Positions 1 through 64,000 of a DNA stretch of 64,000 nucleotides are shown one piece after another (position 1 is the first letter of the stretch; every line of letters begins with the position of its first letter). Below the pieces are notes generated by a model that saw nothing but the letters and a program-made list of their open reading frames with translations, made no database searches and was not told the origin of the DNA. The stretch covers positions 62,001 through 126,000 of the forward strand of contig SUYC01000003.1 of NCBI GenBank assembly GCA_015060625.1. The letters run 5' to 3'. Made by a program: the position numbers and the translations under genes. Source of the stretch: Xylanibacter ruminicola. Lineage in GTDB: Bacteria; Bacteroidota; Bacteroidia; Bacteroidales; Bacteroidaceae.

Positions 1-1159
1 CGAACTGGGTCATGATGGTCTTGATGGTCTGGGGTTTGCCCAGGTCAATCTTCAACCATTCGCTGTCTGTTCCTTTGGGGCGCCAGAGTGTGCCGTTATT
101 ATCGTCGACGGCATAGGCGGGCTTGAAGTCTTCGTCGTAATATGATGAGGCCTCGACCTTACATCCTAATGCCAGATTCCTTGACTTGATGACTGATGGA
201 GCCAACAGGCCTACACCCTCGTGAGTAGGAGTGATTTTCTTGATAGTACCATCGGGCATAAACTCCATCTTGTCGATACACAACTGGCGATGGAAACCGC
301 GGTTTGAGTGCGGATTGTCGTGGCGATGATAAACTATGTAGCAGTTGTCGCCCTCCTGCAGTATGCTGTGGTGACCGGGACCATGAACAGTACCGTCGGC
401 ATTGGTCTCGAGTATGCATCCTTGGTACTTGTAAGGACCAAGCGGCTTATCACTGGTGGCATACTGCACACGGTAGGTATGATCGTGGCAGGAGCCCGAC
501 GAATACATAAAGTAGTACACGCCATTGCGCTTTAATACAAATGGCGCCTCAAAGAAATCGGTAACCTCGGTGTTTGGAATCAATCGTGTCTCCGAAAAGC
601 TCTTCTTATCGTCGTTCAACTTGCCTGCACCACAACCAAAGCCCTTGTAAATGCCCCAGGTGCCCCAATACATATACACGCTACCATCATCATCTACAAA
701 AGTCTGTCCGTCCAGTGTGATAGCGTTGGTTACAAAGCGGTCGGGCACCAGTACTGCATCGCTCTTGCCAAGGATATTCTTCCATGGGCCGCGAGGTGTC
801 TCGCTCACGCCCATGTGGAGTTGGCAGGGCTGACAATACACCATGTAATACTTGCCGTCTTTAGCATTCTGCATCACATCTGGCGCCCAAATCCAGTGGG
901 TATCGGGCCAGTTCATCGGCATCAGTGTCCAGTTGCCTAAATCCTTACTCATCCATACCTGTGCAGGCCCGAATCCTGCGCCGCTACCATCGGTGGTTGC
1001 ATAAATATAATAGGTATCGCCGAACTTCTTGATGGTAGGGTCGGCAAAGTATCCTGGCAATATGGGATTGCCAGTTGATGGGGCGTCATAGGCTTTCTGT
1101 TGTGCGCTCATGCCAAGCGAACAACAGACAAGTACCCCTATAGTCAGTAGTTTCTTCAT
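1..1159 (-). CDS. Glycoside hydrolase family 43-like protein with C-terminal F5/8-type (CBM32-like) domain, partial (runs off left edge)
   Basis: Manual minus-strand translation from ATG at 1159: MKKLLTIGVLVCCSLGMSAQQKAYDAPSTGNPILPGYFADPTIKKFGDTYYIYATTDGSG...; GH43-type ADPTI and APDV motifs; open to position 1. Not in the supplied ORF track. Confidence 0.85.
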   Translation of the reverse strand, partial: MKKLLTIGVLVCCSLGMSAQQKAYDAPSTGNPILPGYFADPTIKKFGDTYYIYATTDGSGAGFGPAQVWMSKDLGNWTLMPMNWPDTHWIWAPDVMQNAKDGKYYMVYCQPCQLHMGVSETPRGPWKNILGKSDAVLVPDRFVTNAITLDGQTFVDDDGSVYMYWGTWGIYKGFGCGAGKLNDDKKSFSETRLIPNTEVTDFFEAPFVLKRNGVYYFMYSSGSCHDHTYRVQYATSDKPLGPYKYQGCILETNADGTVHGPGHHSILQEGDNCYIVYHRHDNPHSNRGFHRQLCIDKMEFMPDGTIKKITPTHEGVGLLAPSVIKSRNLALGCKVEASSYYDEDFKPAYAVDDNNGTLWRPKGTDSEWLKIDLGKPQTIKTIMTQF

Positions 1160-1168
1160 ATCTATGTT

Positions 1169-3106
1169 TTACTTTTTTATCAGTTTCACAACAAATCCTC
1201 CGCCGCTGGCCATTTTGATGTGCAGTATGTCGTTGGCAGAGAGTGTTCTTGATTCTATGCGGTAGTCTTCGGCATTATGGTTGGCATTGATTCCATCAGT
1301 TACGATTGTTGCCTGATATGACTCGCCAGGACGTAGAAAGTCGAGAGCTATATCGACTTTCCTTTCGTCCCAGTTCGTTTGTCCGCCTACATACCAGTCG
1401 CTACCGTTGCGGCGGGCTGTTACCATATAACTACTAATATATCCTGAAAGAATTTTTGTTTCGTCCCAAGTGTCAGGAATCGACGTGATGATGTCTACAC
1501 ATTCCTGTTCGCGCTCATAGTTGGTTGGCGCATCGCAAAGCATGGTGAATGGCGAGTCGTGCATGACGTAGCATGCCAGTTGATGGCATCGTGTACCCAT
1601 CGATACAGGGTTCTGATAGCACTCCACCCAGTTGTGTTTGGTACCATTGCGCATGGCGCCTGGAGTAAAGTCTACATTGCCAGCCATCATGCGGATAAAT
1701 GGGAAGATGACGTCGTATCTAGGCATATCCGTCTCTTTCTTAGCCCAGCGGGCCTCCTCCATGCCAAACACGCCTTCGTAGTTCAGTATGTTGGGATAGG
1801 TGCGGTTCATACCTGTTGGGGTGTAGAATCCGTGATAATCCACAAACAGATGGTATTCTGCGCAGGTCTTTGCCAGTCGTTCTGCCATTTCTACCGCCGT
1901 CTGGTCGTTGCGATCCAGGAAGTCTATCTTCCAACCAGCGATGCCCATCTTTGTATACTTCTCGCAGGCTTCGCGCAGATGTTCGTCGAGCACATTAAAT
2001 ACCGTCCAAAGCACTATGTTTACGTTTTTTTTCTTTCCGTAATCTATCAGCTTCTGCAGGTCGATGGCGGCAATGGGATTCATAATATCGGCTTTGCTTG
2101 AGTCGTACCAACCTTCGTCTAGAACTACGTATGGGATGTGATTTTTGGCGGCAAAATCGATATAGTATAGATAGGTACGCGTGTTGATGCCTGCCTCGAA
2201 GTCGACACCTTTCAGGTTCCAGTCGTTCCACCAGTCCCAAGCCACTTTGCCAGGACGTATCCAACTGGTATCGCCTATCTGATTGGGTTTGGCAAGGGCA
2301 TATACCAGGTTGTTAACAGGCATTTCTGTATCGTTCTCGGTGATAGCCATCACGCGCCAAGGGTAACTACGGGCGCCAGTCGACTTTGCGATAAAATCCT
2401 CTGTTTCTGCCACATAGCTCATGCCGCGCCATTTGTAATAATCCATCTTCTTGGGATATTTGGCAAAGTCGGCTTTCAGCTTCAGTCCGTCAGCCTTCAG
2501 GAACATGCCCGGATAGGCGCGCAGGTCGCTCTCGAGGATTGTTACTTTCACTCCGCCACTCTCGATGGTGGCTGGCAGAAATATGTATTTATCCTTGGCC
2601 TTGCTCAGCTTCGTCTCGTCGTAGAAGTTCTGAAAGGCCATTGCGAAGGGCTTTTCGTCGTTGGTAGAGTAGGCTAGCCAGGCTTTGCTGTCTTCGGGGA
2701 AGCTGAAATCGGCCGTCTCGTTGTAAATAATCGTTTGTTTCTTATTGGTAGTGCTGAATCGATAGGCCACACCTTCGTCGTAGGCTCTTATCTGCAGACT
2801 AAATCCATCGTTAAGTTTAACATCCAACTGATTGCCTGCGATACGAATCTCCTTTTGCCTGTAAAACGGTGCCTGAATCGTTTCGTTGATGTTTTTGGAT
2901 TTAACAGAAGCAATTCTTAATCCATCGCGAAGGCTTGCCTTTACTGTTATCACCTGTTTGCCGTTGTGTGCAACACGGATGTTAAGTGCATCATCTACCG
3001 TCGCCACATTCTTTCCGTTGGGCGAAGTTACGATGTGATTCTTGGCTTGAAGCGAACCACACATTATTAATAAGGTGGCGAATGATAAGATTCGATTAAT
3101 CATCAT
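1169..3106 (-). CDS. Glycoside hydrolase family 97 (alpha-glucosidase/alpha-galactosidase)
   Basis: 645 aa with signal peptide; GH97-type motifs (SWIRPGKVAWDWWNDWNLKGVDFEAGINT, YVVLDEGWYD, GWKIDFLDRNDQ). Confidence 0.9.
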   Translation of the reverse strand: MMINRILSFATLLIMCGSLQAKNHIVTSPNGKNVATVDDALNIRVAHNGKQVITVKASLRDGLRIASVKSKNINETIQAPFYRQKEIRIAGNQLDVKLNDGFSLQIRAYDEGVAYRFSTTNKKQTIIYNETADFSFPEDSKAWLAYSTNDEKPFAMAFQNFYDETKLSKAKDKYIFLPATIESGGVKVTILESDLRAYPGMFLKADGLKLKADFAKYPKKMDYYKWRGMSYVAETEDFIAKSTGARSYPWRVMAITENDTEMPVNNLVYALAKPNQIGDTSWIRPGKVAWDWWNDWNLKGVDFEAGINTRTYLYYIDFAAKNHIPYVVLDEGWYDSSKADIMNPIAAIDLQKLIDYGKKKNVNIVLWTVFNVLDEHLREACEKYTKMGIAGWKIDFLDRNDQTAVEMAERLAKTCAEYHLFVDYHGFYTPTGMNRTYPNILNYEGVFGMEEARWAKKETDMPRYDVIFPFIRMMAGNVDFTPGAMRNGTKHNWVECYQNPVSMGTRCHQLACYVMHDSPFTMLCDAPTNYEREQECVDIITSIPDTWDETKILSGYISSYMVTARRNGSDWYVGGQTNWDERKVDIALDFLRPGESYQATIVTDGINANHNAEDYRIESRTLSANDILHIKMASGGGFVVKLIKK

Positions 3107-3132
3107 TTTTGTTAGAGTTTTGATTTCTGGTG

Positions 3133-3140
3133 CAAAGATA
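3133..3140 (-). promoter_or_regulatory. Bacteroidetes -7 element (TATCTTTG) upstream of GH97
   Basis: CAAAGATA on + strand = TATCTTTG on minus, upstream of the 3106 start; matches TAnnTTTG consensus. Confidence 0.5.
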
Positions 3141-3148
3141 GTAACTTT

Positions 3149-3247
3149 CGGCTAAACGGAATAAAAATATCGTCTAATCTCGATGGTAAAATCGTCTAAA
3201 AAGCCTTATTTTATCTGTATTTAGACTATTTTGTTAGTATCTTGGAC
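3149..3247. promoter_or_regulatory. Candidate HTCS operator array: CGGCTAA/CGTCTAA/CGTCTAA at 22-bp spacing plus inverted TTAGAC/TTGGAC at 21-bp spacing
   Basis: Copies at 3149-3155, 3171-3177, 3193-3199; inverted half-sites at 3221-3226 and 3242-3247, in the GH97/GH127 divergent intergenic region. Confidence 0.5.
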
Positions 3248-3334
3248 TATTCTTTCATCCGTTTCCGCTGATTTTTTGTTATTTTGCGGTCGAAATCAAA
3301 ACTCTAACGATTACTAACAATAACAAGTATAATA

Positions 3335-5737
3335 ATGAATAGACTATTGTTATCAGTTATCGGGGTTGCAAGTATCAGCCTTTCGGCAGCAGCCCAGACA
3401 CAAATTCAGGAGGTGCCCTTCACTCAGGTTCACCTCAACGACGGATTCTGGTCGCCACGTATCGAGATCAATCGTACCGTCAGCATCCCCTCGGCCTTCC
3501 ATGAGTGCGAGGTGAATGGTCGTTTCGACAACTTTGCCATCGCTGCAGGTTTGATGAAAGGTGAGCACAGGGGCGACTTCTCGTTCGATGATACCGATCC
3601 TTACAAGGTTATCGAAGGTGCCTGCTACTCACTCGCCGTACATTACGATGCCAAACTCGATCATTATCTCGACTCAGTGATTAACATCATCGCCAAGGCT
3701 CAGGAGCCCGATGGCTATCTTACTACGTGTGTTACTAATAAATGTACGCGCCTGAGCGGATGGTGGGGCACACACAAGTGGGAGAAGATTAACTCGCACG
3801 AACTCTACAACTCTGGTCACCTCATCGAGAGTGCCGTTGCCCACTATCGTGCTACAGGCAAGAAGACATTCCTGAATGTGGCTATCAAAAATGCCGACCT
3901 GGTTTGCAAGACCTTCGGACCTAACGAGGGTCAGATTCATCGTCCGGGTGGACATCCTATCATCGAGATGGCGCTCTGCAAGCTGTATAAGGTAACTGGC
4001 AACAAGAAATATCTGGAAGGTGCCAAGTATTTCGTGGATGAGACAGGTCGTTGTACCGATGGTCATCATCCTTCGGAGTATTCGCAGGACCATATGCCTA
4101 TCTTGCAGCAACAGGAGATAGTAGGTCATGCCGTGCGTGCAGGCTATCTGTACAGTGGTGTGGCCGATGTGGCAGCACTCACTGGCGACAAGGCTTATTT
4201 TGAGGCCCTTAAGCGCATTTGGGAGAATATGTCTTCGAAAAAGCTTTTCATCACAGGCGGTATAGGCAGTCGTCCGCAGGGCGAGGGCTTCGGACCTAAC
4301 TACGAACTGTATAACCACACGGCTTATTGCGAAACATGTGCTGCTATCGCCAATGTTTACTGGAACTATCGTATGTTCCTGGCTACAGGCGAGAGCAAAT
4401 ATATCGACGTTTGCGAGCGTGCACTATATAATAATGTGTTGAGTGGTGTATCGCTGAGCGGCGATAAGTTCTTCTACGACAATGTGCTGGAGAGCGATGG
4501 CGAACACGAGCGCCAGAAGTGGTTCGGTTGTGCCTGCTGTCCAGGAAACATCACCCGTTTTGTGGCTTCGGTACCTGGCTATATGTATGCCCTGCAGGGT
4601 AGGGACATCTACGTAAACCTGTATGCACAGGGCAAGGCTAAGATCGGTAAGGTAGAGCTGGAGCAGACCACCGACTATCCTTGGGATGGCAAGATCCGTA
4701 TCAAGGTAGCGAAGGGTGGTGGTAAGTTCGCCATCAAACTGCGCATCCCAAGTTGGCTGAAATCATCACCGACAAATAACACTCTCTATTTTTATAACGA
4801 TGCAGCCCCTGACTTTGCCATTACTGTTAATGGCAAGCAGGTGGCCGCAGGCAACACAGACTACGCTACCATCACTCGCAACTGGAAGAAGGGCGATGTG
4901 ATTGACATCGATTTCCCCATGAATGTGCGTCGCATCGTGGCTAACGACAATGCCGAGGACGATCGGGGTAAGGTGGCTCTGGAGCGTGGCCCTATCGTGT
5001 TCTGTCTCGAAGGTTCGGATCAGGCTGACGGCAAGGTGTTTAATAAGTATATCCTGAATGCCGCTGCCATTACAGCTCAGTACGACGCTAACCTGCTGAA
5101 TGGGGTTATCACCCTCAGTGGCGATGCCAAGGAGCTGCAGCAGGATGGCACCATCAAGGATGTGAAGTTCCGTGCTATACCTTATTCAACCTGGAACAAC
5201 CGTGGCGCACAGCAGATGGAAGTCTGGGTAGCCAATACCCCAGCCAAGGCTGTTGCCACACCTGCAGAGACTATCGCCAGCAAGGCTATGACCTTCAGCA
5301 ATCGTGGTCCTATCCAGAACGATGCGCCCGAGACTGCCCCCGTTGATTCATGGGCAGGTGGTGTGAACGATCAGTGGGAGCCCAAGCGCTCATCTGATAT
5401 CTCAAAGCCCTATCACTACTGGTGGCTGAAGCGTGGAACTACCGAGGCTGTCAGTTACCAGTTCGACAAGGAGTACGAGGTATCTAACGTGCAGGTATAC
5501 TGGCTCGAGTTCGATCATTACGATGGCGACTTCCGCACACCAGAGTCGTGGGCACTCTACTATAAGGATGCCAAAGGCGAGTGGCAGGAGGTTGAAGACC
5601 ATAGTCCTTACACCGTACAGAAGGATTGCTACAACAGTGTTGACTTCAAACCCGTACGCACCACAGGATTAAAGATTCTGGCTAAACTCCGCAAGGGCGA
5701 AAGTGGTGGAGTCCTGGAATGGAAAGTAAACAAATAA
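3335..5737 (+). CDS. GH127-like beta-L-arabinofuranosidase (DUF1680 family) with C-terminal extension
   Basis: 800 aa, signal peptide; EVPFTQVHLNDGFWSPRIEINR, CYSLAVHYDAKLDHYLDSVI, WFGCACCPGNITRF motifs. Confidence 0.9.
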   Translation: MNRLLLSVIGVASISLSAAAQTQIQEVPFTQVHLNDGFWSPRIEINRTVSIPSAFHECEVNGRFDNFAIAAGLMKGEHRGDFSFDDTDPYKVIEGACYSLAVHYDAKLDHYLDSVINIIAKAQEPDGYLTTCVTNKCTRLSGWWGTHKWEKINSHELYNSGHLIESAVAHYRATGKKTFLNVAIKNADLVCKTFGPNEGQIHRPGGHPIIEMALCKLYKVTGNKKYLEGAKYFVDETGRCTDGHHPSEYSQDHMPILQQQEIVGHAVRAGYLYSGVADVAALTGDKAYFEALKRIWENMSSKKLFITGGIGSRPQGEGFGPNYELYNHTAYCETCAAIANVYWNYRMFLATGESKYIDVCERALYNNVLSGVSLSGDKFFYDNVLESDGEHERQKWFGCACCPGNITRFVASVPGYMYALQGRDIYVNLYAQGKAKIGKVELEQTTDYPWDGKIRIKVAKGGGKFAIKLRIPSWLKSSPTNNTLYFYNDAAPDFAITVNGKQVAAGNTDYATITRNWKKGDVIDIDFPMNVRRIVANDNAEDDRGKVALERGPIVFCLEGSDQADGKVFNKYILNAAAITAQYDANLLNGVITLSGDAKELQQDGTIKDVKFRAIPYSTWNNRGAQQMEVWVANTPAKAVATPAETIASKAMTFSNRGPIQNDAPETAPVDSWAGGVNDQWEPKRSSDISKPYHYWWLKRGTTEAVSYQFDKEYEVSNVQVYWLEFDHYDGDFRTPESWALYYKDAKGEWQEVEDHSPYTVQKDCYNSVDFKPVRTTGLKILAKLRKGESGGVLEWKVNK

Positions 5738-5776
5738 AACCCAAAATAAAATCATTAAACCTAAAAACAAATTGGT

Positions 5777-8752
5777 ATGAATAAGCATTTATTATGTTTG
5801 CTTCTGTTGGGCGGCGCCGTTTCGGGCTATGCTGCAGAAGGTACATTGTCAGCCGTTGCTGCCATTACTCAGCAAGGTGTGACAGTAAAAGGTGCAGTCA
5901 AGGACGCTAAAGGCGAGCCGATTATCGGCGCCACAGTAACCGAAAAGGGCACCAAGAACGCAACCGTTACCGATTTCGACGGTAACTACTCTCTTAACGT
6001 ATCGAGCCGCAATGCCGTGCTCGTAGTAACTTACATCGGCTACAACACTCAGGAGGTGAAAGCCGGTAGCGACGTAACTCTCGAGGAGGACAACGCTCTG
6101 CTGAACGAGGTTGTTGTCATCGGTTATGGCACCCAGCGCAAGGGCGACATCACCTCAGCTATCACCAGTGTCAAGGCCGAGGATTTTGCGCAGGGAAACA
6201 TCCATGATGCGGGCGACCTGATTAAGGGTAAGGTGGCTGGTCTCACTATCTCTAACGGCTCGGGCGACCCCAGTGTAGCCTCCAGCATCCGCCTGCGTGG
6301 TATCATTTCTCTCTATGGTGGCAACTCTCCACTCGTATTGGTCGATGGTCTGGAGGGTAGTCTGAGTTCTGTTGCGCCTGAGAATATCGAGAGTATCGAC
6401 GTGCTGAAGGATGCATCGGCAGCAGCTATCTATGGTACGCGTGGTGCTGCAGGTGTGATTCTTGTAACCACCAAGGCCGGCAAGCGCGAGGCCACTACTA
6501 CCGCCAATTACAGTGGCTATGTTTCGTTAGCTACATTCGGAAAGAAACTCGACATGATGGATGGTTCTGATATCCGTGCTGGAAAGACTAACTATACCGA
6601 TCGCGGCTACGACACCGACTGGCTCGATGCTGTATCGCGCACAGCCCTTACCCATAACCATAACGTCAATGTCAGCGGTGGTAACAAGAGTACCTCTTAC
6701 AATGCCGATTTTACCTATCGCGACCAGCAGGGTGTGTTCATCAATACCTATAGCAAGGAGATGCGCTTCAATGGCGGACTGAGCCACTGGATGTTCAACG
6801 ATATGCTGAAGTTGCAGTTCAACATCCTGAAGCGCTGGCACGAGAATGGTCCTGTGAATGCTGCCAGTCAGCAGGTGTATCGCCAGGCCTTGATGCGCAA
6901 TCCAACCGAGCCCATCTATGCCGAGGATGGCAACTGGTACGAGAACTTTGGTATCAACTACTATTATAACCCAGTAAGCATCCTGAACGAGCAGACTGGC
7001 GAATACAAGACCGAAAGCACCCGACTGACAGGTAATATCACTTTGGAGCCCATCCGCGGCTGGCAGACAAATCTGATGCTCTCTACCGAGCGTTACAATG
7101 CCCACGACGAGGGCTACCAGTCGTCGAAGTATTACGGTCAGCGTGCTGAGTACCGTACGGGTTATGCCTACCATAGCTATAATTATAATAAGACCAACAA
7201 TCTGGAGCTTACTTCGACCTACAAGCACCAGTGGGGCGACCACCGTTTCGAGGCACTCGTGGGTTACAGCTACCAGTATCAGGTGGATGAGAACTTCTAT
7301 GCCAACAATACCAACTTCCTCAACGACTTCTTCCAGTATAACAATCTGGGTGTAGGTCAGTATCTGAAGGATGGTAAGGCCGGTATGGGTAGTGGTAAGA
7401 GCGATGACAAACTGGTTGGTTTCTTCGGTCGTGTTAGCTACGGTTTTGCCGATAAGTACAACGTACTGCTGTCTATGCGACGCGAGGGTTCTTCAAAGTT
7501 CGGAGCTAACCACAAGTGGGGTTCGTTCCCATCAGCATCTCTCGGATGGACCATCTCTAACGAGAAGTTTATGCAGGGCACCAAGTCGTGGCTCGACAAC
7601 CTGAAGCTGCGCGCTGGTGTGGGCGTAACGGGTGTCATCCCCAGTGGTCGTTATCTGTCGCTCACCACTTGGGCATTAGGTTCGCCTTACTATTATGATA
7701 ATGGTACCTGGAAACAGGGTTTGAAGGTTGACCAGAACCCTAACCCTGACCTGAAGTGGGAGAAATCAACCGAGTATAATGTGGGTATCGACTTTGCCGT
7801 ACTTGGCGACCGCATCTGGGGTAACATCGATGTGTATCGTAAGAAGACTGTCGATATGCTGTGGTGGTACGACGTGCCTGTTCCACCAAACCTCTACAAC
7901 CAGACTTTGGCCAACGTAGGCGAGATGCGCAACCAGGGTATCGAGGTGGCTATCAATGCCATTCCCGTGCGTACTAAGGATTTTGAGTGGAAGACCACTG
8001 CTACCTTTGCGCACAATGCTACCAAGCTGCTCAGTCTGAGCAACGACCTCTATGAAACTGCCAACAAGCACTATATCGCCTACCTTGGTGAGCCTATCTC
8101 ACTCTCTACACAGATTATGGAGGTGGGTAAACCTCTCGGACAGTGGTATGGTCTGAAGTCAGTTGGCGTCAGCGAGAATGGTCTCTGGCTGATTGAGAAT
8201 CCCACCACTGGTGCTATCGAGGAATTCAACGATAACATGCTGACCGATAAGGAGACTTATTACCAGAACCTGGGTAATGCTATCCCCAAAATCAATATCG
8301 GTTGGAGCAACACCTTTAAGTATAAGGACTTCGACCTGAACATGCAGTTCACCGGTCAGTTTGGCTACAAGATTCTGAACGAGGCCCGTGCCTACTATCA
8401 GAACAATGCCGTGACTTATAACCGCTTGAAAGATGCCGCCGTGGCTCCCTATGCCGATGGTAATGTGCTGAAGCCTGCTCAGAAGCAGACCTTTGTGAGC
8501 TACTACCTGAGCAATGGTAACTATCTGAAACTCGCTAACCTGACCTTAGGTTATAATGTGCCGTTGAAGGCCAACAAGTATGTAAAAGCCGTACGTGCTT
8601 ACCTCTCGGCCGACAATGTGTTCACCATCACTTCCTACAACGGTTTGGATCCTGAGCTCTCGAATGGCGATCCCCAGTACTCTGGTATCGACAGCCGCGA
8701 CAAGTATCCCACTATCCGCACTTACACATTTGGATTAAATGTTACATTCTAA
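5777..8752 (+). CDS. SusC/RagA family TonB-dependent outer membrane transporter
   Basis: 991 aa; N-terminal carboxypeptidase-like domain (VKDAKGEPIIGATVTEKGT), TonB box/plug (NEVVVIGYGTQRKGDITSAI), C-terminal YPTIRTYTFGLNVTF. Confidence 0.97.
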   Translation: MNKHLLCLLLLGGAVSGYAAEGTLSAVAAITQQGVTVKGAVKDAKGEPIIGATVTEKGTKNATVTDFDGNYSLNVSSRNAVLVVTYIGYNTQEVKAGSDVTLEEDNALLNEVVVIGYGTQRKGDITSAITSVKAEDFAQGNIHDAGDLIKGKVAGLTISNGSGDPSVASSIRLRGIISLYGGNSPLVLVDGLEGSLSSVAPENIESIDVLKDASAAAIYGTRGAAGVILVTTKAGKREATTTANYSGYVSLATFGKKLDMMDGSDIRAGKTNYTDRGYDTDWLDAVSRTALTHNHNVNVSGGNKSTSYNADFTYRDQQGVFINTYSKEMRFNGGLSHWMFNDMLKLQFNILKRWHENGPVNAASQQVYRQALMRNPTEPIYAEDGNWYENFGINYYYNPVSILNEQTGEYKTESTRLTGNITLEPIRGWQTNLMLSTERYNAHDEGYQSSKYYGQRAEYRTGYAYHSYNYNKTNNLELTSTYKHQWGDHRFEALVGYSYQYQVDENFYANNTNFLNDFFQYNNLGVGQYLKDGKAGMGSGKSDDKLVGFFGRVSYGFADKYNVLLSMRREGSSKFGANHKWGSFPSASLGWTISNEKFMQGTKSWLDNLKLRAGVGVTGVIPSGRYLSLTTWALGSPYYYDNGTWKQGLKVDQNPNPDLKWEKSTEYNVGIDFAVLGDRIWGNIDVYRKKTVDMLWWYDVPVPPNLYNQTLANVGEMRNQGIEVAINAIPVRTKDFEWKTTATFAHNATKLLSLSNDLYETANKHYIAYLGEPISLSTQIMEVGKPLGQWYGLKSVGVSENGLWLIENPTTGAIEEFNDNMLTDKETYYQNLGNAIPKINIGWSNTFKYKDFDLNMQFTGQFGYKILNEARAYYQNNAVTYNRLKDAAVAPYADGNVLKPAQKQTFVSYYLSNGNYLKLANLTLGYNVPLKANKYVKAVRAYLSADNVFTITSYNGLDPELSNGDPQYSGIDSRDKYPTIRTYTFGLNVTF

Positions 8753-8766
8753 AAACTGTTACTACA

Positions 8767-10437
8767 ATGAAAGCAATATACAATAAAATCATCGTTTCTG
8801 CTATGGTGGGTGCCGCGGGCCTTACCATCGGTGGATGTACAGATTTGGACGAGACGATATACGACCGTCTGGCCTCTGAGAAATACGAGTTTACTGATGC
8901 CGACCTCGAGGCTACCATTGCACCTGTTTACAGCAGTCTGCGCGATGTGTATTGGGGCTGGTTCGGTATGGCTGACATTATGGATGAGAGTTCCGATGTA
9001 TGGGGTGTTCCTAACCGTATCGGTATCGGCTGGGGCGACCTTTATATCTCTATGCACAAGCACGAGTTTAACGCAGGTATCGGCCATTTCTCGGTCAACT
9101 GGTCCAACAACTATGCCGGTGTGAATGCCTGCAACCAGATTTTAGCCAACGAGCAGGTTGCCAGTAGCGAACTCATCAAGGCTCAGGTGCGCGCTTATCG
9201 TGCCATGTACTACTATAATCTGTTCGACCTGTTCCGTAACATCCCTCTGGATACCACTTTCGTTCACCCTGATGGATGGACACCTGAGCAGGCAGCTCCC
9301 GAGGTGACTTATAAGTGGATTGAGAGTGAGCTGAAGGAAGTGGCCGACCAGTGCGGCGACGACATCTCGTTGGGCAAGCTCAGTAAGTATGCTGCCTACA
9401 TGCAGTTGGCCAAGCTCTATCTGAACCACGACGCCTGGTTCCCTAACAATAAGGATAATAGTTACTATCAGAAGTGTATCGACTGCCTGAACGTCATCAT
9501 CAACTCGGGCAAGTTTGCTCTGGCCACCAACTACAGCGACAACTTCTTGGAGGATATCTCGGCTTCGCCTGAGATCATCTTCGGTATCGTGTTCGAAAAT
9601 AAGTATGCCGGTGGTAACTTCATGGCTAACCTCTGGATCCACAATGCAGGCCGTGCCCGCTGGAACTTCTCAGGTTGGGCTACAGGCGGTGGTATCGTGT
9701 TCCCACAGTTCCTTGACATCTACGAGGATGGCGACACCCGTTTGGAGAACACCTGGACAGGCGGCCCACAGTATGCGATGGATGGTAGTCCTATCCTGCT
9801 GGATGGCGAGCCCCTCGACTACACCCGCGAACTGCATAGCATCGACAATCCTGGCTGCTATCCCATGGAGAGCTGGCGCCTGATTAAGTATGAGATCAAG
9901 AGTGGCGACTATGGTACCAGCTACGACGATGTGCCTTACTATCGCTATGCCGATGCCCTGCTGATGAAGGCTGAGTGCCTGCTGCGCTTAGGTGGTTATA
10001 ATGGTGAGACTGAGGACGATGCCGCTGCATTGGTTACTCAGGTACGTGCCCGTAACTTCAAGGCCGACCCATCGAAGGCCAAGGTTACCGCAGCCCAGCT
10101 GAAGGGTGGCAGTAAGTACAACTACGGACATCGCGAGAATACTGGTGAACTGGGTGGTGCCGACAACTGGGTAGAGAACTACCAGGGTGGCGACGACATC
10201 GAACTGGGTGGACTGCTCGACGAGCTGGCTCGTGAGTTTGTTTGCGAGGCCCATCGTCGCGATGATATCATCCGCTTTACGATTAAAGGAACGAATATGA
10301 ACGTGTACTGCGGTAAATCGTGGTTCTGTAAGGATCCCGAGGCCGACCGCCATACCGACATATTCCCCATCCCACAGGATGCTCTCGACGGTAACCCTAA
10401 GCTGAAGCAGAACCCTGGATATACAGCGGCAAACTAA
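8767..10437 (+). CDS. SusD/RagB family nutrient-binding outer membrane lipoprotein
   Basis: 556 aa following SusC; lipobox-like GGCTDLDE; YRYADALLMKAECLLRLGG; DDIIRF; C-terminal LKQNPGY. Confidence 0.95.
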   Translation: MKAIYNKIIVSAMVGAAGLTIGGCTDLDETIYDRLASEKYEFTDADLEATIAPVYSSLRDVYWGWFGMADIMDESSDVWGVPNRIGIGWGDLYISMHKHEFNAGIGHFSVNWSNNYAGVNACNQILANEQVASSELIKAQVRAYRAMYYYNLFDLFRNIPLDTTFVHPDGWTPEQAAPEVTYKWIESELKEVADQCGDDISLGKLSKYAAYMQLAKLYLNHDAWFPNNKDNSYYQKCIDCLNVIINSGKFALATNYSDNFLEDISASPEIIFGIVFENKYAGGNFMANLWIHNAGRARWNFSGWATGGGIVFPQFLDIYEDGDTRLENTWTGGPQYAMDGSPILLDGEPLDYTRELHSIDNPGCYPMESWRLIKYEIKSGDYGTSYDDVPYYRYADALLMKAECLLRLGGYNGETEDDAAALVTQVRARNFKADPSKAKVTAAQLKGGSKYNYGHRENTGELGGADNWVENYQGGDDIELGGLLDELAREFVCEAHRRDDIIRFTIKGTNMNVYCGKSWFCKDPEADRHTDIFPIPQDALDGNPKLKQNPGYTAAN

Positions 10438-10478
10438 GGGAAAATGCAAAAATGTAATAATGAAATAATGCAAAAATT

Positions 10479-11465
10479 ATGAGAAAGAATATATTATATA
10501 TAGCAATGGCATGCTTTGCGCTGGGCTTTACTGCCTGTAGCGACGATCCCAACGATGCCGTAACCAAGCACGTGTATGGTCCCGACGAGGCTCCCTATCT
10601 GCGTTCCGACGCCAGTGCTACAATCGCCTACAGCGCCGAGTTCCGCAAGGGACATGTGGCACCTAAGACCATTTATTTGAAAGATTATGCCGAGCAGATT
10701 CAGACTAAGTTGAAGATGACTGTTGATGACATGATTGCTGGTGTAGAATCAGGTAAGGTGGTATTCTACAATATTAACACCGCCCGTGGCTGCTGGAATA
10801 AGGCCGCAGCTACTAAGGGTAGCAATGGCTGGTGGTACGATGCCTCAGGCTTGGTAGCCGATGCCACTACTGGTGTTGCCTGCATCGAGCTCGACAAGAC
10901 TGCTAAGGCTCTCGTGCTGAGTGTGCCCGAGGAGTCGGCAGCTGGTGTATCGGTAGCTGCCAACGTAGGTTTCGCCATCGATAACGGTAAGGACTATGAT
11001 GACTATATCCGTTTCAACATCAGCTTTGCAGTAACCGATCCTGGTACGATTATCCTCAATGTTACCATTCCTGCAGGCGATTATGCCAGCTACGAGGTTG
11101 AGTTCGCTGGTGTTGAGAGTGCTATCCAGGCATGCTTCGGTATGACCTCAAGCGAATTTAATGCATTGGTACAGGATGCTGCAGGTGATATCGCCATGTA
11201 TATGGTTGATGAAGCCGGCAACTGGGATACCTCTTCTAGCTATACCGCCAATGGTATTGGTTACTGGCTTGATGCTACAGGCAAGGTTACTACTTGGGGT
11301 ACCGATGGCTTTTCCTACTATGTTGAGACACATGATGGTACCGTAGGTATCGGTCGTGCTCCTGGTTTGGCTTCTGGCACCGAAGGTAAACTGCACCTTG
11401 TTTATGCCAGCAAGAGCGATAGTAGCAAGTTTATCGAGTTTGTTATTAACACCACATTAGAGTAA
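10479..11465 (+). CDS. Lipoprotein with DUF4859-like C-terminal domain
   Basis: 328 aa; lipobox FTACSDD; C-terminal region resembles the C-terminus of the next gene (GYWLDATGKVTTWGT vs GSWINAEGYAATWGE). Confidence 0.6.
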   Translation: MRKNILYIAMACFALGFTACSDDPNDAVTKHVYGPDEAPYLRSDASATIAYSAEFRKGHVAPKTIYLKDYAEQIQTKLKMTVDDMIAGVESGKVVFYNINTARGCWNKAAATKGSNGWWYDASGLVADATTGVACIELDKTAKALVLSVPEESAAGVSVAANVGFAIDNGKDYDDYIRFNISFAVTDPGTIILNVTIPAGDYASYEVEFAGVESAIQACFGMTSSEFNALVQDAAGDIAMYMVDEAGNWDTSSSYTANGIGYWLDATGKVTTWGTDGFSYYVETHDGTVGIGRAPGLASGTEGKLHLVYASKSDSSKFIEFVINTTLE

Positions 11466-11472
11466 TTGTAAT

Positions 11473-13788
11473 ATGATGTATTTGAATAGACTTATGAGCA
11501 AGAGCGCCTTGGTTGCGCTCTTCGCTCTCGGTCTCTCGGGTTGCACCAGCGACGACGAGGTGATTGTTGGTAACATCACCATTGCCGAGACCGAATTGAA
11601 TAAGACTGTAGAGTGGGACGAGGTGGAGAGCTCTATCACCTTTACTGCTAACGATAAGTGGACAGCCAGTGTGAGTGATGTCACCACCCGAGCCCTTAAC
11701 ACCAAGATTGAGTGGCTGACGCTGACTGTGAACAGTGGCGATGCCGGCGAGGTAAAGATGCCATTCTGCCTCTCGAAGAACGATTCAGAGTTCTATCGCG
11801 ATGCTCAGATTGCCATCCATTGTGGCGATAAGACCTCGATCATCAACGTACATCAGAATCAGAACCCCGATGCTGTGCACACCATGGATAAGTCGCAGGT
11901 TGAGAACTTCGACAAGTACATCTGCCCAGGCTCTTGGAACGAAGGTTTCGAGAAAGGTGTGGATAATATGTTGCGCGACGATGCCAAGTGGAGCTTCTGG
12001 CGCATGAAGCAGAGCGAGCATTTCTTCGTGTTCTGGGAGCCAGGCTTCGGCTACGATCCCAATGGAAGCGACGTGCCAGCCGCCCTGCGTGTGAATATCG
12101 ACGACCTGCTGGCCAAGGCCGAGCAGTTCTATACCACCAATGTCGAGAAACTGAAGATGGTGACCGTTGGTCAGGGTAAGAGCCAGCTCGATAAGTATAA
12201 GATGCAGATCTATCTGCTGTATCAGCAGGATTGGCTTGCCACAGGTTCTGGCTACGACAACACGATTGGCGCCCTCTGGGTGAACCCATCTACCTGTCAG
12301 CCTGTAGGCTCTACCATTGCTCACGAGATAGGTCACTCATTCCAGTATCAGGCTGGTTGCGACAAGCTGCTTAACGGACAGGCTGAAGAAACCAGCTATG
12401 GTATGAGCGGCGGTTTCCGCTATGGCTTTGGCGAGAACGGTGCCGGTGGCTGTGCTTACTGGGAGCAGTGCGCTCAGTGGCAGTCGTTCCAGGATTATCC
12501 TGAGGAGTGCTTCACCCAGAATCCGCATCCTTCGGTATGGCTCCGCAATCACCATCGTCACTTCAACCACGAGTTTATGCGCTATGCCTCCTACTGGCTG
12601 CAGTACTACCTTACCCAGAAACATGGCATCGAGGCTTACGGTCGCATCTGGCAGGAGAGCACTTATCCCGAGGATCCTATCCAGACCTATGCCCGCCTGT
12701 TCTGTGGCAACGATATGGAGAAGTTCTACGACGAGTATTACGACTATGCAGCCCGTGCTGTCAGCTACGACTTCGATGCTGTTCACCAGTATCTCAGTCT
12801 GAATCCTACGGCTGCTAACTATGCTACGAACATGCTGCCTAAGGATGGTGGTTTCCAGCCTACCTACGACAACTGTCCTGGTACCACAGGCTTTAATGCC
12901 ATCGAGCTGAATATTCCTGCTGCTGGTACAACTGTTAAGGCCGACCTGAAAGCTGTAACGCCAGGTAGCGCCCTAGTTAGCGGCGATGCCGGCAAGGTGG
13001 TTGATGGCGATGGTAATGCCAAGGGTAATGTCAGCACCTACAACCAGCAGTCGAACACCACATCGGCTTACCGCATTGGTTTTGTAGCCATTAGCGGCGA
13101 TAAGGCCACCTATGGCACTATGGCTAAAGGTAAGAATGCTGTAGCCGAGATGAAGGTGCCTGCTGGAACCGATAAGCTCTACCTCGTGGTAGTAGCCACA
13201 CCTACTGATTATCAGCGACAGGCTTGGGACGACGATGAGACCAACGACCAGCAGTGGCCTTACAACGTGAAGTTCAGTGGCACTGGCGTGAAGGGTTTTG
13301 TAGAGATTCCTGCCGGCGATCCTACCGATGTGACTTTCACCCATAATCTGAATGGACTGGATGCCGCTTACGAAGGTTATGAGGTTGGTGCTATCGACCT
13401 GTTGGGCGAGGGCTATATGGAGAAGATGGCGAAAGCCTTCAAGCTGCAACCTGCTGAGATCCTGGCTAATCTGGCTCCACGCGATGGCGATGCCGTCACA
13501 CCTGCCGAAGGTAAGATTGCCATTGGTCTGACACAGCCCGACGGAACCATCAGTTTTGCCTGCTCTACTAACGCCATTGGTTCATGGATCAATGCCGAAG
13601 GTTATGCTGCCACATGGGGCGAAGGCCAACTCTACTACGAGTATGATGGTTCTTCTTACAACTTCCCCGTCGGCTTTAAGCCCGGCACCGTTGAGGCTGG
13701 TAAGACTTACACCATGAAGCCCACTTGGGTTTACACCAAGGGTGGCAAGCAGTATAAAGCCACGTTCACACTGAATATGCAATTCTAA
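11473..13788 (+). CDS. Secreted lipoprotein with BACON-like N-terminus, HExxH zincin-like (DUF6055-like) domain and C-terminal DUF4859-like domain
   Basis: 771 aa; lipobox LSGCTSD; STIAHEIGHSFQYQ contains HExxH; C-terminal similarity to 10479-11465 product. Confidence 0.6.
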   Translation: MMYLNRLMSKSALVALFALGLSGCTSDDEVIVGNITIAETELNKTVEWDEVESSITFTANDKWTASVSDVTTRALNTKIEWLTLTVNSGDAGEVKMPFCLSKNDSEFYRDAQIAIHCGDKTSIINVHQNQNPDAVHTMDKSQVENFDKYICPGSWNEGFEKGVDNMLRDDAKWSFWRMKQSEHFFVFWEPGFGYDPNGSDVPAALRVNIDDLLAKAEQFYTTNVEKLKMVTVGQGKSQLDKYKMQIYLLYQQDWLATGSGYDNTIGALWVNPSTCQPVGSTIAHEIGHSFQYQAGCDKLLNGQAEETSYGMSGGFRYGFGENGAGGCAYWEQCAQWQSFQDYPEECFTQNPHPSVWLRNHHRHFNHEFMRYASYWLQYYLTQKHGIEAYGRIWQESTYPEDPIQTYARLFCGNDMEKFYDEYYDYAARAVSYDFDAVHQYLSLNPTAANYATNMLPKDGGFQPTYDNCPGTTGFNAIELNIPAAGTTVKADLKAVTPGSALVSGDAGKVVDGDGNAKGNVSTYNQQSNTTSAYRIGFVAISGDKATYGTMAKGKNAVAEMKVPAGTDKLYLVVVATPTDYQRQAWDDDETNDQQWPYNVKFSGTGVKGFVEIPAGDPTDVTFTHNLNGLDAAYEGYEVGAIDLLGEGYMEKMAKAFKLQPAEILANLAPRDGDAVTPAEGKIAIGLTQPDGTISFACSTNAIGSWINAEGYAATWGEGQLYYEYDGSSYNFPVGFKPGTVEAGKTYTMKPTWVYTKGGKQYKATFTLNMQF

Positions 13789-13806
13789 TTTTTTCGATAT
13801 TCTAAG

Positions 13807-15168
13807 ATGAAGAAGTTTTTTCTTTCGAGTTTGGCGGTTCTGTTGATGGTTGCCTGTTCGTCGGGAAGCGATGTGCCGGAGCCAAGCCCTGTTGTACCTA
13901 CGCCGTCGACAGTTGATACAACTAAGGTAGATACTTCAAAAACCGATCAGAATCCTGTTGCGGTGAAGTTTGCTGCCAAGTATCGAGTGGCAAAGATGCA
14001 GATTACAACGGATGGACAGCAGGCTGTCGACTCGAAAGAGAAAGCTGATTATCGCAATTGTACGATTAAAATAGAGAGTGATACGGCAGCATGGAACTAC
14101 GAGGGCCGTGGACGTATTCGCGGCAGAGGTAACTCAACATGGATCTGGTATCCCAAGAAACCATACCGTATTAAACTCGACGAAAAGGCATCAGTACTTG
14201 GTCTTGATGCTAATAAAGACTGGGTGCTGCTGGCCAACTATCGCGACCCAACCCATCTGATGAACACCTTTGTGTTCGAGATGGGGTATGGGTTGAATAT
14301 GCCTTTTACCAATCATACACGCTATGTAGAGGTTACGCTTAATGGCGATTATATCGGTCTGTATCAGTTGACGGAGCAGATAGAAGTAGGAAAGAGTCGT
14401 GTGGATATTGGTAAGAAGAAAGGATGGCTATTATCACTTGATGTCGACGACGGCCCTGCTGAGGCTCCTACCGCAGGCGACAATTTCTGGTCGCAGGTAT
14501 ACCGTATGCCAGTATGTGTAAAGAGTCCTGAAGCTGAGGATTATGCTACCCCCGAAACCCTATTAGATGATGCAAAAAAGGCACTTGGCGACCTTGAAAA
14601 CGTAATACATAGTCACGACTACGAAGCACTTAAGAAGGTGCTGAATGTTCAGTCGATGATTGACTATCTGCTGATTCAGGAGTACGTTTACAATGTCGAA
14701 GTGTCTGCACCGCGTAGCATCTACATCCACAAAGATAAAGGTGATGCACTCTGGACTTTCGGACCGCTATGGGACTTTGATGCCGGTTTTGATTTCGACT
14801 GGGGACATATGTACGATGGACACGGCTATTTCGCTGATTATCGCGAGACGGTTCTTGGTACCGATCCTGCCCGTCATGTCAGCAATTACGATTATGTGCC
14901 GAGTTTCTTTACTGACATGTGGAAGAACAAGGCATTCGTCAGCGATGTAAAGGCGCGTTGGAAGGAAATAAAACCGCGTATTATCGCTGAGTTCTGGGCA
15001 GAGACCAAGCGCTATGCCGACGCTGCTGCCGAGGCGATGGAGCGCGATGCTAAGCGCTGGCCCATCGACAAGAAATACACTACAGAAATCAATCGAATGG
15101 AGAAATGGCTCAACTCAAGAGCTGTTTATATGGACAATATTGTAAGCAACTATCCAAGTGGAAACTGA
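13807..15168 (+). CDS. CotH-like kinase family lipoprotein
   Basis: 453 aa; GRGRIRGRGNSTWIWYPKKPYRIKLDEK, NLYQLTEQIEV-like GLYQLTEQIEVGKSRVDI, WDFDAGFDFDW motifs. Confidence 0.85.
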   Translation: MKKFFLSSLAVLLMVACSSGSDVPEPSPVVPTPSTVDTTKVDTSKTDQNPVAVKFAAKYRVAKMQITTDGQQAVDSKEKADYRNCTIKIESDTAAWNYEGRGRIRGRGNSTWIWYPKKPYRIKLDEKASVLGLDANKDWVLLANYRDPTHLMNTFVFEMGYGLNMPFTNHTRYVEVTLNGDYIGLYQLTEQIEVGKSRVDIGKKKGWLLSLDVDDGPAEAPTAGDNFWSQVYRMPVCVKSPEAEDYATPETLLDDAKKALGDLENVIHSHDYEALKKVLNVQSMIDYLLIQEYVYNVEVSAPRSIYIHKDKGDALWTFGPLWDFDAGFDFDWGHMYDGHGYFADYRETVLGTDPARHVSNYDYVPSFFTDMWKNKAFVSDVKARWKEIKPRIIAEFWAETKRYADAAAEAMERDAKRWPIDKKYTTEINRMEKWLNSRAVYMDNIVSNYPSGN

Positions 15169-15169
15169 T

Positions 15170-16420
15170 ATGAAACGAATAATACTATTGGCATCGTGCG
15201 TATTTGCAAGCTATACAGCATTGCACGCCCAGAAGAAGATATACATCCCTGAGGACCTGCGAAAGATGGATTTGCAGGCTGATACCTCGCAGTGGTCGTT
15301 TAAGCGTAGTATCGAGACCGACGATCTGATACTGATGTGGGAGCGAGGTTTTGGCAGCGATACAAGCAATCCGCCGATGCTTGAGGGCAAACCTATGAGT
15401 TTCAACCTCACTAATCTGCGCGACCGTGTGCAGGAGTTTTATCACTTCTTCCGCGATACGCTGGCTTTCTCGTTGCCTGGGTCTAAGGCCGATAAGTATA
15501 AGATGATGGTGATGGTAAATTACTCGCTCGACGGTACGGCCTATGGTGGCACCTACGACAATTTTATTGGCGCCCTATGGGTGGCCCCCAACCGTATACA
15601 GGATGCCAAGATGAACTGCATGGCGCACGAACTGGGACACTCGTTCCAGTTGCAGATACCCGCCGATAGTGTAGGTGACGCATGGGGAGGATCTGGCTTT
15701 TTCGAGATGACATCGCAGTGGATGCTGTGGCAGGTTAATCCTGGTTGGTTAACCGATGAGAACTACCACTTCGAGGCATTCAAGCAGCTCACCCACAAGG
15801 CCTATCTGCATCTCGATAATATCTATCACTCGCCCTTTGTTATCCAGTGGTGGAGCGATTTGCACGGGCGCAAGTCGATAGCCGAACTGTATCGCCAGGG
15901 TAGGATAGGCGAGGATCCTGTGATGACCTATAAGCGCATGTACAATATGAGTCAAAAGCAGTTCTGCGACGAGATGTTCCGCGGCTATCAGCATCTGGTA
16001 AACTTCGATTTCAACCATGCCCGTAAAGAAACCCGCCAATATGCCTGCACATTCGATACCGAGACAGAAGGCGGAAAGTGGCTGCGCCCCAAGAACTATC
16101 CTGAGGAATACGGATTCAACGCCATCAAACTAGATGATAAGGTAAACCTTAATGCCAGAAAGTTCAGACTGAATATACAGGGCGATAACCTGCGTTATGG
16201 TTTTGTAGGCATAACTACCGATGGCCAGTCGGTTTATAGCGATGTGAATGCCACAGAGTTCGTCGTACCAAAATCAAAACGCCTTTCTCACCTCTATCTC
16301 ATTGTGATGGGAGCTCCTTTGCAGCACTATCACATACCGATGCCTACAGACGAAAATTATAAAAATCCACAAAAACTTTTGGAGTTTCCATATAGTTTTC
16401 GTATTTTTGCCACCCGATGA
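15170..16420 (+). CDS. Secreted HExxH protein, DUF6055-like (paralogue of the central domain of 11473-13788)
   Basis: MKRIILLASCVFASYTALHA signal peptide (start chosen at 15170 rather than track start 15158); CMAHELGHSFQLQ; shared W(R/E)(M/R)... and FIGALWV motifs with upstream gene. Confidence 0.65.
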   Translation: MKRIILLASCVFASYTALHAQKKIYIPEDLRKMDLQADTSQWSFKRSIETDDLILMWERGFGSDTSNPPMLEGKPMSFNLTNLRDRVQEFYHFFRDTLAFSLPGSKADKYKMMVMVNYSLDGTAYGGTYDNFIGALWVAPNRIQDAKMNCMAHELGHSFQLQIPADSVGDAWGGSGFFEMTSQWMLWQVNPGWLTDENYHFEAFKQLTHKAYLHLDNIYHSPFVIQWWSDLHGRKSIAELYRQGRIGEDPVMTYKRMYNMSQKQFCDEMFRGYQHLVNFDFNHARKETRQYACTFDTETEGGKWLRPKNYPEEYGFNAIKLDDKVNLNARKFRLNIQGDNLRYGFVGITTDGQSVYSDVNATEFVVPKSKRLSHLYLIVMGAPLQHYHIPMPTDENYKNPQKLLEFPYSFRIFATR

Positions 16421-19400
16421 GAAAGATATTGCTACTGATGGTGTGTTTGCTTGGTATTCTGAATTCAGAAGCCAAGAGCGATTTTCGTTTTCGCAACCTG
16501 ACGATGAATGATGGTTTGACGGCTAACGCAGTGCGCAATATTGTACAAGATAGGAATGGCTACATATGGTTTGGTACCGATAATGGCTTATGCCGTTACG
16601 ATGGCCGTCGGGTGTTGCCATTCCGTATCGCCGAACTTGGTATCAGCCAGTATATCTCGGCCCTCCAGGTGGCCGACGAGGGCCTTTATGTTGGTACAGC
16701 AAAGGGTGTGTTCTACATCGATTACCAGCATCTGGCTTTTGAGAAATTGCCCATGAATATCCATACCACCGTTACCTCGTTTGCTACTGACAAGGAGGGC
16801 GCACTCTGGCTTTCAACTATGGGGCAGGGGGTATGGCGGTATAACGTCAGAACCCGGCAGAGTAAGCATTACGTCATACCTACGGCCGATAACGTAGTGG
16901 CTCGCGTCTTGGTTGATAACAGTAATCAGATTTGGACCGTTACCAACTGGGGTGCACCTTACGTCTTACGCCTGAACCGGTTGCATAATCAGTTCGAGCC
17001 CGTCAGTCTGAGCTATCCCGCTGCCTATAACGCCTTGAGCATGCTGCAAACCCGCGACGGGCGTTATTGGCTGGGCACCTGGGAGCAAGGCTTGTTGCTG
17101 ATGCATGGCGACGGACGGTTAGAGCAGATGCTCAGTCCCCAGCGCTCGAAAGTAGGCTGGCACATACACTCCCTGTTCGAGCTGCCCGACGGACATATCT
17201 GTATCGGTTGTGACGACGGACTGATTATCCTGAACCCTAAAACGGGGCAATGGAAACAGTTCGATGATCGTTTTGTATATGCCATCACCAGTGATACCGA
17301 GGGCGGCATGTGGATAGGCACATTCTACAGCGGTGTCAAGTATATCTCGCCTGTAGGCAAACGTTTCGAAGGCTTTACGATGGCCAACGGCCTGTCGGGC
17401 AATGTCATCTCGCGTTTTTGTGAGGATAAACAGGGACGCATTTGGATAGCCAGCGACGATGGTGGACTGATGTGCTATCTGCCTAAAGAGCGGCGTTTCA
17501 GCGATTATCCTCATCGCAGTGTGCTCAGCAAGCACAATGCGCACGCCCTCTGTCTGAGTGGCAACGAACTGTGGGTGGGCACCTATACCGATGGCATACA
17601 GGTACTGGATTTGGAAACTGGCAGTCTGCATCAATACACCCAGACCAGCAGCCCTCACTCACTCGATAATCCTAGCTGCTATGCACTCTATACCGACAAA
17701 AAAGGGCGTGTGTGGGCAGGTACAATGGAGGGACTGAATATGTATAACCGTGCCACCAACCAGTTTGAGCGCATCGCCCATCTGAATTCGATGGTGATAG
17801 ATATCGACGAAGACAGAAGCGGCAACTTATGGATATCAACTCAAGGCAACGGTCTGTGGCGCTATCATATCGCTACACGCAAACTGAAACAATACAAGCA
17901 CCAGGAAGGCAACCGACAGTCGCTGCCCGACAATCAGATCAACTGCTGTCTGGTAGATGAGGCTGGCACGTTGTGGGTGGGTACGCTCGACGGGCTTTGT
18001 GCCTACAATACTCGAACCGATGCTTTTGCCTATGTAGATCTCGATGCCCCCAATCACGATGTGATGGGTATCATCGAGGATCAGGGAGCACTGTGGCTCT
18101 CTACCGAGAGAGGCATCATCAGATACGAACCCACGCAGCCGCAAACCAGGCGGTTCACCCTTCACGACGGTCTGGTTAGTGAGCAGTTCCAACCCAATGC
18201 CTGCCTGAAAACCAAGGACGGCTGCATCTGTTTCGGCAGTACCGCTGGTTTCAATAGTTTCTATCCCTATCAGATAAAAACCAATAGTGTGATGCCGCCT
18301 GTGTATGTCACTTCGCTCGAAATTCTGAATCGCGAGGAACGTAATGCCGAAGGCCAACCCATCGACCTGACGCTGACCAAGCAGATAACGATAGGCTATA
18401 GCGATTCGAAGATGGTTACCCTATCGTTTGCATCGCTCAGCTATTGTTCGCCCGAGAAGATTCAGTATGCCTATATGCTCGAAGGCTTCGACCGCGATTG
18501 GAACTACGTAGGCAACCAGAACCGCGCCACCTATACCAACCTGCCTGCAGGCACTTATACCTTCCGTGTAAAGGCCACCAACAACGATGGCATCTGGAGT
18601 GACAACGAGGCCGAACTTAAAATCATCGTGCAGCCCCCGTTCTGGTGGAGCTGGTATGCCAAACTGCTATATCTGGTGCTGATGGTTACGGCGGTGTATT
18701 ACTATGTACAGCTGCGACTGAAACGTGCCGAACGCCAGCACCAGCGCGAACTGCAGCTGCTGAACGAACAGAAGGAGAAAGAGGTTCGTGAGGCCCGACT
18801 GAACTTCTTTACGATGATCGCCCACGAGATACGTACGCCCGTTTCGCTGATTATCGGACCGCTGGAGAAAATGCTAAAACACGGCACTCCATCCGACGAC
18901 CTAAAGGTGATTGACCGCAACGCCCATCGCCTGCTGGAACTGGTCAACCAGTTGCTCGACTTCCGTAAGGTCGAACAGCAGAGCTTGGTGATGCATTTTG
19001 CCCCACATAATATCTACCAGCTGATGGTGTCGGTAAGCGAACGCTTTGCTCCCACTTTTGAGCAGAACGGCAAGCGTTTCGCGGTTATCTATCCCGACGA
19101 GCATTTTACTGCCATTGTCGATCAAGAGGCAGTGATAAAAACCATCAGTAATCTGCTGACCAATGCCAACAAATACAGTAAGGATGAGGTGCAGCTGAAA
19201 TGCAGCGAAGACCCCGATGGTGAGCACTTCCGCATCAGCGTGAGCGATAATGGTGCAGGCATCCGCGAGCAGGATCGCCAGCGCATCTTTCAACCTTTCT
19301 TCCAAGCCGAGGGCAACAAGCCTGGCACAGGCATCGGTCTGAACATCGTGAAGAATATCGTTACTCAGCACCACGGTGACATCCTGGTAGATTCGGAACT

Positions 19401-20328
19401 GGGGCAGGGTAGTACCTTTACCATTGTGTTGCCCGTGAGTCAGACCGAGACAGAAGTGATCGAGACCGGGAAGTCTTCGCAGCCTGCTACTATCGACGAC
19501 CAGACGGCCATGGTTCAGCCACCTCTTCCATCAGCTACCTCTCAGTTCTCAATTCTCAGCTCTCACCTCTCAGTTCTCCCAACCATGCTCATCGTCGATG
19601 ATTCCGAAGATATGCGTCAGTTCCTGGAGAGCAATTTCAAGGAAAAGTACCAGATTATTACCGCTGGCGATGGTATCGAGGCGCTGCACCTGTTGCAACA
19701 GCACGAGGTGAGCATCATCATCAGCGACTGGATGATGCCCCGTATGGATGGTGCTGAGTTCTGTCGCCGTGTGCGCCAGAATGCACTCACCAGTCATATC
19801 CCCTTTGTGATGCTCACCGCCAAGACCGACGACGACTCGAAGGTGACGGGTATGGACGTGGGTGCAGATACCTATATCGAGAAGCCTTTCTCGTTGCAGT
19901 ATCTCGAAGCCTGCATCCGTAATATCCTGCAGATACGTCGGCAACTGATGGAGAAATTCTCAACCCAGCCGTTAGAGCCCGTGACCGAGATTGCTCAGAA
20001 TCCTACCGACAACGAGTTCTTGAAAAAGATGAACCAAATTATCGAGGACAACTTCTCTAATGCCGATCTCAATGTTGATTTCCTGGCCGACCAGCTTCAT
20101 ATCAGTCGTAGCGGACTGTTTGCCAAAATCAAATCGCTGGCCGATGTAACCCCCAATGAGATGATACAGATAGTGCGCCTGAAACGCGCTGCCCAACTAC
20201 TGCAGGAGGGAGGACACATGGTGAGCGAAGTAGGCTATATGGTAGGTTTCTCCAATCCCTCGTACTTCTCGAAGTGTTTCCAAAAGCAGTTTGGCATCCG
20301 TCCTACCGATTACATGAAACACGCCTAA
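16417..20328 (+). CDS. Hybrid two-component system regulator (HTCS): beta-propeller sensor, Y_Y_Y, HisKA, HATPase, receiver, AraC-type HTH
   Basis: 1303 aa; repeated GxLWVGT..GL propeller motifs, FFTMIAHEIRTPVSLIIGPLEKML, DNGAGI, MLIVDDSEDMRQFLESNF, C-terminal VGFSNPSYFSKCFQKQFGIRPTDY. Confidence 0.97.
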   Translation: MRKILLLMVCLLGILNSEAKSDFRFRNLTMNDGLTANAVRNIVQDRNGYIWFGTDNGLCRYDGRRVLPFRIAELGISQYISALQVADEGLYVGTAKGVFYIDYQHLAFEKLPMNIHTTVTSFATDKEGALWLSTMGQGVWRYNVRTRQSKHYVIPTADNVVARVLVDNSNQIWTVTNWGAPYVLRLNRLHNQFEPVSLSYPAAYNALSMLQTRDGRYWLGTWEQGLLLMHGDGRLEQMLSPQRSKVGWHIHSLFELPDGHICIGCDDGLIILNPKTGQWKQFDDRFVYAITSDTEGGMWIGTFYSGVKYISPVGKRFEGFTMANGLSGNVISRFCEDKQGRIWIASDDGGLMCYLPKERRFSDYPHRSVLSKHNAHALCLSGNELWVGTYTDGIQVLDLETGSLHQYTQTSSPHSLDNPSCYALYTDKKGRVWAGTMEGLNMYNRATNQFERIAHLNSMVIDIDEDRSGNLWISTQGNGLWRYHIATRKLKQYKHQEGNRQSLPDNQINCCLVDEAGTLWVGTLDGLCAYNTRTDAFAYVDLDAPNHDVMGIIEDQGALWLSTERGIIRYEPTQPQTRRFTLHDGLVSEQFQPNACLKTKDGCICFGSTAGFNSFYPYQIKTNSVMPPVYVTSLEILNREERNAEGQPIDLTLTKQITIGYSDSKMVTLSFASLSYCSPEKIQYAYMLEGFDRDWNYVGNQNRATYTNLPAGTYTFRVKATNNDGIWSDNEAELKIIVQPPFWWSWYAKLLYLVLMVTAVYYYVQLRLKRAERQHQRELQLLNEQKEKEVREARLNFFTMIAHEIRTPVSLIIGPLEKMLKHGTPSDDLKVIDRNAHRLLELVNQLLDFRKVEQQSLVMHFAPHNIYQLMVSVSERFAPTFEQNGKRFAVIYPDEHFTAIVDQEAVIKTISNLLTNANKYSKDEVQLKCSEDPDGEHFRISVSDNGAGIREQDRQRIFQPFFQAEGNKPGTGIGLNIVKNIVTQHHGDILVDSELGQGSTFTIVLPVSQTETEVIETGKSSQPATIDDQTAMVQPPLPSATSQFSILSSHLSVLPTMLIVDDSEDMRQFLESNFKEKYQIITAGDGIEALHLLQQHEVSIIISDWMMPRMDGAEFCRRVRQNALTSHIPFVMLTAKTDDDSKVTGMDVGADTYIEKPFSLQYLEACIRNILQIRRQLMEKFSTQPLEPVTEIAQNPTDNEFLKKMNQIIEDNFSNADLNVDFLADQLHISRSGLFAKIKSLADVTPNEMIQIVRLKRAAQLLQEGGHMVSEVGYMVGFSNPSYFSKCFQKQFGIRPTDYMKHA

Positions 20329-20379
20329 GGCTCACGCCGCTGCAATAATTGACTAAAAATCTTAAAAGATATTAAAAAT

Positions 20380-20412
20380 ATCGAGGTGTATCGCGTTTTG
20401 ATACATCTCGAT
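20380..20412 (+). terminator. Rho-independent terminator downstream of HTCS
   Basis: ATCGAGGTGTATC-gcgtttt-GATACATCTCGAT followed by TTTTATTTT. Confidence 0.85.
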
Positions 20413-20560
20413 TTTTATTTTGCAACCATAACCAAATTATTATCAAATAAAAATTAAGTTATTATGGTAAACATTTTTTTTATAACCGTTCTAATAATGG
20501 CTCTCAACGAGCTGGTGTCGGATATCAAGCGTACCTCTGCATAGTGAGAGGAGTGTTGAT

Positions 20561-21307
20561 TTATAGCGTCATAACCCGTTTCATCTCCAGGTTCTCGTAA
20601 CCCTCTGGGCAGTGGGTTGAGAGATAAACGGTGGGATTCTGCTGGATGAACTCGCGCACACGGTCGAGTGTGATGCGGGCAGCCTGGATATCCTCGAATA
20701 CGATGCTCAGCTTATTGGCTTTCAGAGCGGCATCGCAATAGGTCACGTCGCCGTGTATCAGATAAAACAGACCGTCGTTTTCGGCGATAATGATACTATT
20801 GCCCTTAGTGTGGCCCTTGGCCTCGATAAACCATATGCCGGGGGCTACCTCCTGCGCGTTGGGGAAGTTTTTAAATGGCTGGCCATACTGTGCACGGATG
20901 ATGTTACCGCCTTCAGGCAGTTTCATGGCGTCGGCATCCTCAGGACCGATAAAAACCTTGGCGTTGGGGAAATACTGCAGGGCAGCCGAGTGGTCGGGGT
21001 GCTTATGAGTGACAAGAATCTTGGTGACCTGCTCGGGTTTGTAGCCCAGTTCAGCAAAGGCCTGCATATAATCCTTCAGCTTCTCGCCCATATATAGTGG
21101 GGCGCCCAGTTTCTTCTCGGGTGCTTTAAAGTCGTTCTGGAATCCTGTGTCAACCAGAATCACCTCGCTGCCGGTGTCAATCAAAAAGTTCTGCAGACTG
21201 CTGCGATAAATAATTTGTGGATCAGTGCCTTCCTTGCTCTCACCGCCGAAGGCAAATTCCTGGTTCATAAAACCACCGTCGAACATGCGGATTGCTTTTA
21301 TTTCCAT
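20561..21307 (-). CDS. MBL-fold metallo-hydrolase (N-acyl homoserine lactonase-like)
   Basis: 248 aa; ILVTHKHPDHSAAL, GHTKGNSIII, IHGDVTY metallo-beta-lactamase motifs. Confidence 0.88.
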   Translation of the reverse strand: MEIKAIRMFDGGFMNQEFAFGGESKEGTDPQIIYRSSLQNFLIDTGSEVILVDTGFQNDFKAPEKKLGAPLYMGEKLKDYMQAFAELGYKPEQVTKILVTHKHPDHSAALQYFPNAKVFIGPEDADAMKLPEGGNIIRAQYGQPFKNFPNAQEVAPGIWFIEAKGHTKGNSIIIAENDGLFYLIHGDVTYCDAALKANKLSIVFEDIQAARITLDRVREFIQQNPTVYLSTHCPEGYENLEMKRVMTL

Positions 21308-21365
21308 AATCGTATTTATTTAGTAGTGAAATATAATTAGATTGTCATTGGCAAATATAGACAAA

Positions 21366-21400
21366 AAATCCCAAAGCCATATCATTTGGCCTCGGGATTT
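21366..21400 (-). terminator. Terminator-like hairpin downstream of methyltransferase
   Basis: AAATCCC..GCC..GGC..GGGATTT stem between the two minus-strand genes, with A-rich (T-rich on minus) flank. Confidence 0.6.
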
Positions 21401-21421
21401 ATGATTTATTATGTAATAGGT

Positions 21422-22033
21422 TTACGCTTTCAAACCGATGATGGTGGCATAAGATGGTTTTTTGCGATGGATTTCGGTTTGAACGAAACCTGCGTCAACA
21501 AGTAGTGTTTCCAGTTGCTCGGGTGTATAGGCTGTCATGCCCTCTACGACGCTGGTCCACTTTGAATCGCTATCCACCACCTCGACCATGATGGCAAACT
21601 TCCCACCGGGCTTCAGCACGCGGCGCACTTCCTGCAGGCAGTCGGGCAGGTTGGGCCAGAAATACACCGTTTCAACAGCTGTCACAAGGTCGAAAATCTC
21701 GTTGTTGTAAGGCAATCTTTCGGCTGAACCTTGAGTTACAAATACTTGCTTGTTCAATACCTCGGCATTCACCTTTTTGGCTTTTGTTACGCTCTCCTCC
21801 GAGATGTCGATACCATATACATGCGCATCTTTACTTCTGTTAAGCAATCTGCGAATAGTAAAACCTCCGCCGCAACCCACATCAAGCATCGTCCATCCGT
21901 CTTTTACCTGCACAAGCTTTAGGCCCCAGTTGGTGAGTGGAGCGTGCGTATAATTCATGAAACACAACATGGCACGTCCCAGCGATCCTTCAGGTCGTGC
22001 GCACTGACTGAAAAATGACTTTAATAATCCCAT
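21422..22033 (-). CDS. Class I SAM-dependent methyltransferase
   Basis: 203 aa; MLDVGCGGGFTIRRLL, VYGIDISEESV, EVRRVLKPGGKFAI. Confidence 0.9.
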   Translation of the reverse strand: MGLLKSFFSQCARPEGSLGRAMLCFMNYTHAPLTNWGLKLVQVKDGWTMLDVGCGGGFTIRRLLNRSKDAHVYGIDISEESVTKAKKVNAEVLNKQVFVTQGSAERLPYNNEIFDLVTAVETVYFWPNLPDCLQEVRRVLKPGGKFAIMVEVVDSDSKWTSVVEGMTAYTPEQLETLLVDAGFVQTEIHRKKPSYATIIGLKA

Positions 22034-22363
22034 TATCGTTTACATTTGATTACCGGGTGCAAAGTTATGTCAAATAAATCATGTGCACAATACCTAAAAC
22101 TAATGATTCTTTTTGCAGATTATTTCCCAAACGAGTTTCTGTATGGTTTTTAATTATCTATAACTACTATTACTCACAACAAAACAACTTGTTTTGCCTT
22201 CCAAAATAATACATTTTACCATTAAATGTAACTTATTTAGCAAAGTAAAACAAGTTGATAAAATCGCTATTTAGATAGCGAAATGCCAGCCCATACTGCC
22301 AGGATTCCAATCATAACGCTCGCACCGATGTAAAGTGCCGTTATTGTGTTTATTGTAATCTTG

Positions 22364-23665
22364 CTAGTTGTTATTTACTGTGTTAAAAAACTGCGTAAAA
22401 GCCTTAACCGTATAAAGGTGATCGGCCACGCTGCCTGTTTCGCGGCAGCTGTGCATGGCCAGGATGGCATTTCCCATATCCACACCTCGCAAGGGGATGG
22501 ATGATGCCAGAATGTTGCCCAGCGTGCTGCCACCTGCCACATCGGAGTGGTTGACAAATCGCTGACAGGGCACGTTGGCCCTACGACAGATTTCGGCAAA
22601 CACGGCTGCCGAAACGGCATCGCTGGCATATTTTTGTGCTGCATTAAACTTGATAACCGGTCCGCCACCCAGCACGGGATGGTTGGTGGGATCGTACTTC
22701 TCATTGTAGTTGGGATGCCAGGCATGGGCATTATCGGCCGAAATCATAAAGGCACGCTCGATGGCCTGATACCAGGCTTCGGCACTGCCGCTCTGAGCCA
22801 TAGCGATGCGCTGCAGCATCATGGCCAGGAACGGACTGCCTGCCCCTTGCTTGGTTTGCGAGCCCGTTTCCTCGTTGTCGAAGATGGCCAGCACCTTGGT
22901 GGCATCGATAGTGTCGGTATCAATCATCGCCTCCAAACCGGCAAAGCACATCGACAGGTCGTCTAAGCGGCCCGATGACAGAAACTCATCGTGTACACCA
23001 AACGTACAGGCGGGTGAGGCATCGGCCAGATAGAGGTCGAAGTCGAGCACATCGGTTGGTTTGATGTTCAGTTCGCCGCAGATGATATTCATCAGTAACT
23101 GGCCCTTTTCCAACTCGTCGTTGATGATGCCCAAAATGGGCAGCATATCTTTTTGCTTGCTGAGTTTTACGCCATCGTTAACCTGACGGTTAAAATGGAT
23201 GGCCAGATTGCTGATTTGCAGCAGTGGGCGCTTGACGTGTAGCAGCAGTGTAGTGGGGGAGAGAGCATCGGTGCCACGCACAATCACACGGCCAGCGATG
23301 GTGAGCGGACGGTCGAACCAGGTGGACATAATCGGTCCGCCATACACCTCGGTGTTCAGTTTCACGATTCCACCTTCGCACAGCATCTCGGCATTGGGCT
23401 TGATGCGGAACGTGGGTGAGTCGCAGTGGGCGCAAATCATGCGGAACCCAGCTTCGGCCATCGGCTTTCGGCCGATATGAAAGGCATAGACCGACGAATC
23501 GTTCTTAGTGACATACAGTTTGTCGCCGGTCTTCAGCTGTCCTATGGGCTCGCGAGGGTCCAATTGGCGATAGCCTGCCTGCTCCAGTTCGCTGGTGATA
23601 TTTTTGGCTGCCAGAAAGTTTACTGGCGAAGCATTCAGAAAATCTAATAGTCTTTTTACGTGCAT
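22364..23665 (-). CDS. M18 family aminopeptidase
   Basis: MHVKRLLDFLNASPVNFLAAKNI...; HCDSPTFRIKP, DNEETGSQTKQGAGSPFL, VNHSDVAGGSTLGN. Start placed at 23665, not track start 23812, to avoid overlap with the divergent gene. Confidence 0.9.
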   Translation of the reverse strand: MHVKRLLDFLNASPVNFLAAKNITSELEQAGYRQLDPREPIGQLKTGDKLYVTKNDSSVYAFHIGRKPMAEAGFRMICAHCDSPTFRIKPNAEMLCEGGIVKLNTEVYGGPIMSTWFDRPLTIAGRVIVRGTDALSPTTLLLHVKRPLLQISNLAIHFNRQVNDGVKLSKQKDMLPILGIINDELEKGQLLMNIICGELNIKPTDVLDFDLYLADASPACTFGVHDEFLSSGRLDDLSMCFAGLEAMIDTDTIDATKVLAIFDNEETGSQTKQGAGSPFLAMMLQRIAMAQSGSAEAWYQAIERAFMISADNAHAWHPNYNEKYDPTNHPVLGGGPVIKFNAAQKYASDAVSAAVFAEICRRANVPCQRFVNHSDVAGGSTLGNILASSIPLRGVDMGNAILAMHSCRETGSVADHLYTVKAFTQFFNTVNNN

Positions 23666-23774
23666 AATACAAAAGTTTTGTGCAAAGATACCAAATTTCT
23701 GGCAATTAGCGCCATGTTTCTGCAAATAATACATTAATTTTGCAGCCAAAATGAAACTAATTAATAAGAGATAG

Positions 23775-26700
23775 ATGAAAATGACTAAAAAACAATGGAT
23801 GCGTTCTGCCATTTTGATGGCTGCATTCTCTGGGGCATCACTGCAAGTGAATGCTAACCAGGCTGTGACTCCCCTCTGGTTGAGAGATGTGGTGGTGAGC
23901 CCAGATGGAAATCAAGTGCTATTCTGCTACAAGGGTGATATCTACAAGGTATCTACAACAGGCGGAACAGCAGTACAGTTGACAACCCAAAACAGCTACG
24001 AGTGCTCGCCTGTATGGAGTGCCGATGGCAAGCAGATAGCTTTTGCCAGCGACCGACATGGCAACATGGATGTGTTTACCATGGCTGCTGATGGTGGATC
24101 TGCCACACGCCTTACTTATAATAGTGCCGCGGAGGTGCCACAGTCGTTCTCGCCAGATGGCAAGTGGGTGCTCTTTGGGGCCGTTATCCAAGATCCTGCC
24201 GAGAGCGTGATGTTCCCAACAAGTTCGTTGCCTGAATTATATAAGGTACCCACGAAGGGTGGCAGAACGCTGCAGGTGTTGGCCACGCCTGCTGAAATGC
24301 TGAGTTTTGCTGCCAATGGGAAGAGTTTCTTCTATCAGGACTGTAAGGGATATGAAGATGAGTGGCGCAAGCACCATACTTCATCTATCACCCGCGACGT
24401 GTGGTTCTATGATGCTCAGAGTGGCAAGCATACTAATATTACAGCTCATGCTGGCGAGGATCGTAACCCGGTGGTTAGTGCCGATGGTAAAACGCTCTAT
24501 TTCCTGAGCGAGCGCAATGGTGGTAGTATGAATGTGTATGCTATCAAGGGGAATATTACAAAGCCTGCTGCACAACCTATACCCGTCACCAGTTTCAAAA
24601 CGCACCCAGTGCGCTTCCTGAGTTCAGCTCGCAATGGTCTGCTCTGTTATACCTATAATGGTGAGATATATACGCAAAAGAGTGGGGAGAAACCCAAGAA
24701 GCTGAACATCACACTGACACGTGATGACGAGCCTGTTATCTCTGACCTGAGCTTTGCTCGTGGTGCTCGCCAGGCGGTGGTGAGTCGTGATGGTAAACAG
24801 GTGGCTTTTGTGACACGTGGTGAGGTGTTTGTCACCAGCACGGAATATGCCACTACTCGTCGTATCTCGCAGACAGCTGGGGCTGAGGCTGATGTGGATT
24901 TCGCACCCGATGGCCGTACCATCGTTTATGCCTCAGAGCGCAATGGTAACTGGCAGCTCTATACGGCCAGTATCGTGAGAGATGAGGACCTGAACTTTGC
25001 CAATGCCACATTGATTAAGGAAGAGAGCGTGTTCCCCGAATTGCCTGCATTGAAGTTGGATGGTAAGATCGACTTCTCACAGGTGGAGCGCCGCAGTCCT
25101 AAATACAGTCCTGATGGCAAGAAGCTGGCTTTCATCGAAGACCGTATCAAACTGAAGGTAGTTGACCTGAAAACAAAAAAGGTGACAACGGTTACCGATG
25201 GTAGCAAGTGGTACGATCAGGATGATAACTTCGATTTTGAGTGGAGTCCGGATGGAAAGTGGTTTGTGCTGAGCTATATCGCCAACAAGCGTGACCCTTA
25301 TGCCGACCAGGGTATTGTGAGTGCCGAAGGGGGTGAGATTCATCCTATTACGCAGAGTGGCTATATGAGCAGTCGCCCACGTTGGGTGATGGATGGTAAG
25401 GCTATCCTCTTTAAAAGTGAGCGTTATGGTATGCGCAGTCATGCCTCATGGGGCAGTCAGAACGATGTGTTCCTGGCTTTCCTCACGCAGGATGCCTACG
25501 ACCGCTATCGTCTCTCGGCCGAGGACTATGCGCTGCTGAAGGAACTGGAGAAGGCAAAGCCTGAGAAGAAAGATAAGAAGGACGATAAGAAGGCGAAAGA
25601 CAAAAAGGACAGCAAGAAGGCTGATGCCGATTCTGTCAAGACGTTGAAGATAGAGTTTGATGGTATTGAGAACCGTATTGTGCGCCTCACTCCCAACAGT
25701 AGTCGTCTGGGTGATGCCATCGTGAGCAAAGATGGCGAGAACCTTTATTATTTCTCGGCCTTCGAAGGCTCGCTCGATCTTTGGAAAATGGATTTGCGCA
25801 AGCACGAAACCAAGCTGCTGAGCAAAGGTGGAAGTGGTGTGCTGCAGATGGATAAAGACGGAAATCTCTACTCGCTGGGTAGTAATATGAAGAAGATAGA
25901 GAAGGGTGACAAAACCGCTACAATCACCTATAATGCGCAGATGAAGCTCGACTTGGCCGCCGAGCGCGAATATCTGTTGCGCCATGTGGCCAAGCAGATA
26001 AATAAGAAGATTTTCCGTACCGACTATAATGGCTGCGATTGGGATCTGATGGTACGCAACTATGCCCGCTTCCTGCCGCATATTGCCAACAACTACGACT
26101 TCTCAGAGTTGCTGAGTGAGCTGTTGGGCGAATTGAATGTAAGTCACACGGGTGGTCGTTTCTATCCGTCTTCAAAGGGCGATGCCACTGCGGAGTTGGG
26201 CTTGCTTTATGACCTGACACAGGCCACCGATGGTATGAAGATTACTGCAGTTTTGGAAGGCGGTCCTTTCAGCCGAGCTAACAGCAAGGTGAAAGCTGGC
26301 GACATTATTACAGCTATCAACGGTCAGCCTGTTACTAAGGATACCGATCTGGCTCAGCTGCTGAACCAGTGTCGTGGCAAGAAAACACTGGTGAGCTTGA
26401 AAGGCAATGCTGGTACATGGGACGAGGTGGTGCTGCCCATCAGTCGTTCAGAACAGTCGGACCTGCTCTACAAGCGCTGGATCAAGAGTCGTGCCGCCGA
26501 GGTAGAACGCCTGTCGAATGGGCGCTTGGGCTATGTGCATATTGAGGGTATGGACGATGCCAGCTTCCGTGATGTCTATTCAGATATTCTTGGTAAGTAT
26601 AACCTGAAGGAAGGTATTGTTATCGATACCCGCTATAATGGTGGTGGACGTCTGCACGAGGATATCGAGATTCTTTTCTCTGGCCATAAATACTTCACTC

Positions 26701-27071
26701 AGGTAATCCGTGGTCGTGAGGTGTGCGACATGCCAAGTCGCCGCTATAATCATCCCAGCATCATGCTGCAGGCTGAAGGTAACTACAGCAATGCGCATGG
26801 CACACCTTGGGTGTATAGTCACCAGAAGATAGGTAAGCTGGTGGGTGCGCCTGTGCCTGGCACCATGAGCTCGGTGAACTGGGAAACCCTGCAAGACCCA
26901 TCACTGATATTCGGTGTGCCAGTGATTGGCTATCAGTTGCCTGATGGCAGCTATCTGGAGAACACCCAGTTGGAGCCCGATGTACTGATACTGAATCGTC
27001 CTGAGACTGTTGTCAAGGGTGAGGATCTGCAGCTGGAGGCTGCTGTGCGTGAGTTGCTCAAGGAACTGTAA
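23775..27071 (+). CDS. Tricorn-like protease: PD40/WD40-like propellers, PDZ and S41 peptidase domain
   Basis: 1098 aa; repeated SPDGKxxxF motifs, PDZ-like LEGGPFSRANSKVKAGDIITAINGQPV, C-terminal S41-like GYVHIEGMDDASFRDVYSDILGKYNLKEGIVIDTRYNGGG. Confidence 0.92.
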   Translation: MKMTKKQWMRSAILMAAFSGASLQVNANQAVTPLWLRDVVVSPDGNQVLFCYKGDIYKVSTTGGTAVQLTTQNSYECSPVWSADGKQIAFASDRHGNMDVFTMAADGGSATRLTYNSAAEVPQSFSPDGKWVLFGAVIQDPAESVMFPTSSLPELYKVPTKGGRTLQVLATPAEMLSFAANGKSFFYQDCKGYEDEWRKHHTSSITRDVWFYDAQSGKHTNITAHAGEDRNPVVSADGKTLYFLSERNGGSMNVYAIKGNITKPAAQPIPVTSFKTHPVRFLSSARNGLLCYTYNGEIYTQKSGEKPKKLNITLTRDDEPVISDLSFARGARQAVVSRDGKQVAFVTRGEVFVTSTEYATTRRISQTAGAEADVDFAPDGRTIVYASERNGNWQLYTASIVRDEDLNFANATLIKEESVFPELPALKLDGKIDFSQVERRSPKYSPDGKKLAFIEDRIKLKVVDLKTKKVTTVTDGSKWYDQDDNFDFEWSPDGKWFVLSYIANKRDPYADQGIVSAEGGEIHPITQSGYMSSRPRWVMDGKAILFKSERYGMRSHASWGSQNDVFLAFLTQDAYDRYRLSAEDYALLKELEKAKPEKKDKKDDKKAKDKKDSKKADADSVKTLKIEFDGIENRIVRLTPNSSRLGDAIVSKDGENLYYFSAFEGSLDLWKMDLRKHETKLLSKGGSGVLQMDKDGNLYSLGSNMKKIEKGDKTATITYNAQMKLDLAAEREYLLRHVAKQINKKIFRTDYNGCDWDLMVRNYARFLPHIANNYDFSELLSELLGELNVSHTGGRFYPSSKGDATAELGLLYDLTQATDGMKITAVLEGGPFSRANSKVKAGDIITAINGQPVTKDTDLAQLLNQCRGKKTLVSLKGNAGTWDEVVLPISRSEQSDLLYKRWIKSRAAEVERLSNGRLGYVHIEGMDDASFRDVYSDILGKYNLKEGIVIDTRYNGGGRLHEDIEILFSGHKYFTQVIRGREVCDMPSRRYNHPSIMLQAEGNYSNAHGTPWVYSHQKIGKLVGAPVPGTMSSVNWETLQDPSLIFGVPVIGYQLPDGSYLENTQLEPDVLILNRPETVVKGEDLQLEAAVRELLKEL

Positions 27072-27127
27072 TCATCCCCATCGGCTATCCTGCCGACAAA
27101 CGTAGGGAAAAGAAACGTAAAATAATT

Positions 27128-27158
27128 GCTGAGATAATGTATAGTGCATTATCTCAGC
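27128..27158. terminator. Bidirectional terminator-like hairpin between convergent genes
   Basis: GCTGAGATAATG-tatagtg-CATTATCTCAGC. Confidence 0.7.
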
Positions 27159-27163
27159 ATTTG

Positions 27164-27602
27164 CTATCTGATGAAATTCATGGGCTTCCATGGCTCGCGC
27201 TCAGGATAGTCGGGCGTGCCGTTGGCATGAATCTTCTTCAGAAGGAAGGCCATGTTGTCGGCCAGTGTGCGCATGGTTTGCATACCCTCGGTGTCGAGCT
27301 TCCCCTCGCCCTTTGCTGAGCCGTAGGCGATGTTCCAATATTGTGATGTGACCACAGGCATGTTCATCATCTCAAACATCATATTCAGTGTTTGGAGTGT
27401 GGCAGTGGCGCCTCCACGTCGGCACACGGCTAAAGCGGCAGCAGAATGTATTGCCATCGTTTCGAGAACTGCCGTTTACCAACAATATCTTGAGCGTTCT
27501 TCCTGATTCTGCATTTGCCAGCATGGCTGATACAGGTGAGGTGATAGCTGCACCAGCAGCAGCCAATGTTGTTTTCTTGATAAAATCTCTTCTGTCCATC
27601 AT
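27164..27602 (-). pseudogene. Flavodoxin/NADPH-dependent FMN reductase-family gene with internal deletion and frameshift
   Basis: N-terminal part in one frame (MMDRRDFIKKTTLAAAGAAITSPVSA...LKILLVNGSSRNDGNTF), C-terminal part in another (AAALAVCRRGGATATLQTLNMMFEMMNMPVVTSQYWNIAYG...); middle of the fold missing at about 27435-27450. Confidence 0.75.
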
Positions 27603-27764
27603 TCTCTAATTTAAATTTGTTTTTGGGTGCAAATTTAAGCATATTATTTTGTAAAAGTATAAAATAAATGCTTTTTTCTTTATAAAGTTGCAGGCAATAT
27701 GAGGAAAAATTGTAAATTTGCACCTTATATAATCATACAAGATAACTGAGGCTCGAAAAGAAAA

Positions 27765-28163
27765 ATGGCAAAAAGAGAGTATATACAGGCTAACAAGGAT
27801 TGGCTGGAGGCGAAAGCCAAAGAGGACGGTGTGAAAGCACTGCCCAAAGGCATCTATTATAGGGTGTTGAGTGAAGGAAATCAAGATAGCGCAAAACCAA
27901 CTGTGCGCAGTATCATCACAGCTCATTACACAGGGCGAACCATCGACGGTAAGCAGTTTGATAGCAGTCGTGGCGGTGTGCCATTGGCTTGCAGGCTTTG
28001 CGATCTGATTGAGGGGTGGATTATCGCCATGCAGCAAATGCACATTGGTGATAAATGGGAACTCTATATCCCTGCCGAAATGGGTTATGGTAAGTTTTCT
28101 CAGCCCGGTATCCCTGGTGGATCCACGCTGATTTTTGAAATAGAATTATTAGGTATATCATGA
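27765..28163 (+). CDS. FKBP-type peptidyl-prolyl cis-trans isomerase
   Basis: VRSIITAHYTGRTIDGKQFDSS, WELYIPAEMGYG, IPGGSTLIFEIELLGI. Confidence 0.93.
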   Translation: MAKREYIQANKDWLEAKAKEDGVKALPKGIYYRVLSEGNQDSAKPTVRSIITAHYTGRTIDGKQFDSSRGGVPLACRLCDLIEGWIIAMQQMHIGDKWELYIPAEMGYGKFSQPGIPGGSTLIFEIELLGIS

Positions 28164-28669
28164 GTGAGTTTAGAGAAATGAGGCGCAAGCGTCAGATGCT
28201 TGCCGAAGAGGAGAGCATCGCTATTTTGCAGAAAGCCACATCTGGTACGCTGGCATTACTAGGCGATAATGATTATCCGTATGCCGTTCCCATCAGCTAT
28301 GTGTATCAAGAGGGCCGACTTTATTTCCATAGCGCTATGGCGGGGCATAAGGTCGATGCCATCCGCAAATGCTCTAAGGCATCTTTCTGTATCATCGATC
28401 AGGATGACGTAAAGCCTGAGAAATATACCACATTCTTTCGTAGCGTGATCGCATTCGGTAGAATCCATATTGTGGAAAACGATGCCGAAAGATTTGAGAT
28501 AGCCCGTTTGTTGGGCAATCGCTACAATCCTAATCATGACGAAGACCTTCAGAAGGAGATTGAAAGCGGATTATCCCATATGTTGGTTCTCCGCTTCGAC
28601 ATCGAACATCTGACAGGAAAAGAAGCTATTGAACTGATGAAATCAAGGCATAACAGAAACAGCACTTGA
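28160..28669 (+). CDS. Pyridoxamine 5'-phosphate oxidase family protein (NimA-like)
   Basis: 169 aa; GTLALLGDNDYPYAVPISYVYQEGRLYFHSAMAGHKVDAIRK. Confidence 0.87.
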   Translation: MSEFREMRRKRQMLAEEESIAILQKATSGTLALLGDNDYPYAVPISYVYQEGRLYFHSAMAGHKVDAIRKCSKASFCIIDQDDVKPEKYTTFFRSVIAFGRIHIVENDAERFEIARLLGNRYNPNHDEDLQKEIESGLSHMLVLRFDIEHLTGKEAIELMKSRHNRNST

Positions 28670-28751
28670 TGACTGGTATATCTTTGCGTATATATTGTAA
28701 TAAAAAAAGATTGCTAGACTAACAAAAAAGCTTTAGGTGAAATAACTAGGT

Positions 28752-28827
28752 GAATTAATTCGTTTTGTCTATTGAATTAATTCGATTAGTCTATTGAGTT
28801 AATTCATGAAGTCAATCGAGTTAACTC
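28752..28827. repeat. Four near-palindromic 10-mers (GARTTAAYTC) at exact 22-bp period
   Basis: GAATTAATTC 28752-28761, GAATTAATTC 28774-28783, GAGTTAATTC 28796-28805, GAGTTAACTC 28818-28827. Confidence 0.9.
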
Positions 28828-28974
28828 ATGGTTTTTGGGGAGTATTTTTGATATCAATATTGAGTTCAGTACGTTTGTCAAGAAATGTGTAATCACACAG
28901 GGCACGAAGACTCTCAATAGGGGGAACAAGGTATTCATTATCTTTGTACCCATTATTATATAATAATGTGTAAC

Positions 28975-29061
28975 ATGGAAAGTAAAGACTTAAATCGCCT
29001 AAAAGTAGTGCTTGCAGAGAAGGGAGGAACCGCGAGACTACCGAGTGTCTCCCAATGCTAA
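28975..29061 (+). pseudogene. Truncated XRE-type HTH regulator remnant
   Basis: MESKDLNRLKVVLAEKGGTARLPSVSQC*; N-terminus resembles small Bacteroidales XRE regulators (DLNRIKVVL.EKGKTNKWLAEQLGK), then disrupted. Confidence 0.5.
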
Positions 29062-29264
29062 ATGCTGGTCATGGGTATGAATATAGAGTATTCAACCGTC
29101 TGTTCCGTTTTATTGGTCTCTGTGAGATAAACGAAAGCGATGATTTCCAATTCGTATGCCACATGCAACTTGGGATTGATGCTATGAATTGGCCGATTCG
29201 TTGAATAGTTTTGGCAGAATAAAGGTTTTTCCGTACCTTTGCTTTGCAAATTCAAAATACAAGT

Positions 29265-31166
29265 ATGATGAAACAGGAAAGAAAGATGTTGCTGCTATTG
29301 GCCCTGCTGATTCCTGCAGGAGCAATGGCACAGGATAATGAACAGGCAATCCAGAAGAGCAGACCTGCAAAAGTGAAACGTATAACGTATGAGCAGATGA
29401 CGGAGAAGATGGTTAGCGATCTGCAACTCGACGAGAAACAGACGAAGAAGGTGACGAAGCTGAACAAGAAGTACAAGACGTTGATTGAGGGACTGCAAAT
29501 GGAACGTCCGCAAGGCCAGCGTCCGCAAAATGGCAATCGTCCAAGTGGCCGACCCAGCGGAGGCGGTGGTATGCCTGGTGGTATGGGTGGCCGTGGAGGT
29601 GGATTCGGTGGAGGCATGCCTGGAGGCGGCATGGGAGGCCATGGCGTTGGTATGCAAGGCGGGCCGCGTGGTGGTATGCCTCAGGGTGCCCCTAAAGAGC
29701 AGAACAGCTACGACTACGACAAGCAACAGGCGAAATATGATGAGAAGATCAAGAAGATTCTCTCCGATGAACAGTACGAAGGATATCTGAAATTGAAACC
29801 CCAGTTTGCTTCACAACGCCGAATCCGAGAATTCTTGCTTGGTGCAAGCGGCGGAGCCGAGCGTCTGATGGGAGGGCAGCAGGACTTACTGAGTGACCAA
29901 GGTGCTCCTGAGGGTATGGGCAGACCTGGAGGCCCTGGCTCTCGCAATACGAACATCACCTATAAAGGAGCCACAGAACTGAAGGCAGGCTTAACAGAGG
30001 ACAGCCATACTTATCAGAGCGGCAAGATCGATGAGAATGCGCTGCTGATATCCACCAAGGAGGCAGTGGCCCTCTCTCACCCCACCATCAGCAAGACAGG
30101 CAGTTCCAATGGCGGTGACAATTGCAGCTTCTACGGCGTGAATGCAGCCATGCTTGTCAAAGGAGGCAGTGTGACTACCATCAGGGGTGGCAGAGTGACT
30201 AGTGATGCCACGGGTGCAAACGGTGTATTCTCTTATGGAGGAAATGGTGGCAGAAACGGCGGTCAGGGCGATGGCACTACAGTCATCATCGAAGATACAG
30301 AGATTGTCACTACAGGTGATGGTTCTGGCGGCATTATGACCACTGGCGGTGGTGTGACAAAGGCCAAGAACCTGTCAGTCTGTACCAGCGGAAGGTCTTC
30401 AGCTCCCATTCGTACAGATCGTGGTGGCGGCATAGTCACCGTTGAGGGCGGCAGCTACACCAGCAACGGACTTGGCTCTCCCGTTATCTATTCCACAGCC
30501 GACGTGACGGTGTCGGATGCCACGCTCACCTCAAACAAGTCAGAAGGTGTCTGCATCGAGGGCAAGAACAGCATCACACTGAACAACTGCCAGATGACCG
30601 TCAGCAATACGCAGCGCAATGGTCATGCCCAGTTCCTCGATGCCATTATGATCTATCAGTCGTTCTCAGGCGATGCCGACAGCGGTAACTCTCACTTCAC
30701 GATGAACGGTGGTTCGCTCGTCAACCGTCTGGGACATCTGTTCCATGTGACCAACACCAATGCCATCATCAACCTGAACGGTGTCACACTGAAAAATGAA
30801 GATGCGGCAAATGTGCTGTTGTCAGTTTGTGCCGATGGCTGGCAGGGAGCAGGCAACAAGGCAACCTTCACCGCAAGTCACCAACAGTTAGACGGTACCA
30901 TCCTTGTAGGCAGTGACTCCGAGTTGACTCTGACATTATCCGACGGTTCCACTTTTAACGGCTGCATCAGCGGCAACATCACCAACGCAGTAGGCAACAG
31001 CATATCAACAGAAACGGGGAAGGTGAATGTCACTCTGGGCGATGACTGCACATGGACACTGACTGCCGACACCTATATTACCTCATTCAAAGGTGAAGCT
31101 TCACATATTAAAACCAACGGCCATCGATTGTTCGTGGATGGCAAGGAAATGAAAATAACACAATAG
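29265..31166 (+). CDS. Secreted protein: LTXXQ/DUF4890-like helical region split by Gly/Met-rich segment, followed by repetitive beta-helix-like domain
   Basis: Signal peptide MMKQERKMLLLLALLIPAGAMA; GGGMPGGMGGRGGGFGGGMPGGGMGGHG tract; repeated short beta-strand motifs in C-terminal 400 aa. Start chosen at ATG 29265. Confidence 0.6.
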   Translation: MMKQERKMLLLLALLIPAGAMAQDNEQAIQKSRPAKVKRITYEQMTEKMVSDLQLDEKQTKKVTKLNKKYKTLIEGLQMERPQGQRPQNGNRPSGRPSGGGGMPGGMGGRGGGFGGGMPGGGMGGHGVGMQGGPRGGMPQGAPKEQNSYDYDKQQAKYDEKIKKILSDEQYEGYLKLKPQFASQRRIREFLLGASGGAERLMGGQQDLLSDQGAPEGMGRPGGPGSRNTNITYKGATELKAGLTEDSHTYQSGKIDENALLISTKEAVALSHPTISKTGSSNGGDNCSFYGVNAAMLVKGGSVTTIRGGRVTSDATGANGVFSYGGNGGRNGGQGDGTTVIIEDTEIVTTGDGSGGIMTTGGGVTKAKNLSVCTSGRSSAPIRTDRGGGIVTVEGGSYTSNGLGSPVIYSTADVTVSDATLTSNKSEGVCIEGKNSITLNNCQMTVSNTQRNGHAQFLDAIMIYQSFSGDADSGNSHFTMNGGSLVNRLGHLFHVTNTNAIINLNGVTLKNEDAANVLLSVCADGWQGAGNKATFTASHQQLDGTILVGSDSELTLTLSDGSTFNGCISGNITNAVGNSISTETGKVNVTLGDDCTWTLTADTYITSFKGEASHIKTNGHRLFVDGKEMKITQ

Positions 31167-31190
31167 GAAAACCACAAATTCTGTATCATT

Positions 31191-31227
31191 GTGTCCCAAC
31201 GTGTCTCATGGTGTCTCAATTGGGACA
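31191..31227. repeat. Three 10-bp tandem repeats GTGTCYCAWN ending in inverted TTGGGACA
   Basis: GTGTCCCAAC GTGTCTCATG GTGTCTCAAT TGGGACA. Confidence 0.7.
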
Positions 31228-31241
31228 ATAAATAAGTGAGA

Positions 31242-31271
31242 ATCAGTAAAAGTGGTTGATTTATCAGTAAA
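31242..31271 (+). promoter_or_regulatory. Direct repeat ATCAGTAAA at 21-bp spacing; candidate AraC-type operator
   Basis: 31242-31250 and 31263-31271; TACCTTTG -7 element at 31302-31309 downstream. Confidence 0.45.
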
Positions 31272-31338
31272 TCGTTTAGGTGGACTATTCGGATTTCGCC
31301 GTACCTTTGCAGTCGGAATCAAACTTAATATTGAAGAT

Positions 31339-32274
31339 ATGACAAAGATTGCATTAGGCACCTGGGCCTGGGGCGCAGGAGCATTTGGAGGAGACAAGGT
31401 GTTCGGCAGTAAGACCGACGTAGAGAACTTGAAGCCCGTATTCGATGCGGCGATGAATGCTGGACTGAACCTCTGGGACACAGCTACGGCCTACGGTATG
31501 GGCGAGTCGGAGAAGATTCTTGGTTCGCTGGCACAGGGCTACAACCGTTCGGATGTACAGATTTCCACGAAGTTCACCCCGCAGATTGCCGAAGTGTTCG
31601 AGAATTCGGTAGAGAAGATGGCCCTGGCATCCATCGAGCGCATGGGCTGCGACTACATCGACATCTACTGGATTCACAATCCGATGGACGTGGAACGTTG
31701 GACACCGGGACTGATTCCCTTGCTCCAGTCGGGCAAGGTGAAGCGTGTGGGTGTGTCGAATCATAACATCAAGGAGATTCGTCGGGCTAACGAGATACTG
31801 GGCGAGGCTGGTTTCAAGGTCTCTGCCGTGCAGAACCACTTCTCGCTGCTTTATCGTTCGAGCGAAAAGGGCGGCGTGCTCGACTACTGCCGCGAGCAAG
31901 GTATTGAATTCTGGGCCTATATGGTGCTGGAGCAGGGAGCACTGTCCGGCAAATATAACAAGGAGAACCCACTGCCTGCCGAGAGCGAGCGTGGACAGAA
32001 GTACAACCCCGTGCTGCCGCAGTTGGAAGCACTGACCAGCGAGATGACCGCCATCGGGCAGAAATATGGCGCCAGCTGTTCGCAGATAGGCATTGCCTGG
32101 GCCATCGCCAAGGGCACACTGCCCATCATCGGAGCCACCAAGGAGCGCCACGTTGTCGAGGCTGCCGAAGCCGCTACGATTGTGCTGACAGCCGAGGAGG
32201 TCGCCCGCTTGGAACAACTTGCCGATGCCACCGGCATTGACACCCGTGGCGGTTGGGAACACACGATGGAGTGA
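31339..32274 (+). CDS. Aldo/keto reductase family oxidoreductase
   Basis: MTKIALGTWAWGAGAFGG...LWDTATAYGMGESEKILG, YIDIYWIHNP, PIIGATKERHV. Start at ATG 31339. Confidence 0.92.
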   Translation: MTKIALGTWAWGAGAFGGDKVFGSKTDVENLKPVFDAAMNAGLNLWDTATAYGMGESEKILGSLAQGYNRSDVQISTKFTPQIAEVFENSVEKMALASIERMGCDYIDIYWIHNPMDVERWTPGLIPLLQSGKVKRVGVSNHNIKEIRRANEILGEAGFKVSAVQNHFSLLYRSSEKGGVLDYCREQGIEFWAYMVLEQGALSGKYNKENPLPAESERGQKYNPVLPQLEALTSEMTAIGQKYGASCSQIGIAWAIAKGTLPIIGATKERHVVEAAEAATIVLTAEEVARLEQLADATGIDTRGGWEHTME

Positions 32275-32421
32275 ACTATTAGTAATTGTAGACCTTGCCG
32301 ATAATGCGGCAACGCGCAGGTACTGAATCGCGTTCATATACGCTGAATGGCACTCCCGCCTCTGCCGGTCACAAAGGCATCGTCATTAAGGACGGAAAGA
32401 AATTCACGAAATAACATCAAT

Positions 32422-32988
32422 ATGAAACAGAACATTGGAAAGAAACTGGCACTCTATCCCACACCAGCCACAGTTGTAGGAACTGTCGGAGAAGGGGGAA
32501 AGATAAACTGGCTGTTGGTGGCACACATCGGCATCGTCAGCCACTCGAAACTGCTGCTGAGCGTACATTCATCGCACCACAGCGTAAAGGCCATAGACGA
32601 GCAGGATAAACTATCCATCAACATCATCGACGAAACATTCCTGGCCGCTGCCGACTACACGGGAACGGTGAGCGGAGCCAAGACTGATAAGTCGGCCCTG
32701 TTCCCTTACCATCTGGGCGAGGCTGGTATGCCCATTATCGAACAGTCGCCACTGGTGATGGAATGTGAGGTGATAGACACCTACGAGGTTGACGGCTTCA
32801 AGAACTACATCTGCACCATCCTCAACACCTATGTCGATGAGGACAAACTTGACGAGAAGGGCAAGCCCGACTACTCGAAACTGAAGCCCGTACTTTTTGA
32901 AATGCCTACCTACAAATACTTGCGCACAGGCGACATCATCGGCGACTGCGTGAAGATAGGCAAAGTATATGGTGAGACGTTGAAATAA
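32422..32988 (+). CDS. Flavin reductase family protein
   Basis: MKQNIGKKLALYPTPATVVGTVGEGGKINWLLVAHIGIVSHSKLLLSVHSSHHSVKAI; start at ATG 32422. Confidence 0.83.
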   Translation: MKQNIGKKLALYPTPATVVGTVGEGGKINWLLVAHIGIVSHSKLLLSVHSSHHSVKAIDEQDKLSINIIDETFLAAADYTGTVSGAKTDKSALFPYHLGEAGMPIIEQSPLVMECEVIDTYEVDGFKNYICTILNTYVDEDKLDEKGKPDYSKLKPVLFEMPTYKYLRTGDIIGDCVKIGKVYGETLK

Positions 32989-33036
32989 AAGGAATTTGAT
33001 TTATAAACCAGAGTAAAAGTATTGTTTTTGGGAAAA

Positions 33037-33069
33037 ACATCCGTGTCATCGCAGAGGTGACACGGATGT
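33037..33069. terminator. Bidirectional terminator between convergent genes
   Basis: ACATCCGTGTCA-tcgcagagg-TGACACGGATGT with flanking A and T tracts. Confidence 0.85.
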
Positions 33070-33104
33070 GTTGTTTTTCATAAAGCCTGACTACACGCCT
33101 TGTT

Positions 33105-33998
33105 TCACTTCCTCGTAAATTCAGAAGGAGTTACCCCGTAGTGCTTCTTGAATTGCCGGGTAAAGTGTTGCGGATATTCGAAGCCCAGTTGTTCTGCGGT
33201 TTCAGTGATGGTGGCCCCGCTAATCAGGAGCGACTGGGCACGCTGCATGATGAAACGGCGGATGTAGGAGGTGGGTGAGTCGCCTGTCAACTCACGGATA
33301 AGGTCGCCAAAGTAGTTGGGTGAAAGGAATAATTGCTGGGCACAGTATTTCACCGAGGGCAGTCCAAGACTGCGCTGCAAACCATCGTCATAGTATTTCT
33401 GCAACAGACGCTCGAAACGCGGTAAGAGATCGGAGTTTGTCGTCGTGGCCGATGTGGAGAGCTGTAGCGCATAGTAGCGACTGACGAGTTCTAGCACCAG
33501 CTCTATCAGCGAGGTCACGATGCGCAGCGTGTTGGCATCCTCTTCCTGCCGGAGTTCTGTGCGAATCTGTTCCAGCAGTGTAACAATGCTTTGCCGCTGA
33601 CTGGGCGACATCAGCAGGGCCTCGCTGGTACTGTAGGAGAAGAAATGATAGTCGGCCATGCGATGCCCAAGTTCTGAGTTACGCTGCAGTTCGGTGTCGA
33701 AGAGCAGTGCCCATCCTTTAGTGTGGATTTCTTCGCCCGTGTCGGCCTTACCGCCAATCTGTCCGGGGGCCACGCACATCAGCGCATGGCGGTGAAGGTC
33801 GTATTGCAATTGCCCATACGACAAGTCCTCCAGTTCCTCATCGCCGATGAACATCGCATAAACATCATAGTTGTTCAGCGAATGGCGGCAATGCTCCAAC
33901 TCGTCGTAGTGAATCACCGAGACGAGCGGGTGCAACTCTGGTGCCCCGATGTATCGGGCATAGTCGTTGACGTGGTGAACCTTCAGTATCTTCTCCAT
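33105..33998 (-). CDS. AraC family transcriptional regulator
   Basis: C-terminal HTH: LFLSPNYFGDLIRELTGDSPTSYIRRFIMQRAQSLLISGATITETAEQLGFEYPQHFTRQFKKHYGVTPSEFTRK. Confidence 0.95.
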   Translation of the reverse strand: MEKILKVHHVNDYARYIGAPELHPLVSVIHYDELEHCRHSLNNYDVYAMFIGDEELEDLSYGQLQYDLHRHALMCVAPGQIGGKADTGEEIHTKGWALLFDTELQRNSELGHRMADYHFFSYSTSEALLMSPSQRQSIVTLLEQIRTELRQEEDANTLRIVTSLIELVLELVSRYYALQLSTSATTTNSDLLPRFERLLQKYYDDGLQRSLGLPSVKYCAQQLFLSPNYFGDLIRELTGDSPTSYIRRFIMQRAQSLLISGATITETAEQLGFEYPQHFTRQFKKHYGVTPSEFTRK

Positions 33999-34018
33999 CT
34001 TTACTGATAAATTCCGAT

Positions 34019-34597
34019 TTATCTGTCTTTTATCTCTATTTTTTTTATCACCTTGGCTGGAACACCTCCAACAATGGTATTGGGCTCCACGTCTTTTGTC
34101 ACCACTGCACCAGCAGCTACTACGGCTCCATCGCCAATAGTCACGCCTGCAAGCACAGTGGCATTGGCTCCAATCCAGACATTTTTACCAATGTGGATAG
34201 GTGCATAGCTCATACTTTGGCGGTTGGCTGGATTTAGGTCGTGGTTGATGGTGGCCAGCACGACATTGTGACCTATGAGTGCGCCCTCGTCAATGGTGAT
34301 ACCTCCCTGATCCTGAAACTTACAACCCATGTTGATGAATACTCGTTCACCTATGACAGTATTCTTGCCGCAATCGGTGTGAAACGGCGGGAACATGCCT
34401 ACCGTCTTGGGAACCTCACGCCCCCAAAGCTGTTCCAGCAAATCGTGCAACTGCTCTGGAGTATGGTACTTTCCGTTAATCTCAGCCGTTAACTTCAGAG
34501 CCTCCTGCGACAACAGATGAAACATCATGTGGACATCACCACCGCCAACGACGGGTTTGCCCGATGCCATGTAATTTCGAAATTCTTGTATTGTCAT
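34019..34597 (-). CDS. Sugar O-acetyltransferase (left-handed beta-helix, maltose acetyltransferase-like)
   Basis: 192 aa; hexapeptide repeats, [47 protein letters not shown]. Confidence 0.93.
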
Positions 34598-34629
34598 TGT
34601 TCTTTATTTTTCTTTTGTGGATTTGTAAT

Positions 34630-35016
34630 TCAATCACATTTTGACAAATACTTTGAGCGAATAGCCTTTGGAAGTTTCGATGCAATGAGTTGGTATGACT
34701 CTTTTATCAACCCCTTTACTATTGTTTCGTCCATTTCTTCATAATAGACATCGCTCCAGTGTGTCTTGTTCCAATGATAGGCAGGTGTCACAGCAGAGAA
34801 TTGTTCTCTAAGTTCGATATTCCTGTCTGGAGATAACTTCAAGGCGATTCTTGATTCTCCGCCCTTCATATCATATCTGCCACCACCTAACCATAGGCAG
34901 ACAAATATCTTTCCTTCCAAGCGAAAGTTTAGGATGTCTTCACCAAACGCTTGGTCTTCGGTCACTCCTGGAAGTGATAATGTGTACTCTCTAACCTCTT
35001 CAATATTCATACCCAA
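34630..35016 (-). CDS. MmcQ/YjbR family protein
   Basis: 128 aa; MNIEEVREYTLSLPGVTEDQAFG...FRLEGKIFVCLW, NKTHWSDVYYEE. Confidence 0.88.
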   Translation of the reverse strand: MGMNIEEVREYTLSLPGVTEDQAFGEDILNFRLEGKIFVCLWLGGGRYDMKGGESRIALKLSPDRNIELREQFSAVTPAYHWNKTHWSDVYYEEMDETIVKGLIKESYQLIASKLPKAIRSKYLSKCD

Positions 35017-35693
35017 TCAAAGTTGACTTCTTCGGCACCAATTTCAAAGTGGTATTTGGCAATGCCCAAGTCCATCTTTGTATAGCCAATCATGGAAAAT
35101 CCCTTCTTGGCTCTTATCAGATGACAGTTGTTCTTCACTCCAACGTATTCAAACGAAAACTTCTGCTGATTTACGGCTGTAGGTGCAAGCAAGGCTGCTT
35201 CAATACCTTTCTTGAACCATGATGGAGTGTTGTCACTAACATTGCTCACTTGCTCAACGGACTTGATTTTATGGCTGACACCTTGTGTCTCGCCATAGCC
35301 GATGGCAATGTAACAAGCAATCTTCTCATCTTCGCCAAGCTCATACGTTCCTGGTACCTTAGAATATGAAAGACCCACCCAACAGGTGTTCAATCCAAGA
35401 GTCTGAGCCAGCAACACCAAATGCTCACCATAATAGCCTATGCGTTCATCAAGGTCTTTGGACTTCTTTCCTGCCATAACAATATAGTTGTTAGCATTAC
35501 GGAACTTTCCGTATTTAGCCAAAGTCCCTTGGAATGCCTTTGGTTCGTTAATAATCAGTTGCATATGCAAGTTGCCTTCACGATTCAGAATAGCAATCTG
35601 CTCTTTCATCGCCTTGACAACATCCTCCGCCAAAGGCTCATTCCTGTATGCCCTTACACTATGTCGGGCTTCAATAGCTTCTTGTAATGTCAT
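35007..35693 (-). CDS. Nitroreductase family protein
   Basis: 228 aa; MTLQEAIEARHSVRAYRNEPL, GLNTCWVGLSYSK, LAPTAVNQQKFSFEYV. Confidence 0.9.
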   Translation of the reverse strand: MTLQEAIEARHSVRAYRNEPLAEDVVKAMKEQIAILNREGNLHMQLIINEPKAFQGTLAKYGKFRNANNYIVMAGKKSKDLDERIGYYGEHLVLLAQTLGLNTCWVGLSYSKVPGTYELGEDEKIACYIAIGYGETQGVSHKIKSVEQVSNVSDNTPSWFKKGIEAALLAPTAVNQQKFSFEYVGVKNNCHLIRAKKGFSMIGYTKMDLGIAKYHFEIGAEEVNFDWV

Positions 35694-35709
35694 TTGTTTT
35701 TCCTTTGTT

Positions 35710-37053
35710 TTATTTACCCACGCAAAAGTTTTTAAAGATATTTTCTAGGACTTCGTTGGGGGTGATTTGGCCGCCGGTGATTTCGGAAAGGGTGTCGAGG
35801 GCTTGTCGGAGATCTTCGCTGAGGAGGTCGCCGCTGAGTTGCATCTCAAGGCCGTCGATGACGCGCTGGATGCTGTCGTGAGCTCTGACTAAGGCGTCGT
35901 AGTGACGGGCGTTGGTGACGATGATGTCGTTCTCGGTAAGGGTGGGGATGTTGGCTGCCTCGTAGATGGCTTGCTCTAATTTCTCTATCCCGGTGCCATA
36001 CTTCGCACTGATGGTGATAAATGGAAAATTTAACGGTTTGTAACTATTGTTACTTGCCTTGTCGGCTTTGTTCTTGATGACGATAAGTTTTTTGTTTCCA
36101 GTGCGTTGCGATATGTCGTTGATTTCTTTGGTTGATGGCTCTTCGTCGATGAGCCAAAGTACGATGCTGGCTTTCTTGATAGCGGCATAGGTGCGGGTGA
36201 TACCTATCTGCTCTACCTCGTCTTGCGTTTGGCGAATACCCGCTGTATCGATAAAACGGAAGGTGACACCTTTTATGTCGATGGTGTCCTCGATGGTGTC
36301 GCGGGTGGTGCCATGAATGTCGCTTACGATGGCACGATCGTCTTTCAATAGACGGTTCAGAAGGGTTGATTTTCCCACGTTGGTTTTACCCACAATAGCT
36401 ACAGGAATACCTTGCTTGAGGGCTTGGCCTGTTTCGAAGCTTTTGGCCAGATGGATGATGTGATTGTTAATTGTTTTGGTGAGCTCCATCAACTCGCTGC
36501 GGTCGGCAAACTCAAGGTCTTCGTGGTCGGAGAAATCAAGTTCAAGTTCTAAGAGTGAGGTGAGCTTGAGCAGCTGTTCGCGAAGCTGAGCCAGTTTAGA
36601 AGAGAAGTGCCCGCGTAGCTGACTCATGGCCATCTGGTGGGTGGCCTGATTGGTTGAGGCTATCAGGTCGGCTACTGCTTCAGCCTGCGAAAGGTCCATC
36701 TTGCCGTTAAGGTAGGCACGTTGTGTAAATTCGCCTGGACCAGCCTGGCGGCATCCGTTTGCTATCAGCAACGACAGCACCTTGCTTAAAATATAACGCG
36801 AGCCGTGACAGGAGATTTCTGCGCTCTCTTCGCCTGTATAGGAGTGGGGGGCACGGAATACGCTTACCAAAACCTCATCGATGATCTCTTGCCTGTTCTT
36901 GATATGTCCGTAATGGATGGTGTTTGGTTGGGCTTGTGTGAGGTTTTTGGAGAAAACACGAGAAAGAATCTCAAGTGTTTGAGGACCTGAGATTCTTATA
37001 ATTCCGATAGCGCCACCTGTGGCTGTGGCGAGAGCACAGATTGTTTCTGACAT
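35710..37053 (-). CDS. mnmE: tRNA uridine-5-carboxymethylaminomethyl(34) synthesis GTPase
   Basis: ICALATATGGAIGIIRISG, GKTNVGKSTLLNRLLKDDRAIVSDIHGTTRDTIE, C-terminal FCVGK. Confidence 0.97.
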   Translation of the reverse strand: MSETICALATATGGAIGIIRISGPQTLEILSRVFSKNLTQAQPNTIHYGHIKNRQEIIDEVLVSVFRAPHSYTGEESAEISCHGSRYILSKVLSLLIANGCRQAGPGEFTQRAYLNGKMDLSQAEAVADLIASTNQATHQMAMSQLRGHFSSKLAQLREQLLKLTSLLELELDFSDHEDLEFADRSELMELTKTINNHIIHLAKSFETGQALKQGIPVAIVGKTNVGKSTLLNRLLKDDRAIVSDIHGTTRDTIEDTIDIKGVTFRFIDTAGIRQTQDEVEQIGITRTYAAIKKASIVLWLIDEEPSTKEINDISQRTGNKKLIVIKNKADKASNNSYKPLNFPFITISAKYGTGIEKLEQAIYEAANIPTLTENDIIVTNARHYDALVRAHDSIQRVIDGLEMQLSGDLLSEDLRQALDTLSEITGGQITPNEVLENIFKNFCVGK

Positions 37054-37066
37054 TTAACTTTGATTT

Positions 37067-37939
37067 TTAAATGCGTTCGAGGACTTTCTCAATGAGGGTA
37101 TCGATAGAGTTCTTATACTCTGTGTTCATCTTCTGGGCATAGCGGTTGGCAATAACCATACAACAGGTCATGGCGCGATGACCTAAGAGTGAGGCCATAC
37201 CGGCAAGAGCCGACGATTCCATTTCGAAGTTGCAGATTTTCAAACCGTCGTACTCAAAGCTTTCGATCTTCTCGTTCTGCTGGGGATCCTCGATGTTGGC
37301 GCGCAGTACACGGCCCTGAGGTCCGTAGAATCCACCACATGAGATGGTATAGCCGCGAACCATATCATCGGCAGCAATGCGGTTGATAAGCTCTGTATCG
37401 CCCACCGACACGTAAGGTGCCCCCTTGATGGGGTTCCAATTCATGTGCTGCTTAAATGCCTCTTCGAGTTTTAGGTCGCACACTTTGTTGCGGTCGGCAT
37501 AGTAGTTCAGCAAACCATCAAAACCGATGCTTTTCACGCTAGCTACAAAACAACCAGTAGGGGTGTTGGGTTGCAAACCGCCACAGGTGCCGATACGTAC
37601 CATGGTGAGGGTACGATGCTCATCCTTTTCCTCGCGAGTATTGTAATCAATGTTGGCGAGTGTGTCGAGCTCGTTGGCTACGATATCGATATTATCGCAT
37701 CCGATACCATGACTCTGTACGGTGATGCGCTTGCCTTTATACATACCAGTGATGGTGTGGAACTCGCGGCTGCTAACTTCGCATTCTTTCGAGTCGAAAT
37801 GAGCTGCAACGGTGTCTACTCGGGCTGGATCGCCTACCAGCACCACCTTATCGGCCAACTGTTCTGGCTTGAGATGCAGATGGAAACATGAACCATCGGC
37901 ATTGATAATCAGTTCTGATTCAGGAAACTTCTTCTTCAT
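37067..37939 (-). CDS. Nucleoside phosphorylase (uridine phosphorylase-like)
   Basis: VVLVGDPARVDTVAAHF, MVRIGTCGGLQPNTPTG, NFEMESSALAGMASLLGHRAMTCCMVIANR. Confidence 0.88.
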   Translation of the reverse strand: MKKKFPESELIINADGSCFHLHLKPEQLADKVVLVGDPARVDTVAAHFDSKECEVSSREFHTITGMYKGKRITVQSHGIGCDNIDIVANELDTLANIDYNTREEKDEHRTLTMVRIGTCGGLQPNTPTGCFVASVKSIGFDGLLNYYADRNKVCDLKLEEAFKQHMNWNPIKGAPYVSVGDTELINRIAADDMVRGYTISCGGFYGPQGRVLRANIEDPQQNEKIESFEYDGLKICNFEMESSALAGMASLLGHRAMTCCMVIANRYAQKMNTEYKNSIDTLIEKVLERI

Positions 37940-37951
37940 AGACTTTACTTA

Positions 37952-39085
37952 TTATTGATTTTTACTTTTAAATTCTGCATTACGTATTGCTTTATCCAAT
38001 TGTTTAACATTGGCGTTCAGGTCGAATACCTCGTTTTCGAGCTTCAGAATCTCACTCTTCAGTACTTTTTTTCCGTTGGTGTTGGCCATGTGATATTGTT
38101 GGCGCAACAGGGTGAGACGTGAGTTGGCTATTCCGAGTTTATTCTGCTGTTCTAACAGCTCGGGGTAGAGTGATTTTGCCTCTTTCGACTGATATTTTTC
38201 AGTCGAAGCAGCACCATTGCTGTTGGTTTTTGGAGTTGATGTGGTAGCATTGTATTTAGATTTGATACGCTCGAGTGCGGCATTACGTTCGGTGCCGTCC
38301 CCCCAGGTATCAGCAATGCTGGTGATATCGGCCAGTTGGCGGATTTGTTCTTCTGAATAAACAGTGCCATCGTAGGTCTTACGTGTTTCGGATGGCACAA
38401 AGATATAGATACACACTTTACCCTCAGGCTGACGGCGATCAGTAGCAAAATAGCCGATACGATTAGATTCGTCGATAGCGTACATGTAGTCGTTGGCCTC
38501 AGAGTTGAAAGGCATACCGATATTCTCGGGTTTCAGGAAAGCACCGCTACGCGAGTCGTAGCGCGTCATGAAGATGTCGTAGCCACCAATACTCTCTTCG
38601 CCTTTACCTGCAAAGTAGAAGGTGACGCCATCTGTGAGCATAAAGGGGAAGGAGGCTTCGCTGATGCCTTCGCTAATACCAGCGAGGCGTTGCGGACGAC
38701 TCCATTCGTTGCCCAGTTTGTCGGATGTGAAGAGCTGTTGCAGTGTATCGACAGGTTGGCTGAAGTACACCTTGTTGCCCATTTCGTTAATATAAAGGCA
38801 ACCTGGCTGCTGATTGTGGAAGAAACTGCCAGTAGGCATCAGTTTTCCCGATTCTGATGAGAGTCGGATAGCAGCCAGTAGCTGTTCCTTGTTGGTTACG
38901 ATACTATCGATGATAACGATTTGTTGTGTCATCTCACGCATATTTGTGATGCGTGGGTCCTCCTGTGGCTCTTCGACTACGGGAGCTGGCTTGGCTTTGG
39001 GTTTTGCGTGTTTGCGTTTCTGTGCTGCCATGGGTAATGACAGCAGTGCGGCCAATGCGAGTATCGTAAATTTTCTTAGTTTCAT
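37952..39085 (-). CDS. PD40/TolB-like beta-propeller protein, secreted
   Basis: Signal peptide; GYDIFMTRYDSRSGAFLKPENIGMPFNSEANDYMYAIDESNRIGYFATDR. Confidence 0.7.
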   Translation of the reverse strand: MKLRKFTILALAALLSLPMAAQKRKHAKPKAKPAPVVEEPQEDPRITNMREMTQQIVIIDSIVTNKEQLLAAIRLSSESGKLMPTGSFFHNQQPGCLYINEMGNKVYFSQPVDTLQQLFTSDKLGNEWSRPQRLAGISEGISEASFPFMLTDGVTFYFAGKGEESIGGYDIFMTRYDSRSGAFLKPENIGMPFNSEANDYMYAIDESNRIGYFATDRRQPEGKVCIYIFVPSETRKTYDGTVYSEEQIRQLADITSIADTWGDGTERNAALERIKSKYNATTSTPKTNSNGAASTEKYQSKEAKSLYPELLEQQNKLGIANSRLTLLRQQYHMANTNGKKVLKSEILKLENEVFDLNANVKQLDKAIRNAEFKSKNQ

Positions 39086-39087
39086 AA

Positions 39088-39840
39088 TTATTCTTCTATC
39101 AGTTTGTTGTCAGCGTTAAGCGCGTTCCACATGCTGTAGCGGGCTTCTGGGCTCATCTGCTCGATAGCGTCATAGATATGTTTGATGTCGGCACGATGCG
39201 AGTTTGTTTCGTAGGGGCAGAGTTTCTGTTGCTTCTGATACCCTTGTAACTCGGCATATTGCTTGATGTCTTTCTCCTCGATCATGCATAATGGCCGGAT
39301 AATGGAGAGTGGCATTTTTCGCATCTTGAGCAGTGCGGGCATGGTGTCGAAGCGCCCTTGAAAGGTGAGGTTCATCAGTGCCGTGTGCAGCAGGTCGTCT
39401 TGGTGATGCCCTAAGGCGATCTTATTGCAACCTAACTCCTGCGCCAGATTAAACATCTGTTTGCGACGGTTCCACGAACACAAGAAACAAGGCGTTTTCC
39501 CCTTCCTTGACCCGTTGATAACCTCAAAGCTTGTTGTCAGTACGTGGAGTTTTACACCTAGTTCGTCGCAGAACTGCTGCAGGTAACTACTGTCGGTCTC
39601 ATAGTGGATGTTGGCCATCCTCACGTGCAAGGCCTCTACCTTGAATCGTGGATGCAGGATGCGCGAACGCTTGGCTAGCAGCTCGAGCAACAAAAGCGAA
39701 TCCTTACCGCCCGATAGGCCCACGAGTATGTGATCATCATCTTCTATCAGATGATAAGTAGCCATCGCCTTGACAAAACGCTCATTGAGGCGATGCCAGA
39801 GGCGATGGCTTTCTTTATCTTGATTAAGCTTCTTCTCCAC
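39088..39840 (-). CDS. tRNA 2-thiocytidine biosynthesis (TtcA-like) ATP-binding protein
   Basis: ILVGLSGGKDSLLLLELLAKR PP-loop, CFLCSWNRRKQMF, GHHQDDLLHTALMNLTFQG. Confidence 0.87.
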   Translation of the reverse strand: MEKKLNQDKESHRLWHRLNERFVKAMATYHLIEDDDHILVGLSGGKDSLLLLELLAKRSRILHPRFKVEALHVRMANIHYETDSSYLQQFCDELGVKLHVLTTSFEVINGSRKGKTPCFLCSWNRRKQMFNLAQELGCNKIALGHHQDDLLHTALMNLTFQGRFDTMPALLKMRKMPLSIIRPLCMIEEKDIKQYAELQGYQKQQKLCPYETNSHRADIKHIYDAIEQMSPEARYSMWNALNADNKLIEE

Positions 39841-42187
39841 GCAGATGCTTATCCATATTCAATGCAGCACGACGGCCATCACCCATGGCGAGGATGACTG
39901 TTGCACCACCACGCACGATGTCGCCACCAGCGAAGATTTCAGCACGACTCGACTGCATCTCCTCGCTTACGGCAATCGTGTTCTTGCGGCCCAGCTCCAA
40001 GCCCTCGATACTCTTTGGTACCAATGGGTTAGGTGATACGCCTACGGCCACAATCACCTGATCGACATCGAGTGTAACGGTCTTGCCCTCAACGGGAACA
40101 GGACTGCGGCGACCAGATGCATCGGGCTCGCCCAATTCCATTACCTGCAGAACAGCCTGTTTAACAGCACCGGTTTCATCTGCAATATACTCGATAGGAT
40201 TATGCAGGGTGAGGAACTTAATGCCCTCTTCCTTAGCATGCTTCACTTCTTCCAGTCGTGCTGGCATTTCAACCTCCGAGCGGCGATAAACCAATGTGAC
40301 ATCGGCACCCAGACGTTTGGCTGTACGACAAGAGTCCATTGCAGTGTTTCCACCACCTACAACCAACACGCTCTTGGCGGGATTCAGTGGGGTATCGGTC
40401 TTGGGATTGGCAGCATCCATCAGGTTAACGCGTGTAAGATATTCATTAGACGACATGATGTTGATGCTGTTCTCGCCAGGGATATTCATGAAGTTTGGCA
40501 GACCTGCACCAGAACCTACGAAGATACCCTTGAAGCCCTGAGCTTCAAGCTGCTCAACGCTGATGGTCTTGCCAACAATCACGTCGGTCTGGAAGTGTAC
40601 GCCCATCTTGGCCAGATTCTCGATTTCTACATCTACAATCTTGTTTGGTAAACGGAACTCAGGAATACCATACTTGAGCACACCGCCGATTTCGTGCAGT
40701 GCCTCGAACACATACACATCGTAACCCTTTTTTACCATATCGCCAGCAAAGCTCAGTCCGGCAGGGCCTGAACCTACTACGGCAATCTTCATGCCGTTGG
40801 CAGGAGCAATCTCGGGCAAACTAATGTTACCGCTTTCGCGCTCGTAGTCGGCTGCGAAACGCTCCAGATAACCGATGGCTACTGGCTTTGAGTTCATCTT
40901 ATGGTGGATACACTTGCTTTCGCACTGTTTTTCCTGAGGACAAACACGACCGCAAACGGCTGGGAGAGCAGAGGTATTTTTGAGTACCTTTGCTGCTGCC
41001 AGGAACTGGCCGCGCTCGATATTCTTGATGAACGATGGGATGTTGATGTTGACCGGACAGCCCTCAACACAGGTTGGTTTGGCGCAATCCAGACAGCGCT
41101 TTGCCTCGGTCATTGCCATCTCCTTGGTAAGTCCGATGTTTACCTCCTCGGTACGTGTGGTTGCTCGATAAACAGGATCGAGTTCGGGCATCACCACGCG
41201 TTCTATCTGGGTGCGCTCCTTTGGCTTCATGCTCTGTTGCAATTCCTTACGCCAAGCAGCGTTGCGGTCGGTGAGCACCTCGATGGTGTCGTTGGTAGGA
41301 TCAGCATCCATCACCACATCAGTAGTCTTGGTTTCAACGTTCTCTTCTGTGTTCAGACTGTCCAGATGCTCCTCGTAGTGGGCCAGTTCCTCCTGCTCTT
41401 CGCGCTTGAAAGTGCCCATACGTTTAAACATCTCGTCCCAATCCACCAAAGCACCGTCGAATTCTGGACCATCAATACATACGAACTTAGTTTTTCCTCC
41501 GATGGTCAGTCGGCAAGCTCCACACATACCTGTTCCATCCACCATGATGGTGTTGAGCGATACTTCGCAAGGAATGTTGTGCTTCTGTGCGGTCAGATTC
41601 GAGAATTTCATCATGATTGGAGGTCCGATAGCAAATACCTTATCTACATGTGGTTCCTGCTCAATAAACTTCTCGATACCAACGGTTACTACGCCTTTTT
41701 CGCCGTAGCTACCATCATCGGTCATAATAATTACCTCGTCAGAACTCTCGCGTACCTTGTCTTCAAGGATGATGAGGTCTTTCGAACGACCTGCCATTAC
41801 TGAGAGTACGCGGTTTCCAGCAGCCTTCAGTGCTTGGATGATGGGCAGCATGGGCGCAACACCCAGTCCACCACCTGCACAAACCACTGTACCGTAGTTC
41901 TCAATCTTAGTAGGATTACCTAATGGACCAACCACGTCGGTCACATAGTCGCCCACATTCAGGGCACAGAGTTTTTTAGATGAGAGTCCCACCATCTGTA
42001 CGACCAGTGTAATGGTACCCTTTTCAATGTCTGCGCCAGCGATGGTTAGCGGCATGCGCTCACCCTTTTTGCCTACGCGCACGATCACAAAGTTACCGGC
42101 TTTACGGCTCTTTGCAATCAGTGGAGCCTCGATCTCGAAGAGAAATACTTTCTCGGAGAACTGCTCTTTTCTAACGATTTTGTTCAT
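39824..42187 (-). CDS. Fused ferredoxin-NADP reductase-like / NADPH-dependent glutamate synthase small-subunit-like protein (NfnAB-type fusion)
   Basis: N-terminal FAD/NAD half with CGACRLTIGGKTKFVCIDGPEFD; C-terminal half with CLDCAKPTCVEGCPVNINIPSFIK and two GxGxxG dinucleotide-binding motifs. Confidence 0.9.
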   Translation of the reverse strand: MNKIVRKEQFSEKVFLFEIEAPLIAKSRKAGNFVIVRVGKKGERMPLTIAGADIEKGTITLVVQMVGLSSKKLCALNVGDYVTDVVGPLGNPTKIENYGTVVCAGGGLGVAPMLPIIQALKAAGNRVLSVMAGRSKDLIILEDKVRESSDEVIIMTDDGSYGEKGVVTVGIEKFIEQEPHVDKVFAIGPPIMMKFSNLTAQKHNIPCEVSLNTIMVDGTGMCGACRLTIGGKTKFVCIDGPEFDGALVDWDEMFKRMGTFKREEQEELAHYEEHLDSLNTEENVETKTTDVVMDADPTNDTIEVLTDRNAAWRKELQQSMKPKERTQIERVVMPELDPVYRATTRTEEVNIGLTKEMAMTEAKRCLDCAKPTCVEGCPVNINIPSFIKNIERGQFLAAAKVLKNTSALPAVCGRVCPQEKQCESKCIHHKMNSKPVAIGYLERFAADYERESGNISLPEIAPANGMKIAVVGSGPAGLSFAGDMVKKGYDVYVFEALHEIGGVLKYGIPEFRLPNKIVDVEIENLAKMGVHFQTDVIVGKTISVEQLEAQGFKGIFVGSGAGLPNFMNIPGENSINIMSSNEYLTRVNLMDAANPKTDTPLNPAKSVLVVGGGNTAMDSCRTAKRLGADVTLVYRRSEVEMPARLEEVKHAKEEGIKFLTLHNPIEYIADETGAVKQAVLQVMELGEPDASGRRSPVPVEGKTVTLDVDQVIVAVGVSPNPLVPKSIEGLELGRKNTIAVSEEMQSSRAEIFAGGDIVRGGATVILAMGDGRRAALNMDKHLRGEEA

Positions 42188-42207
42188 AAGTATTTGTAAG
42201 TTGTTGA

Positions 42208-43527
42208 TTAATCAATCATGTCGCAACCCATGTAGGGTACGAGTGCTGCTGGAATCTTGATGCCGTTTTCGGTCTGATTGTTCTCCAGCAGAGCTGCAAC
42301 GATGCGGGGCAGAGCCAAAGCCGATCCGTTCAGTGTGTGACACAGCTCGGTCTTCTTGGTCTCGCTGTTGCGATAGCGACACTTCAATCGGTTTGCCTGA
42401 TAGGTGTCGAAGTTAGATACACTCGAAACCTCAAGCCAGCGTCCCTGAGCCTCTGAGTAAACCTCGAAGTCGTAGCAAATAGCGCTTGTAAAGCTCTGAT
42501 CGCCACCACATAACAACAGAATACGATAGGGAAGCTCTAACTTCTTGAGCAATCCCTCAACGTGCTCCAACATCTCTTTGTGGCTCTCCTTTGAATGCTC
42601 GGGTTTGTCGATACGAACAATCTCAATCTTTGAGAATTCGTGCAAACGGTTCAGTCCACGAACGTCCTTGCCATATGATCCGGCTTCGCGACGGAAACAC
42701 TCTGTGTAAGCACAGTTCTTGATGGGCAGATCCTTCTCGTCAAGGATTACATCGCGATAGATGTTGGTGACAGGAACCTCGGCTGTTGGGATGAGATAGA
42801 AATCGTCAACCTCGCAGTGGTACATCTGTCCTTCCTTATCGGGCAGCTGACCTGTGCCGTAGCCCGAAGCTGCGTTTACAACTGTTGGTGGCATAATCTC
42901 GGTGTAGCCACTCTTGCGAGCCTCGTCGAGGAAGAAGTTGATGAGCGCACGCTGCAGGCGGGCACCCTTACCAATATAAACAGGGAATCCGGCACCTGTA
43001 ATCTTTACGCCCAGATCAAAGTCGATGAGGTTATATTTCTTGGCGAGCTCCCAGTGGGGCAGGGGATTGGCGATACCCAACTTGGGGTTCACATCCCAGT
43101 TGCCAACGGTGTCGTTAGCGTTGCACTCCTTCAGGTTGCTCTTTACTACGTGGTTGTCTTCGGCAGCGCGTCCTTCGGGCACTTCGTCGTAAGGTATGTT
43201 TGGAATCTGGCACAGCAAGGTGGTCATCTCCTCCTGTGCTTTGGCCATGGTCTCATCCAACTCTTTCGACTTCTCTTTGAGCTGAGATACCTGAGCCTTT
43301 ACCTGCTCGGCCTCGTCTTTTTTGCCTTCTTTCATCAGTCGGCCTATCTGACCTGAGAGCTGCTTCTGCTCATTCAGGCATTTGTCAAGTTCCTGCTGAG
43401 CTTCGCGACGCTGCTTGTCAACGGCCAGTACATTGTCGATAGCCTCTTTGGCGCCGGCGAAGTGTTTCTTCTCCAATCCGCGAATTACGCGTTCTGTTTC
43501 CTCATTGATGAGTTTGAGTGTTAACAT
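42208..43527 (-). CDS. serS: Serine--tRNA ligase
   Basis: N-terminal coiled coil; TEVPVTNIYRDVIL, FRREAGSYGKDVRGLNRLHEFSKIEIV, LNGSALALPRIVAALLENNQ. Confidence 0.98.
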   Translation of the reverse strand: MLTLKLINEETERVIRGLEKKHFAGAKEAIDNVLAVDKQRREAQQELDKCLNEQKQLSGQIGRLMKEGKKDEAEQVKAQVSQLKEKSKELDETMAKAQEEMTTLLCQIPNIPYDEVPEGRAAEDNHVVKSNLKECNANDTVGNWDVNPKLGIANPLPHWELAKKYNLIDFDLGVKITGAGFPVYIGKGARLQRALINFFLDEARKSGYTEIMPPTVVNAASGYGTGQLPDKEGQMYHCEVDDFYLIPTAEVPVTNIYRDVILDEKDLPIKNCAYTECFRREAGSYGKDVRGLNRLHEFSKIEIVRIDKPEHSKESHKEMLEHVEGLLKKLELPYRILLLCGGDQSFTSAICYDFEVYSEAQGRWLEVSSVSNFDTYQANRLKCRYRNSETKKTELCHTLNGSALALPRIVAALLENNQTENGIKIPAALVPYMGCDMID

Positions 43528-43623
43528 ATTAAATACGTATTTATTAGTTTATATTCTTTTCTAAGGCGCAAAGGTACAAATAATCGATTAAATAGCCAAA
43601 GAAATGTGCGAAAAAAAGCAGAA

Positions 43624-43652
43624 ATCCCGCTACTCCTTGCGGAGTGCGGGAT
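43624..43652 (-). terminator. Terminator downstream of rpmA
   Basis: ATCCCGCtACTCC-ttgc-GGAGTgCGGGAT with T-rich tail on minus strand. Confidence 0.8.
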
Positions 43653-43693
43653 CCTGTTGTTTGTTTGGAATAAGTGTTTCTTTAATAATTCTC

Positions 43694-43957
43694 TTAGGCC
43701 TCAGCGTTTGGAATTACTGATACAACGCTCTTGTTGTACTTGCCCTTGTGGAAGTTTACGGTACCATCTACGAGAGCGTAGAGAGTGTCGTCCTTACCAA
43801 TGGCAACGTTGTTACCAGGATTGTGCTTAGTACCGCGCTGGCGAACGATAATGTTACCAGCAACACACTGCTGACCACCGAAGATCTTGATGCCAAGTCG
43901 CTGAGCTGCGCTCTCACGACCGTTCTTAGAACTACCTACACCTTTCTTATGTGCCAT
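43694..43957 (-). CDS. rpmA: 50S ribosomal protein L27
   Basis: [29 protein letters not shown]. Confidence 0.99.
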
Positions 43958-43978
43958 AATGTTGTTCCTCCTACGTTT

Positions 43979-44296
43979 TTAAGCGATTACCGACTTGATT
44001 ACTACTTCTGTGAACTGCTCACGATGACCGTTGCGAACGCGATAGTCCTTACGACGCTTCATCTTGAAAACGATGACCTTGTCACCCTTTACGAGTGGGT
44101 TCACTACTTCACACACTACTTTTGCTCCATCTACGGTGGGAGCACCTACCTTTACTGCACCGTCAGCATCTACGAGCAGTACCTTGTCAAATTCAACAGT
44201 CTTGCCTGCCTCTACATCCTTGATGTGGTGCACGAAGAGCTTCTTGCCCTGCTCGGCCTTGAACTGCTGACCCTGAATTTCTACAATTGCGTACAT
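43979..44296 (-). CDS. rplU: 50S ribosomal protein L21
   Basis: [25 protein letters not shown]; start at 44296 instead of the longer track ORF. Confidence 0.98.
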
Positions 44297-44731
44297 TTTG
44301 CTTTTATTTGTATTTAGGGGTTTTTCCGCGAGGCGGCATACGTTCGTACACACTTAACTCTGCCCCAACGGACTCTAACGGGGTGCAAAGGTACAAATTT
44401 TATTTGAACTTTGAACTTTGGATATTGAACTTTGTGTAAGATTTATGAAAAATTAACTATTTGAGTAGTGGTAAAAAATAAAGCGATGACTTTCGCAAGC
44501 GATCGCTCCATATCTTCAATAGGTATTAGTCTTCTAAGGTAAAAAGATTGTTTTCAGGATAACGGTGGCAAAGGTAAGACTTTTTTGGGAAACTCACAAA
44601 TTTTTTCGCGTTTTTTTTTGATGAATCGGCCCTGTGTGCCTACACAAAGTCTTCTTTTAAACAAAATTAACTAAAATTGCTATGTAATCGATTGCAATTT
44701 GGGGATATTTGTGTTTAAAAATAGTGCAAGT

Positions 44732-46540
44732 CTATTTGGTTGTCTTCTGTAGCTTTTTCAGTCGGCGCTGAGCGTCGCCTGCATCTGGGTAAAGCTCGAG
44801 TGCTTTCTGATAATTGCGGATAGCTGCTTCGGGCATGTGTTCGTGTTCACACTCACGACCAAGAATAGTGTATTCGGCAGCCAGGCGTTTCAGCATTTCG
44901 CGCTTGGCCTCCAGCTCGTTCTTTAGTAGGGTTACTTCGGCTTCGTGTTCGGTCTTCATGCGCTCCATTTCGCGTTTCTGGCGGTTGATAATCTCCAGTT
45001 TGTGGCGGATATAGCGGCGAATATGCGGCTTCTCGATATCGTAGCGCAGATGGATGGCTTTGAAAAATGAGTCGAGAAACGACTTGAAATCGCCTCGGTC
45101 GAAGGCGTTTACTGCATCATGGTACTCGCGGTCGGCCTTGCCTTCCTGTAGGGCTTGGTTGATTATCTGTTGGTTGTTGTATTGATTAGCAAACCTTACT
45201 ACTTCGGCGCGCACAAAGATATCGCTAGGGCGCAAGGGCTCTTTCAGTGTGATGCCTTCGAGTGATGTGCATCGCGAAAGTGCCACATAGGTTTGTCCGC
45301 CAGCAAAAGCGCCACCGCCACCAAAGTCGATAGATATCTGGGAAAAAGTCAGTCCCTGACTCTTGTGTACGGTGATGGCCCATGCCAGTCGTAACGGAAA
45401 CTGGGTATAGGTGCCCAGCAACTCCTCTTCAATCTTCTGTTCCTTCTCGTTAAAGGTATAGCGCATATTCTCCCAGATGTCGCGCTCAACGTCGAACTCC
45501 TCGTGCTCTTCGGTTATCACGCCAATTACACCGCCTTCTTCGTCGATATACTCGATAGTGCCCAGGGTGCCATTAACCCAGCGTTTCTCCTTATCATTCT
45601 TGATAAAGATGATTTGTGCACCTGGCTTCAGATGCAGCTCCATAGGGGTTGGCAATGAACTCTCGGGAAAGTTACCCTTGATCTCCCCCTTAAACATACT
45701 TATTTCACCATCCAATGCGTTTAGCTGCTGGTCGTTGATGAAATCAACGGTATCCCTGCGGGCAGCGAGGGTGATGGAGAGCGGTGAAGGGGGCGAGGAG
45801 GGAGTGATGTCCGAGGAAGGAGTAAGGAGGAGGGAGGAAGGAGATTTCTCCACTCTCGAATTGAGCGATTGCAGATCGGCCTGGGTGGCGGTGTTGTTAC
45901 GGATACGATCCAAAATGGCGATAAACTTATCGTCGGTTTGGCGATATACCTTACGGAGTTCGATTGATACGATGGGCATGGTTTGCCACACTTTGGCGTT
46001 GAAGAAGTAGGCCGAAGGGTAGAAGGGCTGTAGCAGTTGGCGGTCGTCGTCCTTCAGTACTGGCTCCAACTGGTATATATCTCCCACCAGCAACAGTTGT
46101 TTGCCGCCAAAGGGCTCAGGGTTACGCGTGTACGCGCGTAATACCTTATCTATAAAGTCGATGATATCTGCACGTACCATCGATATCTCGTCAATGATAA
46201 TCAGCTCAACTTCGCGTATCAGCTTGCACTGGGCGCTGTTGTATTTCAATGTTTTCTTCAGGTGCTTCCAGTCGTATTGCACGTCGTTGGGTAATAGTGG
46301 GTGGAAGGGCAGTTTAAAAAAACTGTGCAGGGTGGATCCGCCAGCATTGATAGCTGCAATGCCGGTAGGTGCCAGTATCACATGCTTCTTTTTGGTGTTT
46401 TTCGAAACATAGCGAAGAAAGGTGGATTTACCAGTGCCCGCTTTTCCGGTTAGGAAAAGCGAGCGCCGTGTATAGTTGATGATTTGGAGAGCGTCTTGCC
46501 ACTCTTTGTTGTCCAAATCAAGTTGTTGTTCTGTTTGCAT
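44732..46540 (-). CDS. PIF1/RecD-like AAA family helicase with C-terminal TPR-like region
   Basis: SLFLTGKAGTGKSTFLRY, IIIDEISMVRADIIDFIDKVL, LAWAITVHKSQGLTF, YVALSRCTSLEGI. Confidence 0.92.
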   Translation of the reverse strand: MQTEQQLDLDNKEWQDALQIINYTRRSLFLTGKAGTGKSTFLRYVSKNTKKKHVILAPTGIAAINAGGSTLHSFFKLPFHPLLPNDVQYDWKHLKKTLKYNSAQCKLIREVELIIIDEISMVRADIIDFIDKVLRAYTRNPEPFGGKQLLLVGDIYQLEPVLKDDDRQLLQPFYPSAYFFNAKVWQTMPIVSIELRKVYRQTDDKFIAILDRIRNNTATQADLQSLNSRVEKSPSSLLLTPSSDITPSSPPSPLSITLAARRDTVDFINDQQLNALDGEISMFKGEIKGNFPESSLPTPMELHLKPGAQIIFIKNDKEKRWVNGTLGTIEYIDEEGGVIGVITEEHEEFDVERDIWENMRYTFNEKEQKIEEELLGTYTQFPLRLAWAITVHKSQGLTFSQISIDFGGGGAFAGGQTYVALSRCTSLEGITLKEPLRPSDIFVRAEVVRFANQYNNQQIINQALQEGKADREYHDAVNAFDRGDFKSFLDSFFKAIHLRYDIEKPHIRRYIRHKLEIINRQKREMERMKTEHEAEVTLLKNELEAKREMLKRLAAEYTILGRECEHEHMPEAAIRNYQKALELYPDAGDAQRRLKKLQKTTK

Positions 46541-49038
46541 TAATCTTTTTTCTCGGTAGCTTCGCCGTTATTGTTAGGTGTTGGTGTGGTATGGGCGTTC
46601 TCGTTGTCGCCCTCGCCAGTTTTTATGCTGCCGTCGCCCTCAACCTCCAACAGTTCACCACTCTCTGAAATTTTCAGCGAGTCAACGCTAATCGAGTCGG
46701 AATCGGATGGCATAGCCAGATAACCACCGCAACCATACATAGCCGATGTGAGCGAGTTATCCTTTGATGCACCAAACTTAGCGTGATACTTCTGGAAGGC
46801 AGGGTCTTTGAGTACGCTACCCAGGAAGTAACCACAGATGGGCAGTGCCGTACGGTTACCCTGTCCTAGCATACCCGAACGGAAGTGGATGCAGCGATAC
46901 TCGCCACCTACCCAAGCGCCACAAACCAGATTAGGTGTGGTGCCGATAAACCATGCATCAGAGTGGTTGTTTGATGTACCCGTTTTACCACCAAAGTCGG
47001 TGTCGGTAACGTCGTAGCCTACAAAACCTCTCAGGCGCGAGCTGGTTCCGCTCATGCCGCCCATCAGTAACTGCTGCACCAGGAAGGCACTGCGATAGGG
47101 GATGGCTTGTTCGCCCTGTGTGGGAGCTTCGTATATCACGTTACCATCGCGGTCTTCAATTTTGCTTACCAGTATGGGGTCGTGCTGTACACCATCGCTA
47201 CAAGGAGTGCAGTAGGCGCTCACCATCTCCAACAGGTTTACGTCGCTCGAACCGAGAGCCAAAGCTGGGGTTGCGTCGAGTCGGCTCTTGATACCCATGT
47301 CATGGGCTGTTTTTACGATATTGTCGATACCGCACTCCTGTCCCAGACGAACGGCTACCGAGTTGATACTCATGGCAAATGCCTGTTTCAGGGTGATATC
47401 GGTGTTGGTAAAGCGTCCGTCGGCATTAGTAGGTGCCCATGTCACTTCTTCGCCGTGATCCATTACCTTCATCGAGAAGTACTCGTCCTTTCGTGTGTCG
47501 CAAGGGGTGATGCCCTGATTCATGGCTTCTGTATAGACAAACAGTTTGAAGGTAGAACCAGGTTGGCGCATGGCGGTAACCTTGTCGTATTTCCAAGTCT
47601 TAAAGTCAACATCGCCCACCCAAGCCTTTACGTGTCCGGTCTGAGGTTCGATGGCCACAAAGCCGCAATGCATAAAACGCTCCATATAGCGTAGTGAGTC
47701 GAGCGTAGAAATCTCTTTTTCGATGTACCCCTTCTCGCTGTCGTAGTCGAATAGTCGTACCTTGTGTGGCAGGTTCAAATAGTAATCGATAGAGTCCTGA
47801 TTATCCTCGAACTTATGACTCAGATATTTATAATAAGGTGTCTTTTTGGCCAGATCCTCGATAAAGTTTGGAATCTCTACATGGCGCTCATCCTGCCAGG
47901 GGTTAGTGCTTCCCCAGTGTGAGTTGAAGCTCTTCTGCACCTGTTTCATCTGCTTTACGGCAGCCTCTTCGGCATACTTCTGCATGCGCGAGTCGAGTGT
48001 GGTGTAAATCTTCAGTCCCTCGGTGTAGTAAGCGTATTTGTTGTTCTCGCCATAGTAGTCGGCACACCAGCCCTTCATCCAGTCGCCCACAGCCTCGCGG
48101 AAGTAGTTAGCCTCGCCGTCGTAAGCATTCTCTACGCTGTAGTCGAGCTTTATCTCCAGCTGTTTCAGCGAGTCGCACTCCTGCTTGGTCAGGTCACCAT
48201 GCTGGTGCATCAGGTCGAGCACAATATTTCGGCGCTTCAGCGAGTTGTTAGGGTTGATGAGCGGGTTGTAATAAGTAGTAGCTTTGAGCATACCTACCAA
48301 AATAGCGGCATTTTCGGTAGTCAGCTCCTTTGGTGAGCAGCCAAAATAAGTCTTACAGGCTGTCTTGATACCAAAGGCGTTAGAACCGAAATCTACGGTG
48401 TTGGCATACTGGGTGAGAATCTCGTTCTTGGTGAAGAAGAACTCCAGCTTGTAGGCTGTAATCCACTCCTTACTTTTCAGGATGAGCATTTTGATGCCAG
48501 GGATGTTGCCCAACAAACCTGTAGAATACTCCGAACGTGTGCGGAACAGGTTCTTGGCCAACTGCTGTGTGATGGTAGATGCGCCTCGTGCGTCGTGGTG
48601 CAGGGCGTAATCCTTCAGGGCAGCTGCAAAAGCCTGATAGTCGATACCGTGATGACTGTAAAAGCGCTCGTCCTCGGTATCAATCAGAGCCTTCCAGAAG
48701 GCTGGGTTCACATCGTCGTAGCCTACAGGAGTACGGTTTTCGCTAAAGAACTTACCAATCTGTTTGCCATCGGCACTGAAAATCATCGAGGCTTCGGCAG
48801 GGCGCTTGTTCTTGATGGTACTCATCGAGGGGCTCTTACCAAACAGCCACAGGAAGTTCATATCGACAGCTCCTAAGTACAGGAAGAAAGCCACCACTAG
48901 CGATGCGATGCCAACCAGTGTCTTAATGTACCAGGCGCGTCCCTGATACAATCCTTTATACCATGGCCATATGCCTTTGATTTTCTGTAGAGCCAGGTTC
49001 AGCCAGCCCGTCAATTTGTCAGTTGTTTCGTTGCTCAT
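46540..49038 (-). CDS. Penicillin-binding protein 1A-type transglycosylase/transpeptidase
   Basis: [68 protein letters not shown]. Confidence 0.96.
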
Positions 49039-49940
49039 AGTCCTTGAGATATGTAACTATAAATTTGTTCTATTTCATCGGGGTGAAACCACCTTATCTG
49101 TTCGTCTTTCTTATACCATGTTAATTGTTTGCGTGCGTATCGCCTGGTGTTACCTTTTATGCGTTCAACGGCCTCTTCTAGAGTCCAAGTACCGTCTATG
49201 TAGGCAAACATTTCTTTATAACCCACTGTGTTTAGCGCATTCATCTGGCGCATAGGGTACAATCGTCGTGCTTCGTCCAGCAGTCCGTCGATCATCATCT
49301 GGTCAACGCGTTGGTTGATGCGGTTGTACAATTCTTCGCGGTTGCGATTCAGTCCGATTTTTACGATTCTGAAGGGGCGCTGTTTCTTATCGCGTTTACG
49401 GAACGAGGTGTAGGTTTTACCAGTCATCAGGCATATCTCCAATCCGTGTACCACGCGTCGCGGGTTCTGCTTGTCCACTATCTCGTAGTATTCTGGGTCA
49501 AGCTGCTTCAGTTCTTCCACCAGCGCTTCCAGTCCTTCGTTGGCCAGTCGGCGTTTCATGGTTTCGCGCGTTTCGTCGTCAACGGTTGGTATGTCGTCGA
49601 TACCATTGCATACGGCGTCGATATACATCATGCTGCCGCCTGTAAGTAGGGCATAGTCGCTATGTTCAAACTCGCGCTCCAGTAGTTCCAGTACCTGTTG
49701 TTCAAAGAGCGATGCACTGTAGTAATCGTGCAGCGAGAGCGAACCCACAAAGTAGTGGGGTACTCGTCGCATTTGATCGATGGTGGGACTCGCCGTCCCT
49801 ATCTTCAGTTCCTTATAAATCTGCCTAGAATCGGCATTGATGATAGGTATGCCAAAGTGCTGGGCGATGTCGAGACACAAAGCTGTTTTGCCTACGGCCG
49901 TTGGCCCTGTGATCACGATAAGCGTCTTAGCGGATGACAC
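49035..49940 (-). CDS. miaA: tRNA dimethylallyltransferase
   Basis: [20 protein letters not shown]-like [46 protein letters not shown] start proposed at 49940 overlapping lpxA end. Confidence 0.94.
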
Positions 49941-50700
49941 CTCTCTTCGAATTTTCGATAAACGAGCAGATATATTCCACCTCCTTGCAGTCGGGGTATT
50001 TAGCGCGTGCTTCGGCCACACCTTCCTTCATCACACCCTTAGAGTAGATGATGCGATAGGCATCGTGGATGGCCTCGATGGTCTCGTTCGAGAAACCGCG
50101 ACGTCGCAGTCCGATGAGGTTCACGCCTGCATAGCGGATAGGCTCCTTTCCAGCAATTACGTAGGGGGGGATGTCCTGACTGGTACGACTACCTCCTTGG
50201 AACATGATGTAACCACCCACGTGCAGGAACTGGTGGAACAGGCAGCAGGCCGAGATGATGGCGTTATCATCAACCACCACTTCGCCAGCAAACTTGGTTG
50301 AGTTTCCGATGATGCAACCGTTACCAATCTCGCAGTCGTGTCCGATATGCATGTTCTCCATCAGCAGGTTACCATTACCAACGGTGGTCTTACCCTTTGA
50401 GGCAGTACCACGACTGATGGTTACGTTTTCGCGGATAGAGTTATTGTCGCCGATTTCGCAGGTGGTCTCTTCGCCTTGGAACTTCAGATCCTGGGGCTTG
50501 GTAGAGATTGATGCACCTGGGAAGATCTCGTTGTTGTTACCCAGACGGGTACCAAAGTGCAGTGTTACGCTGTTATACAGCTTGTTGTTGTCGCCGATTA
50601 CTACGTTCTTATCGATTACGCAGAAAGGGCCGATAATATTGTTGTCGCCCAGCTTTGCCTCGGGGTCAACAATAGCCATTGGATGTATCTGATTTGCCAT
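49927..50700 (-). CDS. lpxA: Acyl-ACP--UDP-N-acetylglucosamine O-acyltransferase
   Basis: [25 protein letters not shown] hexapeptide repeats; [26 protein letters not shown]. Confidence 0.97.
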
Positions 50701-50703
50701 ATT

Positions 50704-52086
50704 TTACTTGTTCTTTACGATTTGTGCAGTGAATGTTGCCTCGCTTACTACGTGGTCGCCAACGAAAACGTAGCCCTTCATCGATGAGATACCGTGACGT
50801 ACGGGTGCCAGCAACTCAACCTTGAAAATCAGGGTGTCGCCTGGTACCACCTTCTGACGGAACTTCACGTCGTCAATCTTCATAAAGTAGGTGCTCCAGC
50901 GCTCGGGTTCCTCCAGTGTGTTCAGTACCAGCAGTCCGCCGCACTGGGCCATAGCCTCAATCTGCAGCACGCCTGGCATTACAGGCTCCTGTGGGAAGTG
51001 TCCCTGGAAGAATGGCTCGTTGGCAGTGATGTTCTTGACACCTACGATGGTGGTAGCGCCAAGTTCAATCACCTTGTCCACCAGCTGCATGGGGTAGCGG
51101 TGTGGCAACAATTCGCGAATACGGTTCACGTCCATTACCGGCTCCTCATTAGGGTCGTAGATGGGTGCCTGGATTTCATGCTTGCGAATCTCCTTGCGCA
51201 TCATGCGTGCGAACTTATTATTAATAGTGTGTCCTGGACGTGTGGCAATGATACGACCCTTGATGGGCTTGCCAATCAGAGCCATATCGCCGATGATATC
51301 CAACAGCTTGTGGCGTGTGCACTCGTTCTCCCACTGCAGTGGTTTGTGCTGAATGTAACCTAAGTCGGTGGCGTCGCGGTGCTCTACGTGCAGCATGTCG
51401 GCCAGCATGTCCAAGCGCTCCTGAGTGGTCTGACGCTCGTAGATAACGATGGCGTTATCCAGGTCGCCGCCCTTAATCAGGTTGGCCTGCAGCAGAGGCT
51501 CGATATCGCGTACAAACACGAATGTACGTGCGCTTGCAATCTCGTCGGCATACTTCTTGGGGTCGTCGAGCGTTGCAAACTGCGAGTTGATAAACTTACT
51601 CTCGAACGAACACATAGCGGTGATGGTAAATGCATCGTCGGGCAGGATAGTGATGCACGATCCTGTCTGCTCGTCCTTAATCTCTATCTTCTTGCGGATG
51701 ATATAGTAATCCTTGGGTGCGTTCTGCTCCTCGATGCCTACCTCCTGAATCTTGTTGACGTAGAGGATGGCTGAACCGTCGAGGATTGGGAACTCGGGAC
51801 CATTTACTTGAATCAAACAGTTATCGATGCCCAGTGCATAGAGGGCCGACAAACCATGTTCAACGGTCGAAACGCGCGCATCACCTTTGCCCAGTACGGT
51901 ACCGCGCTGGGTATCGATTACGTTCTCGGCAATGGCGTCGATGATTGGTTGGCCTTCCAGGTCGATTCGCTGAATCTTATAACCTGTGTTTTCGGGCGCA
52001 GGGTTGAATGTAACGGTCAGGTTCAAACCTGTATGCAGACCTTTTCCGAACAAAGAAAAGCTGCCTTTCAGTGTTTTCTGTTTCAT
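50704..52086 (-). CDS. lpxC-fabZ: Bifunctional LpxC deacetylase / FabZ dehydratase
   Basis: LpxC: KQKTLKGSFSLFGKGLHTG, EHGLSALYALGIDN, HKLLDIIGDMALIG; FabZ: LLPHRYPMQLVDKVIELG, GHFPQEPVMPGVLQIEAMAQ. Confidence 0.97.
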   Translation of the reverse strand: MKQKTLKGSFSLFGKGLHTGLNLTVTFNPAPENTGYKIQRIDLEGQPIIDAIAENVIDTQRGTVLGKGDARVSTVEHGLSALYALGIDNCLIQVNGPEFPILDGSAILYVNKIQEVGIEEQNAPKDYYIIRKKIEIKDEQTGSCITILPDDAFTITAMCSFESKFINSQFATLDDPKKYADEIASARTFVFVRDIEPLLQANLIKGGDLDNAIVIYERQTTQERLDMLADMLHVEHRDATDLGYIQHKPLQWENECTRHKLLDIIGDMALIGKPIKGRIIATRPGHTINNKFARMMRKEIRKHEIQAPIYDPNEEPVMDVNRIRELLPHRYPMQLVDKVIELGATTIVGVKNITANEPFFQGHFPQEPVMPGVLQIEAMAQCGGLLVLNTLEEPERWSTYFMKIDDVKFRQKVVPGDTLIFKVELLAPVRHGISSMKGYVFVGDHVVSEATFTAQIVKNK

Positions 52087-52110
52087 ATCTTTGTACCTCT
52101 GTGTTTGATT

Positions 52111-53154
52111 TTAATCTTTCAACTTTTCTTTCAGGGCGTCGATTTCGCGCTGCAGGGCAGCTACTTGGCGATACATATCGGGCAGTTTGGCATCGATAGC
52201 GCGAGCCTTGAAGTACATCTTTGGATTTACGGCTGGTGAACCAATCAGCTGTTCACCATTACCCTTGGTGTTACTGATAACACCGCACTGGGCACCAACA
52301 AATGTCTTATCGGCCACCTGGATGTGTCCGGCAAAACCTGCCTGTCCGCCAACCATACACCAAGCACCAATTTTGGTGCTGCCTGCCAGACCTACCTGAG
52401 CACTCATCACTGTGTTCTCTCCAATCTCACAATTGTGAGCCACCTGAATCAGGTTATCCAGCTTCACGCCCTTGTGAATGGTCGTCTGTCCCATGGTAGA
52501 ACGGTCCACGCAAGTGTTGGCGCCAATCTCTACGTTGTCTTCGATGACCACGATACCAATCTGTGGAATCTTATCGTATCCCTCGGTATTAGGTGCAAAA
52601 CCAAAACCGTCGGCGCCTATCACGCTACCTGCGTGTATTGTAACATTATTTCCAATTTTGCATCCCTGGTAAATGGTTACGTGGGGGTAGAACAGGCATT
52701 TCTGGCCTACCTGCACGCCATCACCAATCACGGTGTGGGGATAAATCTGACAGCCGTCGCCGATAACAGCGCCATCGCCAATCACGGCAAAGGCTCCGAT
52801 GTACACATTCTCACCAATCTTAGCCTTGGGCGAGATGGATGCCAGCGAATCGATACCCGTCTTGGCGGGTTTCATGCTCTCGTAGAACTGCAACAGTTTT
52901 GCTACGCACTCATAGGCATTTTTTACGCGAATCAGCGTACAGCTTACCGGGTGCTCAAGTTCTACGTCTTCGTTGATGAGTACTACGCTCGACTTGGTGT
53001 CGTAAATGTAATGGGTATATTTGGGGTTCGAGAGGAACGAAATGGCTCCCTCGACACCCTCTTCGATCTTAGCGAAAGTGCGGACGGCAGCATTCTCATT
53101 GCCTTCCACTCTTCCCTGTATCAGTTCTGCAATTTGTTTGGCTGTAAACTCCAT
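52111..53154 (-). CDS. lpxD: UDP-3-O-(3-hydroxymyristoyl)glucosamine N-acyltransferase
   Basis: [22 protein letters not shown]..., [25 protein letters not shown]; start at 53154. Confidence 0.97.
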
Positions 53155-53191
53155 ATTGTTTGCAATGTTTAATAAATCCGTGCAAAGATAA

Positions 53192-54418
53192 TTATTTTTT
53201 CTCAAATCTTTGATAACAAAGATAATATTTTCGTATTTTTTTTGAGAGTAACTGAACATTTAGCAGTTCTGAGGCTTCTGAAATGTCTCTGATTTCGCCG
53301 TTTTTGTAAAGTATTTGTATCTTATCGTCATCCACGTTGTACATATCTTTTTGGATGGTGTTCAGGCTCATCAGGTAGTGGGCGTCCTCATAGGATATGT
53401 CCATCTTCTGGGCAATGCTGCGTTTCAGTTCATTGATTCGCTCGGGGGTAGGTTTTTCCTCCAGCACTTCGACTTTGAAAATGTGGCGGTCCAGCATGTC
53501 GGTAGCCAATGTGGCCAGTATCTTGTCGCTGTGGTGTTTCCAGGCCTTCATGGCGCTCCATATGTCGCTGTCGTCAAGTTCGCTGTAGTACTGCAGCGCT
53601 TCGGCATGGGTGGCAAACCACTCGGCGTCGATGTTGTTCTCTAAAAAGTAGAGTAGGGCGGGCGATGCAAACACTTTCTGCCCGTTACGTATCAGCCACT
53701 TGGCGCGGTTCAGCATGTTTACCAGTACCTTTTCGTAGGCCACGCAAGTGCGGTGCAGATACACCTGCCAGTACATCAGTCGGCGGGTAGTCAGATAGTT
53801 CTCCAGCGAGTAGATGCCTTTTTGCTCTACTACCAGCGAGTCATCAACCACGTTCAGCATCTTGATGATGCGTGCGCTGCCGATGTTGCCTTCGGTCACG
53901 CCAGTATAGAACGAGTCGCGTCGCAGATAGTCCAAGCGGTCCATGTCCAGCTGACTGGATATCAGTTGGTGCAGGAAGTTCTTGGGGTATTCGCCTTTGA
54001 ATATCGAGATGGCTAAGTTCAGCTGTCCGTTCAGGTCCTGATTTATCTTCTCCATCATCATCAGTGAGATTTCCTCGTGGCTAATGCCGCTAATCAGTGT
54101 GTTCTCGAGTACATGCGAGAACGGTCCATGGCCGATGTCGTGCATCAGAATGGCAGCTTGTACAGCTTCGGCCTCCGAGTCGAAGATAAACTGCCCTTTC
54201 TGCTGTAGGTTCTGTATAGCCTCGCTCATCAGGTGGAAAGCGCCCAGCGAGTGCTGGAATCGCGTATGCCTGGCTCCAGGATACACCACAGAGGCCAACC
54301 CCAACTGATTGATGCGGTTCAGCCTCTGAAAAAGCGGGTGCTCTACAATCCCGTAGAGCATGCCGCGTGGTATCTTGATAAACCCGAATACCGGGTCATT
54401 GATGATCTTTACGTCCAT
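53192..54418 (-). CDS. HD-domain phosphohydrolase
   Basis: [39 protein letters not shown] motifs. Confidence 0.92.
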
Positions 54419-55263
54419 GGGAGTAATGCTGCCATCTGCTGCTGCAGCTCCTGAGCCTTCTGGCCAGCCACCTGGTCGAAGTCCTTCTCGTTGCTGGCAT
54501 AGATAATGCCGCGACTCGAGTTAACCAGCAGTCCACAGTCTTTAATCATGCCGTATTTGCAAACCTCCTCTAAGCTACCGCCCTGAGCACCTACGCCAGG
54601 AACCAGTAAGAAGTGGTTGGGAGCCAGTTTGCGGATATCCTCAAACATCTGTCCCTGAGTGGCGCCAACAACGTACATCATGTTCTCGTCATTGCCCCAC
54701 TCCTGACTTTTTTTCAGCACCTTCTCAAACAGGCGCTCGCCGTTCTCGTCCTTCATCAGTTGGAAGTCGTGGCTGCCCTTATTGCTCGTCAGTGCCAGCA
54801 GTACCACCCATTTTCCATCGTAGCCAAGGAAAGGTGTTACTGAGTCTTCGCCCATATATGGGGCAACGGTCAGTGCATCTACATTGTACTGCTCAAAGAA
54901 GGTTTTGGCGTACATTTTCGATGTGTTTCCGATATCGCCGCGCTTGGCATCAGCGATGATCAGGTGCTTGGGGTAATTTTCCTGCAGATATTCGATAATG
55001 CCTTCGAAAGCAGCCATGCCCTCAATGCCGTAAGCCTCATAGAAGGCCAGGTTTGGCTTGTAGGCCACGCAGTAGGGAGCTGTTGCATCGATAATACGGG
55101 TGCTAAACTCAAACAGCATGCCGAAGGTCATCTCCTCCTCTTCATACTCTTTCTTTACAATCTCCTTCAGGCCTTTGGGCATCTTGTCCAGGTCTGTGTC
55201 CAGTCCTACGCACAGAAAACTCTGCTTCTCGCGAATCTGTTCTATCAGTTCTTTTCTGGTCAT
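54409..55263 (-). CDS. pyrF: Orotidine 5'-phosphate decarboxylase
   Basis: [51 protein letters not shown]. Confidence 0.96.
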
Positions 55264-55282
55264 TGCTTTTTATTTTTATATC

Positions 55283-55373
55283 AACACAGAGATACAGAGT
55301 TACAGAGTTTTTTTGTTTCTCTGCCATTGCTTGATGGTTTATTTTTATCTCTGTACCTCTGTACCTCTGTGTT
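55283..55373. repeat. Imperfect inverted repeat with 9-bp internal period (pyrF-prfA intergenic)
   Basis: AACACAGAGATACAGAGTTACAGAG (from 55283) vs TCTCTGTACCTCTGTACCTCTGTGTT (55348-55373). Confidence 0.8.
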
Positions 55374-55395
55374 TTAATGTTTAATCTTTAATGTA

Positions 55396-56511
55396 TTAAA
55401 GCTCGTTCTCCTTCATGCGCTCGGCATTCTCGGCTACAGTCAGCGCATCAATCATGGCCTGGATATCGCCACCAAGGAATCCCTGCAGATCGTGAGTGGT
55501 ATAGCCGATGCGATGATCGGTCACACGTCCCTGTGGGAAGTTATAAGTGCGAATCTTGGCCGAACGGTCGCCGGTAGATACCAGACTCTTACGACGGTTT
55601 GCGATATCGTCCACGTATTTCTGGTGCTCCTTGTCGTAGATAAAAGTGTATAAGCGTGAGAGTGCGCGCTCCTTGTTCTTAGGCTGGTCGCGGGTTTCGG
55701 TACACTCAATCAGAATCTCCTCGGTCTCGCCAGTGTTAGGGTTCTTCCACATGTAGCGCAGGCGTACACCCGATTCTACCTTATTCACGTTCTGACCACC
55801 GGCACCACTCGAACGGAAGGTATCCCATTTGATTTCACCTTCGTTCACATGTACCTCAAACTTATCTGCCTCAGGCAGCACAGCTACAGTGGCAGCACTC
55901 GTCTGCATACGTCCGTTCGATTCGGTTACAGGCACACGCTGTACGCGGTGCACACCACTCTCGTACTTCAGTGTGCCGTAAACATCGGCACCTGTTACCG
56001 AGAAGTCAACCTCTTTAAAACCACCAACAGCACCTTCGGAAACGTAGGTGATTGATACCTGCCAGCCTTTCGACTCGCAGTAGTTCTTGTACATCTTAAA
56101 CAGGTCGCCAGCAAACAAAGCAGCTTCGTCGCCACCCGTTCCTGCACGAATTTCCATTTCCACGTTCTTTGCGTCCTCAGGATCCTTTGGTATCAGTGCA
56201 ATCTTTATCTCTTCCTCCAGTTGTGGCTGTAACTCCTCGTTGACAGCCAATTCCTCGCGTGCCATCTCCTTCATCTCAGGATCGGTCTCGTTAGCCAATA
56301 TGTCCTTAGCCTCCTTAATACCGTTAAGGCATGCAATATAACGTTTGCGGGCGTCCATAATATCGCCCAGGTCCTTGTATTCCTTTGTAAGTTTTACAAA
56401 TCGCTGCTGGTCGGCAATTACGGCGGGGTCGGTAATCAGGGTCGAAACCTCCTCGAATCGTGCCTCCAGTCCATCCAGTTTCTGTAGAATGCTGTTACTT
56501 GTTTCTGCCAT
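55396..56511 (-). CDS. prfA: Peptide chain release factor 1
   Basis: RSSGAGGQNVNKVESGVRLRY GGQ motif; RIGYTTHDLQGFLGGDIQAMIDAL. Confidence 0.98.
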   Translation of the reverse strand: MAETSNSILQKLDGLEARFEEVSTLITDPAVIADQQRFVKLTKEYKDLGDIMDARKRYIACLNGIKEAKDILANETDPEMKEMAREELAVNEELQPQLEEEIKIALIPKDPEDAKNVEMEIRAGTGGDEAALFAGDLFKMYKNYCESKGWQVSITYVSEGAVGGFKEVDFSVTGADVYGTLKYESGVHRVQRVPVTESNGRMQTSAATVAVLPEADKFEVHVNEGEIKWDTFRSSGAGGQNVNKVESGVRLRYMWKNPNTGETEEILIECTETRDQPKNKERALSRLYTFIYDKEHQKYVDDIANRRKSLVSTGDRSAKIRTYNFPQGRVTDHRIGYTTHDLQGFLGGDIQAMIDALTVAENAERMKENEL

Positions 56512-56638
56512 TTTATTATATATAATATTATTTGGGCGGCAAAGTTACAAAAAAAAGCGAAGAATTCAAAATATTTTTTGGTTTTAATGCTGTTTTTCTA
56601 TATTTTATCGTTATCTTTGCAACCAAAATTACAAAGTT

Positions 56639-58687
56639 ATGGTATTACTTAAAAAATCTTTTCGGTTTTCATGGATAGCCCTTGTAGCAACCGTGATGCT
56701 TCTCTCATCGTGTGACAATGCTTTGCAGAGTCATGATTCTGATTTCGATCGTGTGCATAACATCATGCGGTATTCTGATTCCATCCCTCGTACTGTTGAT
56801 AGCTTGATGGCGCTGGGTGAAATTAATCAGATGTGTGCCGACTTTTATAATATGTCGTATTACATCAGCCGTGATTTAAATCGTTCTTGTGTGATTGCTG
56901 ATAGCGCCTTGGCGCGTCCTGTCGTCACAGAACGGGATCGCATCTATCACTTCCTGATAGCAGCCAATAACTCTGAGTTGGACTGCGCGAGTCGCCACTA
57001 CGAGTCGGGCTTGCGAAAGGCTCAGCAGTTGGTTAATAGTGTTGATACCAGTTTTATCAATCGTCACTATCTTTTGCAAACGGGCTATCTGTTGGCCTAT
57101 AGTAATCTGGCAGTTTGTTATATCAATCTGGAGCGTTTTGCCGAGGGTGAAAAGTACATGCAGCAGGTGATGACGCTGATCGATCAGTTTGAGAAAACGT
57201 CTGTAAACGACTCTGTTGCACAGCATAATTGGGCGTCTAAGCGTACGCAATTTGCTGTTGCCGCTATGATTTCTTTTTGTAATATGCACCAATGGGATAG
57301 GGCAAAGGCGTGGATGAATCGTGCTGAAAAAAGTCTTCAGGATATGGCGAATAATCCTCGTGTCGATAAGTCGCATTACCCCATGTTCTGCTATCAGGTT
57401 AGTTGTGTTAAAGCCTATATTCTCGAAAAAGCAGGTCATCATCAGGAGGCTGCTCTGGCCTATGAAGAATTTATGAAGAACCCCTTTTCTAAATCAGTGG
57501 TTGCTCGTATCAATTCGGTTTCATATCTCAATAGTAGTCATCGCTATGAGGAGGCTGAGCGTAATATTAATGATGTTGAAACTGTGATAGGTCAGGTGGG
57601 CTTGAAGATGGATCTTGAGACACTTAACGGTATTGTTAAGTTAAAGTTCGATGCTCATTTGGGTGCAGGTCATCGCGATTCGGCTCTTGCCGTAGCTACA
57701 CGCATTCTTGCCAGACTCGATTCGGCTGAGGTGTGGCAGAGACGTGACAAGACAGCCGAGTTGGCTACAATCTATGATATGAGTAAGAAGGATGCCGAAA
57801 TTGCCGAAAAGGAGGCTAAGCTGAACCAGATGCGCATCGTTGTGCTGTTGATTGTGATTGTGCTGCTTTTGGTGTTCTTCTTTATTTATGCTTTCACTCG
57901 CCGTCGTGCGGCTGCCAGCCTGAACCAGAAGAACGAGCAGCTGTTGGTAGCCAATGCCCGTGCCGAGGAAGCATCGCGCATGAAGACCAAGTTTATCCAG
58001 CAGATTTCGCATGAGTTCCGTACCCCTCTTAATGTGCTTTCGGGTTTTGCTCAGGTGCTCACGGATTCGGATGCCTATCTCGACGAGAACGTGCGCCAGG
58101 ATGCCAACCACCAGATTCTCGAAAATACCAATCGCATTACCAACTTGGTTAATAAGATGCTGGAACTGTCGGATGTTAGTAGTCGTACAGTGCTCAACCT
58201 TACCGATCAGGTTACAGTTGAACAGATAGCGACCGACGCCGTCGATGCATCGGGTATAGCTGATGCCGATCATTTGGCGTTCGAAATGCAGACTGTCGGC
58301 GAGGCTTCGTCAGTGCGCATCACCACCAATAAGCGTGCAGCTGTTCGTGCGCTCGCGCTGTTGCTCGATAATGCACGCAAGTTCACAGCGCCAGCCGAGG
58401 CCTATGGTCATCATGATGCTGCTGATAAAAAACAGCGTGCCGTCTTGAAGGTAAGCATTACCGATACGCTTGTGCAGTTCATCGTCGAAGATACAGGTAT
58501 AGGTGTTCCTGCCGATCAGGCGGAGCGCATCTTTGATGAGTTTGTACAGCTCGATGAGTATTATGATGGTACAGGTATCGGACTCACGGTAGCCCGCAGT
58601 TTTGCCCGTCGTTTGGGTGGTGATGTGAGGCTCGACACCACTTATACCGCTGGTGCCCGCTTTGTGATGACACTTCCGAGAAAATAA
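56639..58687 (+). CDS. TPR-type membrane sensor histidine kinase
   Basis: Lipoprotein-like N-terminus MLLSSCDN, helical repeats, TM IVVLLIVIVLLLVFFFIYAF, H-box QQISHEFRTPLNVLSGFAQVL, EDTGIGVPADQAERIFDEFVQ...GTGIGLTVARSFARRLGG; no receiver domain. Confidence 0.93.
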   Translation: MVLLKKSFRFSWIALVATVMLLSSCDNALQSHDSDFDRVHNIMRYSDSIPRTVDSLMALGEINQMCADFYNMSYYISRDLNRSCVIADSALARPVVTERDRIYHFLIAANNSELDCASRHYESGLRKAQQLVNSVDTSFINRHYLLQTGYLLAYSNLAVCYINLERFAEGEKYMQQVMTLIDQFEKTSVNDSVAQHNWASKRTQFAVAAMISFCNMHQWDRAKAWMNRAEKSLQDMANNPRVDKSHYPMFCYQVSCVKAYILEKAGHHQEAALAYEEFMKNPFSKSVVARINSVSYLNSSHRYEEAERNINDVETVIGQVGLKMDLETLNGIVKLKFDAHLGAGHRDSALAVATRILARLDSAEVWQRRDKTAELATIYDMSKKDAEIAEKEAKLNQMRIVVLLIVIVLLLVFFFIYAFTRRRAAASLNQKNEQLLVANARAEEASRMKTKFIQQISHEFRTPLNVLSGFAQVLTDSDAYLDENVRQDANHQILENTNRITNLVNKMLELSDVSSRTVLNLTDQVTVEQIATDAVDASGIADADHLAFEMQTVGEASSVRITTNKRAAVRALALLLDNARKFTAPAEAYGHHDAADKKQRAVLKVSITDTLVQFIVEDTGIGVPADQAERIFDEFVQLDEYYDGTGIGLTVARSFARRLGGDVRLDTTYTAGARFVMTLPRK

Positions 58688-58696
58688 CCCAAAAAT

Positions 58697-58730
58697 AAAG
58701 TGGCAGTGAGAATTTCCTCGCTGCCACTTT
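58697..58730. terminator. Bidirectional terminator between histidine kinase and convergent small peptide gene
   Basis: AAAGTGGCAGTGAG-aatttc-CTCGCTGCCACTTT with T-tract on both strands. Confidence 0.9.
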
Positions 58731-58748
58731 GTTTTTCTTGCAGTAACT

Positions 58749-58925
58749 TTACTTCTTGGTGTTCTTTTTATTCTTTTTGCTGGTCTGAGAATTGTTTGTA
58801 TTCTTAGTACCAGTAGTAGTGAACAGTGTAGTGGGAGGTATCAAATTCATAACACCACCAGGAAACATTATCCATCCGTCACCGCCTTTTACAGCATTAA
58901 GCTGCGCTCTTTCTAATTGTTTCAT
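58749..58925 (-). CDS. Double-glycine leader peptide (putative secreted bacteriocin or signalling peptide precursor), 58 aa
   Basis: Manual translation: MKQLERAQLNAVKGG|DGWIMFPGGVMNLIPPTTLFTTTGTKNTNNSQTSKKNKKNTKK*. Leader has L(-12), L(-7), V(-4), GG(-2,-1). Divergent to a C39-ABC exporter. Not in ORF track (below length cutoff). Confidence 0.75.
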   Translation of the reverse strand: MKQLERAQLNAVKGGDGWIMFPGGVMNLIPPTTLFTTTGTKNTNNSQTSKKNKKNTKK

Positions 58926-58985
58926 AATTGTTGATCTAATTAATTTGTAATTTTGAATTATTTAAAAATAGATTTTAAATCTCTG

Positions 58986-58993
58986 CAAATTTA
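58986..58993 (-). promoter_or_regulatory. Candidate -7 element (TAAATTTG) for the GG-peptide gene
   Basis: CAAATTTA on + strand, about 60 bp upstream of the 58925 start; matches TAnnTTTG. Confidence 0.35.
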
Positions 58994-59012
58994 AGCAAAT
59001 AATTTGTTAGCC

Positions 59013-59025
59013 GGTCATAATGACC
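59013..59025. promoter_or_regulatory. Inverted repeat GGTCAT-A-ATGACC in divergent promoter region
   Basis: 6-bp perfect arms around a single base, between peptide gene and exporter gene. Confidence 0.4.
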
Positions 59026-59142
59026 AATTTAATTAATGTAATTTAAGAAAAATATGATAATAGTATTAACGAATCTAAAATTGTGGGGTTATCTGACATT
59101 TTCTTGCTATCTTTGTGGCCAGATTGCTAAAAAACAAGGTAA

Positions 59143-61359
59143 ATGAACAAACCATTCCCAATATTCACTCAACACGATGTGATGGAATGTGGCCCGACCT
59201 GCTTACGCATGGTGATGGCCTATTATGGGCGCAACTACCCGCTGGAACGGTTGCGCGATATGTGTCATATACAGCGCGATGGCGTGTCGCTGCTCGGTGT
59301 TGCTGAGGCTGCCGAACAGTTAGGTATGCATACCACAGGCGTGAAAGCTACGCTGCAACAGTTGGTCGACGAAGTTCCGCTTCCGTGCATCCTGCACTGG
59401 AATCAGGCACATTTTGTAGTGCTCTACGAGGTGAAGCGAACCAAAGAGGGGCTTCAGTTCAAGGTGGCCGATCCTGTAGGTCAGCGCATCACCTATACCG
59501 AGCGCGAGTTTTTGCGTTGCTGGGCTTCTGATACCGAAGAAGGACAGCCCGCTGGTATCGCCCTGATGCTGGAACCGACACCCGATTTTAATCGCGATGA
59601 GTATGTCGAGGATGACAGCGATCGCAAGGCCCGTAAGCGCAGTCTTATGTTGTTGCTGTCGTATATGCAACCTTATAAGAAGCTCATCGCGCAGCTGTTC
59701 TTAGGGCTCACGGTGGTTTCGCTGTTGCAACTGGTGCTGCCTTTTCTGACGCAGGCTATCGTCGATTTCGGTATCTCGCGCCAGGACCTCGGTTTCATCT
59801 TCCTGGTGCTTATTGCGCAGCTGATGCTCATGATAGGTAGCACCTCAGTAGAGTTTATCCAGAGTTGGATACTGCTACATGTTTCTACGCGCGTTAATCT
59901 GTCGCTCTTGTCCGACTATCTGGCCAAGCTGATGCGCTTGCCTTTCAGCTATTTCGATACGCGTCTCACAGGTGACATTCTGCAGCGTATTGGCGATCAT
60001 GGTCGTATCCAGACGTTCCTTACGGGTAGCAGTCTGTCACTGGTATTCTCGCTGTTCAATATCGTGGTGTTCGGTGCTGTTATTCTGATTTACGACTGGC
60101 GCATCTTCTTTATCTTCATGCTGGGCAGTGCACTCTATGTGCTCTGGGTACTGCTGTTCATGCGCCGTCGTGCCAAGCTCGATGCCAAGATGTTTGCCCA
60201 GAACTCGGCTAATCAGAGTAAGATTGTGCAACTCATCGATGGTATTCAGGAGATTAAACTCAACACCTGCGAGCAACAGAAACGCTGGGAGTGGGAGCGT
60301 GTCCAGGCGCGCATCTTTCGTTTGAATATCAAGGGCCTGGCGCTCGATCAGTATCAGGAGTCGGGTGCTACGTTTATCAATGAGGTGAAGAATCTGGTTA
60401 TCACGGCTCTGGTGGCCATACTGGTGCTTCGTGGCGATATGACACTAGGTATGATGCTGTCGGTGCAGTATATCATCGGTAGTCTGAATGGGCCAGTCAA
60501 TCAGCTGGTCGATTTCATCCATCGCTATCAGGATGCCCGCCTCAGTCTGGAGCGTCTGCAAGAGGTGTACGAGAAGGACGACGAGGTGCAGCCCGATCGC
60601 CAGCTTATCAGCGAAGTGAGTGGCGATGGTGATATCCTGATAAAGAATCTTACCTACCGTTACGACAAACTGAACGACAAACCTACACTCGATCATATTG
60701 ATGTGGTGATACCTCACGGCAAGACCACGGCGATTGTCGGACTGAGTGGTAGTGGTAAGACCACGCTGCTCAAGATGATTCTCGGCTTCTATAAGCCCGA
60801 TGCTGGCGAAGTGGTGATTGGCTCGTCGAATCTGGAGAACTACGACAAGCGCGCATGGCGCAAGCATTGTGGTGTGGTGATGCAGGATGGTTTTATCTAT
60901 TCCGATACCATCGCCCGCAATATCGCTGTCGGTTTCGAGGTGATCGATACCGAGCGATTGGTGCAGGCTGCCCGCGTGGCCGAGATCGACGATTATATCC
61001 GTAGGTTGCCGCTTGGTTATAACACCAAGATTGGTGCCGAGGGCAGTGGCTTGAGTCAGGGGCAGAAGCAGCGCATCCTGATAGCTCGTGCCGTGTATAA
61101 GAATCCCGACTACGTGTTCTTCGACGAGGCTACCAACTCGCTCGATGCGCAGAACGAGCATGCCATCATCCAGAATCTGGCTGGCTTCCTGCATAACCGT
61201 ACGTCGCTCATCATTGCCCATCGACTGAGCACGGTAGTAGATGCCGACAATATCTTGGTGATGAGCGAGGGTCGCATTGTCGAGTCGGGTAATCACGCCC
61301 AGCTGTTAGAGCGTCGCGGCGTCTATTACGAACTGGTAAAGAACCAACTGAATGTTTAG
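59143..61359 (+). CDS. Peptidase-domain (C39) ABC transporter, bacteriocin/peptide exporter
   Basis: C39 triad context: QHDVMECGPTCLRMVMAYYG (Cys), HWNQAHFVVLYEV (His), VADPVG (Asp); Walker A GLSGSGKTTL, signature LSQGQKQRILIARA, Walker B YVFFDEAT. Confidence 0.96.
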   Translation: MNKPFPIFTQHDVMECGPTCLRMVMAYYGRNYPLERLRDMCHIQRDGVSLLGVAEAAEQLGMHTTGVKATLQQLVDEVPLPCILHWNQAHFVVLYEVKRTKEGLQFKVADPVGQRITYTEREFLRCWASDTEEGQPAGIALMLEPTPDFNRDEYVEDDSDRKARKRSLMLLLSYMQPYKKLIAQLFLGLTVVSLLQLVLPFLTQAIVDFGISRQDLGFIFLVLIAQLMLMIGSTSVEFIQSWILLHVSTRVNLSLLSDYLAKLMRLPFSYFDTRLTGDILQRIGDHGRIQTFLTGSSLSLVFSLFNIVVFGAVILIYDWRIFFIFMLGSALYVLWVLLFMRRRAKLDAKMFAQNSANQSKIVQLIDGIQEIKLNTCEQQKRWEWERVQARIFRLNIKGLALDQYQESGATFINEVKNLVITALVAILVLRGDMTLGMMLSVQYIIGSLNGPVNQLVDFIHRYQDARLSLERLQEVYEKDDEVQPDRQLISEVSGDGDILIKNLTYRYDKLNDKPTLDHIDVVIPHGKTTAIVGLSGSGKTTLLKMILGFYKPDAGEVVIGSSNLENYDKRAWRKHCGVVMQDGFIYSDTIARNIAVGFEVIDTERLVQAARVAEIDDYIRRLPLGYNTKIGAEGSGLSQGQKQRILIARAVYKNPDYVFFDEATNSLDAQNEHAIIQNLAGFLHNRTSLIIAHRLSTVVDADNILVMSEGRIVESGNHAQLLERRGVYYELVKNQLNV

Positions 61360-61365
61360 CAGAAA

Positions 61366-62652
61366 ATGATGGAAGAAGATAGAATCGAACTACATAGCGA
61401 GGAGGTACAGGACATCATCTCACGTCCGCCATCGTCGTTGATAAAACATGGTATTACAGTTATTGCCGCTGTGGTGGTGCTGGTTGTCATTGGCAGCTTT
61501 ATTTTCCGTTATCCCGATGTGGTGCAGGGCAGGGTGGTAGTCACGGGCGATACCCCTCCCAATCGTATTGTGGCCCGTGCCGATGGCCGTTTGCAGGAGC
61601 TTCGCCTGGCCGATGGTCGGCAAGTATCAAAGGGAGCCATCATCGCTGTGATCGAGAATACCGCCAATACCGATGATGTGGTGAGTGTGAAACAGGCCGT
61701 CGGTAAGCTGTCGGTTAGTGGCGAGCCCATCCCCTTCGCTGCCGATCAGTCGTTGCGTCTGGGCGTGGTACAGGATGCCTATAATCAGTTCTGCGATGCC
61801 GTCGTCAGTTACAATCAGGCCGTTCGTCTCAATATCTATCGCCAACAGATACTGTCGGCACAGAAGGAGCACGCCTCGTTGTTGCGCCACGAAAGTAATC
61901 TCAAACGTCAGCTCGAAATGAGTCAGCAGCAAGCCGATCTGGTCAAGCACGATTGCGACCGTGAAAAAAGCCTGCACGAGCGCAAGCTCACTTCCGATGC
62001 CGAAATGGAGGAGAGCCAGCGCGCGTTGATTTCGGCTCAGCTCTCCGTCGAGCAGGTACGCACCGACATCTCGCAAACCCAACTCAGCATGGCCCAGATA
62101 GATAATCGCCTGGCTGAGCTTCAGGTGCAGTATCAGCAGGATTTGCAGCACGTTACGGCCACGCTGCAGTCGGCGCTCAACACCCTCAAGGTGGCCATCG
62201 GTCAGTGGGAACATCTCTATGCCCTTGTGGCCCCAGCATCCGGCAAACTGTCGTACACCAATGTGTGGGCGGTCAATCAGAATATCACTGCAGGCCAGCA
62301 TATCTTCTCCGTTGTCGAGTCGCGCAAGTCCCACTTTGTGGGTAAGGTGCTTCTGCCAGCCACCGGCTTCGGTAAGGTCAAGGAGGGACAGCGTGTAAAC
62401 ATCATGCTCGATGGCTATCCCTATCTCGAGTTCGGCTATCTGCGTGGCACGGTAAGTGGTCTTTCGGCTGTTGCCAATCAGGATGTGTATGTGGCCACCA
62501 TCTCACTGCCACAGGGGCTGCATACCACCGTAGGTCGTGAACTGCGATTCACTGGCGAGTTGAGCGGTCAGGCCGAGGTCATCACCGAGGACATCAGCCT
62601 CGCCGTCCGCATCATCCAACCCCTGCGGTACATCTTCCATCACAACGTATAA
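61366..62652 (+). CDS. HlyD-family periplasmic adaptor subunit
   Basis: 428 aa; single N-terminal TM, GRVVVTGDTPPNRIVARADGRLQELRLADGRQVSKGAIIAVIEN biotinyl-lipoyl-like half, coiled coil, LVAPASGKLSYTNVWAVNQNITAGQHIFSVV second half. Confidence 0.94.
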   Translation: MMEEDRIELHSEEVQDIISRPPSSLIKHGITVIAAVVVLVVIGSFIFRYPDVVQGRVVVTGDTPPNRIVARADGRLQELRLADGRQVSKGAIIAVIENTANTDDVVSVKQAVGKLSVSGEPIPFAADQSLRLGVVQDAYNQFCDAVVSYNQAVRLNIYRQQILSAQKEHASLLRHESNLKRQLEMSQQQADLVKHDCDREKSLHERKLTSDAEMEESQRALISAQLSVEQVRTDISQTQLSMAQIDNRLAELQVQYQQDLQHVTATLQSALNTLKVAIGQWEHLYALVAPASGKLSYTNVWAVNQNITAGQHIFSVVESRKSHFVGKVLLPATGFGKVKEGQRVNIMLDGYPYLEFGYLRGTVSGLSAVANQDVYVATISLPQGLHTTVGRELRFTGELSGQAEVITEDISLAVRIIQPLRYIFHHNV

Positions 62653-62656
62653 AACA

Positions 62657-62690
62657 AAACAGAGGGTGCCCAGTTGGACATCCTCTGTTT
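62657..62690 (+). terminator. Terminator downstream of HlyD-like gene
   Basis: AAACAGAGG-...-CCTCTGTTT followed by CTTTTGTT. Confidence 0.85.
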
Positions 62691-62696
62691 CTTTTG

Positions 62697-62798
62697 TTAA
62701 TACCCCATACACGAGGTGGCTCCCAATGCCGTCACTATCGCCGTCGCGATCGACGCTATCATCTGCACGATAAATTTAATAGTCTCCTTCTTGCTCAT
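62697..62798 (-). CDS. Smalltalk-like small protein (33 aa)
   Basis: Manual translation: MSKKETIKFIVQMIASIATAIVTALGATSCMGY*; matches remembered Bacteroidales smalltalk family pattern, next to HU-like gene. Absent from ORF track. Confidence 0.8.
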   Translation of the reverse strand: MSKKETIKFIVQMIASIATAIVTALGATSCMGY

Positions 62799-62842
62799 AG
62801 TTACTTTTCGTTTTTTTTAGTTCGTACTTCGGGCCTAAAAAC

Positions 62843-63379
62843 TTAGTCTCCGTTGGGGCCGTCGTAGCCACCGCCTCCGGTGTTGCCGCCGCCATTGCTT
62901 GGCTGATTACCGCCGCCGTTCGATGGCTGGTCAGGATCCTCGATATCGCCGCTATCACCGCTGGTCACACGCTTCAGCACTTTGCCATCCTCGTCCAGGC
63001 AGGTAATCTGGATGCTGGTATTCTTCAGCTCGTCCTTAACGTCCACGTTAGGGGTAAAGATAATGCGACGAACACTGATCAATCCTGCCTTCACGTCCTC
63101 CAGCTCCTCAACAGCCTTACTGCGCACTCCGAATCGCATGGTACCCAGTCCTGGCAGGGGCACTGAGTGGCCCTCGGTGGCCCACGTACGGATTACTTCA
63201 CCTGCAGCATCCCAAGCTGCCTTAATTACACCTGCAGAGATACCCGAGTGGGTGGCTGCCTCTGCGAACACTTTCTTCTCCTGGATAGGGCTATACAGCT
63301 CAGGACGCATAATGAATCGCTTACCAGGTTTGTTGCCGATTTTAAGCTCTCGGCGCTGAGCAATTACTTTAATCGCCAT
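62843..63379 (-). CDS. HU-family DNA-binding protein with Gly/Asn/Pro-rich C-terminal tail
   Basis: FAEAATHSGISAGVIKAAWDAAGEVIRTWATEGHSVPLPGLGTMRFGVRSKAVE; tail QPSNGGGNQPSNGGGNTGGGGYDGPNGD. Confidence 0.88.
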   Translation of the reverse strand: MAIKVIAQRRELKIGNKPGKRFIMRPELYSPIQEKKVFAEAATHSGISAGVIKAAWDAAGEVIRTWATEGHSVPLPGLGTMRFGVRSKAVEELEDVKAGLISVRRIIFTPNVDVKDELKNTSIQITCLDEDGKVLKRVTSGDSGDIEDPDQPSNGGGNQPSNGGGNTGGGGYDGPNGD

Positions 63380-63659
63380 AATTCAATTTGTTTTTAAATA
63401 GTTTGTTTGTTAAATATTTTACTCATTCTCGTTTTGCCGCCTTGGAGTGCAGGTTTCAACAGCTATTAGTACTTTCAATTGTTACTATTAATGCGCGCAT
63501 TTTCTAGATTTAATTCTCGCAATTTTTAGCCTTAATGCCGCTGCTCTTACTCTCTCAATTTGACAATGCAAAGGTACGAAAAATTCAGATACAAAACAAT
63601 AGTTCCCCTCGATTATTTTTCATAAAATCAAAAATATTTTTTAGACTACTTCGTCGGTG

Positions 63660-63849
63660 TTGCACAGTTGCACAGTTGCGCAGTTGCATTTGGTACCGAC
63701 AACGTAGCACAAAAAGTTACTTATTATCTTATATATATTATATATTATAATATATAATATATATAAATATTAATATTATATTTTTCCACTTACACAGTGA
63801 TATAGAAAATACTTAATGCAACACTGCAACGGTGCAACTGCGCAACTGT
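63660..63849. repeat. Nested inverted repeat: 8-bp TTGCACAG tandem repeats on both sides of a 38-bp all-A/T perfect palindrome
   Basis: Outer 17-bp perfect IR ACAGTTGCGCAGTTGCA 63672-63688 vs TGCAACTGCGCAACTGT 63833-63849; inner palindrome 63729-63766. Confidence 0.9.
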
Positions 63850-64000
63850 CGCTTCCTGAATAAGGTTTACTCGTTTTCGGTCGTCATTTTTAGCACTTGA
63901 CTTTCCATACGGATTCAGTTGACTTTCTCAACTCGATTGTATAGCCAAATTTGCTGGACAGGCATTCTACTGTTTGCCCCCACCTTTTTTTCGTATCTTA

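Follow-up and report, generated by a model that had tools for sequence, protein, structure and literature searches.

A cysteine-free peptide with a double-glycine leader, probable substrate of a divergently encoded C39 exporter in Xylanibacter ruminicola

A 58-aa reading frame on the minus strand of the window (the whole 64,000-nucleotide stretch of Xylanibacter ruminicola DNA that was analysed) is very probably, to judge from its sequence and its neighbours, a double-glycine substrate that is processed and exported by the C39 exporter encoded divergently from it. The most likely use of the exported peptide, proposed with slightly less than even confidence, would be against other bacteria; the explanation as a whole, from exporter substrate through to antibacterial action, is given an even chance. 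Bacteroidales have so far yielded few small antibacterial or signalling peptides that are unmodified, and the locus supplies a compact, synthesizable candidate of 43 aa together with its own exporter, from a genus found in abundance in many guts and rumens.

The precursor gene lies at 58749..58925 (-) and, as an earlier note on this DNA had read it, translates from 58925 to 58749 into exactly 58 aa and a stop, the leader MKQLERAQLNAVKGG being followed by the core DGWIMFPGGVMNLIPPTTLFTTTGTKNTNNSQTSKKNKKNTKK. The 15-aa leader (58881..58925, -) carries every element of the ComA/LagD-type pattern that had been claimed for it, namely L at -12, L at -7, V at -4 and GG at -2/-1, and fits the consensus of leaders beside homologous exporters, LSKAQMNAIKGG, to which LERAQLNAVKGG is the counterpart in the window. 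The core (58752..58880, -) comprises 43 aa; its N-terminal half is hydrophobic, and its Lys-rich, low-complexity C-terminus forms the tail KKNKKNTKK. Its predicted mass of 4741 Da, pI of about 10.4, net charge of +6 and zero Cys bear out the earlier description of a Cys-free peptide with a basic tail. The gene is AT-rich (38% GC vs 49% for the window), and its codon use falls between in-frame and off-frame values.

Written as DNA (ATGAAR-x-L-x4-L-x2-[hydrophobic]-x-GG), the leader pattern occurs once on both strands of the 3.72-Mb genome, at this gene (58925..58749), and not at all in a reversed control; 399 congeners hold 46 matches, or roughly 0.1 per genome; the majority of those translated are ordinary proteins, not precursors. 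A leader profile of 12 positions was trained on 29 leaders, all from precursors encoded next to homologous C39 exporters, the window ORF being excluded. This profile gives the window ORF 26.5 bits, the training leaders spanning 15.8-32.2 bits; in the 278 kb scanned, with 5,255 ORFs, no rival exceeds 13.1 bits, and the maximum over 400,000 random 12-mers is 14.7 bits. From the held-out score and the agreement with the consensus, it follows that homologous C39 exporters are accompanied by a conserved leader type, and the reading thus came through a check that had been set beforehand as a possible refutation. By two leader patterns, the genome yields no other candidate substrate of the exporter; other QxN..GG motifs were considered as precursors and rejected, as they sit within unrelated frames. 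Judged by its leader statistics, its position and its terminator, the 58-aa ORF is evidently more than a chance ORF. A profile drawn from the neighbours of homologous exporters detects precursors that are missed by whole-protein searches and family libraries.

No homologue of the core or of the full precursor was found in 300 congeners, in a 380-genome family sample (which overlaps the 300) or in IMG/VR, the genome comparisons being made at the level of species representatives. The weak matches to the precursor (E 0.003-0.1) are partial and mostly broken by stops. NCBIfam gives no match to the precursor at E<=1, PADLOC and PHROGs give none to the peptide, and Pfam returns a single low-complexity match below threshold. 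Unlike the leader type, the core is apparently not conserved among the genomes searched.

The C39 exporter that had been placed divergently from the peptide is encoded at 59143..61359 (+). Its 738-aa product combines Peptidase_C39, ABC_membrane and ABC_tran domains (Pfam), and its C16, H90 and D110, all intact, line up with the corresponding Cys, His and Asp of 4ry2, the best solved relative. The genome encodes no second C39-ABC protein, its other C39 match being a 235-aa frame that scores 24.5 bits. The gene for a 428-aa HlyD-family adaptor (61366..62652, +) starts 6 nt past the exporter; its product matches NCBIfam TIGR01843 at 4.9e-27, which is under the curated cut-off, and Pfam HlyD_3 above cut-off. 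Candidates for the outer-membrane factor are found elsewhere in the genome (23 OEP domain hits).

No exporter more than 65% identical to that of the window was found in the 399 congeners or the GTDB species set. In a quick tree with long branches, it clusters with full support with exporters of uncultured Prevotellaceae (L014-L016), of G282 (L154) and of two others. The cargo at L014-L016 consists of Cys-containing peptides with about two Cys each, that at L017 is a Cys peptide of the radical-SAM type (TIGR04149), and that at L154 is a set of three tandem Cys-free peptides (KAPKIKNNFYPIEDEETPL and kin). The L154 peptides (757-1174, +) are of the GG type, with cores that start with KAPK and end in TPL or TPM, and the adjoining exporter is 62% identical to that of the window. 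L018, from Bacteroides sp. 214, has a minimal cassette in which a GG peptide rich in Lys and free of Cys (5731-5910, +) immediately precedes an exporter (61% identical) and a HlyD gene, with a TPR/HTH-type regulator upstream. It appears that cargo turns over quickly among related exporters, the window peptide being one of several Cys-free variants.

The peptide gene and the kinase gene downstream of it converge on a common terminator hairpin (58691..58736, assigned to neither strand), which has 20-nt arms that are 90% complementary, starts about 13 nt past the peptide stop and folds on the minus strand with -23.5 kcal/mol (z = -5.35). The Bacteroidetes -7 consensus is TAnnTTTG, and a motif scan found weak candidates for it, correctly oriented for both divergent genes, namely TAAATTTG at 58986..58993 (-) for the peptide and TATCTTTG at 59108..59115 (+) for the exporter. 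At least one such element per strand arises with p about 0.04 on shuffling, and the matches are suggestive only as promoters of the two genes. A 13-bp perfect palindrome upstream of the peptide, GGTCATTATGACC, was rejected as a signal; it is not enriched, and the reversed control has more matches.

After prfA, the window carries in order the kinase, the peptide, the exporter, HlyD, smalltalk and an HU-type gene. None of the neighbouring genes encodes a modification enzyme, no thiol oxidoreductase is adjacent to the cassette, and no recognisable small membrane-protein ORF that might serve as an immunity gene adjoins the precursor. The 33-aa 'smalltalk' protein (62697-62798, -; NCBIfam NF033879, 8.8e-13) is encoded by a tiny, easily overlooked ORF that adjoins the HU-type gene (62843-63379). 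Close relatives lack the cassette at the corresponding site beside prfA. G339 and G256, with a prfA about 98% identical, have other genes on this side, in a block common to both, and the window genes beyond the HU-type gene have no counterpart in that block; G218 and G293 have different genes at the site, with a 43%-identical kinase there in G293. The position looks like a variable insertion site, and the cassette looks as though it was gained in the lineage of the window, loss elsewhere being the alternative. When window positions 56511-63400 are set beside L215-L218, the flank of prfA holds differing genes across several close relatives.

The proposed mechanism starts from what can be read directly, a Bacteroidales-type double-glycine leader that adjoins an exporter whose C39 triad is intact and which is accompanied by a HlyD adaptor. 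By established PCAT biochemistry, the leader would dock in the C39 domain and be cleaved after GG, and the 43-aa core would exit via the exporter, HlyD and an outer-membrane factor whose gene lies elsewhere in the genome. Given the lack of both Cys and a nearby gene for a modification enzyme, the core would be linear and unmodified; the earlier judgement that disulfide, lanthipeptide and sactipeptide maturation are unlikely holds as well, as the core is Cys-free and the locus offers no chemistry for any of the three. In the last and least certain step, the cationic core would act on other bacteria, like class II microcins and bacteroidetocins. The exporter-substrate reading is favoured by the Cys-free GG peptides that also stand beside the homologous exporters at L154 and L018, and by the held-out profile, which places the window leader 12 bits above any rival ORF. 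Against the explanation as a whole stand the lack of homologues of the core, the absence of an adjacent immunity gene, the intermediate codon use and the transport of signals and RiPPs by C39 exporters as well. The earlier interpretation stands in so far as it took the ORF for a double-glycine precursor served by the C39 exporter next to it, and its further suggestion of a bacteriocin or pheromone is so far unsupported; no core homologue, adjacent immunity gene or specific receptor link was found. Little weight attaches to the missing immunity gene, as a bacteroidetocin can inhibit the very strain that makes it (PMC10352776). It may be speculated, with considerable doubt, that the core is the first of a new class of antibacterial peptides secreted by Prevotella, Cys-free and Lys-tailed, with microcin-like PCAT/HlyD export and self-protection without a dedicated immunity gene.

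The main rival to an antibacterial role is a pheromone function, in which the mature core would carry a signal between cells and the convergent TPR-type histidine kinase might be its sensor; this reading is a serious candidate although an unlikely one. The kinase (56639..58687, +; lipobox, TPR-like part, TM, HisKA and HATPase_c by Pfam) is an attractive candidate for a peptide receptor. Its gene is adjacent to that of the peptide, with one terminator between them, and the failure to find an adjacent immunity gene would suit a signal; moreover, a published observation of TPR genes in the vicinity of Bacteroidales PCAT clusters came with the suggestion of a pheromone (PMC10352776), which counts in favour. 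The receptor kinase of a double-glycine pheromone is expected to travel with the peptide and the exporter, but homologues of this kinase are widespread, the five neighbourhoods of such homologues that were read are all without a C39 exporter, and no response regulator is adjacent; that homologues stand without exporters speaks against the kinase as a dedicated receptor. TPR-type regulators near C39 exporters, found in 15 of 120 loci, also speak for a signal, but these differ in type, having an HTH output, and the controls were few (0 of 8). These TPR lipoprotein-like regulators with an HTH-like output occur at L014-L016, L018, L153 and ten other loci, and it is possible that they sense peptides. 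A further 57-aa ORF at L222 (1782-1955, +) has a different GG-type leader (ELSEEELDKAAGG), a core with Pro and Lys/Arg and no Pfam match, and lies near a run of TPR-type histidine kinases.

A secreted peptide using the same export route might instead have another non-toxin role, for example at the surface or in the biofilm matrix. Double-glycine peptides with roles in biofilms or communication are known (PMC10233263), which counts for this alternative, as does the high diversity of cargo among related exporters, but the locus offers nothing positive for it, and it is considered improbable. Still less probable is a modified RiPP in which Thr, Asn or Trp is altered by an enzyme encoded elsewhere in the genome: related exporters do carry radical-SAM-type precursors, as at L017, but the precursor here matches no NCBIfam model and has no modification enzyme among its neighbours. 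The low-complexity C-terminus, the codon use and the unconserved core would also be compatible with a spurious or decayed ORF, which is regarded as very improbable in view of the leader statistics, the position, the terminator straight after the stop and an intact exporter with no other candidate substrate. An exported double-glycine peptide that acts on other bacteria is kept as the preferred, tentative reading.

Both the leader, hydrophobic at -12, -7 and -4 with GG, and the adjacent exporter, with its Cys/His/Asp triad, agree with what marks a PCAT substrate. Bacteroidetocins have at least two Cys in the core, and their exporter is accompanied by a TM-protein gene (5-TM) and usually by one for a thiol oxidoreductase (PMC6671954). 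The window peptide resembles them in its occurrence in Bacteroidales, in a GG leader of the 15-16-aa kind, in the adjoining C39 exporter and in a short, presumably unmodified core (PMC6671954). Unlike them, it has zero Cys, and the neighbours checked against the bacteroidetocin gene set (kinase, HlyD, smalltalk and HU-type gene) include neither a TM-protein gene nor a thiol oxidoreductase, a HlyD adaptor being present instead; identity with a bacteroidetocin is ruled out, the defining Cys, 5-TM gene and thiol oxidoreductase being absent (PMC6671954). Class II microcins combine a 15-18-aa GG/GA signal, a PCAT, a membrane fusion protein, an adjacent immunity gene and a core of 60-90 aa (PMC10233263). 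With these, for example microcin V, the cassette shares the leader length, the triad-bearing C39 exporter, the membrane fusion protein and an outer-membrane factor elsewhere, but it differs in the lack of an adjacent immunity gene, in a core of 43 aa vs 60-90 aa, in the divergent gene order and in the phylum. Lacking an adjacent gene for a modification enzyme, a thiol oxidoreductase or immunity, the cassette is evidently neither a bacteroidetocin locus nor a complete class II microcin system, though its export layout is microcin-like. The TIGR04149 GG-type radical-SAM RiPP precursors of Bacteroidales have a related GG leader and are exported by related PCATs, but the window peptide lacks their profile match, their Cys-rich core and a nearby radical-SAM gene. 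The cassettes at L154 (G282) and L018 (Bacteroides sp. 214) share with that of the window the leader type, the C39 exporter with HlyD and Cys-free, Lys-containing cores, but the core sequences (KAPK...TPL and EVKKEEAPKKK...DIPL) are unrelated to that of the window, and gene order and orientation differ. The export mechanism would be a familiar one and the peptide itself apparently new. GG precursors next to PCATs are an already described theme in Bacteroidales (PMC10352776), so the window peptide would add a new member to a kind that is known.
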